DNA of 50,991 nt from positions 1 through 50,991 of the forward strand of contig JAUIIK010000021.1 in the NCBI GenBank assembly GCA_030431755.1. Direction: 5' to 3'. Made by a program: the position numbers and the translations under genes. Below, one piece after another: positions 1 to 50,991 of this stretch. The notes beneath the pieces were generated by a model. It was not told the DNA's origin, ran no database searches, and saw only the letters and a list, made by a program, of their open reading frames with translations. Origin of the DNA: Chloroflexia bacterium. GTDB lineage: Bacteria > Chloroflexota > Chloroflexia > Thermomicrobiales > CFX8. Position 1 is the stretch's first letter, and the number at the start of each line of letters is the position of its first letter.

Positions 1-2
1 TC

Positions 3-155
3 AGCGGCGTCAGCCTGGTCGGAGCGGATTTCACGGCGACGTCGATCCGGATGCCGCGCTTCTCCAATACGATCTGTCCCGACAGCACGAACAGCGACGA
101 CAACAACGGGACCTGTATGGGCCACCTCGCCCCCATTCAGAACCCTGTTCCGTAG
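3..155 (+). CDS. C-terminal end of a pentapeptide-repeat protein (5' end outside window)
   Basis: An open frame runs from the window edge to a TAG at 153-155 and encodes 50 residues. It contains a five-residue-periodic stretch (SLVGA-DFTAT-SIRMP-like) followed by a Cys-containing tail with the pattern TICPDSTNSDDNNGTCMGHL. Tails of this form (CPDGTNSDDNGGTC-like) are familiar from secreted pentapeptide-repeat proteins of Chloroflexota and Actinobacteria. The start and any signal peptide lie upstream of the window. Its cellular role cannot be told from this fragment. It runs toward the minus-strand methyltransferase gene, so the two are convergent with about 25 bases between stops. Confidence 0.55.
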   Translation, partial: SGVSLVGADFTATSIRMPRFSNTICPDSTNSDDNNGTCMGHLAPIQNPVP

Positions 156-180
156 CTTCAAACCGTATCTGCTTCGTCGA

Positions 181-975
181 CTACCTGTGTTGAGGTAGTA
201 CGCGCGCGACGTGCAAGAAGACGAGGTGCGTCTTGACTGCACGTTGGCCCGTCAACTTCCGGATGACGTCGGCGACGCCGTTGATGAGCAATGACCGGTT
301 CGGTTCCGGCATCGCAATATGACCGGAGAACGTCCAGAGTAGCTCGGAGTAGCTCTCGGGCGTGTGGACGACGTTCTGGATGTACCGGCGGGTGGTTGGC
401 CGCTCAAACAGCCCGGACGCCATAATGGCGGATTCAAGCGTTGGCACGTCGTCGGGCATCGGCAGCTGGTGATCGTCCGGCGTGTCGGGATCGTACTTGC
501 GGTAGACCTCTTGCGATGCGTTGTAGAAGGCGTCGGACTCCGGGCTCCAGACGTGGTGGTGTCGGAACTCGACGAAGTACCCACCCGACTTCAAGCTCCC
601 CGCAACCTTGACGTAGCCCTCCGGTTGCCGGACCCAGTGGAACGCAGTGGCCGACATGACGACGTCGTAGCCCGTCGGCGCGATCGGCGTTGATTCGAAC
701 TCGCCGACCTCGATCGACACCCGCGGGAATGTTGTCAGATTCTGCCTGGCCTGTGTGGCCAGCTCCGCGCCAAGCTCGATGGCGTGGATGTTGAGGCCGC
801 GCTCGGCAAGTGGAAGCGTCGCCTTGCCCGTGCCGGGACCGATCTCAAGGATGCGAGAATGCACGTCGACACCGGTCAATTGCACGAGGTCGTCGAATAG
901 CTCAGGAGGGTAATCCGGGCGGGCGTGGTGGTACCGCTCGGCCGCTGAATCGAAGGTTGACCGCAACTCGGTCAC
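181..975 (-). CDS. class I SAM-dependent methyltransferase
   Basis: 264 residues from a GTG start at 975, with a weak AAGG six bases upstream. Motif I is ILEIGPGTGK at residues 42-51; the N-terminus (FDSAAERYHHARPDYP) matches the family in which a Tyr-rich RARPxYP segment precedes the fold. A post-I acidic position is visible in IHAIELG, and ATAFHWV fits motif IV/V of the Methyltransf_11/25 type. The substrate cannot be inferred. It is the last gene of the minus-strand unit Rieske protein, amidohydrolase, GGT; the gap to the GGT stop is 28 bases. It could act on a product of that unit or simply be a rider. Confidence 0.85.
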   Translation of the reverse strand: MTELRSTFDSAAERYHHARPDYPPELFDDLVQLTGVDVHSRILEIGPGTGKATLPLAERGLNIHAIELGAELATQARQNLTTFPRVSIEVGEFESTPIAPTGYDVVMSATAFHWVRQPEGYVKVAGSLKSGGYFVEFRHHHVWSPESDAFYNASQEVYRKYDPDTPDDHQLPMPDDVPTLESAIMASGLFERPTTRRYIQNVVHTPESYSELLWTFSGHIAMPEPNRSLLINGVADVIRKLTGQRAVKTHLVFLHVARVLPQHR

Positions 976-1003
976 GGTACACCTTGTTTCGTTCGCCGGC
1001 AGA

Positions 1004-2740
1004 CTACCAGCCGATAGCGTAGGCCATGCGGCGTGGATCTGCCGCCCCGATCAAGAAGCCCCGTTCGGCATCACGCACGACGGCGCAGACCGAACCGGCC
1101 GGCGCTGCCAGATCTGGCCACATCTCAACCCTGTGGCCCAGCTCGGCGAGGCTGGCGACGACCTCAGGGCCGATGCGCGACTCCACATAGGTCAAACCAG
1201 GCGTGTACGGATGGGGATGGGTCGAGCGCGGGAACGAGTAGGTCGCTGCGCGCGGAGCCTCGACAGCCTCTTGCGGGTTCATTCCGTGATCGAGCAGGTT
1301 GACGACGAACTGCACCATGGCTTGCGGTTGCGTGTCATTCCCTGGCGTTCCATATGGCGCAAAGGCCGCGCCATCTTTGAGGATCATGCCGGGGTTTGGC
1401 GTCAGGCGCGGGCGCTTGCCCGGCTCAATGGCGACCGGATGGCGCGGATCGAGCCAGGACTGGACGCCGCGTCCCGAAACGATGATGCCGAGCTCGGGCA
1501 CGACTGGCGTCCCGGTGAAGCCATCGCTTGGTGTGGCCGCCATCGCGTTGCCGGCGGCATCGACGACGCTCAGGAAGCTAGTGTCTGGTTCAACTGGCGC
1601 GGCAAATGGCCGGTGCTCGCGTCGTACGATTGCAACATCACGATCCATGAAAGCCCAGGGATTGCCGGCAGTCGGCATCCCGTCAAACGCGCGGTCGGGG
1701 CGGATGCGGTCGCGCCAGGCGGCGGCGTAGTCTGCGTTGAGTAGGCCGGCCATCGGGACGTCGTTGTAGTTGGGATCGCCGACGTACTGCTCGCGGTCCG
1801 CGAATGCGGCTTTGAGCGCTTCGAGAATGAGGTGCAATGACTCGGATGTCTGCGGCCCGCAAGCGGCGAGGTCATAGCCAGCGAGGATTGCCAGGGCTTC
1901 GAGCGCGACGGGTCCCTGGCACCAGGGGCCGCAGCCGTAGATTTCGTGTCCACGGTAGTTGATGTGGGGGGGCTGGTTGTCGATCTCGACAGCAAATGTG
2001 GCGAGATCGTCGCTCGTCATCCAGCCGTCATTGTCACGCATGAAGGCGGCTATCTGCTCGGCGATGTCGCCCTTGTAGAACTCATCGCGGGCCGCCTGGA
2101 TACCTGCCTGGCGGTCGCCGCCGGCTCGGCGCTCCGCAGCGCCGAGGCGTTCGAGTGTGGCCGCGAGCTGAGGCTGGCGGAGCCGGTCGCCGACGCGCGG
2201 TAGGCAGCCATCAGGCAGATAGACAGCTGCCGACGACGGCCAGCCCGCGAGCTGTTCGGCTGCCTCGACCATACTGGCATGGAGGAACGGGTAGATCGCG
2301 AAGCCCTCGGCTGCCAGCTCAATGGCAGGTTCAGATATCTCTCGAAACGTCATCGTGCCCCAGCGGGCGAGTGTCGTCAGCCAGGAGTCGATCGCAGCCG
2401 GCATAACGCAGCGCCGCACCCCCGGCGGGATTGTGCCGTTGCACTCCTCGATGAAGTAGTTGATATCCGCCGCAGCTGGCCAGTGGCCGAGCCCGGATAC
2501 GGTCGTGACCGCTCCGCTTGCCGCGTCAAAGACCATGACTGGCGCGACGCCGCCGATGTTGGTCATGTCCGGCTGCAACACGTTGATGCAGAGGCCGGCG
2601 GCGACCCCGGCGTCGAAGGCGTTCCCGCCACGTTCGAGGATGCGGGCCGCCGCGACGGTCGCAAGATAGTGTCCAGTGCTGACCATGTAGTTCGATCCGA
2701 TAACCGGCGGCCGGAATGTCGTGGGCGATGGGAATGACAT
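1004..2740 (-). CDS. ggt: gamma-glutamyltransferase family protein (Ntn hydrolase)
   Basis: 578 residues, the usual length of the autoprocessing gamma-glutamyltransferase family, which hydrolyses or transfers gamma-glutamyl groups from glutathione-like compounds and cleaves into two subunits in front of a catalytic Thr. That Thr is most likely T387 in DTSFLSVVD; the family signature is TTHxSVVD, so the second Thr and the His are replaced here by Ser and Phe. GGNAFDAGVA near residue 38 is the conserved large-subunit start. Atypical members of this type (YwrD-like) often act on other substrates, so glutathione specificity is not assured. No convincing signal peptide is visible, which suggests a cytoplasmic enzyme. 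A GAGG sits seven bases before the ATG. Confidence 0.87.
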   Translation of the reverse strand: MSFPSPTTFRPPVIGSNYMVSTGHYLATVAAARILERGGNAFDAGVAAGLCINVLQPDMTNIGGVAPVMVFDAASGAVTTVSGLGHWPAAADINYFIEECNGTIPPGVRRCVMPAAIDSWLTTLARWGTMTFREISEPAIELAAEGFAIYPFLHASMVEAAEQLAGWPSSAAVYLPDGCLPRVGDRLRQPQLAATLERLGAAERRAGGDRQAGIQAARDEFYKGDIAEQIAAFMRDNDGWMTSDDLATFAVEIDNQPPHINYRGHEIYGCGPWCQGPVALEALAILAGYDLAACGPQTSESLHLILEALKAAFADREQYVGDPNYNDVPMAGLLNADYAAAWRDRIRPDRAFDGMPTAGNPWAFMDRDVAIVRREHRPFAAPVEPDTSFLSVVDAAGNAMAATPSDGFTGTPVVPELGIIVSGRGVQSWLDPRHPVAIEPGKRPRLTPNPGMILKDGAAFAPYGTPGNDTQPQAMVQFVVNLLDHGMNPQEAVEAPRAATYSFPRSTHPHPYTPGLTYVESRIGPEVVASLAELGHRVEMWPDLAAPAGSVCAVVRDAERGFLIGAADPRRMAYAIGW

Positions 2741-2758
2741 GCTTGCGCCTCAGCTCGT

Positions 2759-3853
2759 CTAGGCCGTCGCGAGAACGCGCGACGGCAGCTTGAACACACG
2801 TCGCGCCGTCTCCGAGAATACATTGCGAGCCATCTCAGGCGGCATCTTCGGCAGTGAGAGCTCCGGCGAATCAAAGTCCCAGTGCGGGTAGTCCGACGCG
2901 AACATCAGCGTGTTCGACGCGTCGGCCCACTCGAAGACGGTCATCAGCTGGCTCTGTGGCGATGGCAGCTCCATCGGTTGGGAGGTGAAGGTGCAGTGTT
3001 CGAGGATGTATTCGCTCGGCGCTTTGACAACCCAGGGCGTCTGGCTGCGAAGTCCCTTCCAGTCGGCGTCGAGTCTCCAGAGGTAGGTCGGCAACCAGGT
3101 GTAACCGCCCTCAACGAAGACGACATTGAGATCCGGGAAGCGCTCGAACAAGCCTTCAAAAACCATGCTCGCGAGGTGCGCCATGTAGCCCATCGGGCGG
3201 GACTGCCGGTGCTCGACGTAGTAGGAGGGATGACCGGCAGGCGTTGGTGTGCCGTTGATGCCGGTGCCCTCGCCGCCCGTGTGGAGAACGAGCGGCAGCG
3301 AGTGGCGCGCGCACGCCTCGTAGATCGGATCGTAGATCCGGTTGCCGTAGGGATGTTGGCTGCCGTTGGCGACGAGTACGCCGACGATATCCTCGCGGGC
3401 GGCGAAGCGGTCGATCTCCTCGACGCTGCGCGATGGCGATTGGGTCGGGATGATAAGCACACCGCGCAACCTGTCGTCCTGCTCAAGCCAGTGCTCGATC
3501 ATCCACTCGTTGTAGGCGCGGGAGAGATCGGCGGCGTAGTCGACGTCCGGCAATGTCCCGACCGGCCGGATCTCCTGGCCGAGTAGGATGCCGTACTCAA
3601 TCGGGTAGGCGTCGAGCAGCTGCTGTTGCATCAACTCCAGATCAGAGCCGACCATCTCGCCGCCGCCCGGCCATGAATCGTGCCGGTAGCCCCGGTCGCC
3701 GCCATTCAGGTGGCCAACCGAGGGAAAGCGCAAGCCGTAGGCTTCGATGTCCCTGCGGCGCGCCGACGAGAGATAGGGGAACAGATTGGCCGGGCTCGAC
3801 AGGCGCTGGTGGATGTCGCAGTCGATGATCGTGTCAATGACATTGGTAGACAT
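2759..3853 (-). CDS. amidohydrolase family protein (Amidohydro_2, ACMSD-like)
   Basis: 364 residues of the TIM-barrel metal-dependent hydrolase/decarboxylase family. Visible are the N-terminal metal motif IIDCDIH (D13, H15, the variant in which the first His of HxH is Asp), the strand-end His in VLHTGGEG (H191), the conserved FVEGGYTWLP segment and the C-terminal metal Asp in FASDYPHWD. Members include aminocarboxymuconate-semialdehyde decarboxylase and many aromatic-acid hydrolases or decarboxylases. The gene sits between a Rieske protein and a gamma-glutamyltransferase in one minus-strand unit with gaps of 18 and 41 bases, so a catabolic step is likely; the substrate is not identifiable. 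An AGGA lies about nine bases before the ATG. Confidence 0.88.
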   Translation of the reverse strand: MSTNVIDTIIDCDIHQRLSSPANLFPYLSSARRRDIEAYGLRFPSVGHLNGGDRGYRHDSWPGGGEMVGSDLELMQQQLLDAYPIEYGILLGQEIRPVGTLPDVDYAADLSRAYNEWMIEHWLEQDDRLRGVLIIPTQSPSRSVEEIDRFAAREDIVGVLVANGSQHPYGNRIYDPIYEACARHSLPLVLHTGGEGTGINGTPTPAGHPSYYVEHRQSRPMGYMAHLASMVFEGLFERFPDLNVVFVEGGYTWLPTYLWRLDADWKGLRSQTPWVVKAPSEYILEHCTFTSQPMELPSPQSQLMTVFEWADASNTLMFASDYPHWDFDSPELSLPKMPPEMARNVFSETARRVFKLPSRVLATA

Positions 3854-3894
3854 GATCTAGCGTCCTTTCGCTGCAGGTTGTCTCGGCATGACGG

Positions 3895-4332
3895 CTAGAG
3901 ATGAACGAAGACCCAGCCGTCCTCGATTGAGACGTCGTAGGTTGGGATCGTCGGATCCTCATCGCCCGGCCGCCAGAACTCGTCGCTCTCCGGCTCGGGC
4001 GTATCCACCGTCACCTCGTAGCTCCGGACACGAACGCGGTGCGGGTTGAAGATCGACTTGCCGCTGGCGATCTCGAACTCCCAGCCGTGCCAGGGGCAGG
4101 TGATGATCTCGTTCTCTCGGCCATACTCGTAGGTGTACGGCTCGTTCGGAAGAGTGGTTCCGGAGATCATGCCGAGGCAGAGCGGCGCGCCCTGGTGCGG
4201 GCAGTGATTGCGGAGCGCGAAATACTCGCCGTCGATATTCAGGACGCCTATTGATTGGCGTCCGACGCTGATGATCTCGCGGGTGTTCGGCGGGAACTCG
4301 CGCGCGGGTTTCACGGCGATTCGACGCGGCAT
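3895..4332 (-). CDS. Rieske [2Fe-2S] protein
   Basis: 145 residues. The cluster ligands are C44-P-H46 (NHCPHQGAPL) and C79-P-W-H82 (CPWHGWEF). Ferredoxin-type Rieske domains usually have about 15-17 residues between the two pairs; here there are 32, with a charged, Tyr-rich insert. No catalytic mononuclear-iron domain follows, so this is not a full oxygenase alpha subunit; it is either an electron carrier or a stand-alone Rieske protein. I chose ATG 4332, preceded by GGAG at nine bases; the frame is open to a TTG at 4356 that lacks a ribosome site. It is the first gene of the unit with the amidohydrolase and GGT, and probably transcribed with them. Confidence 0.85.
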   Translation of the reverse strand: MPRRIAVKPAREFPPNTREIISVGRQSIGVLNIDGEYFALRNHCPHQGAPLCLGMISGTTLPNEPYTYEYGRENEIITCPWHGWEFEIASGKSIFNPHRVRVRSYEVTVDTPEPESDEFWRPGDEDPTIPTYDVSIEDGWVFVHL

Positions 4333-4372
4333 AGTCCCAGGCTCCGTCGGCGGCAAACGACTGTAGACGCGC

Positions 4373-4402
4373 AGCCTAGTGCGTCCGCCGCCCGGTCGTC
4401 AA
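4373..4402 (-). promoter_or_regulatory. possible promoter of the Rieske/amidohydrolase/GGT unit
   Basis: On the minus strand TTGACG (4402-4397) is followed after 18 bases by TAGGCT (4378-4373). The -35 box is good and the -10 box poor (3 of 6). It lies in the short gap before the Rieske gene and points into it. Confidence 0.35.
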
Positions 4403-4416
4403 GCGCCTGAGTGGCA

Positions 4417-6231
4417 CTAGTCAGCCGCGATCTCGTCTTCGCGGAACTGCATCGTGTAGAGGTCATAGTACTTGCCGCGATGCGTGATGAGTTCTTCGTG
4501 GGTACCCATCTCGACGATCTGACCGTGGTCCATCACAACGACGAGATCAGCCTCGGTTACCGTCGACAGGCGATGGGCGATCATGAAGGCCGTGCGGCCC
4601 TCGAGCAGCACGCGCAGCGCGTCCTGGATCAAGAGCTCCGTCTCGGTATCGACGCTCGATGTCGCTTCGTCGAGGATGATGATCTTCGGGTCAGCTAGCA
4701 TCGCGCGCGCGAACGAAAGCAGCTGGCGCTGACCGACCGACAGCACACTGCCCCGTTCGTGGACTTCTGAATCGTAGCCCTCGGGCAGGCGCATGATGAA
4801 GTCGTGCGCGCCAACTGATTGAGCGGCGCGGATGACCTCGTCCATTGTGGCGTCGGGCCGCCCATAGCGGATGTTCTCGGCGACGGTTCCGCCGAAGAGA
4901 TAGACATCCTGGAGCACCACGCCAAGCGGCAGGCGCAGAGATCGCTGCGTGACATCGCGGAGGTCGTAGCCGTCGATCTCGATCGAGCCGTCCCAGACAT
5001 CGTAGAAGCGCGCCAACAGGTTGATCATGGAGGACTTGCCAGCGCCTGTTTCGCCTACAAAGGCGACCGACTGGCCCGGCTCGACGTGCAGGTCAACGCC
5101 GCGTAGCACTTCCTCGTCGCCGTAGCCAAACCGAATATCGTTGTAGTCGACCTTGCCGGTGATCTCAGGGATCTCGATGGCGTTGGGGCTATCCTTGACC
5201 TCGATCTCGGCGTCCATGACTTCGAAGATACGCTCGCCGGCGGCCATCGCGCGCTGGGCCATGTTGTAGCGCATGGCGAGCTCACGGATGGGCTCGTAGA
5301 AGCGGCTGATGTAGGCGACGAAGATGAAGAGCTCGCCGACGGTGAATGCATCGCCGCCGAGCACGAGCCGCCCGCCGAAGTAGATGACGAGCGCTGTTGC
5401 CAGCGCCTCGACGAACATGACGGTCGGAAAGAGGACGGCAGAGAGACGCGCCGCCCGGACGTTGGCGTCGAGGTTAGTGTTGTTGAGCCGGTCGAACTCG
5501 TCGATGCTCTCGCGCTCGTGAGCGAAGCCCTGGATGACGCGGATGCCGTTGATCGACTCGGCCAGATTGCCATTGACTATTGAGATACTGCGCTGCACTT
5601 CACGGTAGACCTCGACGGCATAGCGCCGCCAGACGAGCATGACACCGACCATGATCGGCATCACGGCGAAGGCGACCAGCGCTAGCTGCCAGTTGGTAAT
5701 GAGCATCAGAATGATGATGCCGAACAGAAGAATCAAGTCAGTCGCGACACGAATCAGGCCCTCGGTGAAAAGCATATCGATGACTGAGACATCGTTCTGC
5801 AGGCGCGACATGACCCGGCCAACACCGCGTGTGTCGACATAGCGAATGCCGAGCCGCTGGATATGCTTGAACATCATGCTGCGGAGGTCGTAGACGAGCC
5901 GCTGCCCGATCATCGATGTGTAGAAGAGCTGGCGGTTGTAGGTGAAGAAGCGCGTCACGACGACGACGCCAAAGATGATCCCGAGCAGGTTTAGGGCGTC
6001 AACGCCTTCGCGGCCGAAGATGCTCCGACTCGACTCCGGGTTGACGACATCAATTGCCAGGCCGAAGAGATAAGGCAACGCCAGATCGCCAAAGGCCGTC
6101 AAGGCCATCAAGCTAACTGTCACGATCGTCATCCACTTGTACGGCTTAAGCAGGCGGGCGAAACGCCGCAGGATGCGGGTGTCGATCTGCCCGTAAAGCT
6201 GTTCGTCTGCGTGTGGTGCGTTTCTTGCCAT
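4417..6231 (-). CDS. ABC exporter half-transporter, canonical ATPase site (heterodimer partner 2)
   Basis: 604 residues: an N-terminal six-helix exporter domain (about residues 25-330) and a C-terminal nucleotide-binding domain. Walker A is GETGAGKSS (393-401), Walker B ends ILDEAT with catalytic Glu at 522, and the switch His is in IAHRLST (553). The signature motif is LSVGQ rather than LSGGQ (497-501). The open frame extends further upstream into the preceding gene; the start MARNAPHADEQ at 6231 is preferred because it gives the family length and leaves a 16-base gap. The upstream gene encodes the degenerate partner, so the pair probably forms a heterodimeric multidrug/lipid-type exporter in the cytoplasmic membrane. 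The substrate is unknown. Confidence 0.9.
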   Translation of the reverse strand: MARNAPHADEQLYGQIDTRILRRFARLLKPYKWMTIVTVSLMALTAFGDLALPYLFGLAIDVVNPESSRSIFGREGVDALNLLGIIFGVVVVTRFFTYNRQLFYTSMIGQRLVYDLRSMMFKHIQRLGIRYVDTRGVGRVMSRLQNDVSVIDMLFTEGLIRVATDLILLFGIIILMLITNWQLALVAFAVMPIMVGVMLVWRRYAVEVYREVQRSISIVNGNLAESINGIRVIQGFAHERESIDEFDRLNNTNLDANVRAARLSAVLFPTVMFVEALATALVIYFGGRLVLGGDAFTVGELFIFVAYISRFYEPIRELAMRYNMAQRAMAAGERIFEVMDAEIEVKDSPNAIEIPEITGKVDYNDIRFGYGDEEVLRGVDLHVEPGQSVAFVGETGAGKSSMINLLARFYDVWDGSIEIDGYDLRDVTQRSLRLPLGVVLQDVYLFGGTVAENIRYGRPDATMDEVIRAAQSVGAHDFIMRLPEGYDSEVHERGSVLSVGQRQLLSFARAMLADPKIIILDEATSSVDTETELLIQDALRVLLEGRTAFMIAHRLSTVTEADLVVVMDHGQIVEMGTHEELITHRGKYYDLYTMQFREDEIAAD

Positions 6232-6247
6232 AGTGCGTGCGCAGCGC

Positions 6248-7999
6248 CTAGTCGGCGACGCGCACAACCTCCTCCTGGTCACGTAGCTGAAGGTCGTAGA
6301 CGCGCGTGTAGAGGCCGCCCCGGGCGACGAGCTCATCGTGCGTCCCGCGTTCAACGATCCGGCCCTCATCGAGCACCAGGATCTCGTCGGCGTCCTTCAG
6401 GGTCAGAAGACGTTGAGCGATCACGAAAGTCGTCCGGTTCCCCATCGCCCCACGCAGCTCTTGCTGGATCGAGTACTCAGTCTCGGTGTCAACGCTCGAT
6501 GTCGCATCATCGAGGATCAAGATGCGGGGATCAGCGCAGAGCGCGCGTGCAATCGAGACGCGCTGCTTCTGGCCGCCGCTGAGACTCACGCCACGCTCGC
6601 CTACGACCGTGTCGTAGCCCTGGGGTTGCTCCACGATGAACCCGTGGGCTCCGGCGATGCGCGCGGCGCGTTCGATTTCCTCATCGCTTGCGCCGGAGTT
6701 GCCAAAGGCGATGTTCTCCTTGATCGTCCGGCCGAAGAGGAAGGTGTCTTGTTGGACGAATGCGACGAGCTGCCGCAGGTGGTCCAGCTCGACGTCGCGA
6801 ACGTCGACGCCGTCGATCGTGACGCGGCCCGCATTCACGTCATAGAAACGCGGAATGAGCGCGGTCATCGTTGATTTGCCGGAGCCGGTTGGGCCAAAGA
6901 GGGCCGTAATGCTGCCCGGCCCCGCCTCGAAGTTGATGTCGCTGAGCACATCGACGCCCGTGCCTGGATAGCTGAAGGTGACATCCTCGAAGGCAACGAC
7001 GCCGCGTGGGTTCGCCAGCGGGACCGGCTGCTCGGGCGAGCGGATGGCCGGGACGGTGTCCATCACCTCGAAGATGCGGTCGCCGGAGGCAATCGCCCGG
7101 GCCATCGAGTTGACGATCCAACCGAGGGTCCGTACCGGCATTGCCAGCATCGCGAGGTAGAGATTGAACTGCACCAGCGTGCCGACGGTGATGTCGCCAT
7201 TGAGCACGGCGCGACCGCCGTACCAGAGCACGAAGGCGACCCCGACCTCGTTGAGGAACGTCATCATGGGGTACGAACGCGACCAGACTTTGATTGCATC
7301 AATCTGGCGGTTGTAGAGGGTCGTCAGAGAATCGTCGAAGCGCTGAATCTCGCGATTCTCCTGGGCGAAGACGCGCACAACGCGGGTTCCCGAGAGGTTC
7401 TCCTGCATGACGCTCGACATCTCGCCGAACTGTGCCTGGATCGCAAGGAAACGGGGACGAATGACCCGGCCGAAGCGGTAGGCGGTCAGGATGAGCAATG
7501 GCAGCACGGCGAGGCTGACCATGGCCAGGCTGGCATCGGCGCGGAAGAGCAGGACGACGATCGCGATCATCATCACCGTGCCGTAGACGAGCATCCGCAT
7601 CGAGAACATCATGAAGCGCCGGATGGAGTTGATGTCTTCGGAGCCGCGTGACATCAGCTGCCCGGTCTGCGCACGGTCATAGTAGGCGAAGTTCAGGCCC
7701 TGGAGCTTGCGGTAATACTCGGCCCGCATGTCGGTGCCCACACGCTCGGCTAACGACTGAAAGATGTAGGAGCGAATGTAGGTGAACGTCCCGGTCAGAA
7801 CGGCCGCGCCGACGATAGCTATCGCGCCCCAGATGACGACTGAGTTGTTGTCTTCACTAATGCCCTCGTCGATGACGTAACGGATGAGCTGCGGGACAGC
7901 CAACATCGCGGCAAGGCCGATAAAGAGCGACGTGTACCCGACAACCAGACTGAGTTTGTACTTGTCTAAATAGCTGACAATGCGCCAGAGAACGCGCAA
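6248..7999 (-). CDS. ABC exporter half-transporter with degenerate ATPase site (heterodimer partner 1)
   Basis: 583 residues: a six-helix transmembrane domain (to about residue 310) and an ATPase domain with Walker A GPTGSGKST (369-377) and a perfect LSGGQ (473-477). At the position of the catalytic Glu there is Asp (ILILDD, residue 498), and the switch His is Gln (IAQRLLT). These are the changes seen in the catalytically weak half of heterodimeric exporters such as TM287/288 and BmrCD. The start is TTG at 7999: a run GAGGGGGG ends six bases upstream, the protein then begins MRVLWRIV as in relatives, and a promoter lies about 30 bases upstream. Longer in-frame starts would run past that promoter. 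Confidence 0.9.
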   Translation of the reverse strand: MRVLWRIVSYLDKYKLSLVVGYTSLFIGLAAMLAVPQLIRYVIDEGISEDNNSVVIWGAIAIVGAAVLTGTFTYIRSYIFQSLAERVGTDMRAEYYRKLQGLNFAYYDRAQTGQLMSRGSEDINSIRRFMMFSMRMLVYGTVMMIAIVVLLFRADASLAMVSLAVLPLLILTAYRFGRVIRPRFLAIQAQFGEMSSVMQENLSGTRVVRVFAQENREIQRFDDSLTTLYNRQIDAIKVWSRSYPMMTFLNEVGVAFVLWYGGRAVLNGDITVGTLVQFNLYLAMLAMPVRTLGWIVNSMARAIASGDRIFEVMDTVPAIRSPEQPVPLANPRGVVAFEDVTFSYPGTGVDVLSDINFEAGPGSITALFGPTGSGKSTMTALIPRFYDVNAGRVTIDGVDVRDVELDHLRQLVAFVQQDTFLFGRTIKENIAFGNSGASDEEIERAARIAGAHGFIVEQPQGYDTVVGERGVSLSGGQKQRVSIARALCADPRILILDDATSSVDTETEYSIQQELRGAMGNRTTFVIAQRLLTLKDADEILVLDEGRIVERGTHDELVARGGLYTRVYDLQLRDQEEVVRVAD

Positions 8000-8035
8000 T
8001 GCATGCCCCCCTCGGTGTGCCGACAATGGCCGGTC

Positions 8036-8044
8036 AGTATAACA
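8036..8044 (-). promoter_or_regulatory. extended -10 promoter of the ABC exporter pair
   Basis: The minus strand reads TGTTATACT (8044-8036), a TGn-extended -10 with TATACT. There is no good -35. The predicted start near 8029 gives a 30-base leader that contains the GA/G-rich ribosome site for the TTG start at 7999. Confidence 0.55.
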
Positions 8045-8190
8045 GTACCCTCCAACGGTCGCCGTGGCATGGGAACTATGTCGTAGGTTGCCGGCCTCTC
8101 GACTGGGCGCGCCGCTTGGTCCGCACGCCACGCATCCGGGTAGACGGTCGCGCAAGGTCGAGGGCGCAGGGACAACCTAGACGTTCAAAT

Positions 8191-8265
8191 TGTACGAATG
8201 TACTTATAGTTGCCGATTCGACTTGACGGAACGTACAGCCGAGTCTACAATACATCATACGTACA
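8191..8265. promoter_or_regulatory. TGTAC/GTACA repeat cluster around the regulator promoter (possible operator)
   Basis: Four copies of a five-base half-site surround the promoter of the downstream regulator: TGTAC at 8191-8195 and 8199-8203, and the inverted GTACA at 8233-8237 (within the -35/-10 spacer) and 8261-8265 (just after the predicted start). The arrangement, two direct copies then two inverted copies, is what an autoregulatory operator could look like. The rest of the 304-base gap 8000-8303 carries the two divergent promoters and nothing else that I recognise. Confidence 0.4.
8223..8251 (+). promoter_or_regulatory. near-consensus promoter of the helix-turn-helix gene
   Basis: TTGACG at 8223-8228, a 17-base spacer, and TACAAT at 8246-8251, matching 5 of 6 and 5 of 6 bases of the primary sigma consensus. 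The predicted transcription start is near 8258, about 46 bases before the GTG start at 8304. Confidence 0.75.
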
Positions 8266-8303
8266 GGGGGGAAGAGGGGGTTCGCCGTGCGGAAGGAGCA
8301 GGC

Positions 8304-8825
8304 GTGGAGGCGACAGTGTCGCAGTGGCAGAGCACAATAGACGACGCCCTGAGGGTAGTTTACAGTGCTCATCATCGACTGGTATCCAGTCTTTTCCCAG
8401 GCGCGCAGCGCCCGTTGAACATCGAGGAGCTGCGCACGGGTCGTCTCGGCAACGACCTTCAGCGCTTGTCGATGCTTGCTAGCGGGGATCTGCGTGAGCC
8501 GCGAGAACAGGTAAACGAGCGGATTGACTCGGTGCTCCAGCTACTCTTCTGGGCGCCGATGGCCGAAGATTATCAGGTGCCCCGGTCGTTCTGGGAGACG
8601 GAACTGGGCCGCATGATTTCTATGGCGAAATATCGCGCGTACGAACCGACCGAGCTTGTCTCGATCGGTCAAGCCGCGCTCCGGCTCAAAGTCACCCGGC
8701 CAACGGTTTACCGCTGGATGGATGAGAAGCACCTCGACTATGTGCGCGACGACATGTCGGGCCGCACGTTCGTTGTGCTGGAGGACGTCGAGCAGCTGAT
8801 CGACCAAGGATCAAGCTTCGACTGA
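8304..8825 (+). CDS. helix-turn-helix protein, excisionase/MerR-like C-terminal domain
   Basis: 173 residues. The last 60 residues carry a winged helix-turn-helix of the excisionase (HTH_17) type: LVSIGQAALRLKV as the first helix and turn, TRPTVYRWMDEK as recognition helix, then a short wing and FVVLEDVEQLI. The first 110 residues are predicted mostly helical and match nothing that I know. The start GTG at 8304 has GGAAGGAG five bases upstream; the frame is open further up but only through the promoter. The gene stands alone with its own promoter and terminator and is divergent from the ABC exporter pair, which it might control. There is no phage or integrase context, so a transcription regulator is more likely than an excisionase. 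Confidence 0.75.
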   Translation: MEATVSQWQSTIDDALRVVYSAHHRLVSSLFPGAQRPLNIEELRTGRLGNDLQRLSMLASGDLREPREQVNERIDSVLQLLFWAPMAEDYQVPRSFWETELGRMISMAKYRAYEPTELVSIGQAALRLKVTRPTVYRWMDEKHLDYVRDDMSGRTFVVLEDVEQLIDQGSSFD

Positions 8826-8851
8826 CGTTCCGGTTCCAAACCTTGCTGATT

Positions 8852-8877
8852 AAAGACGGCCGCACGGCCGTCTTTTT
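8852..8877. terminator. rho-independent terminator, probably bidirectional
   Basis: GACGGCCG (8855-8862) and CGGCCGTC (8865-8872) form a tight GC stem, extended by AAA/TTT to 8852-8875, followed by a T-run through 8877. It lies between the convergent helix-turn-helix gene and alr. The minus strand has only three T after the stem, so termination of the alr unit would be weaker. Confidence 0.85.
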
Positions 8878-8902
8878 CGTTGCGCTTGAAATCTCATGAC
8901 CG

Positions 8903-10105
8903 CTAGAAGTGACCGGACTGACCGAGGATGGGGATCGCCCAGGAACTTGGTGCGCCGGATCGGAGATACAAGCGCGGCACACGCGCCGCAAGCCGTGTCA
9001 CCGGTTCGTAGGTGTTGGTCCCGCAGAGCTCTCCTAGCTGTGCGACTGTCATCGCGCCGTCGCGGCCATCGCTGACAATGGTTAGCGCGTCACCCTCGCG
9101 CGCTGACTCCGGCACGCGGACCACGGTCTGATCCATGCAAACCCGACCGATGATCGGGCAACCGCCGTCTGCATGGACGAACCAGCCGCGATTCGACAGA
9201 TGGCGCTCGATGCCGTCGGCGTAGCCAATCGGCACCGCTGCGGCAGCTTCGTCCTCAGCGGCGGTGTAGGTGCGGTTGTAGGAGACACTCTCGCCGCGAC
9301 CAAGGGTGAAGCGCCTGGTCAGAACAGACCTAACCGTGAGGATCTGACGATACCCGTCGTCGACCGGCACTTCGTCGGATGGATCCAAACCATAGCTCGC
9401 AATGCCAGCACGCACGAGGTTTGTCTCTGGGTGCAGATTGGCCAGGATCGCGGCGCTGTTGGCGCAGTGGACATAGCGGGGCTGGATACCGGCGTCCCGT
9501 AGTTCGCGCACGCTGCGCTGAAATATGTCCAGTTGAGCATCGGTCGGCGCGGTTTCCTCCTCGTCGGCCGACGAGAAGTGGGTATAGATGCCTTCGAGAA
9601 CTGCATTCGGCGATCGCTCGACTGTTTGCGCCAGCTTGCGGGCAAGCGGCGGCAGCGCACCGTAACGCCGTAGACCGGTGTCAATCTTCAGGTGAATCAC
9701 CGCTGGCTCCGAGCGTCGCTGGGCCGCATCGAGCACACGTTCCAGGCTGGCCTCGGTTGCGACCGTCAGTGCGATTTGGTTGTCCAGCGCAACGTCGACC
9801 TGAGCCCGGTTTGGCGGACCGATGACGAGAATCGGCGCCGCGACTCCGCCAGCTCTTAGTTCCAGAGCCTCGTCAATGCGCGCAACCGCAAGGTAGGCGC
9901 AGCCGGCATCGACGGCGGCATGGGCGCAGGCGACCGCGCCGTGGCCGTAGGCATTGGCCTTCACGACTGCTACTAGCTCGCGTCCGGCGCCGGCTCGCGC
10001 GGTAAGCAATCGGAGATTGGCGATGTATCGATCCAGATCGACAATTGCGTGCGTGCCGGAACGGATCTCCGCCAGCCTGTCACGGGGCGTGAGCACAGAG
10101 GTCAT
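8903..10105 (-). CDS. alr: alanine racemase
   Basis: PLP enzyme that interconverts L- and D-alanine, giving D-alanine for peptidoglycan; cytoplasmic. 400 residues. The PLP Lys is K49 in VVKANAYGHG, and the opposite catalytic Tyr is Y276 in SVSYNRTY. The PLP-phosphate region ASYGLDPS and the CMDQTVV strand of the C-terminal beta domain are both present, so both catalytic bases are intact. The start overlaps the stop of nnrED by four bases (ATGA), so translation is probably coupled. The alr-nnr pairing is common in bacteria. Confidence 0.96.
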   Translation of the reverse strand: MTSVLTPRDRLAEIRSGTHAIVDLDRYIANLRLLTARAGAGRELVAVVKANAYGHGAVACAHAAVDAGCAYLAVARIDEALELRAGGVAAPILVIGPPNRAQVDVALDNQIALTVATEASLERVLDAAQRRSEPAVIHLKIDTGLRRYGALPPLARKLAQTVERSPNAVLEGIYTHFSSADEEETAPTDAQLDIFQRSVRELRDAGIQPRYVHCANSAAILANLHPETNLVRAGIASYGLDPSDEVPVDDGYRQILTVRSVLTRRFTLGRGESVSYNRTYTAAEDEAAAAVPIGYADGIERHLSNRGWFVHADGGCPIIGRVCMDQTVVRVPESAREGDALTIVSDGRDGAMTVAQLGELCGTNTYEPVTRLAARVPRLYLRSGAPSSWAIPILGQSGHF

Positions 10106-11739
10106 CGAATCGATGTGAGCCGCGAGACTGCGGGCGAATCGAACTGCGTCAAGACGACACTAAGGCCGGCTATGAGATCGCGGGCAATGGTCGAGCGTGT
10201 CCCGAGCTGCTGGCGCGCCGCGCAACCCGCAAGCGAGCCAATGTAGATTCCCAGAGCGGCAGCGTCGGCTGGCGCACAGCCCTGGGTAAGCAACGCGCCG
10301 ACAATGCCGGCGAGAACGTCGCCGGTGCCCGGCGTTGCGAGCTCCGGGGTTGCGCGTGGCGCCACGTACAGCTCGCCATCTGGCGTCGCAACACAGGTGA
10401 TCGTGCCCTTGAGCACGACAACCTGCCGCCATTCTGACGCGGCCTTGCGAGCCACACCCCAGGGATCGGCGGCAACTTCGTCCGGCTCGATGGAGAGCAA
10501 GCGGGCCATTTCCCCGACATGCGGTGTCAAGACGCATGCCCTGTCGGCGAGCAGCGCCGGCCAGTCTTCCTGGGTTGACAGCCAGTTCAGGGCATCGGCG
10601 TCGAGCACGAGCGGCAGGTCACCGATGCCGGAGTATTCGCTGGATTCCTGCGCAGCGTGGCGGCGCGGGATGCCAAATGGGGAATCGGGCGCTTGCTGCT
10701 CGCTTGATGGCGTTGCCGGCGCGAAGAGCTCGCTCAGGAAACGGGTAGCGACCTCGTCGCGGCCGAGGCCGGGTCCGCATACAACGGCGTCGTAGCGACC
10801 GCCCTCCGTCAACGCTTCACCGACAACGCGGGCGGACGCGCGGCCATCGGCATCCGACAGTGGATGGTAGATGAGCTCCGGCACGGCCGAGGCGATTGCC
10901 CCAATGATCGAGCGCGGCGCTGCGAGTCCGACGTAGCCGCAGCCCGTCCGCAGGGCCGCTTCGCCGGCGAGTCGCGGGGCTCCGAAGTAGCCGGGCGCGC
11001 CACCGATAATGAGCAGCCCGCCCGCCTGGCTCTTGTGGCCAATTGCGCGTCGCTCCGGCAGCCGGGATCTCACGAATGAATCGTCGAGTAGGGTTGCGCC
11101 GACATCGGGATCAAGCTCCGCTGTACGCACGGCGATGTCGAGGACGATCAGCTCGCCGAGGTAGTTGATCGCTGGCGACTTGAGCATCCCGACTTTCGGG
11201 TTGGAAATGCAGAGCGTGACATCTGCGGCGACGATCTCATCGGCGACCTCGCCGGCGAGCGTGTTCATGCCAGTTGGGCAATCAACTGCGACGATGAGCG
11301 CGCGGGCTGATCTGGCAATTTCGATCTCCTGGAGCGCCGCCACAGCATCGTCCGGGAGCGCCGTGCGACCGGAGTTGCCAAAGATGCCATCGAGAATCAC
11401 GTCGGCTGCAACAGCATGCTCGACGACCTCGACATCAGCGAGATGATCTTCGAGTTCAGGGTGTTCAGACATGTCGGAGCGGCCAACAAGCAGCGCGTTT
11501 GCCCGCCAGCCGAGCCTGGCAAGCATTGAGGCCGCGACGATAGCGTCGACGCCGTTGTTACCGGGCCCAGCCACGGCCAGGACCGAACGCTCGCCAGAAG
11601 CCTCCGGCAGCACGCGCTCATCAAGGTAGGCTGCGATCAGCTGCGCGGCGCGACCAATGAGCTCGGCGTCTGACGTGCCGGCGTCCATAACCGCCTGCTC
11701 GAGTGATCTCATCGTCTCCGGCGTGACTATGGGAATCAT
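10102..11739 (-). CDS. nnrD: bifunctional NAD(P)H-hydrate epimerase / ADP-dependent NAD(P)H-hydrate dehydratase
   Basis: 545 residues, a fusion of the two repair enzymes for hydrated NAD(P)H. The N-terminal YjeF_N epimerase domain (about 1-215) has GPGNNGVDA (58-66) and VDCPTGMNT. The C-terminal ribokinase-like dehydratase (about 235-530) has LIIGGAPGYFGAPRL, VVCGPGLGRDE, LDADALNWL, LTPHVGEMARL and GTGDVLAGI with the catalytic Asp. A stretch of about 25 residues around position 345 is Ser/Gln/Pro-rich and looks like a loop insertion in the dehydratase half. It starts two bases after acpS and overlaps alr by four. Also called nnrE/nnrD or yjeF. Confidence 0.95.
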   Translation of the reverse strand: MIPIVTPETMRSLEQAVMDAGTSDAELIGRAAQLIAAYLDERVLPEASGERSVLAVAGPGNNGVDAIVAASMLARLGWRANALLVGRSDMSEHPELEDHLADVEVVEHAVAADVILDGIFGNSGRTALPDDAVAALQEIEIARSARALIVAVDCPTGMNTLAGEVADEIVAADVTLCISNPKVGMLKSPAINYLGELIVLDIAVRTAELDPDVGATLLDDSFVRSRLPERRAIGHKSQAGGLLIIGGAPGYFGAPRLAGEAALRTGCGYVGLAAPRSIIGAIASAVPELIYHPLSDADGRASARVVGEALTEGGRYDAVVCGPGLGRDEVATRFLSELFAPATPSSEQQAPDSPFGIPRRHAAQESSEYSGIGDLPLVLDADALNWLSTQEDWPALLADRACVLTPHVGEMARLLSIEPDEVAADPWGVARKAASEWRQVVVLKGTITCVATPDGELYVAPRATPELATPGTGDVLAGIVGALLTQGCAPADAAALGIYIGSLAGCAARQQLGTRSTIARDLIAGLSVVLTQFDSPAVSRLTSIR

Positions 11740-11741
11740 CG

Positions 11742-12173
11742 TTACTCCGGTCGATTCTTCGAAGCGACGACGATGGCCGTGGCGTCGCTCCGCGAATGTG
11801 TCAATGAAATAGCAAAATGGCGAAAGCCGAGGAGCTCGGCTCTCGCCTTGGCGGTGTTGTGGAGGACGAGGATAGGTTTGCCACGGCGGTTGGGGAGCGT
11901 TTCGATATCGCGCCAGCGCACACCGCGGATGCCGGTTCCGAGCGCTTTCATCGTGGCTTCTTTGGCGGCGAATCTGGCAGCTAGCTCGGCCGGTCGCTGG
12001 CCGTACCGCTCGCGCTCACGGGGCGTGAAGATGCGCTTGAGAAAGCGCTCGCCGTGCTTATCCAGCACGGCGGCGATGCGCTCAATTTCAATGACGTCTA
12101 TTCCGACTTCGACCGGCCCGGCGGCTTCTGGATCCCAGATCGGCTCATACAGGCTATCGACCGACTCCGACAT
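11742..12173 (-). CDS. acpS: holo-[acyl-carrier-protein] synthase
   Basis: Transfers 4'-phosphopantetheine from CoA to acyl carrier protein, needed for fatty acid synthesis. 143 residues, slightly long for the family because of a 20-residue acidic N-terminal extension. The Mg-binding motifs are GIDVIEIERI near residue 23 and FAAKEATMKALGTG, and AISLTHSRSDATAIVVA is the conserved C-terminal strand-turn-strand. The ATG overlaps the end of the UDP-sugar dehydrogenase gene by 20 bases; no alternative start removes the overlap, as the family N-terminus begins with a GTC codon. Confidence 0.93.
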   Translation of the reverse strand: MSESVDSLYEPIWDPEAAGPVEVGIDVIEIERIAAVLDKHGERFLKRIFTPRERERYGQRPAELAARFAAKEATMKALGTGIRGVRWRDIETLPNRRGKPILVLHNTAKARAELLGFRHFAISLTHSRSDATAIVVASKNRPE

Positions 12174-13449
12174 AGGTGAATCCCAGGTCCTTCATCACAG
12201 CTGGCGAGTACAGGTTGCGACCATCGAGCAACACCGGGTTGCGCATGATCTCTACAACTCTACCCATATTCGCCTGCTTGAACTCGTTCCAGGGCGTGAT
12301 GACGCACAGGGCGTCCGCGCCGGTGACGGCGTCGTAGGGGTTGCCGCAGAGATCGACCTTGGGCAGCTCGACGCGAGCCCGCTCCAGTGAGGCGGGATCG
12401 TAGGCACGGACGTTCGCGCCACGCGAGAGCATCATGTTGATGATGTCGATCGATGGCGACTCACGCATGTCGTCGGTGTTCTCTTTGAACGAGAGTCCCC
12501 AAACGGCAATGTCCTTCGCGTAGAGGTCGCCGGTCTTCTCCTGGAGCTGCTTGACGAAGCGCCGGCGCTGGTCCTGGTTGATCTCCATGACCGCATGGAG
12601 CAGCTGCGGGTGGCAATCCGCCTCGTGGGCGATGTGGGCCAGCGCTTTGACGTCCTTCGGGAAGCAGGAGCCGCCGTAGCCGACGCCGGCCTGGAGGAAG
12701 AGTGGCCCGATGCGCTCGTCGTAACCCATGCCCTCGGCGACGACCGAGACATCCGCGCCGACACGTTCGCAAATCTGCGCCATCTCGTTGATGAAGGAGA
12801 TCTTCGTGGCGAGGAAGGAGTTGGAGGCATATTTGACCATCTCGGCCGAGCGCCGATCGGTGACGACAATCGGCGCGTCCAATGCGCGGTAGAGATCCTT
12901 GAGCCGCTCGACGGCATCGTGGTCGTTATCGGTTCCGAGGATGATCCGATCCGGACGGAAGACGTCGGCAACGGCGTTGCCCTCGCGCAGGAACTCAGGG
13001 TTGCTGATGACGGCGAACTTGCGGTTATTTGGGATGTGCTCGCCGATGATCGCCGAGACGAAGTCGCCGGAGCCAATCGGCATCGTGCTCTTGTTTACGA
13101 CAACCGCGCCATCGCGCAGATGGTCCGCCAGCATCGTGGCGGCCGAGCGGACGGCACGCATGTCGGCCTCGCCGGTCATGGTGGATGGCGTGTCGACACA
13201 GATGAAGACGAACTCCGACTGCGGTACGGCTTCCGCGTAGTCAGTTGTGAAGGTGATACGTCCCGACTTGAGATTGCTCTGCAGGAGCTCGGGCAGGCGC
13301 GGTTCGAAGATCGGACACTCGCCCGACTTGAGCATCTCCACTTTGTCGGCGTCGATATCGACGCCGATGACGTCGTTGCCGAGGTCGGCGAACGCGACGC
13401 CATAGACGAGCCCGACATATCCTGTACCAATAATGCTAATCTGCGCCAC
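12154..13449 (-). CDS. UDP-glucose/GDP-mannose 6-dehydrogenase family
   Basis: NAD-dependent four-electron oxidation of a nucleotide sugar to its uronic acid, most likely UDP-glucose to UDP-glucuronate for surface polysaccharide. 431 residues. The NAD-binding motif is IIGTGYVGL (6-14), the middle domain is intact, and the catalytic Cys is C262 in YGGSCFPKD. The C-terminal UDPGP_MGDP_dh_C domain includes FKENTDDMRESPS. GTG start with a strong AGGAGG about 11 bases upstream. Substrate choice between UDP-glucose, UDP-ManNAc and GDP-mannose cannot be settled by eye. It lies in an envelope/housekeeping unit between the FecR-domain protein and acpS. Confidence 0.9.
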   Translation of the reverse strand: MAQISIIGTGYVGLVYGVAFADLGNDVIGVDIDADKVEMLKSGECPIFEPRLPELLQSNLKSGRITFTTDYAEAVPQSEFVFICVDTPSTMTGEADMRAVRSAATMLADHLRDGAVVVNKSTMPIGSGDFVSAIIGEHIPNNRKFAVISNPEFLREGNAVADVFRPDRIILGTDNDHDAVERLKDLYRALDAPIVVTDRRSAEMVKYASNSFLATKISFINEMAQICERVGADVSVVAEGMGYDERIGPLFLQAGVGYGGSCFPKDVKALAHIAHEADCHPQLLHAVMEINQDQRRRFVKQLQEKTGDLYAKDIAVWGLSFKENTDDMRESPSIDIINMMLSRGANVRAYDPASLERARVELPKVDLCGNPYDAVTGADALCVITPWNEFKQANMGRVVEIMRNPVLLDGRNLYSPAVMKDLGFTYVGVGR

Positions 13450-13493
13450 GTGTCCGCGACCCTCCTAGTGGAAACGATCATCTGGTGGTTCAA

Positions 13494-14765
13494 TCAGGGA
13501 GACGTCGAACCTTCGCTCGTCGTCAGCGAGAGATTCGCAATGGCTGAATCATATCCCCCGCCGCTAGCGTACACGACCATAGTCCTGAGAGTCTTAGGAA
13601 TAGGTTCTAGATTTTCCAGGTTTACTATGACCTTTGTCCATTCTCCGCGTGACAGCTCAGTGACTGCATCAGCGTCGATGCCGCCGTCGGCGCGCCGCAA
13701 TGTGAACGCTGTCGTCCACTCGCGGTCCTGACCGAGCACGTCAACGTAGTTGAGTTCGACTGCCACCGGTACGGTAGCCCGCCCGTCCAGCGGTTGACTC
13801 TGGTCGTCAATCTTTATGTCAAACGACAAGGTAAGGGTCGTCGGCAGCCGCAACGTCCGGTCGATCTGCTGGCTGACGCCGGTCCGCGCCCACACGCTCG
13901 ACTCGGCGCGGGCGATGTGCAGCGCCTGCACGGCGACGCTATCCTCCAGCGCAATGACCTCTGCTACCCCGATGCGGTCACGCGGCTCGCGAGCTTCGGC
14001 GCTGTAGCTCGTGTCCCAACCCTCCTGGCCGTGCTCGAAGTCGCCATTTGCGATCATCTGGCTCTGAATGCTCGCGCTGCGCCCTGCCAAGGTGCCATCC
14101 TCGAAGTCAACTTGTTCCGGTCCGACCAACTCTGCCCGCTGCGCTCCTGACACAACCGTGAGCTGCCCTCGAAACGCCGCGGCTCTCGTGGTTGCTGTGC
14201 CGGTCATGCTACGCGGCGTGGTCTCAACGACAATCGACGGCGACGGATTCGCCGGGCGAGCGCGTTCAGCGCGGAGAAGAGCCTGGACGTTCGGCGTCAG
14301 AATCTCCAGCTCGCCGTAGGCATGGCTTGTCAACGGCGCCATTGCCGCGTAGACCGCACCTTGGAGGAGATCGACCTGGATCTGGATCGACTCGTCGCTA
14401 AAGCGCGAGGAGCGGGAGCGTTGCAAGCGGATGTGGGATTGTTCTGTGACCTCGAGCGTCGAGCCATCAAAGACCGTGATCCAGACGACCGTGCCCAGTT
14501 CCGTCGAGATTTCGTCGCCTTCACGTAGCGTGATCGAGCTATTGACGATGGTCCACTCATCATCCGGGGATGCACGCCAGAGCGCGTCCTGACCGCTGAT
14601 CACAGTCGCTGTGGCGTCGCGCTGTGTGGTTGCGTGTTCGTAGACCCACCCCACACCGAAAATCGCCGCAGCTGCCATGAGCGCGAAAACCGCTGCGCCC
14701 GCCGCAACCGTGATCCAGGCGCGCCGTGACGCGACGACCGTTGGATGCGCAGCCTGGGCCGCCAT
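13494..14765 (-). CDS. membrane-anchored FecR-domain protein with C-terminal carbohydrate-binding-like domain
   Basis: 423 residues. A signal-anchor helix spans about residues 17-41, with the bulk outside. Residues 55-140 show the FecR pattern: LREGDEISTELGT, then WITVFDGSTLEVTEQS and a repeated beta-strand region. From about residue 245 an extracellular jelly-roll-like domain begins with NGDFEHGQEGWD, a start typical of carbohydrate-binding modules. FecR domains sense signals or bind cell-wall sugars. No FecI-type sigma factor or outer-membrane receptor is nearby, so classical ferric citrate signalling is unlikely. It starts two bases after tgt and is 44 bases ahead of the UDP-sugar dehydrogenase. 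A role at the cell wall is inference. Confidence 0.7.
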   Translation of the reverse strand: MAAQAAHPTVVASRRAWITVAAGAAVFALMAAAAIFGVGWVYEHATTQRDATATVISGQDALWRASPDDEWTIVNSSITLREGDEISTELGTVVWITVFDGSTLEVTEQSHIRLQRSRSSRFSDESIQIQVDLLQGAVYAAMAPLTSHAYGELEILTPNVQALLRAERARPANPSPSIVVETTPRSMTGTATTRAAAFRGQLTVVSGAQRAELVGPEQVDFEDGTLAGRSASIQSQMIANGDFEHGQEGWDTSYSAEAREPRDRIGVAEVIALEDSVAVQALHIARAESSVWARTGVSQQIDRTLRLPTTLTLSFDIKIDDQSQPLDGRATVPVAVELNYVDVLGQDREWTTAFTLRRADGGIDADAVTELSRGEWTKVIVNLENLEPIPKTLRTMVVYASGGGYDSAIANLSLTTSEGSTSP

Positions 14766-14767
14766 GA

Positions 14768-15982
14768 CTAAGCTGTCGAATCCTGGGCACGCGTGCTGGC
14801 CGCGTACAAGCGCCGCTGCTCGTGCCGGACGTTTGGATCGACGGGGGCATAGCGTTGGAGGAAGCTTCGCCGGAAGTCCTCAAAGTCTCCGCGCTGTATC
14901 GCCGAGCGCATCTCTTCCATTTGGCGGCCGATGAAGCGCAGGTTGTGGATCGATCCAAGGCGCTGCGCGAGAATCTCTCCGGCACGGTAGAGATGGTTGA
15001 TGTACGCCGTCGTGAAGCGCTGACAGGCCAGACAGTCACAGTCCGGGTCAATTGGCTCGTCAACCTCTCGGTACCGGGCCGCCCTGATATTGATGCGGCC
15101 ATCCTGGGTGTACAGACCGCCATGCCTGGCCACTCGCGTGGGCAGGACACAGTCGAACATGTCGACCCCGAGTGCTACCGCGTTCCAGAGGTCTTCCGGC
15201 GAGCCGACGCCCATGAGATAGCGGGGCCGGGAGGCGTCGAGTGGCGTGATCGAGGCGTCAAGCATCTCGATGAGCACGTCCTTTGGCTCACCGACGCTCA
15301 ATCCGCCAATGGCGAGGCCGTCGACTGGATGGTCGTTGAGCGCGGCTGCCGAACGTTCACGGCGGCCGGCGTCAAAACCGCCCTGGCAAATGCCGAAGAG
15401 CAGCGGCCGGATCGCATTGCTGGTATCGACGAGGCGCTGGAACTCCAGGAGATTGCGCGGCAGCCACCGCAGCGTCAAGTCGTGCGCTGCTTGCTGTTCC
15501 GTCTCGGGCGCGTCGAAGCCGGTGCAGACATCGAGGGCCATGCTGATGTCCGCGCCCAGCTGCTGCTGGATCGCGATGGCGTCCTCCGGGCGCAGTCGAT
15601 GCGCCGCCCCATCAATGTGCGAGCGAAAGGTGACGCCGTCTTCATCAAGTTTGCGCCGCGCCGCCAAACTGAAGACCTGGAAGCCGCCCGAGTCGGTCAG
15701 GACCGGCCCATCCCAGCTCATGAAGCGAGCGATACCCCCGAAGCGCTCGACGAGCGCGCTTCCGGGTCGCAGCATCAGATGGTATGTGTTGCCGAGTAGG
15801 ATGTCAGCGCCGGTGGAGCGGACGTCTGTCGGGTCGAGCGCTTTGACGGCGGCCTGTGTGCCGACCGGCATGAACGCCGGCGTGCGGACGACGCCACCGG
15901 GCAAGCGCAGCGCGCCGGAGCGCGCCCGACCGTCAACGGCGTTGATTGTGAAGGGCTGCGCACGTGGAAGGGGCGATGCCAT
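14768..15982 (-). CDS. tgt: tRNA-guanine transglycosylase (bacterial queuine/preQ1 type)
   Basis: Exchanges guanine-34 in GUN anticodons for the queuosine precursor preQ1. 404 residues from ATG 15982. Visible are TPAFMPVGTQ, the substrate-binding LTDSGGFQVFSL, the nucleophile Asp in DMFDCVLPTR, and the zinc site CDCLAC followed by a His (NHLY). I prefer ATG 15982 (a GGAG lies about 11 bases upstream) over the in-frame ATG at 16003, because relatives begin close to FTINAVDGRARSG. Either start overlaps the divergent methyltransferase gene. It is the first gene of the unit that continues with the FecR-domain protein. Confidence 0.95.
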   Translation of the reverse strand: MASPLPRAQPFTINAVDGRARSGALRLPGGVVRTPAFMPVGTQAAVKALDPTDVRSTGADILLGNTYHLMLRPGSALVERFGGIARFMSWDGPVLTDSGGFQVFSLAARRKLDEDGVTFRSHIDGAAHRLRPEDAIAIQQQLGADISMALDVCTGFDAPETEQQAAHDLTLRWLPRNLLEFQRLVDTSNAIRPLLFGICQGGFDAGRRERSAAALNDHPVDGLAIGGLSVGEPKDVLIEMLDASITPLDASRPRYLMGVGSPEDLWNAVALGVDMFDCVLPTRVARHGGLYTQDGRINIRAARYREVDEPIDPDCDCLACQRFTTAYINHLYRAGEILAQRLGSIHNLRFIGRQMEEMRSAIQRGDFEDFRRSFLQRYAPVDPNVRHEQRRLYAASTRAQDSTA

Positions 15983-16632
15983 TGCTTCGACGTCTCCTGC
16001 CATCTCGGCGGCTCGTTCAGGCGCGCAACGCCGCGCTACAAATCTCGTTCAATCTGCTTTACCACCGCTTTGTATTCTTCCACGAAGCAGCAGGCGTCGT
16101 GTTGTTCGGCGCAGCCTGGCATGGCCGGCGGGTTGCGTTGATCGAGGACCTTGGCGACCCCCGGCGGATACTGGACGTTGGAGCGGGCGAGGCACGGCTG
16201 GTCGCCGACGCCGAGCGCCGGATGCTCGTGGCTACTGGAGTTGAGCCGTCTGCGGCGATGCGGCGGGCCGGGCTGGTTCGCTCGGCGAGTCTCCTTGCCG
16301 GCAGCGCAATGGACCTGCCACTCCCTTCCGGCGCCTGCGAGGCGTGCGTGATCTCTTATCCCGGCCGGTGGATCTTCAACCCGCAAACCTGGTTGGAACT
16401 TGGCCGCGTGCTTGAACCGGATGGACGAGTCGTTGTGCTGCTCGGTGGCACGTATGAACGCGGACCAGGCGCTGCGGTGCGGAGGAGGCTATTGCGCTTG
16501 GCCTATGGTCCAGTAGACACCGCCGCGATCGTCAAGTCGGACGTTTGCGGCCCGCGCTTCAGGGCCGAGATCATACGCCGGCAGGATTGCTGGGGTGAGT
16601 ATGTGCTGCTACGGGCCGAGCGGGCTGGCTAG
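15964..16632 (+). CDS. class I SAM-dependent methyltransferase
   Basis: 222 residues from a GTG at 15964; an ATG at 15976 is an alternative and both have weak ribosome sites (GGAAGGGG lies only two bases before the ATG). Motif I is ILDVGAGEARL, followed by an acidic post-I residue in TGVEPSAAM. The N-terminal NLLYHRFVFFHEAAG is the helix region that precedes the fold in a methyltransferase group with an NxLYxRFA pattern. The region ISYPGRWIFNP replaces the usual motif IV acidic pair, so substrate and activity are uncertain. Its 5' end overlaps tgt head to head and its stop shares the CTAG with the convergent tatA/B gene. Confidence 0.75.
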   Translation: MEGAMPLLRRLLPSRRLVQARNAALQISFNLLYHRFVFFHEAAGVVLFGAAWHGRRVALIEDLGDPRRILDVGAGEARLVADAERRMLVATGVEPSAAMRRAGLVRSASLLAGSAMDLPLPSGACEACVISYPGRWIFNPQTWLELGRVLEPDGRVVVLLGGTYERGPGAAVRRRLLRLAYGPVDTAAIVKSDVCGPRFRAEIIRRQDCWGEYVLLRAERAG

Positions 16633-17177
16633 CGGTCGCTATCGTCCACTGCCAGGAGATCGTCGCCGTCTGAGAGTGAGAGCAAATCGTCGCCGGCGTC
16701 GCCCGCGCCGTTCTTGCTCACGGCGGCGCTAGCGCTTGCGACCTGTGCGGCCTTGCCGTTTGCCGACCTGGACGCCTGCTGCGGGAAGTAGCGGGTGACG
16801 TCTTCATCCTGAATCTCAATGGGATCGACGACCTGGTCGAGTTTGACCTTTTGTGCCCGACGTGGGGCAGGTTTGTCGCCATCGAGATTTGACGCGTCGG
16901 CGACGGCGCTGTTCACGTCATCGGCGATCGCCTGGGCGTCACTGCGGACGGTCTTTGCCGTCTGGCGCATTTCGGCTTCGAGCTCACTGTAGGTGCCGCG
17001 CACCTCGTTGATCGAATCCTCAAAGTCGCCGGTCAGCTCGCGTGTCGCGCGCCGAAAGTCGCGCAGCATGCGCCCGGCGTCGCCCATGATCTCCGGCAAG
17101 CGTCCAGGACCAAAGATGATCAGCGCGATGACGACGATGACCACCGCTTCCAGGGCGCCGATTCCAAGAAATCCCAT
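16629..17177 (-). CDS. tatA: Sec-independent translocase subunit TatA/TatB
   Basis: 182 residues. A short N-terminal transmembrane helix (about 5-21) leads to the hinge FGPGRLPEI, then an amphipathic helix MGDAGRMLRDFRRATRELTG, the hallmark of TatA/TatB. The 120-residue acidic, Ala/Ser-rich tail makes it longer than most TatA and closer to TatB, but the two cannot be separated by sequence in single-type systems. It assists export of folded proteins through the membrane. No tatC is nearby. The stop overlaps the convergent methyltransferase stop by three bases. GGAG lies ten bases before the ATG. Confidence 0.88.
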   Translation of the reverse strand: MGFLGIGALEAVVIVVIALIIFGPGRLPEIMGDAGRMLRDFRRATRELTGDFEDSINEVRGTYSELEAEMRQTAKTVRSDAQAIADDVNSAVADASNLDGDKPAPRRAQKVKLDQVVDPIEIQDEDVTRYFPQQASRSANGKAAQVASASAAVSKNGAGDAGDDLLSLSDGDDLLAVDDSDR

Positions 17178-17247
17178 GAATACGCATCTCCGGGTGAATA
17201 GTTACAGGTCAAAACGCAGCGCAGATGTCCGGCGTAACCGCGGTCGC

Positions 17248-17256
17248 AGTATATCA
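17248..17256 (-). promoter_or_regulatory. extended -10 promoter of tatA/B
   Basis: The minus strand reads TGATATACT (17256-17248), a TGn-extended -10 box. A -35 is not evident. Predicted start near 17241, giving a leader of about 63 bases. Confidence 0.5.
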
Positions 17257-17375
17257 CCGCGACCGAACGCCTCTGCGGTCTACGATAGACTACGTTCGTC
17301 CACGCGAAAGTGGATGGAGGGGTCGTGATTCGCCGTATTCTCAGGTTGTTCCGAACGCACGAGGAAGAAGCCACC

Positions 17376-17993
17376 GTGGCAGCGCGCATGGTTGTCGGGC
17401 TCGGCAACGTAGGCTCAAAATACACCGGCACGCGGCACAACATCGGTTTCGCCGTGATTGATGAATTGGCGCGTCGCCGCCGTGCTGGCTCCGCGCGCAA
17501 TCGCTTTGATGCGCGCATCCAGGAGGTTGGCGTCGGGGATGAGCGCGTCGTCCTCGCCGCGCCGACGACGATGATGAACAACAGCGGGTATGCCATCGCG
17601 CAACTCGCAAACTGGTACAAGCTGCCGCCTGAGAGCATCCTCGTCGTCTACGACGAGCTTGATCTGCCCTTCGGCAAACTGCGGTTGCGGCCCTCCGGTG
17701 GACCAGGCGGCCACAATGGAGTTCGCTCCGTCATCGACCAGTTAGGCACAAAGGACTTCTGCCGACTCCGCATCGGCATCGGACGCCCGACATCTGGATC
17801 TACCATCAGCTATGTCCTATCACGGTTCTCGGTGGCGCAACGCGAGGTCGTGCCCGAGATCGTACAACTGGCGGCAGATGCTGTGGAGCACTGGCTGGAC
17901 CATGGGCTCGACGCGGCAATGAACGAGTACAACAGGCGCGAGGTGGAGATTCGAGCTGAGAGTCCCGCCGCGACGCCGGGAGCACGGGGGTAG
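17376..17993 (+). CDS. pth: peptidyl-tRNA hydrolase
   Basis: Releases tRNA from peptidyl-tRNA dropped by ribosomes. 205 residues from GTG 17376. MVVGLGNVGSKYTGTRHNIGF contains the catalytic His (TRHN), with LAAPTTMMNNSG (substrate Asn), YDELDLPFGKLRLR (catalytic Asp) and GGHNGVRSVI all intact. GAGGA lies about ten bases before the GTG. The frame is open to GTG codons at 17310 and 17325, which would add up to 22 residues rich in Arg; an N-terminal extension of this type cannot be excluded. The next gene starts at or just after the stop, so pth heads a five-gene unit with fatty-acid and B12 functions. Confidence 0.94.
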   Translation: MAARMVVGLGNVGSKYTGTRHNIGFAVIDELARRRRAGSARNRFDARIQEVGVGDERVVLAAPTTMMNNSGYAIAQLANWYKLPPESILVVYDELDLPFGKLRLRPSGGPGGHNGVRSVIDQLGTKDFCRLRIGIGRPTSGSTISYVLSRFSVAQREVVPEIVQLAADAVEHWLDHGLDAAMNEYNRREVEIRAESPAATPGARG

Positions 17994-17996
17994 TTG

Positions 17997-18851
17997 GTGG
18001 AAATCACGAGAGTCACCGTCGTCGGGGCTGGAACGATGGGGCGCGGCATTACACAGGTACTCGCGCAAGCTGGCATCGTCGTTACGATGACCGACCGGGA
18101 TGACGAGTCAGCCCAGGCCGGCTTGGCGGCGATTGAAGCCTCGCTCAGCCGGGCAGTCTCGCGCGGCCGGATGGACCAGGAGGAAGCGGACCTCGCGTTG
18201 AGCCTGATCGAGGTCGAGGCCGGGTTCAACTCAGTCCGCAGCGCTGACCTGGTGCTTGAGGCCGTCGTTGAGCAGGCGGATGTCAAGCGCGGGATCTTCC
18301 GAACGCTCGACGAGCAAGCGCCTGAGCACGCAGTCCTGGCGTCCAACACGTCGTCGATCTCAATCACATCGCTCGCGGCGGCAACGTCGCGGCCCACGCA
18401 GGTCGTCGGGATGCACTTCTTTAACCCGGTGCCAGTGATGGGGCTGGTAGAGGTTGTGCGCGGTTTCGAGACCTCTGACGGTACGGTCGAATCGACATCC
18501 AGCCTCGCGCGCCGCGCTGGCAAGACGCCCGTCGAGGTGCGTGATTTCCCCGGCTTTGTATCCAATCGCGTGTTGATGCCGATGATCAACGAGGCCATTT
18601 ACTGCCTTATGGAGGGCGTCGCCACCCGTGAGAGCATCGATGAGGTGATGAACCTCGGCATGAATCACCCGATGGGTCCACTGGCGCTGGCGGATCTCAT
18701 CGGACTCGATGTCTGCTTCGACATACTTGAAGTCCTTCAACGCGATCTCGGGGATCCCAAGTACCGTCCATGCCCGCTACTCCGGCAGTATGTTGCCGCC
18801 GGTTGGCTTGGTCGAAAGTCGGGCCGCGGTTTCTACGAGTATGAGAGCTGA
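17997..18851 (+). CDS. 3-hydroxyacyl-CoA dehydrogenase (3-hydroxybutyryl-CoA dehydrogenase type)
   Basis: NAD(P)-dependent oxidation of 3-hydroxyacyl-CoA or the reverse reduction. 284 residues: an N-terminal Rossmann domain with VVGAGTMGRGI near residue 9, the catalytic region SNTSSISI and GMHFFNPVPVMGLVEVV (catalytic His), then the C-terminal dimer domain with FPGFVSNRVLMPMINEA. Length and lack of a hydratase domain fit the short Hbd/PaaH type. GTG 17997 is chosen because a G-run ends six bases upstream; a TTG immediately follows the pth stop at 17994. The next gene is an acyl-CoA dehydrogenase, 15 bases downstream. Confidence 0.93.
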   Translation: MEITRVTVVGAGTMGRGITQVLAQAGIVVTMTDRDDESAQAGLAAIEASLSRAVSRGRMDQEEADLALSLIEVEAGFNSVRSADLVLEAVVEQADVKRGIFRTLDEQAPEHAVLASNTSSISITSLAAATSRPTQVVGMHFFNPVPVMGLVEVVRGFETSDGTVESTSSLARRAGKTPVEVRDFPGFVSNRVLMPMINEAIYCLMEGVATRESIDEVMNLGMNHPMGPLALADLIGLDVCFDILEVLQRDLGDPKYRPCPLLRQYVAAGWLGRKSGRGFYEYES

Positions 18852-18866
18852 CATGGGAGCAACGAC

Positions 18867-20036
18867 ATGTATGAGACACAACTCCCGTTAGATCCCGACC
18901 AGCTCGCAATTCGTGACGCGACCCGCGAGTTTGCGGCGGGCGTCGTTGCGCCTCGTGCAGACGCGCGCGATGCCGCCGAAGAGTTCCCTGCCGAGGAGAT
19001 CGCTGCGGCGGCGGAAGTCGGGCTGCTCGGTATGACAATCCCCGAAGAGCATGGCGGATTTCCGCTCGACGCCGTCTCGGTCGCACTGGCCTACGAGGAG
19101 GTTGCGAGAGCGTCGGCATCTGTCTCGGTGATCCTATCAGTCCACAATACCCTCGTAGCCCAGGCGCTCGCGGAACACGGTACTGCGGAGATCAAAGCGC
19201 AGTATTTGCCGGAGATGGCTGTCGGCAGATGTATTGGAGCGTATGCGCTGACCGAGCCTGAGGCAGGATCGGACGCCGCCTCGATTCGCACCCGTGCAGT
19301 GGCGGTTGATGGCGGCTTCGAGCTGAGCGGCGAGAAGGTCTTCATCAGCTCCGCGGGCCACGCTGGCGTGATCGTTGCATTTGCCGTGACGGACCCGGAA
19401 GCCCGAACGTCAGGGCGGATTACGGCGTTTGTCGTTGACCCGGAGCAGGACGGCGTCGAGATCGGCCCGCCGGAGAAGAAGCTGGGCATCCTGGCCTCGG
19501 AGATCTGCGCGATTCACTTTGACCAATGCCACGTCAGGTATGAAGCTGTCCTGGGCGATGTCGGCGGTGGCTTTGGCATCGCGATGGGGCTTCTGAGCTC
19601 CGGCCGGATCGGCATCGCTGCCCAGGCGGCCGGCATTGCGGCCGCGGCCCTAGACAAGAGCCTCGAGTATTCCGCGAGCCGCAAGCAATTCGGCCAGCCA
19701 ATCGCAGAGTTTCAGGCGATCCAGTGGAAGCTGGCCGATATCGCTACTGCCCTCGATGCCGCGCGCTTGCTGATCTGGAATGCGGCACGTCTCAAGGATG
19801 CAGGAGTGGCCTACGGGCGTGAGGCCTCGCAGGCGAAACTATTCGCCAGCGAGCTCGCGGTCCGTGCCGCCAACGAGGCCGTGCAGATTCACGGCGGCTA
19901 TGGCTATTTGAAGAGCTACGGGGTTGAACGCCTCTATCGCGACGCGAAGATCACAGAGATCTATGAGGGCACATCAGAGATCCAGCGGCTGGTGATCGCC
20001 CGTGGTTTGCTCGCGCAGGAAAGACCGCGGAGGTAG
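18867..20036 (+). CDS. acyl-CoA dehydrogenase
   Basis: FAD flavoenzyme making the alpha-beta double bond in acyl-CoA, passing electrons to an electron-transfer flavoprotein. 389 residues, the normal length. Family signatures are CIGAYALTEPEAGSDA (flavin/substrate loop) and the C-terminal QIHGGYGYLKSYGVERLYRDAK. The catalytic base would be Glu in ITEIYEGTSEIQ, as in short-chain butyryl-CoA dehydrogenases. GGAG sits seven bases before the ATG. Neighbours (3-hydroxyacyl-CoA dehydrogenase, B12 subunit, meaB) suggest short or branched acyl-CoA metabolism. Confidence 0.94.
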   Translation: MYETQLPLDPDQLAIRDATREFAAGVVAPRADARDAAEEFPAEEIAAAAEVGLLGMTIPEEHGGFPLDAVSVALAYEEVARASASVSVILSVHNTLVAQALAEHGTAEIKAQYLPEMAVGRCIGAYALTEPEAGSDAASIRTRAVAVDGGFELSGEKVFISSAGHAGVIVAFAVTDPEARTSGRITAFVVDPEQDGVEIGPPEKKLGILASEICAIHFDQCHVRYEAVLGDVGGGFGIAMGLLSSGRIGIAAQAAGIAAAALDKSLEYSASRKQFGQPIAEFQAIQWKLADIATALDAARLLIWNAARLKDAGVAYGREASQAKLFASELAVRAANEAVQIHGGYGYLKSYGVERLYRDAKITEIYEGTSEIQRLVIARGLLAQERPRR

Positions 20037-20040
20037 CTAG

Positions 20041-20466
20041 ATGTCGCGAGCCGAACGCGCGCCAATTCGAGTGCTGATCGGTAAGCCCGGTCTCGATGGT
20101 CATGATCGCGGGGCACGGGTCATTGCGCGAGCCCTGCGCGACGCCGGCATGGAGGTCATCTATACGGGCCTCTTCCAAACCCCGGCGATGATCGTCCGCG
20201 CCGCCGTTGATGAAGACGTCGATGTCGTCGGACTATCGATCCTCTCAGGCGCGCACCTGACGCTGCTCCCTGAGATTGTCGAGGGCATTGTCGCGGAGGG
20301 GCGCGAGGACGCGCTGATCGTCGCTGGCGGGACGATCCCGCCGGACGACGTGCAACCGCTGCTCGATGCCGGCGTCACCCGCGTCTTCGGGCCAGGCACG
20401 CCCCTGGCGGACATCGTGGAGTACATCCGCGAGCACGCGCCAAGCAGAACGGCTGAGTCAGTTTGA
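20041..20466 (+). CDS. cobalamin-binding subunit of an acyl-CoA mutase
   Basis: 141 residues, only the B12-binding Rossmann-like domain. [13 protein letters not shown] contains the DxHxxG motif, whose His replaces the lower ligand of cobalamin; LSGAHLTL and [10 protein letters not shown] are the following conserved loops (SxL and GG). It matches the C-terminal domain of methylmalonyl-CoA mutase and the small subunits of isobutyryl-CoA or ethylmalonyl-CoA mutases. The catalytic large subunit is not in the window, so the exact reaction is open. A near-perfect GGAGG stands seven bases before the ATG. The stop overlaps the start of meaB, the matching G-protein chaperone. Confidence 0.92.
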
Positions 20467-21389
20467 GCGAACGCCTGAGCCTACGAGAACGCTTCGAGGC
20501 CGGTGAGCGCGGGGCGCTGGCCCGCGTGCTCAGCTACATCGAAGACCATCCGGATCTCCGTGGCACCTGGATCGCCGATCTCCCGCCAGTCAGCGCCATG
20601 CAGATTGTCGGCGTCACCGGACCGCCGGGCGGCGGCAAGAGCACGCTCGTGAATGCGCTGGTGCAGGTTTACCGGCGTCAGGGCAAGCGTGTAGGCGTTC
20701 TCGCATTTGATCCTTCGAGCCGGCGCACCGGGGGCGCGGCATTGGGCGACCGCATACGCATGAACGAGACCTGGTCCGACGACGGCGTCTTTATTCGGTC
20801 GCTTGCCAACCGGGGGCGTCTTGGCGGGCTGTCAGACGCCGTCTTTGGCTCACTGCGGGCCTTCAATGCCTTCGGGTTGGATCTCACATTGATCGAGACC
20901 GTCGGCGTTGGGCAAGGTGAGATCGACGTGGCAAGCGTCGCGGACGTAACCGTGCTCATCCAGGTGCCGGGCGCGGGCGACACCGTGCAGCTCATCAAGG
21001 CGGGCGTGCTGGAGATCGCCAACATCCTCGTCGTCAACAAGTCCGACCTGCCAGGGGCCGGTGAGCTGCTACGCGATCTCCGCAGCCTCGTGACCCAGGT
21101 CGATCCCTCGCTCGCGCACACGCCGGTCGTGGCGGCAACCGCCACATCGGTTGAAGGCGTGCTGCCGCTCGCTGAGGAGATTGACAAGCTCCTGGCCTGC
21201 TCGCAGCTTGACGCGCGGATGCGCGCCGAAGCCGAGGTCCGGCACTATGTGTTGTCGGAGGTCGAACGGCAGCTTGACGCGCTGTTGCGAGAAGAGTCCG
21301 GCGACGAGCTCGTGGCGCGTATCGAAGCCGGAGCGACGAACGCGTGGCAGGCGCGGGTGCAGCTCATCGGCTCGCTACGGCCCGCCTAG
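20463..21389 (+). CDS. meaB: MeaB/ArgK-family GTPase, chaperone of B12-dependent mutase
   Basis: G3E-family GTPase that gates cofactor loading and protects acyl-CoA mutases. 308 residues from a TTG start overlapping the previous stop (TTGA). Motifs: Walker [10 protein letters not shown] (53-61), [18 protein letters not shown], the switch [11 protein letters not shown] and NKSD for guanine. The DPSS and ALGDRIRM segments are specific for this family rather than for other SIMIBI GTPases. The gene directly follows the cobalamin-binding subunit, the usual pairing. The stop shares CTAG with the convergent tlyA. Confidence 0.95.
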
Positions 21390-22174
21390 CTCCGGAACAC
21401 CTGTGCAATCCAGCGTTCGACCGCATCATCGCTGACGGTCGCCCCTCGGCACAGTAGCGCCAGGAACTCTTCGTTCCCGGCCGGGCCCGTGAGCGGCGAG
21501 CGGATGAGCCCCGCACATCTGAGATCGTGCGTGCTCGCGAACTCGATGACATCGCGGACGACGCGTTCGCGGGTGCGCTCGTCGCGCACAACGCCCTGGC
21601 GGCTCACGGCATCCCGGCCGGCCTCGAACTGCGGCTTTATCAGCGCGATGAAGTTACCCGAGGCCGATAGCGACTCGACCACCGCCGGCAGCACCAAACG
21701 CAGTGAGATGAATGAAACGTCGATGACGATGAGGTCAACAGTCTCCGGAAGCCGCTCTAGGTGGCGGGCGTTGACTCGCTCCATCACGACGACGCGTGGA
21801 TCTTCGCGCAACGTGAAATCAAGTTGTCCATAGCCGACATCGACCGCATACACCTTGCGCGCGCCGAATTGCAGCAGGCAGTCGGTGAAGCCGCCCGTCG
21901 AAGCGCCAATATCAGCGGCGACCAGCCCACTCACGTCAAACTCGAAGGCATCAAGGGCGGCCTGGAGCTTCTCGCCGCCACGGCTGACGAAGCGCGGTTT
22001 TGCGCGTAGCGAGAGCGGCGTGTCGACCGGCAACTGCTCGGCGGGCTTGGTGACGCGGCGGTCGGGCGTCATGACGTCGCCGGCAACGATCAGGACCTTG
22101 GCGCGGCTGCGCGACGGCGCGAGTCCCTGGCGGACGACGAGCTCGTCGGCGCGCATGCGTTCGACGCGGCTCAA
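21386..22174 (-). CDS. tlyA: TlyA-family 2'-O-methyltransferase (rRNA)
   Basis: 262 residues. An N-terminal S4 RNA-binding domain (RADELVVRQGLAPSRSRAK, residues about 8-65) is followed by an FtsJ-like methyltransferase with ADIGASTGGFTDCLL and VIDVSFISL. TlyA methylates 16S and/or 23S rRNA and affects capreomycin susceptibility in mycobacteria; the old name hemolysin is historical. I keep the TTG start at 22174: GGAG stands seven bases upstream and the codon overlaps the ruvC stop by four bases, so translation is probably coupled. ATG 22156 is an alternative without a ribosome site. Confidence 0.92.
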   Translation of the reverse strand: MSRVERMRADELVVRQGLAPSRSRAKVLIVAGDVMTPDRRVTKPAEQLPVDTPLSLRAKPRFVSRGGEKLQAALDAFEFDVSGLVAADIGASTGGFTDCLLQFGARKVYAVDVGYGQLDFTLREDPRVVVMERVNARHLERLPETVDLIVIDVSFISLRLVLPAVVESLSASGNFIALIKPQFEAGRDAVSRQGVVRDERTRERVVRDVIEFASTHDLRCAGLIRSPLTGPAGNEEFLALLCRGATVSDDAVERWIAQVFRS

Positions 22175-22668
22175 TCACTAGCTCCAGCGGTGGCCCGGCG
22201 GAACGCGGCGGTGAACGCGTGGCAGATGGCGGCTGCCAGGGCGTCAGCGGCGTCGTCGGGCTGCGGCAGGTCTGAGAGGCCGAGAATCGTCCGGACCATC
22301 TCCTGGACCTGGCGTTTGTCCGCGCCACCGTGCCCGGCAATCGCGAGCTTGATCTCGGCCGGTTTGTACTCGAACACCGGTAAGTCGGATTTGGCAGCCG
22401 TCAGCATAGCGACGCCGCGTGCCTGGCCGACCGCGAGCGCCGTCGTCGTGTTGCGCGCGAAGAAGAGCTGCTCGATGGCGACGACGTCCGGCTGGAATTC
22501 GGAGATGATTTCCGTGAGCGTGTCGTAGATGATTTCGAGCCGCTTCTGCGGTGGGACTCCCGGTTCGGTCTCGACAGCGCCGTACTCGATCATCTCAAGG
22601 TTATCGTGGCCGGAAATGACACCGTAGCCGAGCAGCGCCGTGCCGGGGTCGATGCCCAACGTGATCAT
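22171..22668 (-). CDS. ruvC: Holliday junction resolvase RuvC
   Basis: Endonuclease that resolves Holliday junctions together with RuvAB. 165 residues, the family norm. The catalytic acidic residues are D7 (ITLGIDPG), E66 (AIEQLFF) and D139/D142 (PDDAADA); HGGADKRQVQ is the conserved loop. ruvA and ruvB are not in the window. The next gene, tlyA, overlaps by four bases. Confidence 0.96.
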   Translation of the reverse strand: MITLGIDPGTALLGYGVISGHDNLEMIEYGAVETEPGVPPQKRLEIIYDTLTEIISEFQPDVVAIEQLFFARNTTTALAVGQARGVAMLTAAKSDLPVFEYKPAEIKLAIAGHGGADKRQVQEMVRTILGLSDLPQPDDAADALAAAICHAFTAAFRRATAGASD

Positions 22669-22766
22669 CGGAGTGATGGAGTCTCTAGAGCCGTGATTTG
22701 AAGATCCTTCGGCGAAATCCTGCGCGATGAATCAGCCGGACATCATGGTTTAGTCAGGCTAACCTA

Positions 22767-22795
22767 TTGAAATCTGCACATAACTGACGTATATT
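22767..22795 (+). promoter_or_regulatory. promoter of the primary sigma factor gene
   Basis: TTGAAA at 22767-22772, a 17-base spacer, TATATT at 22790-22795: 5 of 6 and 5 of 6 matches. The predicted start near 22802 gives a 160-base leader. The gap 22669-22766 also separates the divergent ruvC, for which I see no strong promoter. Confidence 0.8.
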
Positions 22796-22816
22796 AGAGC
22801 AAACTCACGCGACACA

Positions 22817-22920
22817 GGTCACATCTTACGGTACAGACGCCGGCGAGCACACCTCGGCTGGGACTCAGGCTGCTGCTCGTAGGGTGACCCTGCCCGAATA
22901 TGTCGTATGACACGACGGGC
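22817..22920 (+). promoter_or_regulatory. structured 5' leader of sigA with two hairpins
   Basis: Hairpin 1: GGTCAC (22817-22822) with GTGACC (22884-22889), enclosing CGAGCA (22844-22849) with TGCTCG (22874-22879). Hairpin 2: GCCC (22892-22895) and GTCGT (22902-22906) with ACGACGGGC (22912-22920). An in-frame ATG at 22900 lies inside hairpin 2, which argues that it is not the start used. Regulation by this leader is inference from structure. Confidence 0.45.
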
Positions 22921-22962
22921 AATCGATCGATAGAAGTGCTAATAGGGAGGGGCTTCGCATCG

Positions 22963-24174
22963 ATGTCGGTTAGCAATCTACTTGCCAAAGGCAAGCAGCA
23001 GGGCTTTCTACTTTCCGACGAATGTATCGACGAATTTCCGGATATACAGGACCAGATCCAGGCGGTTGATGAATTCTGGTCGAAGCTCCTGGACAACGAG
23101 ATCGAGATTAGGGATTACGCCCCCCTGGCGCGGGCGAGCAGGTTCAGGCAGCAGCTCAGCCAGTCGTCGGCCCTCCCAGCGACGACCTCGACATCGACAA
23201 AGCGCGACGCGGCCGCTGAAGCGATGCGCGTACACCGGCAGGAGCAGCAAGACCCGGCGCTGATGAGCGCCGCCGACTCTGTGCGGCTCTATCTCCAGGA
23301 GATCGGCGAGACCGACCTCTTGACGATGGATGAGGAGCAGTGGCTCGCCCGGCGGATGGAACGTGGGCTGGAGGCTGCTGAGCGCCTCGGCAATGGCGAT
23401 TTCGCGACGCCAGCGGAGAAGCGCGATCTACTGCGCGACCGCAACGATGGCGAAGCCGCACGCCGGCATCTGATTCAGGCAAACCTCCGGCTGGTCGTCA
23501 GTGTTGCCAAGAAGTACATCGGGCGCGGCCTGTCATTCCTGGATCTGATCCAGGAGGGCAACATCGGTCTGATGAAGGCGACCGACAAGTTCGACTACAA
23601 CCGTGGCTTCAAATTCTCGACCTACGCGACGTGGTGGATCCGTCAGGCGATCACCCGCTCGATCTCCGACCAGAGCCGCACGATCCGTCTGCCGGTGCAC
23701 GTCGGCGAGACAATCAATCGCATCAAGAAGACCAGCCACCGGTTGCAGCAGATCTACGAGCGCGAGCCTTCGTATCTGGAGATTGCGCGGGCGATGGATG
23801 TGCCGGAGGAGAAGGTACGGCAGGTGCTTGACGCCTCGCGCCATCCCGTCTCGCTCGAAGCGCCGGTCGGCCCCGAAGGCGATGCCTTCCTCGGCGACTT
23901 CATCGAGGACGAGACGGTTCCTGCGCCTATGGAACTCGCGTCCCACCAGTTGCTCCGCGACCAGATTGGCGATTCCCTCGGACGGCTCGAAGAGCGTGAG
24001 CGCCGGATCGTCATCCTGCGCTTCGGGCTCGAAGATGGTCGCTATCGGACGTTGGAAGAAGTCGGCCAGGAGTTCGGGATCACTCGCGAACGCATCCGGC
24101 AGATTGAGTCGAAGGCGCTCCGCAAGCTCCGCACCCCGCAGCTGAGCGGCCGGTTGCGCGGGTACCTCGACTAG
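22963..24174 (+). CDS. sigA: primary (group 1) sigma factor RpoD/SigA
   Basis: Directs RNA polymerase to housekeeping promoters. 403 residues from ATG 22963, which has GGGAGGGG about ten bases upstream and begins at the family's region 1.1 ([15 protein letters not shown]); the frame is open to 22900. Region 1.2 is [17 protein letters not shown]; region 2 includes [33 protein letters not shown] and [15 protein letters not shown] (-10 recognition and melting); region 4.2 ends [17 protein letters not shown] (-35 recognition). The presence of regions 1.1-1.2 and the RpoD box marks it as primary rather than alternative sigma. dnaG, its frequent neighbour elsewhere, is absent. Confidence 0.95.
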
Positions 24175-24200
24175 GACTTCGCGACAATTCATCGAATGTT

Positions 24201-24229
24201 AAGAGCCGCTGGAATCCGGCGGCTCTTTC
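24201..24229. terminator. terminator between sigA and fabF
   Basis: AAGAGCCGC (24201-24209) pairs perfectly with GCGGCTCTT (24219-24227), loop of nine bases, followed by TC. The stem itself supplies A on one side and T on the other, so it could serve both convergent genes; the T-run is short. Confidence 0.7.
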
Positions 24230-24306
24230 GCATGCGCAGGCGCACACCAGTCGATGCAGCGCTTCGACCGGATCTCGCCGGTGCTGGCGAGCGCTCGGGC
24301 GAAGCG

Positions 24307-25542
24307 TCAGTCGGCGGAGAAGACCAGCACGGCGTTGTGGCCGCCGAAGCCGAATGAGTTGCTCAGGACATGCTTCAGCTCGGCATTGCGTGCGTCATGC
24401 GGCACGTAGTCGAGGTCGCAGTCGGGGTCCGGAAGCTCGTAGTTGATGGTCGGTGGGATAATGCCATCACGCAGGGCAAGCATTGAGAATGCCGCTTCGA
24501 TGGCCGGGGCTGCACCAAGCAGATGGCCAGTTGCGCCCTTGGTTGACGATACCGGCGGGGTCGCGTCATCGAAGGCGGCTTTGATGGCCATCGTCTCGAA
24601 CTTGTCGTTGAGCGGCGTCGAGGTGCCGTGAGCGTTGATGTAGCTCACCTCTGCAGGCGCAATCCCGGCGCGCTTGAGCGCGAGTCGCATCGCACGTGTT
24701 GCGCCTTCACCATTCTCACCGGGCTGGGTGATGTGGTGGGCATCGCCCGCCGAGCCATAGCCGGTCACGAACCCAAGGATCTCCGCGCCGCGTTCTATCG
24801 CGTGCGCTTCCGACTCCAGGACAAGCATCGCGCCGCCCTCGCCGAGGACAAAGCCATCGCGGGCGGCATCGAAGGGACGGCTGGCGTGGGCCGGGTCGTC
24901 GTTGCGCGTCGAAAGGGCGCCTGCTGCCGCAAAACCAGCCACAGAGGCGGGTGTGACCGCTGCTTCGACGCCGCCCGCAACCATCACGTCGGCGTCGCCG
25001 CGGACGATCGTCTCGAAGGCCTCGCCAATCGCGTGGGCTCCGCTGGCGCAGGCACTGACCGTGCCCATGTTTGGTCCGCGGAGGCCAAAGTGGATCGACA
25101 CGTAGCCGCTCGGCATGTCGACGAGGGTCATCGGAATGAAGAATGGACTGACCCGTCTCGGACCGCGCTCCTGGAGGGCGCGAACACCCGCTTCGAAGGT
25201 CCCAACGCCGCCAAGCGCCGTACCGATGAACACGCCCATGCGGTCGGCAGCGCCGCCGCCCACGGTCAAGCGCGCATGTTCGAGCGCCTCGGCGGTGGCA
25301 GCGACCGCGAACTGGATCACCCGGTCGGTCTTGCGCGCTTCCTTGCGGCCGAGGAGCTCAACAGCGTCGAAGCCTGGTGTCTCTCCGGCTATCTGAACCG
25401 GAAAGCCCTCGTCGTCGAAGCTCGCAATGCGCTCGATTCCACCTTCGCCCGCGATGATCCTGCGCCAGCTCTCTTCGCGGGTCGCTGCCAGTGGTGTTAT
25501 CAATCCGATGCCGGTGACGGCGATGCGCGTTTTCTCAGTCAC
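24307..25542 (-). CDS. fabF: beta-ketoacyl-[ACP] synthase II
   Basis: Condenses acyl-ACP with malonyl-ACP in fatty acid elongation. 411 residues. The Cys-His-His triad is C165 (SACASGAHA), H305 (NAHGTSTPLND) and H340 (GATGHLLGA), with the conserved Lys K335. The C-terminal NSFGFGGHNA is complete. GTG start at 25542, overlapping the upstream dehydrogenase gene by eight bases. Other fab genes are not adjacent, although acpS is elsewhere in the window. Confidence 0.95.
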   Translation of the reverse strand: MTEKTRIAVTGIGLITPLAATREESWRRIIAGEGGIERIASFDDEGFPVQIAGETPGFDAVELLGRKEARKTDRVIQFAVAATAEALEHARLTVGGGAADRMGVFIGTALGGVGTFEAGVRALQERGPRRVSPFFIPMTLVDMPSGYVSIHFGLRGPNMGTVSACASGAHAIGEAFETIVRGDADVMVAGGVEAAVTPASVAGFAAAGALSTRNDDPAHASRPFDAARDGFVLGEGGAMLVLESEAHAIERGAEILGFVTGYGSAGDAHHITQPGENGEGATRAMRLALKRAGIAPAEVSYINAHGTSTPLNDKFETMAIKAAFDDATPPVSSTKGATGHLLGAAPAIEAAFSMLALRDGIIPPTINYELPDPDCDLDYVPHDARNAELKHVLSNSFGFGGHNAVLVFSAD

Positions 25543-26494
25543 GTTCCAACACTTCCGGGTTCAGACAATGCGGCGGCTCGGTGCCCTCCAACACGGCAAT
25601 GATGTTGTCCACGGCGAGACGCGCCATCTCTGTCCGTGTCGCGACGGTCGCGCTTGCGATATGCGGCGTGATTGTCACGCGCTCAAAGGCATAGAGTGGA
25701 TGCGTCTGAGGTAGCGGCTCCGGATCGGTGACGTCGAGGCCTACTGCGCGCAGCTTCCCTGCTTCGAGGGCGGCGACGAGGGCGGTAGTGTCAATGACCG
25801 GCCCACGGGCAGTATTGATCAGGACTGCGTCATCTTTCATCATGCCGATGCGCTCGGCGTCAAGCAGCTGTCTGGTGCTGGGGGTCAGCGGCGTGTGAAT
25901 TGAGACGACGTCGCTCGTTTGGAGGAGCTCCGCGAGCGGCAAGTTCTCGTACGCAGCGCTATCACCCGCTGGATCACTCACTACGACCCTCATGCCAAGC
26001 GCCGACGCCATCTCGGCCAGGTTGCGACCGATGCGCCCGAAGCCGACGATGCCGAGCGTTGTGCCGGCAACGCCGCGGCCGAGAAATCGCATCGGGTACC
26101 AGGTTTCCCACTCTCCCGCCCTCGCCGACCGGTCGCCGGCAGACACTTGCCGCGCCGCGTCAAAAATCAGGGCCAACGCGAACTCGGCAGTCGTTTCAGT
26201 CAGAACATCGGGCGTCGTACAGACCGCGACGCCGCGCGAGGTCGCAGCCGGCACATCGATGTTGTCATAGCCGACCGCAAGGTTGCTGATGACACGCAGC
26301 GACGGATGCGCCGCCAGCACGTCATCATCTATGCGGTCAGTCAGCAACGTCAGCGCGCCAACCGCGTCGCTCAGGAGCTCGCGCAGCTGGTCCGGATCCG
26401 GCGGCAGATCCGAGTCCCACTCGGCAACCTCGAAGCGCTCGCGGAGCCGGTCAATCTCACTCTGGAACAGACGTCTTGTGACGGCAATTTTCAT
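25535..26494 (-). CDS. D-2-hydroxyacid dehydrogenase (glyoxylate/hydroxypyruvate reductase type)
   Basis: NAD(P)H-dependent interconversion of 2-oxoacids and D-2-hydroxyacids. 319 residues. Nucleotide motif GIVGFGRIGRNLAE near residue 150; catalytic Arg in NTARGPVID, Glu in TDPEPLP and His in TPHIASAT. It resembles glyoxylate/hydroxypyruvate reductases (GyaR) more than phosphoglycerate dehydrogenase, as there is no ACT domain. ATG 26494 with GGAG eight bases upstream. A TACAAT -10 box on the minus strand (26525-26520) could drive it with fabF. Confidence 0.9.
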   Translation of the reverse strand: MKIAVTRRLFQSEIDRLRERFEVAEWDSDLPPDPDQLRELLSDAVGALTLLTDRIDDDVLAAHPSLRVISNLAVGYDNIDVPAATSRGVAVCTTPDVLTETTAEFALALIFDAARQVSAGDRSARAGEWETWYPMRFLGRGVAGTTLGIVGFGRIGRNLAEMASALGMRVVVSDPAGDSAAYENLPLAELLQTSDVVSIHTPLTPSTRQLLDAERIGMMKDDAVLINTARGPVIDTTALVAALEAGKLRAVGLDVTDPEPLPQTHPLYAFERVTITPHIASATVATRTEMARLAVDNIIAVLEGTEPPHCLNPEVLERD

Positions 26495-26567
26495 GAAGTA
26501 TTCTCCACCCTCCGCGCCAATTGTAGACGTTCGGGTGCGCAGCTGATTCGGGACTGACGCGCCAAGT

Positions 26568-26576
26568 TGTTATACT
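26568..26576 (+). promoter_or_regulatory. extended -10 promoter of the 6S-like RNA
   Basis: TGTTATACT at 26568-26576: a TGn-extended -10 identical to the ABC exporter promoter at 8044-8036. The -35 region is poor. The predicted start near 26583 coincides with the base of the RNA stem. Confidence 0.6.
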
Positions 26577-26582
26577 GAATCA

Positions 26583-26740
26583 TAGGGCGAGGTAGTCCGG
26601 ACGCGCGGGGTTCACAGTAACTCGAGCCTACATGAAATAGCTTTCGGGAGTTCTTCTGCTCCATAAGTCGGAGTCGTCGAAACGCCCACCTGCGATTGCA
26701 GGCTCGAAGCTATCCCGCGTGAAACCGGCGTCTCGCCCTT
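26583..26740 (+). ncRNA. 6S RNA-like rod-shaped noncoding RNA (candidate)
   Basis: The gap between the 2-hydroxyacid dehydrogenase and holA folds as one long rod. Closing stem 26584-26591 with 26732-26739 (AGGGCGAG/CTCGCCCT), four pairs 26597-26600 with 26725-26728, a ten-pair stem 26602-26611 with 26712-26721 (two G-T), then a large asymmetric bubble (26612-26621 opposite 26708-26711), stem 26622-26629 with 26700-26707 (TCGAGCCT/AGGCTCGA), and an apical part with 26640-26646 pairing 26678-26685 with one bulge. Length about 158 and a stem-bubble-stem plan resemble 6S RNA, which binds the sigma-70 holoenzyme in its central bubble. No open frame with coding character crosses it. Sequence identity to known 6S families is untested. 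Confidence 0.5.
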
Positions 26741-26776
26741 ATCATTGCCTCCGCGTCTATAACAGAGAGAAGCGCC

Positions 26777-27778
26777 ATGAGCGTCGTCCTGCTCCACGGT
26801 CGCAATTCCGTCGACCTCGATGAGCGCCTCGCCGCATTGCTCGCGGAGCATGATCCTGGTGGCCTCAACACCGCGAAACTCGATAGCGACATTGCCAACG
26901 TCACCGACATTGCAGCCGCCGTCTCAACACCCGGATTCTTCGGCTCAGGCCGGGTTGTCGTATTGCGCGGCGTGCCGGGAGTTGATCGAAACGCCAGGGC
27001 GGATTGGGACGAACTGGAACCGCTGCTCACCGGCCAACCAGAGACAACGGTGTCGATCCTCGTCACCGGTCAGAAGATCCCGGCCAACCGCAAAGCGCTC
27101 AAGACCGCGAAAGCCCGCAAGTGGACGGTCGAGCTCTACGAGACGCTCTACGGGCGTGATCTGGAGGCTTGGGCCAGCAACCGCGCCAAGACACTCGGAG
27201 TGAAGTTCGAGCTGGTGGCCGTGCGGGAGCTACTGGACCGGCTCTACCCGACGAGCTGGCAGCGCGAGGACCGCTGGAACCCGCAGACACTTGACATGCG
27301 ACTCATTTCCACCGAGATCGAAAAGCTGGCAGCTGGCTGCGTGACCGGCACGGTCTCACAGCAGATGGTCCAAGAGCTTGTCGCCGACCGGTCCGGCGTC
27401 ACCGCCTTCAAATTGAACGATGAAACCTACGAGGGCCGAGCCGGCGCGGCACTGATTGAGCTTGACATGGTGCTTGCGAATGGTGAAGCGCCCGAGCGTG
27501 TTATCGGACAGATTGGCTACCAGCCGGGCGTGCTACTTGCCGCCGGCTATGTCCAGCGCTATGGCGTCGACACCGTCGCCGATGCCTCGGGCGTCAGCGC
27601 AGGGCAGCTCAAGGCGACGGTCAGCCGCAAGTCCGGTTGGCGGAACAGCAGCGGTTTGAGCAGTGCAGTAGAGGCGCTGCGGCGTTCGGAGTGGCTGGTG
27701 AAGACCGGACGGGCATCATCATCGGAGTCGGTGCTGACTCCACTCGTAGCTGAGATCGCCGAGGGCTTCCGCCGGTAG
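26777..27778 (+). CDS. holA: DNA polymerase III delta subunit
   Basis: Clamp-loader wrench that opens the beta ring. 333 residues. The N-terminal AAA-like fold has the family pattern LLHGRNSVDLDERL, then FFGSGRVVVLRGVP near residue 54; there is no functional Walker A, as expected for delta. The middle segment DMRLISTEIEKLAA and the C-terminal helical domain (SGVSAGQLKATVSRKSGW) are typical. Only a GA-rich stretch precedes the ATG. It follows the 6S-like RNA by 36 bases and may be reached by read-through from its promoter. The convergent rpsT stop lies nine bases away. Confidence 0.92.
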   Translation: MSVVLLHGRNSVDLDERLAALLAEHDPGGLNTAKLDSDIANVTDIAAAVSTPGFFGSGRVVVLRGVPGVDRNARADWDELEPLLTGQPETTVSILVTGQKIPANRKALKTAKARKWTVELYETLYGRDLEAWASNRAKTLGVKFELVAVRELLDRLYPTSWQREDRWNPQTLDMRLISTEIEKLAAGCVTGTVSQQMVQELVADRSGVTAFKLNDETYEGRAGAALIELDMVLANGEAPERVIGQIGYQPGVLLAAGYVQRYGVDTVADASGVSAGQLKATVSRKSGWRNSSGLSSAVEALRRSEWLVKTGRASSSESVLTPLVAEIAEGFRR

Positions 27779-27787
27779 GGGCGGGCG

Positions 27788-28057
27788 CTAGGCGGCTTCC
27801 ATGGCGTTGAAGCGCTTCATCAGGCGCGACTTCCGGCGAGCGGCGTTGTTCTTGTGAATGACGCCCTTGGAAGCTGTCTTGTCCAGCTGGCGGACGGCAC
27901 GCGCGACGGCGTCCTGCGCCGCGTCACGATCGCCGCTCTCGATCGCCTCGACCGCCCGGCGCACGAGCGTGCGCGAAGCGGAGCGCGACACACGGTTGCG
28001 CTGAGCCTGACGTTGATTGACGCGAATACGCTTGCGTGCCTGCTTCGAATGAGCCAA
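27788..28057 (-). CDS. rpsT: 30S ribosomal protein S20
   Basis: Binds 16S rRNA and is needed for 30S assembly. 89 residues, rich in Arg/Lys/Ala: SKQARKRIRVNQRQAQRN at the start, KGVIHKNNAARRKSRLMKR near the end, both diagnostic. The start codon is TTG at 28057 with a GGGGGAG site four to five bases upstream; the next residue pattern AHSK fits the family N-terminus, so no alternative start is likely. E. coli rpsT also uses TTG (UUG), where it is linked to autoregulation by S20. Confidence 0.97.
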   Translation of the reverse strand: MAHSKQARKRIRVNQRQAQRNRVSRSASRTLVRRAVEAIESGDRDAAQDAVARAVRQLDKTASKGVIHKNNAARRKSRLMKRFNAMEAA

Positions 28058-28148
28058 TGCTCTCCCCCGCCTGTAAGAATCTATTCTCGTTCAAGTTCGT
28101 AAACAGCAGAATAACGGCGGGAAATCTCGCCCACCGGACAACCGCAAG

Positions 28149-28177
28149 AGTGTACCAACCCACCCGCTGGCTCGCAA
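28149..28177 (-). promoter_or_regulatory. promoter of rpsT
   Basis: On the minus strand TTGCGA (28177-28172), 17 bases, then TACACT (28154-28149). Predicted start near 28142, leader about 85 bases. Confidence 0.6.
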
Positions 28178-28184
28178 TCTCACG

Positions 28185-28190
28185 TACAAT
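28185..28190 (+). promoter_or_regulatory. possible -10 box of murJ (near-leaderless)
   Basis: TACAAT nine bases before the murJ ATG and no ribosome site in between. If used, transcription would begin within about three bases of the start codon. The -35 is poor. Confidence 0.4.
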
Positions 28191-28199
28191 CGCGCGGCA

Positions 28200-29906
28200 A
28201 TGGATGCGGCGAAGAGAGCTCCACACGACCAGTTTCCCGACACTCAGGAACTTCCGGAGCTTCCCGTCTCCGGCGATGATGCGCAATCCGCACAGTCCGC
28301 AATGTCCGGGGTCGCCCGCAACGCCGTCATCGTCGGGGTTGCGTTCATACTGAGCCGCCTGCTTGGCGTCGTGCGCGAGATCGCGATTGCGGCGCGCTTC
28401 GGGACATCGCCAGACTACGACGCCTACGTGGCCGCGTTCCGGATTCCTGACCTGCTCTTTCTACTGGTGATGAGCGGCGCGTTCGGCAGCGCCTTTATCC
28501 CAGTCTTTGCCGGATTCATTGCCCGGCGGGACGAGCGCGGCGCGTGGCGGCTTGCGAGCGCCGTCCTGAGCTTCACAGTGCTGGTGCTGGCCGTGTTTTC
28601 GGTCGCTGTGCTGATCTTCGCGGGGCCGCTCATCTCGTATGTTGTTGCCCCCGGGCTGGATGCCGAACGCCAGTCACTGGCGACAGATCTGACACGGTTG
28701 CTGCTCTTGTCCCCACTGCTGCTCGGGCTCGGAATCGCCTTCAAAGGTATTCTCGAAGCGCAAGAGCGCTTCGCATTGGCGGCGTTCGCGCCGGTCTTCT
28801 ACAACGCGGGGATCGTCTTTGGCGCGGTCGCGCTGGTCGGACCGTTCGGGATATTCGGTCTCGCGTTCGGCGTGATCATCGGCGCGGCGCTACATGCCGG
28901 GATGCAGTTTGCCGGCCTACTGCGCGGCAGGATGTGGCTGGAGTGGCTGCCCAACCGCGATATCCCAGGTGTCCGCACTGTCGGACGGTTGATGGCCCCA
29001 CGCGTCGCGGGTCAGGCGGCGTTCCAGGTCAACTTCATCGTGATGACGAACTTCGCGTCGCGTCTGTCGGCCAGCAGCGTCGGCGCGTTGAACTATGCCT
29101 TCCAGCTCTTCATGCTGCCGTATGGGGTACTGGCGCTCAGCCTGTCAACGGTGATCTTCCCGCTGCTCTCGCGGCAGTTCGAGCTGGGGCGGATCGAAGA
29201 GTTGAAGGCGACGATCGGTCGGGCGCTGTCGCCATTGATCTTCCTGAGCTTGCCGGCGGCGATTGGCCTCTTTGCCTATCGCGAGAGCATCGTTCAGGTG
29301 CTCTTCGAGTCCGGATCCTTCGACAGCGAATCGACACGCCTCGTCGCCGGCGCGCTTGCCTACTTCACGCTCGGCTTGCTCGGCTGGGCGGTGATTGAGG
29401 CGTTGACACGTGTCTTCTATGCGATGCAGGACACGAAAACGCCGGTCATCATCTCCGTCTCGGCCGTCGTCATCAACGTGCTCTTGAGCTGGTGGTTGTC
29501 CCGGCGCATGGGCTACCAGGGGTTGGCGCTCGCGCTTTCAATCGCGAGCACGGTCGAAGCGTTGGCCCTGGTGGCAATCCTGCAACTGCGGATTGGCTTC
29601 GTCACCCGCAACCTCGTTGGCAGGGTCGCAAGGTCGGTCCTCGCTGCAGCTATCTTTCTGCCCTACGCTGTCTGGTCCGGGAACATGCTGGCGACAGCGA
29701 CGGACCCGACCGAGAATCGCAGTCTCGTCGACTATCTGCTGTTCGGGTACGGACTGGTTGCGGCGGTTGCCGTGTTCTTCGTCGTCGCGTACGTCGTGGG
29801 TGCGCGCGATGTCTGCGAGATCGGCGAGCGCATGCCGGTTGTGCGGCGCTGGATTCGCCCGTTTCTCGATGCGCGCTTTGGCCGCCAACGCCCTGAGACT
29901 TCGTGA
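28200..29906 (+). CDS. murJ: lipid II flippase MurJ
   Basis: Flips lipid II across the cytoplasmic membrane for peptidoglycan synthesis; polytopic MOP-superfamily protein. 568 residues with about 14 hydrophobic segments. AFILSRLLGVVREIAIAARFG near residue 45 holds the conserved Arg-containing first helix; VMSGAFGSAFIPVF is helix 2 and ARRDERGAWRLA the loop. The 40-residue hydrophilic N-terminus is unusual; a start at a later codon cannot be excluded, but ATG 28200 lies right after a TACAAT box. The divergent neighbour is rpsT and lepA follows downstream. Confidence 0.93.
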   Translation: MDAAKRAPHDQFPDTQELPELPVSGDDAQSAQSAMSGVARNAVIVGVAFILSRLLGVVREIAIAARFGTSPDYDAYVAAFRIPDLLFLLVMSGAFGSAFIPVFAGFIARRDERGAWRLASAVLSFTVLVLAVFSVAVLIFAGPLISYVVAPGLDAERQSLATDLTRLLLLSPLLLGLGIAFKGILEAQERFALAAFAPVFYNAGIVFGAVALVGPFGIFGLAFGVIIGAALHAGMQFAGLLRGRMWLEWLPNRDIPGVRTVGRLMAPRVAGQAAFQVNFIVMTNFASRLSASSVGALNYAFQLFMLPYGVLALSLSTVIFPLLSRQFELGRIEELKATIGRALSPLIFLSLPAAIGLFAYRESIVQVLFESGSFDSESTRLVAGALAYFTLGLLGWAVIEALTRVFYAMQDTKTPVIISVSAVVINVLLSWWLSRRMGYQGLALALSIASTVEALALVAILQLRIGFVTRNLVGRVARSVLAAAIFLPYAVWSGNMLATATDPTENRSLVDYLLFGYGLVAAVAVFFVVAYVVGARDVCEIGERMPVVRRWIRPFLDARFGRQRPETS

Positions 29907-29914
29907 CACTCCGG

Positions 29915-29920
29915 TATACT
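29915..29920 (+). promoter_or_regulatory. possible -10 box of lepA
   Basis: TATACT nine bases after the murJ stop. There is no clear -35. The predicted start near 29927 would place the hairpin 29931-29946 at the very 5' end of the lepA transcript. Confidence 0.4.
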
Positions 29921-29930
29921 TTGGCTTGAT

Positions 29931-29946
29931 CCACCCGGTCGGGTGG
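29931..29946 (+). terminator. hairpin between murJ and lepA (weak terminator or leader stem)
   Basis: CCACCC (29931-29936) pairs with GGGTGG (29941-29946) around GGTC, followed by CGCTTTCG. With only three T it is a poor terminator; it may partly end murJ transcripts or protect the lepA 5' end. Confidence 0.35.
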
Positions 29947-29984
29947 CGCTTTCGTATGTATGGAATCCGAGTAAATAGCACAAC

Positions 29985-31811
29985 ATGACAGACCAGCGCC
30001 TGATTCGCAATTTCAGCATCATCGCACATGTCGATCACGGGAAATCGACGCTGGCCGACCGGCTTCTGGAGGTCACCGGCACGGTCGACAAGCGCACGAT
30101 GACCGAGCAACTGCTCGACTCGATGGATCTCGAGCGCGAGAAGGGCATCACGATCAAGATGCGCGCAGTGCGGATGGAGTACGAAGCGGCGGACGGCCAG
30201 ACCTATGTGCTCAACCTGATCGACACGCCTGGCCATGTGGACTTCTCTTACGAGGTTAGCCGCTCGCTGGCCGCCGGCGAAGGCGCGCTGCTGGTCGTCG
30301 ATGCGGCCCAGGGCGTCGAGGCCCAGACCGTCGCGAATGTCTACCTGGCACTTGACAACGACCTGACCCTCATCGCGGTCATCAACAAGATCGACCTGCC
30401 TAGCGCGATGCCGGATCAGGTGGCAGACGAGATAAGCGATCTCATCGGCCTGCTACCGGAGGAGATTGTCCAAACGTCCGCCAAGACGGGATACGGGATT
30501 GACAACGTACTCCAGGCGGTTGTCGATCACATTCCGCCGCCGACCGGTGACGCGGACGCTCCGGTCAAGGCGCTCGTCTTCGACTCCCATTACGACCAGT
30601 ACAAAGGCGTGATCGCCTATGTGAAGGTTGAGGAAGGCACCATACCGGCCGATGCCCGCATTCGGATGATGGCGACGAAGAAGGAGTCGGAGCTCATCGA
30701 GGTCGGCGTCTTCCGCCCTGATCTGAGGCCGGTGAAATCGCTGAGCGCCGGCGAGGTCGGCTACGTCGCTACCGGCTTTAAGAACGTCGGCGACTGTCAG
30801 GTTGGCGACACCGTCACGCTGTCGGCGCGCCCGGCCCCCGAACCGCTCCCCGGCTACCGTCCGGCAAAACCGATGGTCTTCGCGGGCTTCTTCCCAGTGG
30901 AGAGTGAGGACTACCCGGAGCTGCGGGATGCGCTCGAACGCCTGCGGCTTAACGATGCGTCCCTGGTCTACGAGGCGGACTCGTCGGACGCGCTCGGGTT
31001 CGGCTTCCGTTGCGGTTTCCTGGGGCTGCTTCACATGGAGATCATTCAGGAGCGCTTGGAACGCGAGTACGAGCTGGATCTGCTCGCGACCGCGCCCAGC
31101 GTTGAGTACGAGGTCGTCAAGACCACCGGCGAGATTGTGCGGGTCGATAACCCTTCGGACCTGCCTGATCCCGGTGAGATCGACGACATCCGCGAACCAT
31201 ATATGGAGATTGGGATCATCAGTCCTTCGCGCTACATCGGGGCGATTATGGATCTCGTGACCAACCGGCGCGGCGAGTACGAGCATATGGAATACCTTGA
31301 CGAGGACCGCGTATCGCTCAAGTTCGTAATGCCGCTCGGCGAGCTGATTGTCGAGTTCTACGATCAGCTGAAATCCCGCACCCAGGGCTATGCCTCGCTC
31401 GACTACCAGTTCAAAGAAATGCGCGCCGGCAATCTCGTCAAGCTCGATGTGCTTGTCAACGGGCAGCCGGTCGATGCGCTCTCGGTCATCACGCACCGCG
31501 ACGAGGCCTACTATCGTGGCCGCGAGCTTGTCGCCCAGCTTCGCAAGCTGATTCCACGGCAGATGTTCGACGTGCCGGTGCAGGCGTCCATTGGCAGCCG
31601 CATCGTCGCGCGCGAAACGGTCAAGGCGTTGCGGAAGAACGTCCTCTCGAAGTGCTACGGTGGCGATGTGACGCGCAAGCGCAAGCTGCTGGAGAAGCAG
31701 AAAGAGGGCAAGCAGCGGATGAAGATGGTCGGCAACGTCGAGATTCCGCAGGAAGCCTTCATGTCGGTGTTGACGATCGGTTCGGGCGACAAAGCCCTCT
31801 CCGAGCGGTAG
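29985..31811 (+). CDS. lepA: elongation factor 4 (LepA)
   Basis: Ribosome-associated GTPase, thought to act in back-translocation or 30S biogenesis. 608 residues, the normal length. G1 motif AHVDHGKST (12-20), G2/G3 EREKGITIK and DTPGHVDF, G4 NKID; the C-terminal LepA-specific domain includes [17 protein letters not shown] at the end. The ribosome site is weak. The next gene starts five bases after the stop. Confidence 0.98.
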
Positions 31812-31816
31812 CCGGC

Positions 31817-32770
31817 GTGCGAGTTGTCGCCATCGGCCTCCATGGCCAGCGCCCAGCAGCCACATTCGCAGACGTATTTGATCGCGTCCCTGTGTTCGCG
31901 CGCGACACGTCGCTTGCACGCGGCTGGCTTGGCGAGTGCGAGGGCCGGGTCATTTGCCTCGATCACCTCTTCGACTCAGAAGACATTCGTGCGATCCCAG
32001 GCGCTGTCGCCGACGCTATTGTTCACCGTGCGAACTGCGACACTGCTTGCTACCTTGTCCCCGGCGCTGCCAACGTCGGTGACTTGACGGTGCAACAGCT
32101 CGCCAAGGTTGCGGACGTCGAGGTAATCGCCGGCGTCGTTGGTGCTCCGTCCGCCGTCGGGAGCATCAGGATTGTCGACGCGCTTGCGCTGGCCATTGCA
32201 GAGGCGGCATATCCATTTGATGCTGGACTTGAGAGCCTTGACGCCTTTGTCTCAACCGTCATCACGAATTTTCGCGGCAGCCGGGTCGTGCAGCTTGCTT
32301 CACAGCGTATCGAGAGGCAGCTCGGCAACAAGCCGGATGCCCGTCACGGCGACACGCTCACGTTCATGCCGGAGTCTGAGCCGGGCGCGCGAGCGAGCCT
32401 CGCCGGTTTCGAGCAGATCATGGCAACCTTGCGGGCGCCTGGCGGGTGTCCCTGGGATCAGGAGCAAACGATTGCGACGCTCCTGCCGCAGCTCACCGAA
32501 GAGCTTGACGAGTTCAGCGAGGCGGTCGCCGGCGGGGATCATGGCGAACAGGCGGAGGAGCTTGGCGACGTGCTCCTGCACATCGTGATGATCGCCCAGA
32601 TAGCGCGCGAAGCCGGCCAATTCACCATGGCCGACGTACTGAACGCAGTGAGCGGCAAGATGGTGCGGCGGCACCCGCACGTATTTGGCGACCGCGAGAT
32701 CGAGAACGTTGAAGACCTGCACGCGATGTGGGATGAGATCAAGCAACAGGAAAAAGCAGCGAGCGGGTGA
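31817..32770 (+). CDS. MazG nucleotide pyrophosphohydrolase with degenerate N-terminal methylase-like domain (YabN-like)
   Basis: 317 residues from GTG 31817. The C-terminal domain (about 195-310) is Maz[25 protein letters not shown] with the metal-binding Glu residues, and [11 protein letters not shown]. MazG enzymes hydrolyse nucleoside triphosphates to monophosphate and pyrophosphate, clearing damaged nucleotides or lowering (p)ppGpp. The first about 190 residues look like a tetrapyrrole-methylase fold (VVAIGLHGQ at the start), as in B. subtilis YabN, but the usual SAM-binding glycines are poor. The frame is open upstream within lepA, where composition is antisense-like, so the GTG after the lepA stop is preferred. 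aspS starts 34 bases later. Confidence 0.85.
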
Positions 32771-32804
32771 GATTGCGCCCGAAGATTGGACCGGAGTAGA
32801 GACG

Positions 32805-34589
32805 ATGGCGGCGACACGCAGATATCAGACATGCGGCGAACTGCGGATCGAGGACGTCGGCGAGGACGTCACGCTGCGCGGGTGGGTACACCGCCGGCGC
32901 GACCACGGCGGGTTGATATTCTTCGATCTGCGCGATCGCTATGGTCTCACGCAGGTTGTTGCGAACCCTGAGGAATCGAGCGAGGCGCATCGTGTCGCTG
33001 AGACATTGCGGGCCGAATTTGTTGTTGAGGTGCGCGGCGTCGTGCGCGAGCGGCCGGAGGGCACGCGCAACCCCAATCTTGGCACCGGCGATATCGAGGT
33101 CGAAGCGGTCTCAATTAAGATTGAGAACGAGGCCCTGACTCCGCCGTTCGAGCTCACTGATGACAGTGACGTGGACGAGACGATCCGGCTGGAGTACCGC
33201 TACCTCGATCTGCGGCGTGAGCGCATGCAGCGCAACCTGATGTTGCGGCACAAGGTCGTCAAGACGATTCGCGACTACCTCGATGCGCGCGACTTCGTCG
33301 AGATCGAGACACCGGTCCTGATCAAGAGTACTCCCGAGGGCGCTCGTGATTATGACGTGCCAAGCCGGCTCCACCCAGGGGAGTTCTATGCTCTCCCGCA
33401 GTCGCCTCAGCAGCTCAAGCAACTATTGATGGTGAGTGGCATGGACCGCTACTACCAGATTGCCCGCTGCTTCCGCGACGAGGATCTCCGCGCTGACCGG
33501 CAACCCGAGTTCACGCAGCTCGACCTCGAAATGTCATTCGTCGACACTGAGGACGTTCTCAACCTCACTGAAGGGCTCTTTGTAGAGCTGATTGAAGCGG
33601 CCGGGCTGACGGTCCGGGAGAAGCCTTTCCCGCGCCTGAGCTACGCTGAGTCGATGCTCAAGTATGGCAACGACAAGCCGGATCTGCGCTTCGGCCTGGA
33701 GATCCACGACGTCACCGAGCTCGTCGCAGGTTCTGAGTTCAATGTCTTCGCATCGACAGCGAAGTCGGGCGGCGTCGTGCGGGTAATCGCAGTCCCTCAG
33801 AAGGCGGACATCTCGCGCCGCGAGATTGATGACCTGACTGCGTACGCGCAACGCCAGGGGGCGAAGGGGCTCGCCTGGATGGGCCTGCAAGACGAGGACG
33901 GCGCGCTTACAGCACGTTCGCCGATTGCGCGGTTCTTCAACGAGAGCGACCTACAGGCAATAGCCGAGGCGGCGGATGCCAGCGTTGGCGACTTGCTCCT
34001 CTTCGTCGCGGACACTGAGGAGGTCGCGGCAACGGTTCTGGGGCGCATTCGGAACCGCCTCGGCGACGAGCTCGGGTTGGCCGATCCGAACGTCAGTGCT
34101 CCATGCTGGGTGCTCGAGTTCCCGATGTATGAGTGGAACGACGACGAGAACCGCTGGGACGCCATGCACCACCCGTTCACGGCGCCGATGGACGATGACA
34201 TCGAGCTGCTTGACACGGATCCCGGCAAGGTCCGCGCGAAGGCCTACGACATCGTGATGGACGGCTACGAGATGGGCAGCGGGTCGATCCGTATCCACCA
34301 GCGCGCGCTGCAGAACAAGATCTTCGAGATCATGGGCTATCCGCCCGAGGAGATCGACGTGCGCTTTGGCCACATGCTCCACGCGTTCGAATATGGCGCG
34401 CCGCCGCATGGCGGTATCGCACCTGGCATTGACCGGATCGTGATGCGGCTGGCTCAGGAGGACTCGATTCGGGAAGTGATCGCCTTCCCGAAGACTCAGA
34501 GCGGCCGTGACTTGATGTTCGGGGCCCCGGGCGGGATCGACGAGCGGCAGAAACGAGAGCTGCACATCCGGACAATCGAGGCAGATTAG
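32805..34589 (+). CDS. aspS: aspartyl-tRNA synthetase (bacterial type, with GAD domain)
   Basis: 594 residues from ATG 32805, with GGAG eight bases upstream; the in-frame region further up is the mazG gene in another frame. Order: anticodon-binding OB fold (1-110, [22 protein letters not shown]), class II core with motif 2 ([22 protein letters not shown]), the inserted GAD domain (about 290-420) found in bacterial AspRS, and motif 3 ([14 protein letters not shown]). It charges tRNA-Asp; whether it also misacylates tRNA-Asn cannot be judged from this alone. No T-rich terminator was seen after it. Confidence 0.97.
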
Positions 34590-34818
34590 GGCCGCAGGTA
34601 CTACTACGTACACCTGTGCTATCGCGTCGTCGATGCAAGAGGCCCGGGCGTGACACCATTGGCCCTGCCCTGGACGTGACCTACCACCGTTTCGCCAGGG
34701 TGGCCGATGGCCGACAATCAGAATGACTGGTCGAGCAGTGATGACCGGTTAACGTCCGGGCGGCCGAGCGCTTCGGCCCTTGCCCTTCGAGAGTTCCGGA
34801 ACTGAGGACAGCACCCTG

Positions 34819-35040
34819 ATGCAGCAGCGCATTCTCAAGAGAATTCCCGCCACCGTGGTGACACGGATCGACTTCGACGACCCGCGGCTCGTGCTCGCGC
34901 CGACTGAACGCGCGGCGCTGGTCGAGGTGGCGGCGAAGCACTCGGACCAGATTACCCTGCGCAAGATCGGTCTTAACCAGATGCAGATCCGCCAGCTGGA
35001 GTTCTTTCGGTGGATGCTCGAGAGCGATAGCGGGCGCTAG
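34819..35040 (+). CDS. small uncharacterised protein
   Basis: 73 residues from ATG 34819 (MQQRILKRIPATVVTRID), with GAGGA about 11 bases upstream. Codon use (G/C at third positions) fits the neighbours, which supports a real gene. The C-terminal half is amphipathic helical (LVEVAAKHSDQITLRKIGLNQMQIRQLEFF). I recognise no domain. The frame is open 13 codons further upstream. The 229 bases before it, after aspS, hold only small GC hairpins (for example GGCCGA/TCGGCC near 34762) that I cannot assign. Confidence 0.5.
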   Translation: MQQRILKRIPATVVTRIDFDDPRLVLAPTERAALVEVAAKHSDQITLRKIGLNQMQIRQLEFFRWMLESDSGR

Positions 35041-35066
35041 TCGCCTGAGAAGTTAATGCCTGCCTG

Positions 35067-35591
35067 CTAGCGGCCTCTGCGCCGGAACGCGGCATCGAGC
35101 ACGGCATTGACTTCGGCCTCGCGGAGCGTCATGTCAAAGGGCGAGAAGACGCCGTTGCTGTTGTCACTCCCGGCAATCCCCGCAACAAACCAGGAATCCG
35201 GCGACTCGTGCAACGTGATCGACTTCGCCACGCGCTGATCGAGTTCATAACCCAGGGCGCGCAGAAAGTCCTCGTACCCCGTCGGCACGACCGCGTGCTT
35301 GCGGCCGACCTTCTTGCGCCGGCCGCGTCCCTCAATCGCATCCTTTACCATTTGATCGAAGGCCGAGTCCGGGAACTCGAGGAGTTCCGACTCGTGCTTG
35401 CGTGCCGTGAAGGCGCGCACGAGGATACCGCCTTCGACATCGAGCAGGCTGATCGAACGGTAGCCGTTGGTGTCGAGATGGCGGCCGATCAGCCGCAATT
35501 GATTCTGATACGTCGGGAACCGGAGATGGTCTGGGATGGCGTTTCGTGACTTGAGTGGATTGAGTGCGCCCATCAGGCTTCCGGTTGGCAT
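35067..35591 (-). CDS. uncharacterised conserved-looking protein
   Basis: 174 residues from ATG 35591 with GGAG seven bases upstream and a promoter about 50 bases further on; a GTG at 35612 is in frame but unsupported. Mixed alpha/beta; a basic patch GRGRRKKVGRKHAVVPTGYEDFL in the middle is the most striking feature. No cysteines, signal peptide or membrane helix. I do not recognise a family. It converges on the small gene 34819-35040 with 26 bases between them. Confidence 0.65.
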   Translation of the reverse strand: MPTGSLMGALNPLKSRNAIPDHLRFPTYQNQLRLIGRHLDTNGYRSISLLDVEGGILVRAFTARKHESELLEFPDSAFDQMVKDAIEGRGRRKKVGRKHAVVPTGYEDFLRALGYELDQRVAKSITLHESPDSWFVAGIAGSDNSNGVFSPFDMTLREAEVNAVLDAAFRRRGR

Positions 35592-35641
35592 GTCATTCTC
35601 CGTTCGCAACACACGGACGTTCCTGCGTTGTGCTTGTACCT

Positions 35642-35670
35642 ATCGTTACCTCCGTCCGCGTGACAGTCAA
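35642..35670 (-). promoter_or_regulatory. promoter of the uncharacterised gene 35067-35591
   Basis: Minus-strand TTGACT (35670-35665), 17 bases, AACGAT (35647-35642). Good -35, moderate -10. Predicted start near 35635, leader about 44 bases. Confidence 0.5.
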
Positions 35671-35750
35671 TATCTACCGCCGAAATCAGGACCAACGTAT
35701 GCTCGCCGGTCCTGCTTGCACCCCTGCCGTTCGGCAGGCAGCGCCGCAGC

Positions 35751-36500
35751 GTGAATCCCTGGCTTGACCCGTCGTCCGAGCTCTTCGCGATGGCGGAGCT
35801 GCTTGATCCCTGGCGTGTCCCCTACATCCACCAGGTACTGACACGCCGCCTCCATCACACGCCGGGCGAGCTCAGCGTGCTCGATGTTGGTTGCGGTGGT
35901 GGTAGCATGTCAGCGCATCTCGCGCGCCTGGGCTATCGCGTCACCGGGGTCGATCCCGACGAGGTGGCCCTTGAGGCAGCATGCGCACGCCCGAGCGACC
36001 GTCATGCACACCCTGAATTCATGGCGGCTCCGGCCGAACGGTTGCCGTTTCCCGCTGCCACATTCGACGTCGTGATCTGCTCCGAAGTCCTCGAACACGT
36101 TGATGATCTCGATACATCGCTCGATGAGATCTATCGCGTGTTGCGGTTTGGAGGGGTGTTGATCTTTTCTACACCAAATCGCACGTTATGGAGCCGACTC
36201 CTGTTGATTGGCGTCGCGCAGGAGTGCCGTCTGACACGGGTCATGCGGGATGTCGAGCATGACTACGAGCGATTGATTCGACCGGACGAGCTCGCGTACA
36301 CGTTGGAAACACGCGGCGTTGACGTCTACGAGGTCAATGGCGTGCATGTGCCTGTACGGAGTTTGCCGGGAATCCTGCGCGCGTATCCACGATTCAAGCT
36401 CGGTCGAGAGCCGCTGAGCGTCCTCGCGCGCGCCGTGAACCTCCAGGTGGGTGGCTCGACTCGTTTGGCGTGCATTGGCTGGGGCATCAAGTACGGCTAG
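35751..36500 (+). CDS. class I SAM-dependent methyltransferase (UbiG/Coq3-like)
   Basis: 249 residues from GTG 35751. Motif I VLDVGCGGGSMSAHLA near residue 42, post-I acidic Asp in TGVDPDE, motif IV VICSEVLEHVDDLD, then LIFSTPNRT. This is the sequence style of UbiG-type O-methyltransferases, but no quinone genes are near and the C-terminal half is not that of UbiG. The ribosome site is weak. A perfect hairpin CCTGCC/GGCAGG (35723-35738) lies 12 bases before the start and may occlude it. It ends convergent with the small membrane protein gene, with a 14-base overlap. Confidence 0.85.
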   Translation: MNPWLDPSSELFAMAELLDPWRVPYIHQVLTRRLHHTPGELSVLDVGCGGGSMSAHLARLGYRVTGVDPDEVALEAACARPSDRHAHPEFMAAPAERLPFPAATFDVVICSEVLEHVDDLDTSLDEIYRVLRFGGVLIFSTPNRTLWSRLLLIGVAQECRLTRVMRDVEHDYERLIRPDELAYTLETRGVDVYEVNGVHVPVRSLPGILRAYPRFKLGREPLSVLARAVNLQVGGSTRLACIGWGIKYG

Positions 36501-36819
36501 CCGCCTGGGCATCGCGGATGCGTTCGATCGCTGCGAGTGCGTCGCCGGCGGGCAGGCTTCCAGACCAGGCTTCGCGCGGCTGAGCGTCGTAGGCAAGCAG
36601 CGTGTTGCGGCTGCGCTCGATGAGCGACCGCTCCTCGACCGACAGATCCCCGGACGCGAGCAGCTCATTGGCGCTCGCTACCGCGCGTTGGCGTCGGCGG
36701 CGCCCAAACCACGGGAGCGCGAACTGCGGTAGCAGCGTCTGCGAGACGACCAGGTAGCCCGTGGCAATCAGGAGAAAGAGGCCGATGATGTTGGTGACGT
36801 CGGTCAGGTACCCATCCAT
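36487..36819 (-). CDS. small single-pass membrane protein, function unknown
   Basis: 110 residues from ATG 36819 with GAGGAG seven bases upstream (the frame is open to 36858). One transmembrane segment near the N-terminus (IIGLFLLIATGYLVVSQTLL), then a basic stretch RRRRQR and a soluble helical tail (NELLASGDLSVEERSLIERSRNTLLAYD). The positive-inside rule puts the tail in the cytoplasm. I recognise no family. It lies next to the tRNA gene, which runs the opposite way. Confidence 0.6.
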   Translation of the reverse strand: MDGYLTDVTNIIGLFLLIATGYLVVSQTLLPQFALPWFGRRRRQRAVASANELLASGDLSVEERSLIERSRNTLLAYDAQPREAWSGSLPAGDALAAIERIRDAQAASRT

Positions 36820-36875
36820 GTATCGGCTCCTCTGCCGTCTGTAGCCCGGCGCGCGCATGTGCCGCCGCGGTCGTC

Positions 36876-36884
36876 TGTTAGAAT
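36876..36884 (+). promoter_or_regulatory. extended -10 promoter of the tRNA gene
   Basis: TGTTAGAAT at 36876-36884, a TGn-extended -10 ending 12 bases before the tRNA. There is no good -35. Confidence 0.5.
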
Positions 36885-36896
36885 ACGCCCCTGACG

Positions 36897-36968
36897 GGGC
36901 CTGTAGCTCAGTGGTAGAGCAAGGGGCTCATAACCTCAAGGTCGCAGGTTCGATCCCTGCCAGGCCCA
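36897..36968 (+). tRNA. tRNA with CAT anticodon (elongator tRNA-Met, or tRNA-Ile2)
   Basis: 72 bases form a full cloverleaf: acceptor GGGCCTG (36897-36903) with CAGGCCC (36961-36967), D stem GCTC/GAGC, anticodon loop CTCATAA with CAT at 36929-36931, T stem GCAGG/CCTGC with loop TTCGATC, discriminator A. The first acceptor pair is G-C, so it is not the initiator. The outermost anticodon-stem pair is A-A mismatched. CCA is not encoded. CAT also serves tRNA-Ile2 when lysidine-modified; a tRNA scan with identity rules would decide. Confidence 0.9.
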
Positions 36969-37009
36969 CGATGGTTTGCATTGTCGAGTAACTCACCCGG
37001 AGGTTTGCT

Positions 37010-37354
37010 ATCGAAGCGGTTGAACTGGCGCGCGAAATTGCCGAGATCTCTTCGGAGATGTTGGCTGCGGACATCACCCTCCTTGATATCAGTGAACTGT
37101 CATCGTTTGCCGACGTGTTCATCGTAACGACGGCCGACAACATCCGGCAGCTACGCGCCCTGAATCGTGAGATCGTAGACCAGATGCGCCAACGCGGCAC
37201 GCGCCCACAGCGGGTTGAGGGTGAGGCCGAAGGGGGCTGGATCCTGCTCGACTATGGCGACGTCATCGTCCACCTGTTGACCCGCGACCAACGCCAGTTC
37301 TATCGTCTCGAAGACCTTTGGATCGAAGCGCCGGTTCTGCTCAAGATCCAGTAG
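37010..37354 (+). CDS. rsfS: ribosomal silencing factor RsfS, apparent ATC start
   Basis: Binds ribosomal protein L14 and blocks subunit joining under starvation. 114 residues if translation begins at ATC 37010. The segment DITLLDISELSSFADVFIVTTAD and WILLDYGDVIVHLLTRDQRQFYRLEDLW are diagnostic. The in-frame stop TAA at 36989 is followed by no ATG, GTG or TTG until ATG 37058, which would remove the conserved first helix (EAVELAREIAEISSEMLAAD). GGAGG at 36999-37003 stands six bases before ATC. Either ATC is the start, or a frameshift in the sequence hides a TTG at 37005. It follows the tRNA by 41 bases and may share its transcript. Confidence 0.85.
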   Translation: MEAVELAREIAEISSEMLAADITLLDISELSSFADVFIVTTADNIRQLRALNREIVDQMRQRGTRPQRVEGEAEGGWILLDYGDVIVHLLTRDQRQFYRLEDLWIEAPVLLKIQ

Positions 37355-37370
37355 TTAAGCGCATAGCGCT

Positions 37371-38465
37371 CTACGTCGATCCGACCGGACCACTTGCGTC
37401 GCGCGCCTGGCGGTCGCTGCGACGCGCGAGAATTGCAATTGCTACAAGCACTCCGCAACCGATGCCCACAAGCGCGACGAGCTTCAGTTCCCGGCTGGGT
37501 AGCAGCAAGCTGAGAATGCCAGTCGTAAGCGTGGCCGCGCCATAGGTGACGACGATCTGCGGCTGGGTCCAGCCGGCGTCGAGCAGCCGGTGGTGCAGGT
37601 GGCCCCGATCGGCGGACAGCGGCGAGCGCCCGTGCAATGCGCGTGACACGATGACCCAGGCCATGTCGACAATCGGGACACTCAACGCGAGTAGGGCTGT
37701 CGCAATCTTCGCGCCGCCGATGATGCTCGTCGTCGCCAGGGCAAACCCCAGGAACATCGCGCCAGTGTCGCCCATGATGATCTTCGCCGGATGCCAGTTG
37801 TAGGGCAGAAAACCTACTATCGCCCCGACCAGCGCAATCGCCAGGAGCGAGATCGTGAACTGCGGGTTCCCACGTGGCCAGAAGTACGTATGCAGAAACA
37901 GCACAGTCGTTGCTGACAGGGCGATCGTAGCCGCTAGACCGTCGAGTCCGTCGCTCCAGTTCAATGCGTTCATCATACCGGTGATCCAGAAGATGGTGAA
38001 GAGGACGCCAACGATGAGCGGCAGCGTCACTGCGCCATAGAACGGCAGGTTGATCTGTTCGATTACGATGCCGGCCTGGTCTGAGCGAAAGCGCGGCGCA
38101 ATCACGATCAGAGCAACACCGACTTGCAGTAGCAGCTTCGGCAGCGGCCGAAGCCCCACAACATCGTCATAGAACATCACCGCAACAACGACCGTCGCGC
38201 CGACGATCAGCAGCAGGAGACGTTCGACCTCTTCGGAGAACCGTTCGACGGGTAGCGCAATCGTCACCGCCAGCGCGACGACAAAGCCCAGGTACATCGC
38301 GATGCCACCAATACGTGGAACCGGCTGTACGTGGACCCGCCGGGCCTCTCCTGGATGATCGAGCAACTGATAGGTCTGGGCAAAGCGCACGAGCCGCGGA
38401 ACGACGGCAAACGCGACGGCGAACGCAACAGTCAGCGTGGCAAGTGCAATGAGCGGATCGCGCAT
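37371..38465 (-). CDS. undecaprenyl-phosphate N-acetylhexosamine-1-phosphate transferase (WecA/TagO family)
   Basis: Polytopic enzyme moving a sugar-1-phosphate from a UDP-sugar to undecaprenyl phosphate, the first step of wall teichoic acid or polysaccharide assembly. 364 residues with about ten membrane helices. Motifs: FYDDVVGL (D100-D101), NALNWSDGLDGLAA, MGDTGAMFLGF and the uridine-binding HLHHRLLDAG. The C-terminal HxHHR loop separates it from MraY. The UDP-sugar dehydrogenase elsewhere in the window is a possible partner in the same envelope pathway. The start is 12 bases after glyA ends, without a strong ribosome site. Confidence 0.9.
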   Translation of the reverse strand: MRDPLIALATLTVAFAVAFAVVPRLVRFAQTYQLLDHPGEARRVHVQPVPRIGGIAMYLGFVVALAVTIALPVERFSEEVERLLLLIVGATVVVAVMFYDDVVGLRPLPKLLLQVGVALIVIAPRFRSDQAGIVIEQINLPFYGAVTLPLIVGVLFTIFWITGMMNALNWSDGLDGLAATIALSATTVLFLHTYFWPRGNPQFTISLLAIALVGAIVGFLPYNWHPAKIIMGDTGAMFLGFALATTSIIGGAKIATALLALSVPIVDMAWVIVSRALHGRSPLSADRGHLHHRLLDAGWTQPQIVVTYGAATLTTGILSLLLPSRELKLVALVGIGCGVLVAIAILARRSDRQARDASGPVGST

Positions 38466-38476
38466 GCGGCGTTGGG

Positions 38477-39736
38477 CTACTCGCCGGAGACGAGAACGCC
38501 CGGATGCGGGTATGACCGTGAGAGCTCATGGGCTTCCCGCCTGATTGAACTGGCCAATGCCTCGTTATCCGGATCGTGGACCAGCTCAGAGATCCAGCGT
38601 CCAATCTGCTCCATGTCGTCAGTCGTCATCCCGCGCGTCGTGACGGCGGGCGTCCCAAGGCGGATGCCGGATGTCTGGAAGGCGGAGCGTGGATCGTCCG
38701 GGATCTGGTTTCTGTTGGTGGTGAGGCCCGCCGCTTCAAGCACGCGCTGCATCTTGCGTCCGGAGACATCGAAGCGGCGCAGATCGAGCAGCATCAGATG
38801 ATTTTCGGTCCCACCGGAAACGACATCGAGACCGTGTTCCAGAAGCGCCTCCGCCAGTGCCCGGGCATTGCCTAGCACCGCGTCGATATATGCGCCGAAC
38901 TCCGGCCGTAGCGCCTCACCGAAGGCGACGGCCTTGGCAGCGATGACGTGCATGAGCGGGCCGCCCTGGAGACCCGGAAAGAGCGCCTTGTCAATGTCGC
39001 CCGAGTGATCCTCGTCAGCCATGATCATCCCGCCGCGCGGCCCACGCAGCGTCTTGTGGGTCGTGGTCGTCGTGATGTGCGCGTGGTTGATCGGCGTCGG
39101 ATGCTTCCCGGCGGCCACGATCCCGGCGATGTGAGCGATGTCCGCCAGCAGGATCGCCCCGACTGAGTCCGCGATGTCGCGAAACGCGGCGAAATCAATC
39201 GTGCGCGAGTACGCGCTCGCTCCCGCGACGATGACCTTTGGACGCACCTCCTCGGCGCGCTTGCGGACAGTGTCGTAATCGAGGCGCTGAGTCTCCGGGT
39301 CAATGCCGTAGTGATGTGCTTCGTAGAGCGTTCCAGAGATCGTCACTGGCGAGCCGTGGGTCAGGTGGCCACCATGCGGCAGCTCCATGCCGAGGATGCG
39401 GTCGCCCGGCTGCAGCGTGGCAACGTACGCCGCTAGATTGGCAATGGCCCCGGAGTATGGCTGGACATTGACGTGGCCCGCTCCGAAGAGCTCGCGAGCG
39501 CGGTCGATGGCGAGGTTCTCCGCTTCATCGACGACTTCGCAGCCGCCGTAGTAGCGCCTGCCCGGCAGCCCTTCGGCGTACTTGTTTGTCAGGACGCTCC
39601 CGGTAGCCGCCATCACCGCCGCGCTCGTGAAATTCTCGGAGGCGATCAGTTCAATTGTCGACTCCTGGCGCTCGGTTTCGCGGCGGATGATGTCGGCGAT
39701 GACTGGGTCGGCTGCCTCGATGATGCGGTCGTGCAT
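38477..39736 (-). CDS. glyA: serine hydroxymethyltransferase
   Basis: Converts serine and tetrahydrofolate into glycine and methylene-tetrahydrofolate. 419 residues. The PLP Lys is K228 in [29 protein letters not shown] near residue 27 is the folate/serine pocket; [12 protein letters not shown] and [13 protein letters not shown] are conserved. AAGGA precedes the ATG by about six bases. It lies downstream of der and the gcv genes and is functionally matched to the glycine cleavage genes next door. Confidence 0.97.
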
Positions 39737-39763
39737 AGTGGTCCTTCCGGCGCGCTGCGCCTG

Positions 39764-41107
39764 CTAGTCGTCGCGGCGCCTGCTCCGGAAATGGAGAATG
39801 ATCGGCGTGCCGGCAAACGGCCATCTGGAGCGTATCTCGTTCTCAAGGTAGCGTTTATACGAGAAGTGCACGTTCTTGGGATTGGATACGAAGAAGACGA
39901 ATCGCGGCGGGGCGACATCGACCTGCGTCACGTACAGGAATTTGACCCAGGTACTCGGCTTCGATGGCGGCGGATGCGCGGCAACCGCCTCCTTCAGCAT
40001 CCGGTTGAGCTCGCTAGTTGGGACGCGATAGAGCCGTTCGTCCGCGACGAGCAGGGCCGTCTCCAGCACGTCGTGCACTCGCTGGCCCGTGAGCGCAGAG
40101 ATGAAGAGCATCGGCGCGAATGGTAGAAATGGGAACGCCTCCGTCGCCTCCCGCTGGAAGGCATAGATCGTGTGCGAGTCCTTTTCGACAGCGTCCCACT
40201 TGTTGATTGCAATGACGATGCCTTTGCCGCGTTCGGCGACATATCCCGCAACATGAGCATCTTGTGACGTGAAACCCTCAACGGCATCGACCAGCACGAC
40301 AGCCACGTCTGCCCGATCAATCGCACGCATCGAGCGCATAACGCTGTAGCGTTCAATGCCCGGTTCGATGCTGCCGCGACGCCGGATGCCGGCCGTATCG
40401 ATGAGCTTGATGCGCACACCCGCCCACTCGATGACGGTGTCGATAGAGTCGCGCGTGGTGCCGGCGACGTTGGAGACGATCGATCGGTCAGTGCCGATCA
40501 GACGGTTGACAAGTTCCGACTTCCCAACATTCGGGCGGCCAACGATGGCGATTGAGGGGATCTCCTCCTCTTCCGCCTCCTCCCCGACTGTAGGAAGATG
40601 CTCGACGACCACATCCAGCAGGTCGCCGGTGCCGATGCCATGCAGGCTGCTGAACGGTATCGGTTCGCCCAGGCCGAGCTCGTAGAACTCGATCGCATTC
40701 TCCTGCCGCGCCTGACTCTCGGCCTTGTTGACGCCGAGCACGACCGGCTTCTCAGAACTACGCAGGACATCTGCGACATCGTGGTCCGCAGCAGTTGGCG
40801 AGGTCGAACCGTCTACCAGAAAGAGAATGACGTCTGCCTCGTCCATCGCCAGTTGCGCCTGGAGCTGGGTGCGCTCTGAGATGGTCGATGGAGCGAGTCG
40901 ATCATACTCGTCCTCGTCCTGCAGGCCGCCGGTGTCAATGAGCGTGAAATGATGCCCAAGCCACTCAGTGTCCCCGTAGAGCCGATCGCGCGTCGTACCG
41001 GGCATGTCTTCGACAATTGCCCGCTGTTCGCCGATCAGGCGATTGAAGAGCGTGGACTTGCCCGCATTCGGGCGTCCGATTATGGCGACAATCGGTTTCA
41101 ATGACAT
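39764..41107 (-). CDS. der: ribosome-assembly GTPase Der (EngA)
   Basis: 447 residues with two GTPase domains and a KH-like C-terminal domain; needed for 50S assembly. First domain: GRPNAGKST, DTGG, NKAE; second: GRPNVGKSE, DTAGIRRR, NKWD. The KH-like part contains PPSKPSTWVKFLYVTQVDVAPPRF-style spacing, of which VKFLYVTQ is the core. ATG 41107 (MSLKPIVAIIG) is preferred to the TTG directly before it. It starts 112 bases after gcvPA and is 27 bases from glyA. Confidence 0.97.
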   Translation of the reverse strand: MSLKPIVAIIGRPNAGKSTLFNRLIGEQRAIVEDMPGTTRDRLYGDTEWLGHHFTLIDTGGLQDEDEYDRLAPSTISERTQLQAQLAMDEADVILFLVDGSTSPTAADHDVADVLRSSEKPVVLGVNKAESQARQENAIEFYELGLGEPIPFSSLHGIGTGDLLDVVVEHLPTVGEEAEEEEIPSIAIVGRPNVGKSELVNRLIGTDRSIVSNVAGTTRDSIDTVIEWAGVRIKLIDTAGIRRRGSIEPGIERYSVMRSMRAIDRADVAVVLVDAVEGFTSQDAHVAGYVAERGKGIVIAINKWDAVEKDSHTIYAFQREATEAFPFLPFAPMLFISALTGQRVHDVLETALLVADERLYRVPTSELNRMLKEAVAAHPPPSKPSTWVKFLYVTQVDVAPPRFVFFVSNPKNVHFSYKRYLENEIRSRWPFAGTPIILHFRSRRRDD

Positions 41108-41141
41108 CAATCTCTTGTCTGAGCGAAGGGTCGATGATTAC

Positions 41142-41170
41142 CGCCCTGAGTGTATCAATGCTCAGGGGCG
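41142..41170. terminator. hairpin between gcvPA and der (possible transcript end)
   Basis: CGC+CCTGAG (41142-41150) pairs with CTCAGG (41161-41166) plus GCG (41168-41170), with one bulged G and a ten-base loop. No T-run follows on either strand, so it is at best a weak or factor-assisted terminator. It lies where gcvPB would be expected. Confidence 0.35.
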
Positions 41171-41219
41171 CAATGACTCTAGGATATGTCGCTAGTATTG
41201 CCCGTTCGCCTAGCCGGTG

Positions 41220-42563
41220 CTAAGCGGTCGCGGCAATCCGAACGAATTCGTCTATGTCGTTCTTGCCGACAGTCTCAGTTGCCGAGAGCAGGATGTGGCC
41301 GGAGAGATCACCGTTCACGCGTGCGAGGTCGAGTCCTCCGATGATCCCGGCCTCCGACAAGCGCGCATTGAGTTCCGCTGGATCCACATCTGAACGCACG
41401 GTGAACTCATTGAAGAAGGGGACCTGGTTGACAACCTCGAAGCGTCCGGTCTTTTCGAGCTCACTCGCCAAATAGTGCGCGTTCTGATAGCAGATCTCCG
41501 CCACCTGACGGAGACCGCTCGGGCCCATCGTCGCCAGATAGGTCGTTGCGGCAAGCGCCATCAAACCCTGGTTCGTGCAGATATTGCTCGTCGCTTTCTC
41601 GCGGCGGATGTGCTGCTCGCGCGTCTGGAGCGCCAGAACATAGCCACGCTTGCCTTCACTATCCGTGGTCATGCCGGCCAGCCGCCCGGGCATCTGCCGC
41701 ACCAAGGACTGCCGCGTCGCAAGCAGCCCGACGACCGGGCCACCGTAGTTCTGGCCAGTGCCGAGTGGCTGCCCTTCCGCAGTGACGACATCCGCACCGA
41801 GTTCGCCGGGTGGTTTCAGCAGGCCCAGTGCTGTGGGATATGTCGACACCAGAACCATGCCACCAGCCTCGTGCACCTTGTCGGTTACAGCCTTGACGTC
41901 CTCGATGGACCCGTAGAAGTTGGGATATCCGACGATAACGCAAGCAAGGCTGTCGTCCAGGTGCTGGTCGATAGCGCCCAAATCCGTGGTCAACTTGCCG
42001 CTCTCGAGCGGAATCGTCACGACCTCGACGCCGATACCGGTGACGTAGGTATCGAGAACCTGGCGATAGTAGGGATGGATCGCTTCGGAGACGACGACCT
42101 TGTTCTTGCCCCGGCGGGTAGAGACTGTCAGCAGCGCTCCTTCGGCAAGCGCTGTCGCTCCGTCATAAAGCGAGGCGTTCGAGACCTCCATGCCGGTAAG
42201 CGCGGCGATCATCGTCTGATACTCGTAAATGACCTGGAGTGTGCCCTGGGCTACTTCCGGCTGGTAAGGCGTATAGGCAGTGTAGAACTCGCCCCGGAAG
42301 ACCAATTGCTGCACAGCCGCTGGCACATAGTGCGTATAGCTTCCCGCGCCAAGAAACGACGGGCTGCTCATACCGTCGCGGTTGCGCGCTGAAAGCTGGC
42401 TCAAACGCCGATGCGCCTGCTGTTCCGACAAGCGGGGCGGCAGATCGAGATCTGGAAAGCGATGCGCTTCCGGTATCGCGTCGAACAGCTCCCGAACGGT
42501 CTTGCCGCCGGTCGCATCGAGCATCGCCTGCCGATCTTCCGCCGTATGTGGATTGAAGGTCAT
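41220..42563 (-). CDS. gcvPA: glycine dehydrogenase (decarboxylating) subunit 1
   Basis: Half of the PLP-dependent P protein of the glycine cleavage system. 447 residues, the standard size of the alpha subunit. SFLGAGSYTHYVPAAVQQL, FYTAYTPYQPEVAQGTLQ and the GQNYGGPVVGLLATR region are diagnostic. The PLP Lys is on the other subunit (GcvPB), which is missing here. It is the last gene of the pur-gcv unit, 56 bases after gcvH. Without GcvPB elsewhere the P protein would be inactive. Confidence 0.96.
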   Translation of the reverse strand: MTFNPHTAEDRQAMLDATGGKTVRELFDAIPEAHRFPDLDLPPRLSEQQAHRRLSQLSARNRDGMSSPSFLGAGSYTHYVPAAVQQLVFRGEFYTAYTPYQPEVAQGTLQVIYEYQTMIAALTGMEVSNASLYDGATALAEGALLTVSTRRGKNKVVVSEAIHPYYRQVLDTYVTGIGVEVVTIPLESGKLTTDLGAIDQHLDDSLACVIVGYPNFYGSIEDVKAVTDKVHEAGGMVLVSTYPTALGLLKPPGELGADVVTAEGQPLGTGQNYGGPVVGLLATRQSLVRQMPGRLAGMTTDSEGKRGYVLALQTREQHIRREKATSNICTNQGLMALAATTYLATMGPSGLRQVAEICYQNAHYLASELEKTGRFEVVNQVPFFNEFTVRSDVDPAELNARLSEAGIIGGLDLARVNGDLSGHILLSATETVGKNDIDEFVRIAATA

Positions 42564-42619
42564 GTGCTTTGAACTACCCTATCTTGTCCTGCTCGAACGC
42601 CTGCAATCAGCTCCGGTGA

Positions 42620-43012
42620 CTAGTGGCCGCCCTCTTCTTCGAGGTACTTCTCGTAGGTATCGGCGTCCATCAGCGCGTCGAGTTGCGCGGCGTCGGACAG
42701 CTTGACGCGAATCAACCACGCGTCCTGGTATGGCGAAGAGTTAAGGAGCTCAGGCGCGTCTTCGGTGTCGCCATTTGCCTCGGTAACTTCACCGGCAACC
42801 GGCATGTAGATATCCGACGCCGCCTTGACCGACTCGACAATGCCGAACGAGTCGGACTGTCCCAGGTCATCACCGACGCCCGGCAGCTCAACATAGGTTA
42901 TGTCACCCAGCTCGTTCTGAGCGTAGTCGGTAATCCCGATCGTTGCGACGTCGCCATCAACGAGCACCCACTCGTGGGTCTTGGTGTATTTTCGATCCGT
43001 TGGCACGGCCAT
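42620..43012 (-). CDS. gcvH: glycine cleavage system H protein
   Basis: 130 residues. Lipoylated carrier that shuttles the aminomethyl group between P, T and L proteins. The lipoyl Lys is K63 in VESVKAASD; HEWVLVDGDVATIGITDYAQ is the typical N-terminus. gcvT is 26 bases upstream in transcription order. The C-terminus is complete, with an acidic end. Confidence 0.97.
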   Translation of the reverse strand: MAVPTDRKYTKTHEWVLVDGDVATIGITDYAQNELGDITYVELPGVGDDLGQSDSFGIVESVKAASDIYMPVAGEVTEANGDTEDAPELLNSSPYQDAWLIRVKLSDAAQLDALMDADTYEKYLEEEGGH

Positions 43013-43038
43013 ATGAAGCTCCCTTTCCTACCTGGTCC

Positions 43039-44148
43039 CTAATTACGAGAGTAGAACGGCAATTTGATCTGCTCTGCCTTGACGTTGCGATTGCGAATCG
43101 CGATCTCCAGCGGCCTGCCGACGCCGGCATATTCCTTGTCGATCACAGCAATACCGATGTTTTCGCCGAGGGTCGGCGACGCAGTCCCGCTGGTGACGAA
43201 ACCGACCGACTTGCCGTCGACGAGGACATCGTAGTGCGAGCGCGGAACTCCGCCACGCTCGACGAGCTTAAACCCGACCGTCCGCCTTGATATTCCAACC
43301 TCGCGCGCCGCGGCCAGCGCATCACGCCCGATAAAGTCGCCCTTCTTAAGCTTGACGACCCAGCGCAGTCCTGCTTCAAGCGGGTTGATTGTGTCGGAAA
43401 TCTCATTGCCATAGAGCGGCATCCGCGCCTCAAGCCGGAGCGTGTCACGCGCGCCGAGCCCGATGGGCTGAAGCCCATGCGGCTCGCCGGCTTCGAGCAA
43501 GGCGTTCCAGAGCGCGAGCGTGTCGTCTATTGGACAGTAGAACTCCCAGCCATCTTCCCCGGTGTAACCGGTTCGGGCCGCCAGAGACGCGACGCCGGCA
43601 ACAGTCGTGTCGCGGCACGAGAATGCGCTCATGTCGGCCAGATCGACGCTCGAAAGCTCTTCGACGATAGCTTCTGCATGCGGTCCCTGGATCGCGATCA
43701 TCCCGTAGTCATCGGACACGTGTTTCACACTGACATCCAGGTCATCGCGCGCTTCAGCGTGCTCAAGCAGCCAGCTGACATCCTTGTCAATGTTTGCGGC
43801 GTTGATCACGACGAAGTAGCCCGGGCCGGTAGGTCGCCGGTAGACGATGATGTCGTCAACGACGCCGCCGTTGGGGTAGAGCAGCATCGAGTACTGCGCG
43901 TCCCCAGGAGCGAGCTTCGAGACATCGTTCGTTGTCATGTACTGGAGATACGCAAGCGCATCAGGACCATCCACATCGACCTGGCCCATGTGTCCGAGGT
44001 CAAAGAGTCCAGCGGCGTTGCGGACAGCATTGTGCTCGTCGACGATGCCGGTGTATTGCACCGGCATGTACCACCCGGAAAAATCGATCATCCTCGCGCC
44101 GAGCTCTTCGTGGCGCTCCGCCAGCGGCGTTCGCTTTGGTTCGGTCAA
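43039..44148 (-). CDS. gcvT: glycine cleavage system T protein (aminomethyltransferase)
   Basis: Releases ammonia from the aminomethyl-lipoyl intermediate and makes methylene-tetrahydrofolate. 369 residues. DFSGWYMPVQYTGIVDEH near residue 22, DLGHMGQVDV, and ARDTLRLEARMPLYGNEI (folate pocket Glu) are family signatures, and the C-terminal domain includes GFVTSGTASPTLGENIGIA. It begins six bases after purF, so it is cotranscribed with purine genes. Confidence 0.97.
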   Translation of the reverse strand: MTEPKRTPLAERHEELGARMIDFSGWYMPVQYTGIVDEHNAVRNAAGLFDLGHMGQVDVDGPDALAYLQYMTTNDVSKLAPGDAQYSMLLYPNGGVVDDIIVYRRPTGPGYFVVINAANIDKDVSWLLEHAEARDDLDVSVKHVSDDYGMIAIQGPHAEAIVEELSSVDLADMSAFSCRDTTVAGVASLAARTGYTGEDGWEFYCPIDDTLALWNALLEAGEPHGLQPIGLGARDTLRLEARMPLYGNEISDTINPLEAGLRWVVKLKKGDFIGRDALAAAREVGISRRTVGFKLVERGGVPRSHYDVLVDGKSVGFVTSGTASPTLGENIGIAVIDKEYAGVGRPLEIAIRNRNVKAEQIKLPFYSRN

Positions 44149-44154
44149 TTGTTC

Positions 44155-45678
44155 TCATCCCCCCGCTTCAGTTCGGCCTGCGCCCGCCAGAGAACGGAAC
44201 GCGCCGGGGGATTCTAGGATGACCTGCCGATCTCGCGCCACCCCATTGCCATTGTGCGAGCGATCATTGGCCTCAATTCCGAACTTGCCGGTAGCTTCAC
44301 CAACATCGACCGGGTAGCGCCCCGTCAGGCAACCGGTGCAGAATCCGTTCTCGGGACTGCCGATCGACCGGAAGAGCCCGTCAAGCGAGAGATAGCGTAG
44401 CGAATCTGCGCCAATTTCTTCCTGAATCTCCTCGACGGTCTTGGACGCTGCGATGAGCTCGTCGCGGCTCGCCATATCGACGCCGAGATAGCAGGGATGC
44501 TGGATAGGCGGCGCGTGTATCCGCATGTGGACCTCGCGCGCCCCGGCCGAGCGCAATAGATCGACAATCAGGCTACTCGTTGTCGCACGTACGATCGTAT
44601 CGTCAACGAGGACGACGCGCTTGCCGCCGATAATCTCCGGCAGCGCGCTGAATTTCAGCCGCACACCGACCTCACGCAGCTTCTGATCCGGCTGGATGAA
44701 AGTCCGGCCGATGTAGCGATTCTTGATCAATCCTTCGGAAAACTGGATACCGCTCTCTCGCGCATAGCCGATGGCCGCCGGTATCGCCGAGTCTGGCACG
44801 GGGATAACGACGTCAGCCTCTGCCGGCGCTTCCCGGGCGAGTTCCTCGCCCATGCGCTGGCGAGTGAGGTATACCCGCCGGCCGGACATGAGGCTGTCTG
44901 GCCGTGCGAAATAGATGTACTCGAAGAGGCAGCTCGCGGTACCAGCTGCGCCGGCAAGGCGGTGTGAGGTGATGCCCGCGTCATTGGCGACGACGATCTC
45001 GCCCGGTTCGACCTCACGGACAATATCCGCGCCAATTGTCGAAAGCGCGCAGCTCTCGGACGCGATGACAGCCCCGCCGTCGAGGTCGCCGATGACGAGC
45101 GGCCGGATCCCCTTGAGATCACGCACCCCGACAATCTCGCCCGCCGTCAGGATACAGAGACTAAATGCGCCGACGCACCTCGGCATAGCTGCCTGTAGCT
45201 TCTCGACGATTGTCGCGCCTGGCGAGCGCGCGATGAGCTGGGTCAGCACCTCGGTGTCTGTCGAGGTCGCAAAGCGCGCGCCCTCGGTCTCCAACTCCTG
45301 CCGCAATTGCACAGCATTCACGATATTGCCATTGTGGGCAACCACGATAGTCCCAACCGACGACTCCGCCGACATGGGCCCGGCATTCTCCGGGAGCGTC
45401 GAACCGGTAGTCGAGTAGCGCGTGTGGCCTACTGCCAGGTCGCCACGCAAGTGCCGCAGGTCCGATTCGTCGAAGACAGTCTGCACCAACCCGAGGCGCT
45501 TGCGAATGCGCATACCCTCAGGCCCTGACACGGCGATACCGGCGCTCTCCTGGCCCCGGTGCTGGAGCGCGTGCAGGCCAAAGTAGGTCAGGCGCGCGAC
45601 ATCGAGCCCCGGACCGTATACGCCGAATACGCCACACTCATCCTTCGGCTTGTCATCCAGGATTGATTGACTGGTCAA
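44155..45678 (-). CDS. purF: amidophosphoribosyltransferase
   Basis: First step of purine synthesis: glutamine plus PRPP to phosphoribosylamine. 507 residues from TTG 45678, five bases after GGAGG; the open frame extends 29 codons into purL but without ribosome site. A 14-residue propeptide precedes the catalytic Cys (C15, in DECGVFG), which must be exposed by cleavage as in B. subtilis. Four Cys match the [4Fe-4S] ligands of that enzyme: C250, C396, C447 and C450 (FCTGC). The PRPP loop is VVLVDDTIVRATTS. The last 55 residues are longer and less conserved. Confidence 0.96.
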   Translation of the reverse strand: MTSQSILDDKPKDECGVFGVYGPGLDVARLTYFGLHALQHRGQESAGIAVSGPEGMRIRKRLGLVQTVFDESDLRHLRGDLAVGHTRYSTTGSTLPENAGPMSAESSVGTIVVAHNGNIVNAVQLRQELETEGARFATSTDTEVLTQLIARSPGATIVEKLQAAMPRCVGAFSLCILTAGEIVGVRDLKGIRPLVIGDLDGGAVIASESCALSTIGADIVREVEPGEIVVANDAGITSHRLAGAAGTASCLFEYIYFARPDSLMSGRRVYLTRQRMGEELAREAPAEADVVIPVPDSAIPAAIGYARESGIQFSEGLIKNRYIGRTFIQPDQKLREVGVRLKFSALPEIIGGKRVVLVDDTIVRATTSSLIVDLLRSAGAREVHMRIHAPPIQHPCYLGVDMASRDELIAASKTVEEIQEEIGADSLRYLSLDGLFRSIGSPENGFCTGCLTGRYPVDVGEATGKFGIEANDRSHNGNGVARDRQVILESPGAFRSLAGAGRTEAGG

Positions 45679-45724
45679 TGCGCCCTCCGGACGTTGGTGT
45701 ATCAACACTCCCGCTGCTCGGTCG

Positions 45725-47923
45725 CTAATCGTCCAACCCGCCGCGCCAGGCGCCGGCGAGTTCACTCACTTGCATCTGGGACACGCCCAGGACATTCAGC
45801 GTCGGTCCCTCCACCTGGCCAAGTCTGACCACCGGCACGTCGGCTGCACGCGCCTTAGCCACGATCTCGTCGGCCATACCCACAGGCGCGCTGACGACAA
45901 CTCGCGATGCCGCCTCGCCGAACGCGGCCCGATCCAGTCTCCCGCCATTCACTTCGAGCAATGCCTGGAGATCGATCGTCGCGCCGGTGCCGCCGGCAAT
46001 AAGCATCTCGCTGATACTAACGAGCAAGCCACCCTCACTCGTATCATGCGTGCCGGTCACAATCCCCTGCTCGATCAGGCCAATGACCAACTCCTGGAGA
46101 CGGCCTTCGAAGTCCGGATCGATGTCGGGCGGATCGCCGGCGATGGTCGTGTGACGAACGGCGAGGTACTCGCTCGCGCCGAGCGTGGCGACCTGCGTGC
46201 CAAGCAGCAGGAGCTCGTCGCCGGCTGACGCGGCCATGCCGCACGAACGACCTACGTCTTCCAGCACGCCGATCATGCCAACGACGGGCGTTGGCAGCAC
46301 CGGCACACCATTGGTCTCGTTGTAGAGGCTGACGTTCCCGCTCACAATCGGCGTGCTGAGGCTCCGGGCAGCATCCGCCATGCCCGAGACTGCCTGTTCG
46401 AGCTGGAAGTACACGTCCGGTTTCTCAGGGTTGCCGAAGTTGAGGCAGTTTGTCATCGCCACTGGCGTTGCGCCCGTGCATGCGACATTTCGCGCAGCCT
46501 CGGCCACGGCATGCATGCCGCCCTTTCTCGGGTTCAAGAAGACATAGCGTGGGTTGCAATCCGTCTTCATTGCGAGCCCGCGGCCGGTGCCTTTGATCCT
46601 GATCACTGCGGCATCGCCTGCAATAGGCGGAACCACCGTATTTGAGAGGATCGTGTGATCATATGTGCGGGTCACGCGCTCCCGTGAGCAGACGTTGTGC
46701 GACCTCAGAAGCTCAAGCAGAGCACTCTCGAGTTCGTCATGCGCAAGATCCTGCAGCACGTCGGGATCGAACGCCCGTAGCTCGATTGTGTCAGGATTCT
46801 CTATCGAAGGCCGCACATAGGTCGGACACTCATCGGTATAGTAGGTCGCCGGCACATTCGCGACAATCTCGCCATCTTCGAGAATACGAACCATGCCGTC
46901 GTCAGTCACCGTGCCGACGACATCCGAGTGTAGGTCCCAGCGGTCGAAGATCTCGCGCACCGCGTCGAGACCGTCCTCGCGGATGATCACGAGCATGCGC
47001 TCCTGGCTCTCGCTGAGCATGACCTCGTAGGCGTTCATCGCAGCTTCGCGCCGGCTCACCTTGGCGATGTCGATCTCGATTCCGACGCCGCCGCTACTGG
47101 CGCACTCGACAATTGACGAGGTCAACCCGGCTGCGCCGAGGTCCTGCATCGCCACCACGTAATCGGTTTCGAGCAGTTCCAAACACGCTTCGAGCAGCAG
47201 CTTCTCAAGGAACGGATTGCCGACCTGAACGACGCCGCGATGCGAGTCTTCCGGGTTGTCGACAGAGGCGAAGGTCGCGCCGTGAATTCCGTCACGCCCG
47301 GTGTCCGCGCCAACGACGACGACAAGATTACCGGGCCCGCTCGCTCTGGCGCGCATGATCATCTCGTGTCGCACGACACCCACGCACATGGCATTGACCA
47401 GCGGATTCGCTGAGTAGGAGTCCGCGAAAAAGATGTCGCCCGCGACTGTGGGAATACCGAGGCAATTTCCATAGCCGCCGATGCCGCCTACGACACCAGA
47501 CAGCAGATAGCGGTTGCGTGGCGAGCTTTGTGGCCCAAAGTGCAGCGAATCGAGCAGCGCTACCGGCCGCGCACCCATCGTAAAGACATCGCGGACGATT
47601 CCCCCGACGCCGGTCGCAGCCCCCTGATAGGGCTCGATCGCCGAGGGATGGTTGTGGGACTCGATCTTGAACGCCGCGCCCAGACCATCGCCAATATCGA
47701 CAACGCCGGCGTTCTCGCCGGGCCCCTGGAGCACGCGTGGCGACTCCGTCGGAAACTTCGACAACAGCGGCCGCGAGTGCTTGTAGCCGCAATGCTCGCT
47801 CCACATTGCCCCGAACATCCCGAGCTCGACCGGCGTCGGCTCGCGCCCGAGCAGCTCGACGATCTGGTCATACTCTGGGCGAGAAAGTGCGACCTCGCGC
47901 AGCGCCTGCTCAGTAATCGTCAC
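45725..47923 (-). CDS. purL: phosphoribosylformylglycinamidine synthase subunit PurL (small type)
   Basis: ATP-dependent FGAM synthetase subunit; works with PurQ (glutaminase) and PurS. 732 residues, the small PurL type. [35 protein letters not shown], and the second-half FNCLN-like [15 protein letters not shown] are conserved. GTG start overlaps the purQ stop by four bases. The purF gene follows after 46 bases. Confidence 0.97.
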
Positions 47924-48627
47924 GCCGTGATAGCTTCCTTCGTTGCTGCGCCGAGCACCGCGCCGAGCAGCCGCAGCCCGTCATCCCCGCCGAGCACAGC
48001 GTCGAACGCCCGCTCGGGGTGCGGCATGAGCCCAACGACATTGCCGGGACCGTTGCTGACGCCCGCGATATTTGCTACCGAGCCGTTTGGGTTTGACTCC
48101 GGAGTTTCCACTCCGGCGCGGTCCGTGTACGTGAAGATGATCTGTTCGTTGCGTTTGAGCTCGTCTAACCCATCGGTGTCGATGTAGTAGCTGCCCTGGC
48201 CGTGTGCGATCGGCAAACGCAGGACCGTGCCGATGTCGATTCCACGGGTGAATGGCGTACGGTCGCTATCGACGCGGACATCGACCCAATCGCAAACGAA
48301 GCTCAGGCTCGGATTCTTCATCAAGGTCCCTGGAAGCAATCCCGCTTCGGTCAATATCTGAAAGCCGTTGCAGATACCCAAGACCGGCTTGCCTGCCGCG
48401 GCGAACTCGGCAACCGCGCCCATAATCGGCGAGAAACGCGCAATCGCGCCACCACGCAGGTAGTCGCCGTAGCTGAAGCCGCCTGGGACGAGCAGCGCGT
48501 CGAAGCCGTCGACACTCGTTGACTTATGCCAGACCGGCGCGACTTCTTCGCCAAGCCCGTACTCCACTGCTGATAGCGCGTCGTGGTCGCCATTCGATCC
48601 AGGGAATGTCACAACGCCAAACTTCAT
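47920..48627 (-). CDS. purQ: phosphoribosylformylglycinamidine synthase subunit PurQ
   Basis: Class I glutamine amidotransferase that gives ammonia to PurL. 235 residues. [14 protein letters not shown], the nucleophile elbow GICNGFQIL with its Cys, and the C-terminal [11 protein letters not shown] with the triad His and Glu are all intact. Overlaps purL by four bases and follows purS by 30. Confidence 0.97.
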
Positions 48628-48657
48628 GCAGTCAACGTCCCTCCAGGTTGATCCAGG

Positions 48658-48933
48658 CTAGGTTGCCTGGGGCTCCAGAATTGATACACGAAACTCCTCG
48701 ATTACCGTATTGCAGAGCAGCCGCTCGCACATCTCATTTACCGACGCAAGCGCTTCGTCCTCGTTCGCCGCTTCGACCTGCAGCTGCATGTACTTGCCCG
48801 CGCGTACCTCGCTGACATCGTCATAGCCGAGATTGTGCAGGCCATTGCGAATCTCGATCCCCTCGGGATCGTTGACAAGACGCTTCAGTGTGATGAATAC
48901 GTCGGCGTGGAACTGGCGTTTCGCAGCCGTCAC
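48658..48933 (-). CDS. purS: phosphoribosylformylglycinamidine synthase subunit PurS
   Basis: 91-residue structural subunit that bridges PurL and PurQ. DVFITLKRLVNDPEGIEI and LHNLGYDDVSEVRAGKYMQL are the family core, and MCERLLCNTVIEEF the end. It overlaps purC by four bases (ATGA). Its presence agrees with the small-type PurL. Confidence 0.96.
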   Translation of the reverse strand: MTAAKRQFHADVFITLKRLVNDPEGIEIRNGLHNLGYDDVSEVRAGKYMQLQVEAANEDEALASVNEMCERLLCNTVIEEFRVSILEPQAT

Positions 48934-49823
48934 TCGTCCAGGACCTTTCCGGTAATGCGTTCATACGCTTCGAGGTAGCGTGCCGCTGTGCCGTCGATGA
49001 CTTCCTGCGGCAACGGCGGCGCGGGCGGATTGCGGTCCCAGCCCGACTCTATCAACCAGTCCCGCACGAACTGCTTGTCGAAGCTGTCCTGGGCGCGTCC
49101 CGGCTCATAGGTCGTCGCATCCCAATACCGCGAGCTATCCGGCGTGAGTGCTTCGTCAATCAGCGTCAATTCGCCGTCGATATAGCCAAACTCGAACTTC
49201 GTGTCGGCAAGGATCAGGCCCTTGGCCGCGACCGCTTCGGCGGCAAATGCATAGAGCGCCAGACTCGCCTCAATCGCCTGGTCGGCAACGTCAGCGCTGA
49301 CGAGCCGCTTCATCTCGTCGACGGAAATGTTCTCGTCGTGCCCCTCTTCGGCTTTGGTCGCGGGAGTGAAGATCGGCTTCGGCAGCTTGTCACTCTCGAC
49401 GAGCCCGGCCGGCAGCGGCTGGCCGCATACTGTCCCGGAATCCCGGTACTCGCTCCAGGCAGACCCGGAGAGATAGCCGCGCACGACGCATTCAACGTCG
49501 ATCCGGTCCGCCTTCTTCACGATCACAAAGCGGTCGCGTAGTACCTCGACATGCGGTCCGAGCGCCGCCGGCAGGTCGTCAACGCTACTGGAGATCAGGT
49601 GATTGGGGATGAGATCCTGGGTTTCCTTGAACCAGTAGACGGACGTCTGCGTAAGCACGCGGCCCTTGTTCGGAATGCCGTCCGGCAAGATGACATCAAA
49701 GGCAGACAGTCGGTCGCTGGCGATCATCAGGAGATCGTCACCGAGCGCGTAAGTGTCCCGCACCTTCCCGGAATGCACCGCCTTGAGCTCGCCGATGCTG
49801 ATTTCGCGTACCGGAATTGCCAT
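48930..49823 (-). CDS. purC: phosphoribosylaminoimidazole-succinocarboxamide synthase
   Basis: Joins aspartate to CAIR, making SAICAR. 297 residues, the longer yeast-like form rather than the 240-residue bacterial form. VHSGKVRDTYALGDDLLMIASDRLSAFDV covers the ATP loop, VECVVRGYLSGSAWSEYR the substrate region and LADTKFEFGY the conserved acidic site; EALTPDSSRYWD follows. It begins two bases after purB. Confidence 0.97.
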   Translation of the reverse strand: MAIPVREISIGELKAVHSGKVRDTYALGDDLLMIASDRLSAFDVILPDGIPNKGRVLTQTSVYWFKETQDLIPNHLISSSVDDLPAALGPHVEVLRDRFVIVKKADRIDVECVVRGYLSGSAWSEYRDSGTVCGQPLPAGLVESDKLPKPIFTPATKAEEGHDENISVDEMKRLVSADVADQAIEASLALYAFAAEAVAAKGLILADTKFEFGYIDGELTLIDEALTPDSSRYWDATTYEPGRAQDSFDKQFVRDWLIESGWDRNPPAPPLPQEVIDGTAARYLEAYERITGKVLDE

Positions 49824-49825
49824 GC

Positions 49826-50991
49826 CTAATCTCCCACCAACGCGGTCTCGCCCAGGCCGAGCCGATCGAACGCAACATCGACATGGCGCAGGTGATAGTC
49901 GTAGTCGAACATCTCGTCGATCTTGGCCTCGCCCAGCGCTGCCACGACACGCTCATCCTGCTTTAGCTCATCGCGCAGGTGACCGCCCTCGTCCCAAACT
50001 TTGAGCGCCGAGCGCTGGACCAGTTTGTAGGCCTCCTGGCGGTCGAAGCCATGCTCGACCAATTCGAGCATCACCCGCTGCGAAAAGATCGCTCCGCCGG
50101 TCATCTCGACGTTATGTCTCATGCGATCAACGTCAATCGCCCAGTTGGAGACGAGCCGTTCAAAATCCACGAGCATGAAGTGAATCAACGTGCAGGCGTC
50201 GGGGAACAGGATGCGCTCAACCGACGAGTTCGAGATATCTCGCTCATGCCAGAGCGGCACATTCTCCAATGCCGGCACCGCATATCCACGCAGTAGTCTG
50301 GCCAAACCGCTCAGCCGTTCGCTCTCATGCGGGTTGCGCTTGTGCGGCATCGCCGATGAGCCCTGATTGCCGTCATCGAACTTCTCTTCGAGCTCGCGTA
50401 CCTCGGTGCGCGCGAGATGGCGAATCTCAGTTGCGAACTTATCAATCGATGACGCGAGCAGCGCGAGCGACAAGACGAACTCGGCGTGCCGATCCCGTTG
50501 GACCACCTGGTTGGACACCGGAGCGGCGCGCAGGCCCAAGCGCTCGCAGACTTCTTCTTCAAGATCCGGCGGCACATTGGCGTGTGTGCCGACCGCCCCG
50601 GAGATCTTGCCGACTGACATGCCGTCCCGAGCCGCCGCGATACGCTGTCGCGAGCGGCGCAGCTCGTCGTACCAGATAGCGAGCTTGAAGCCGAAGGTGG
50701 TGGGCTCCGCGTGGACACCGTGTGTGCGCCCGATAGTCAACGTGGCGCGGTGCTTCACGGCTTGCGCTCCGACCGCGTCGATTGCGGCATCCAGGGCACT
50801 GAGGATCAGGTTCGCGGCATCGACTGCCTGGAGCGCCAGTGCCGTGTCGATGACGTCTGAACTCGTAAGGCCAAGATGGATGAAGCGCGCGGCGTCGCCT
50901 ACTGTCTCGCCGGCTGCGCGCAAGAACGCGATGACGTCGTGATCGGTCTCCGCCTCGATCTCCTTCATCCGCTCCAGGCTGACGGTTGCGC
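49826..50991 (-). CDS. purB: adenylosuccinate lyase (5' end outside window)
   Basis: Cleaves SAICAR and adenylosuccinate with release of fumarate. The frame stays open to the window edge, so about 70 N-terminal residues are missing. Visible are THDV-type ETDHDVIAFL, HLGLTSSDVIDTALALQ (catalytic base region), IGRTHGVHAEPTTFGFK with the catalytic His, and the fumarase/aspartase signature GSSAMPHKRNPHESE, whose Ser is the mobile-loop catalytic residue. First gene of the pur-gcv unit seen here; upstream genes and promoter lie outside. Confidence 0.96.
   Translation of the reverse strand, partial: ATVSLERMKEIEAETDHDVIAFLRAAGETVGDAARFIHLGLTSSDVIDTALALQAVDAANLILSALDAAIDAVGAQAVKHRATLTIGRTHGVHAEPTTFGFKLAIWYDELRRSRQRIAAARDGMSVGKISGAVGTHANVPPDLEEEVCERLGLRAAPVSNQVVQRDRHAEFVLSLALLASSIDKFATEIRHLARTEVRELEEKFDDGNQGSSAMPHKRNPHESERLSGLARLLRGYAVPALENVPLWHERDISNSSVERILFPDACTLIHFMLVDFERLVSNWAIDVDRMRHNVEMTGGAIFSQRVMLELVEHGFDRQEAYKLVQRSALKVWDEGGHLRDELKQDERVVAALGEAKIDEMFDYDYHLRHVDVAFDRLGLGETALVGD

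What the first reader, a model, noticed from the sequence alone, without database searches (positions are those of the whole stretch)
26568..26740. Rod-shaped noncoding RNA resembling 6S RNA between gyaR-like gene and holA
The 282-base gap has an extended -10 promoter whose predicted start coincides with the foot of a long rod: closing stem of eight pairs, a ten-pair stem, an asymmetric bubble of 10 opposite 4, another eight-pair stem (TCGAGCCT/AGGCTCGA), and an apical hairpin. Length, the stem-bubble-stem plan and a downstream gene reachable by read-through (as ssrS-ygfA in E. coli) fit 6S RNA. The primary sigma factor gene lies 2.4 kb upstream, on the same strand. 6S RNAs of this phylum are poorly known to me.
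Basis: partly seen in the sequence, partly recalled or inferred. Interest (0 to 1): 0.6.

Follow-up and report, generated by a model that had tools for sequence, protein, structure and literature searches.

The report
Divergent 6S RNA gene upstream of holA
The stretch encodes a 6S RNA, the small RNA that mimics an open promoter and holds the bacterial RNA polymerase in check; it is a divergent but ordinary member of a well-known family, here in an uncultured Chloroflexota bacterium where standard annotation would miss it.

Summary
The rod is real (-72.1 kcal/mol, z -4.6). Rfam RF00013 matches it end to end at 31.7 bits (E 5.9e-5 against all families), below the 46.4-bit gathering score, and it is the only 6S match in the genome. 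A covariance model built from 37 order relatives, none from the window's own family, finds it at 42.9 bits (E 6.8e-9). In 41 of 41 order genomes where both can be checked, the RF00013 match lies directly upstream of holA on the same strand, as here; 10 of 10 further loci sampled in the class do the same. Across 41 sequences 27 of 40 base pairs show compensatory changes, and the core sequence is conserved. Predicted product RNA: 5'-GUAGGCUCGAGUUA, initiated opposite C26631. Known kind, low surprise. The useful points are sub-threshold 6S genes in this family and a class-wide 6S-holA linkage. Expression, polymerase binding and product RNA were not testable.

The parts
26568..26576 (+). extended -10 promoter element TGTTATACT; predicted transcription start 26584
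   Evidence: sequence; TGNTA extended -10 at a similar distance upstream of nearly all order 6S genes; poor -35
26584..26739 (+). 6S RNA gene (ssrS), about 156 nt
   Evidence: RF00013 31.7 bits at 26590-26739; held-out model R1 42.9 bits at 26588-26736; fold z -4.63
26584..26629 (+). 5' strand of the closing stem, with internal loops; its last part 26622-26629 is the 5' strand of the 8-pair P2/downstream helix
26630..26645 (+). 5' side of the central bubble; predicted product-RNA start opposite C26631, template read towards 26618
   Evidence: the third base after invariant GAGCC is a pyrimidine in 40 of 41 order sequences; pRNA letters; homology to the E. coli start U44 applied from memory of its sequence
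26646..26687 (+). apical stem-loop (26646-26648/26685-26687, 26650-26652/26681-26683, 26658-26662/26670-26674)
   Evidence: the GGG/CCC pairs form in all 41 sequences
26688..26699 (+). 3' side of the central bubble
26689..26702 (+). conserved 3' central-bubble hairpin CCTGC-GATT-GCAGG, competing with the 3' strand of the P2 helix; candidate release switch
26700..26739 (+). 3' strand of the P2 helix (26700-26707) and of the closing stem
26777..27778 (+). holA (DNA polymerase III delta subunit), the conserved downstream neighbour
   Evidence: TIGR01128 128.8 bits, cut-off 80

Best explanation
26584-26739 (+) is the 6S RNA gene of this Chloroflexota genome, the only one found. It is transcribed from its own extended -10 promoter as a rod of about 156 nt. 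By homology, the central bubble (26630-26645 / 26688-26699) with its two flanking stems mimics an open promoter and captures RNA polymerase carrying the primary sigma factor, damping housekeeping transcription when growth slows. When NTPs return, polymerase copies the 5' bubble strand from C26631 into a short product RNA (predicted 5'-GUAGGCUCGAGUUA...). This unwinds the 8-pair helix 26622-26629/26700-26707, lets the 3' hairpin 26689-26693/26698-26702 form, and releases the enzyme. Shown here: family membership by sequence, structure, covariation and synteny. Inferred from homology: expression, polymerase binding, product-RNA synthesis and release.
For: RF00013 full-length match, E 5.9e-5 against all Rfam families, the only one in the genome (E 2.3e-4). 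Held-out model R1, made without the window's family, 42.9 bits, E 6.8e-9 over 97 kb, and the only hit in the genome, E 3.6e-7. RF00013 over its cut-off in 28 of 61 order genomes; the match lies directly upstream of holA on the same strand in 41 of 41 genomes where both are on one contig. All five genomes of the window's own family have it there. The 10 further class loci sampled are also at the 5' end of holA. 27 of 40 pairs have changes on both sides; 91.4% of cells paired against 79.8% shuffled and 37-48% when slid. Extended -10 conserved at the right spacing. Invariant GAGCC, GGG/CCC and the CCCACCTGC...GCAGG motif.
Against: The RF00013 score (31.7) is below the family's gathering score (46.4). 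The lower closing stem does not align base for base even within the window's family, though each member folds into a rod of its own there. No transcript, polymerase-binding or product-RNA data were available. No terminator was found before holA.
Confidence: 0.96

Rival explanations
1. The rod is a cis-acting 5' leader of holA (attenuator or riboswitch) rather than a free regulatory RNA.
For: It ends 37 bases upstream of holA on the same strand, no terminator was found in between, and the linkage to holA is conserved across the class.
Against: Full match to the 6S family in sequence and structure. In the loci fetched from other classes of the phylum, holA was not detected within about 1.5 kb of the RF00013 match. 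The conserved letters are those of the 6S bubble. Two Sphaerobacter-like relatives have a GC stem and T run right after the RNA, as in a terminator (sequence).
Confidence: 0.03
2. An Ms1-type RNA, which binds core polymerase rather than holoenzyme.
For: Ms1 is structurally related to 6S RNA (PMC9130861) and its sequence varies widely.
Against: The best and only significant Rfam match is 6S, the 6S core is kept letter by letter with RF00013-positive orthologues, and Ms1 is described from Actinobacteria with other neighbours.
Confidence: 0.005
3. A chance GC-rich inverted repeat, or a decayed gene without function.
For: The score is below the Rfam threshold.
Against: z -4.63; compensatory changes across 41 sequences with 0 of 500 shuffles as high; conserved promoter and position.
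Confidence: 0.005

Closest known systems
6S RNA / SsrS, Rfam RF00013
   Same: Length class, rod with closing stem, central bubble and apical stem, GAGCC / GGG / CCCACCU...GCAGG core, own promoter, downstream gene reachable by read-through.
   Different: 31.7 bits, below the gathering score; shorter apical arm than the 187-position model; the neighbour is holA, not ygfA.
6S RNAs of order relatives (e.g. G018, whose 2,741,033-base contig I recall as Sphaerobacter thermophilus chromosome 1)
   Same: Same position upstream of holA, same core, same extended -10 promoter.
   Different: The window has TCGAGCC/GGCTCGA where most relatives have TTGAGCC/GGTTCAA (compensated pairs), and a remodelled closing stem.
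Bacillus subtilis 6S-1 and E. coli 6S RNA (mechanistic models, PMC8876501)
   Same: A G-initiated product RNA is predicted, as reported for B. subtilis 6S-1; a 3' central-bubble hairpin that shares bases with the P2 helix, as in E. coli.
   Different: The hairpin here is 5 pairs against 9 in E. coli; mechanism not tested.

Membership tests
6S RNA (RF00013) | match to the family covariance model at or above the gathering score | tested here: not met
   31.7 bits against 46.4, though full length with E 5.9e-5. 28 of 61 order genomes pass it, and a held-out model from relatives finds the window at E 6.8e-9. The cut-off is an annotation threshold, not a property that defines the RNA, so it does not decide membership.
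6S RNA (RF00013) | rod: closing stem, central bubble, apical stem-loop | tested here: met
6S RNA (RF00013) | compensatory base changes supporting the structure | tested here: met
   27 of 40 pairs; 0 of 500 shuffles as high
6S RNA (RF00013) | conserved bubble and flanking sequence (GAGCC, GGG, CCCACCUGC...GCAGG) | tested here: met
6S RNA (RF00013) | orthology by position to genes that pass the family's score | tested here: met
   41 of 41 order genomes upstream of holA
6S RNA (RF00013) | abundant discrete transcript | not testable with these tools
   no RNA data; extended -10 promoter present
6S RNA (RF00013) | binds RNA polymerase holoenzyme with the primary sigma factor | not testable with these tools
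   no binding data available
6S RNA (RF00013) | templates product RNA from the central bubble | not testable with these tools
   a pyrimidine at the predicted start in 40 of 41 sequences is consistent, no more
Ms1 RNA | Ms1 gene neighbourhood (HAD hydrolase and others, PMC9130861) | tested here: not met
   neighbours here are a 2-hydroxyacid dehydrogenase and holA
Ms1 RNA | binds core polymerase | not testable with these tools
   no binding data available

The most novel reading that the evidence does not exclude
In this class 6S RNA and holA form a functional unit: read-through or processing of the 6S transcript couples supply of the replicative clamp-loader subunit to the growth-state signal carried by 6S RNA, by analogy with ssrS-ygfA.
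Probability: 0.15. Interest if true: 0.45.

Novelty: new member of a known kind. Interest (0 to 1): 0.22.

Why it matters
It places 6S RNA, with syntenic and structural evidence, in a Chloroflexota family where annotation at the Rfam threshold would leave it out, and supplies a better model for the order. The steady linkage to holA across the class gives a simple way to find further sub-threshold 6S genes and raises a testable link between 6S RNA and a replication gene. It changes no view of how 6S RNA works.

Tried and rejected
A DNA search of relatives with the gap itself found only one relative, G002, so covariance models were used. The holA protein scan of named genomes gave nothing. A first alignment of the five family members had wrong coordinates for G004 (A3) and was replaced by A4. 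Pair counts on A4 are weak because the lower closing stem is out of register among five sequences; the order-wide count is the one relied on. The mir-375 match (E 1.9, minus strand) is chance.

Full report
Observation. The gap between the D-2-hydroxyacid dehydrogenase gene (25535-26494, -) and holA (26777-27778, +; TIGR01128) is 282 bases. The extended -10 TGTTATACT (26568-26576) ends 7 bases before the rod. A sigma factor with regions 1.1 to 4, best matched by RpoD models, lies 2.4 kb upstream on the same strand.

Identity. Rfam at gathering thresholds finds only a tRNA elsewhere in the window. With permissive filters on the gap, RF00013 (6S) matches end to end at 31.7 bits, E 5.9e-5 against all 4227 families, and it is the only 6S match in the whole genome. 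In the order, 42 of 61 genomes have an RF00013 match at E up to 1, and 28 pass the gathering score. An independent search for holA in the same genomes shows that in 41 of the 41 genomes where both lie on one contig the 6S match is directly upstream of holA on the same strand, about 20 to 300 bases away.

Held-out test. A covariance model from 37 order sequences, none from the window's family, finds the window at 42.9 bits (E 6.8e-9) and nothing else in the genome. The 37 were themselves picked by RF00013, but the window took no part. The model also finds the gene upstream of holA in the two family members that RF00013 missed, so all five genomes of the family have it.

Structure. On 41 sequences aligned by MAFFT, 27 of 40 consensus pairs have changes on both sides, 91.4% of cells are paired (79.8% in shuffles, 37 to 48% when slid), and the covariation score is 0.385 against 0.187. 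The structure came from the same alignment, which favours it over the slid versions; relatedness can inflate the shuffle comparison; the synteny depends on neither. All five family members fold into the same rod although their lower closing stems differ. One example read by eye: GGGCGAG/CTCGCCC in the window is GGGTGAG/CTCACCC in G003.

The bubble that matters in 6S RNA is between the 8-pair helix TCGAGCCT/AGGCTCGA and the apical stem: 26630-26645 opposite 26688-26699. The 10:4 loop is one of the usual interruptions of the closing stem.

Mechanism, inferred. In the models of PMC8876501 the 5' bubble strand is the template of the product RNA, and the unwound helix frees the 3' strand to refold. 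Here the aligned start is C26631. That position is a pyrimidine in 40 of 41 sequences, so the product would begin with a purine: 5'-GUAGGCUCGAGUUA in the window. The 3' strand can form CCUGC-GAUU-GCAGG (26689-26702), kept in nearly all sequences, which competes with three pairs of the 8-pair helix. The position of the start rests on alignment by eye with E. coli 6S RNA, whose start is U44 (PMC8876501) and whose sequence I recalled.

Promoter. An extended -10 (TGNTA...T) lies at a steady distance, mostly 10 bases before the RF00013 start, in nearly all order members. The window and its family have weak -35 hexamers.

Distribution. Across 400 phylum genomes 102 match RF00013 (strict filters, so a lower bound). 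In ten further loci from the same class, 6S RNA is again at the 5' end of holA on the same strand, as in L116. In the other phylum loci fetched (other classes) a holA profile made from the order found none within about 1.5 kb. Several nearly complete genomes of one order family (genera g5, g13, g19) have no match with either model, and their holA has other sequence upstream.

Taxonomy. The order is Thermomicrobiales by inference only: G018's first contig has the length that I recall for Sphaerobacter thermophilus chromosome 1.

Known or new. 6S RNA in Chloroflexi has been reported (Wehner et al. 2014, as cited in PMC7726162). A search of the held papers for 6S RNA together with holA gave nothing relevant by title and abstract, so the class-wide holA linkage may be undescribed, but Wehner et al. 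itself was not read and may contain it.

Noticed in passing
L085-L095 (genomes G005, G009, G012, G014, G016, G022, G026, G036, G040, G046, G032): Three genera of one order family, several genomes 96-99% complete, have no 6S match with RF00013 or the order model, and holA has other sequence upstream: an apparent loss or extreme divergence of 6S RNA.
   Followed up: partly
L021 and L029, 3' flank of the 6S gene: The 3' strand of the 6S closing stem can pair with a downstream CCCCACC followed by a T run, so the end of the RNA may double as part of an intrinsic terminator in Sphaerobacter-like genomes; not seen in the window.
   Followed up: no
G140 and G438 (another class of the phylum): Two RF00013 matches per genome, possibly two 6S paralogues.
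   Followed up: no
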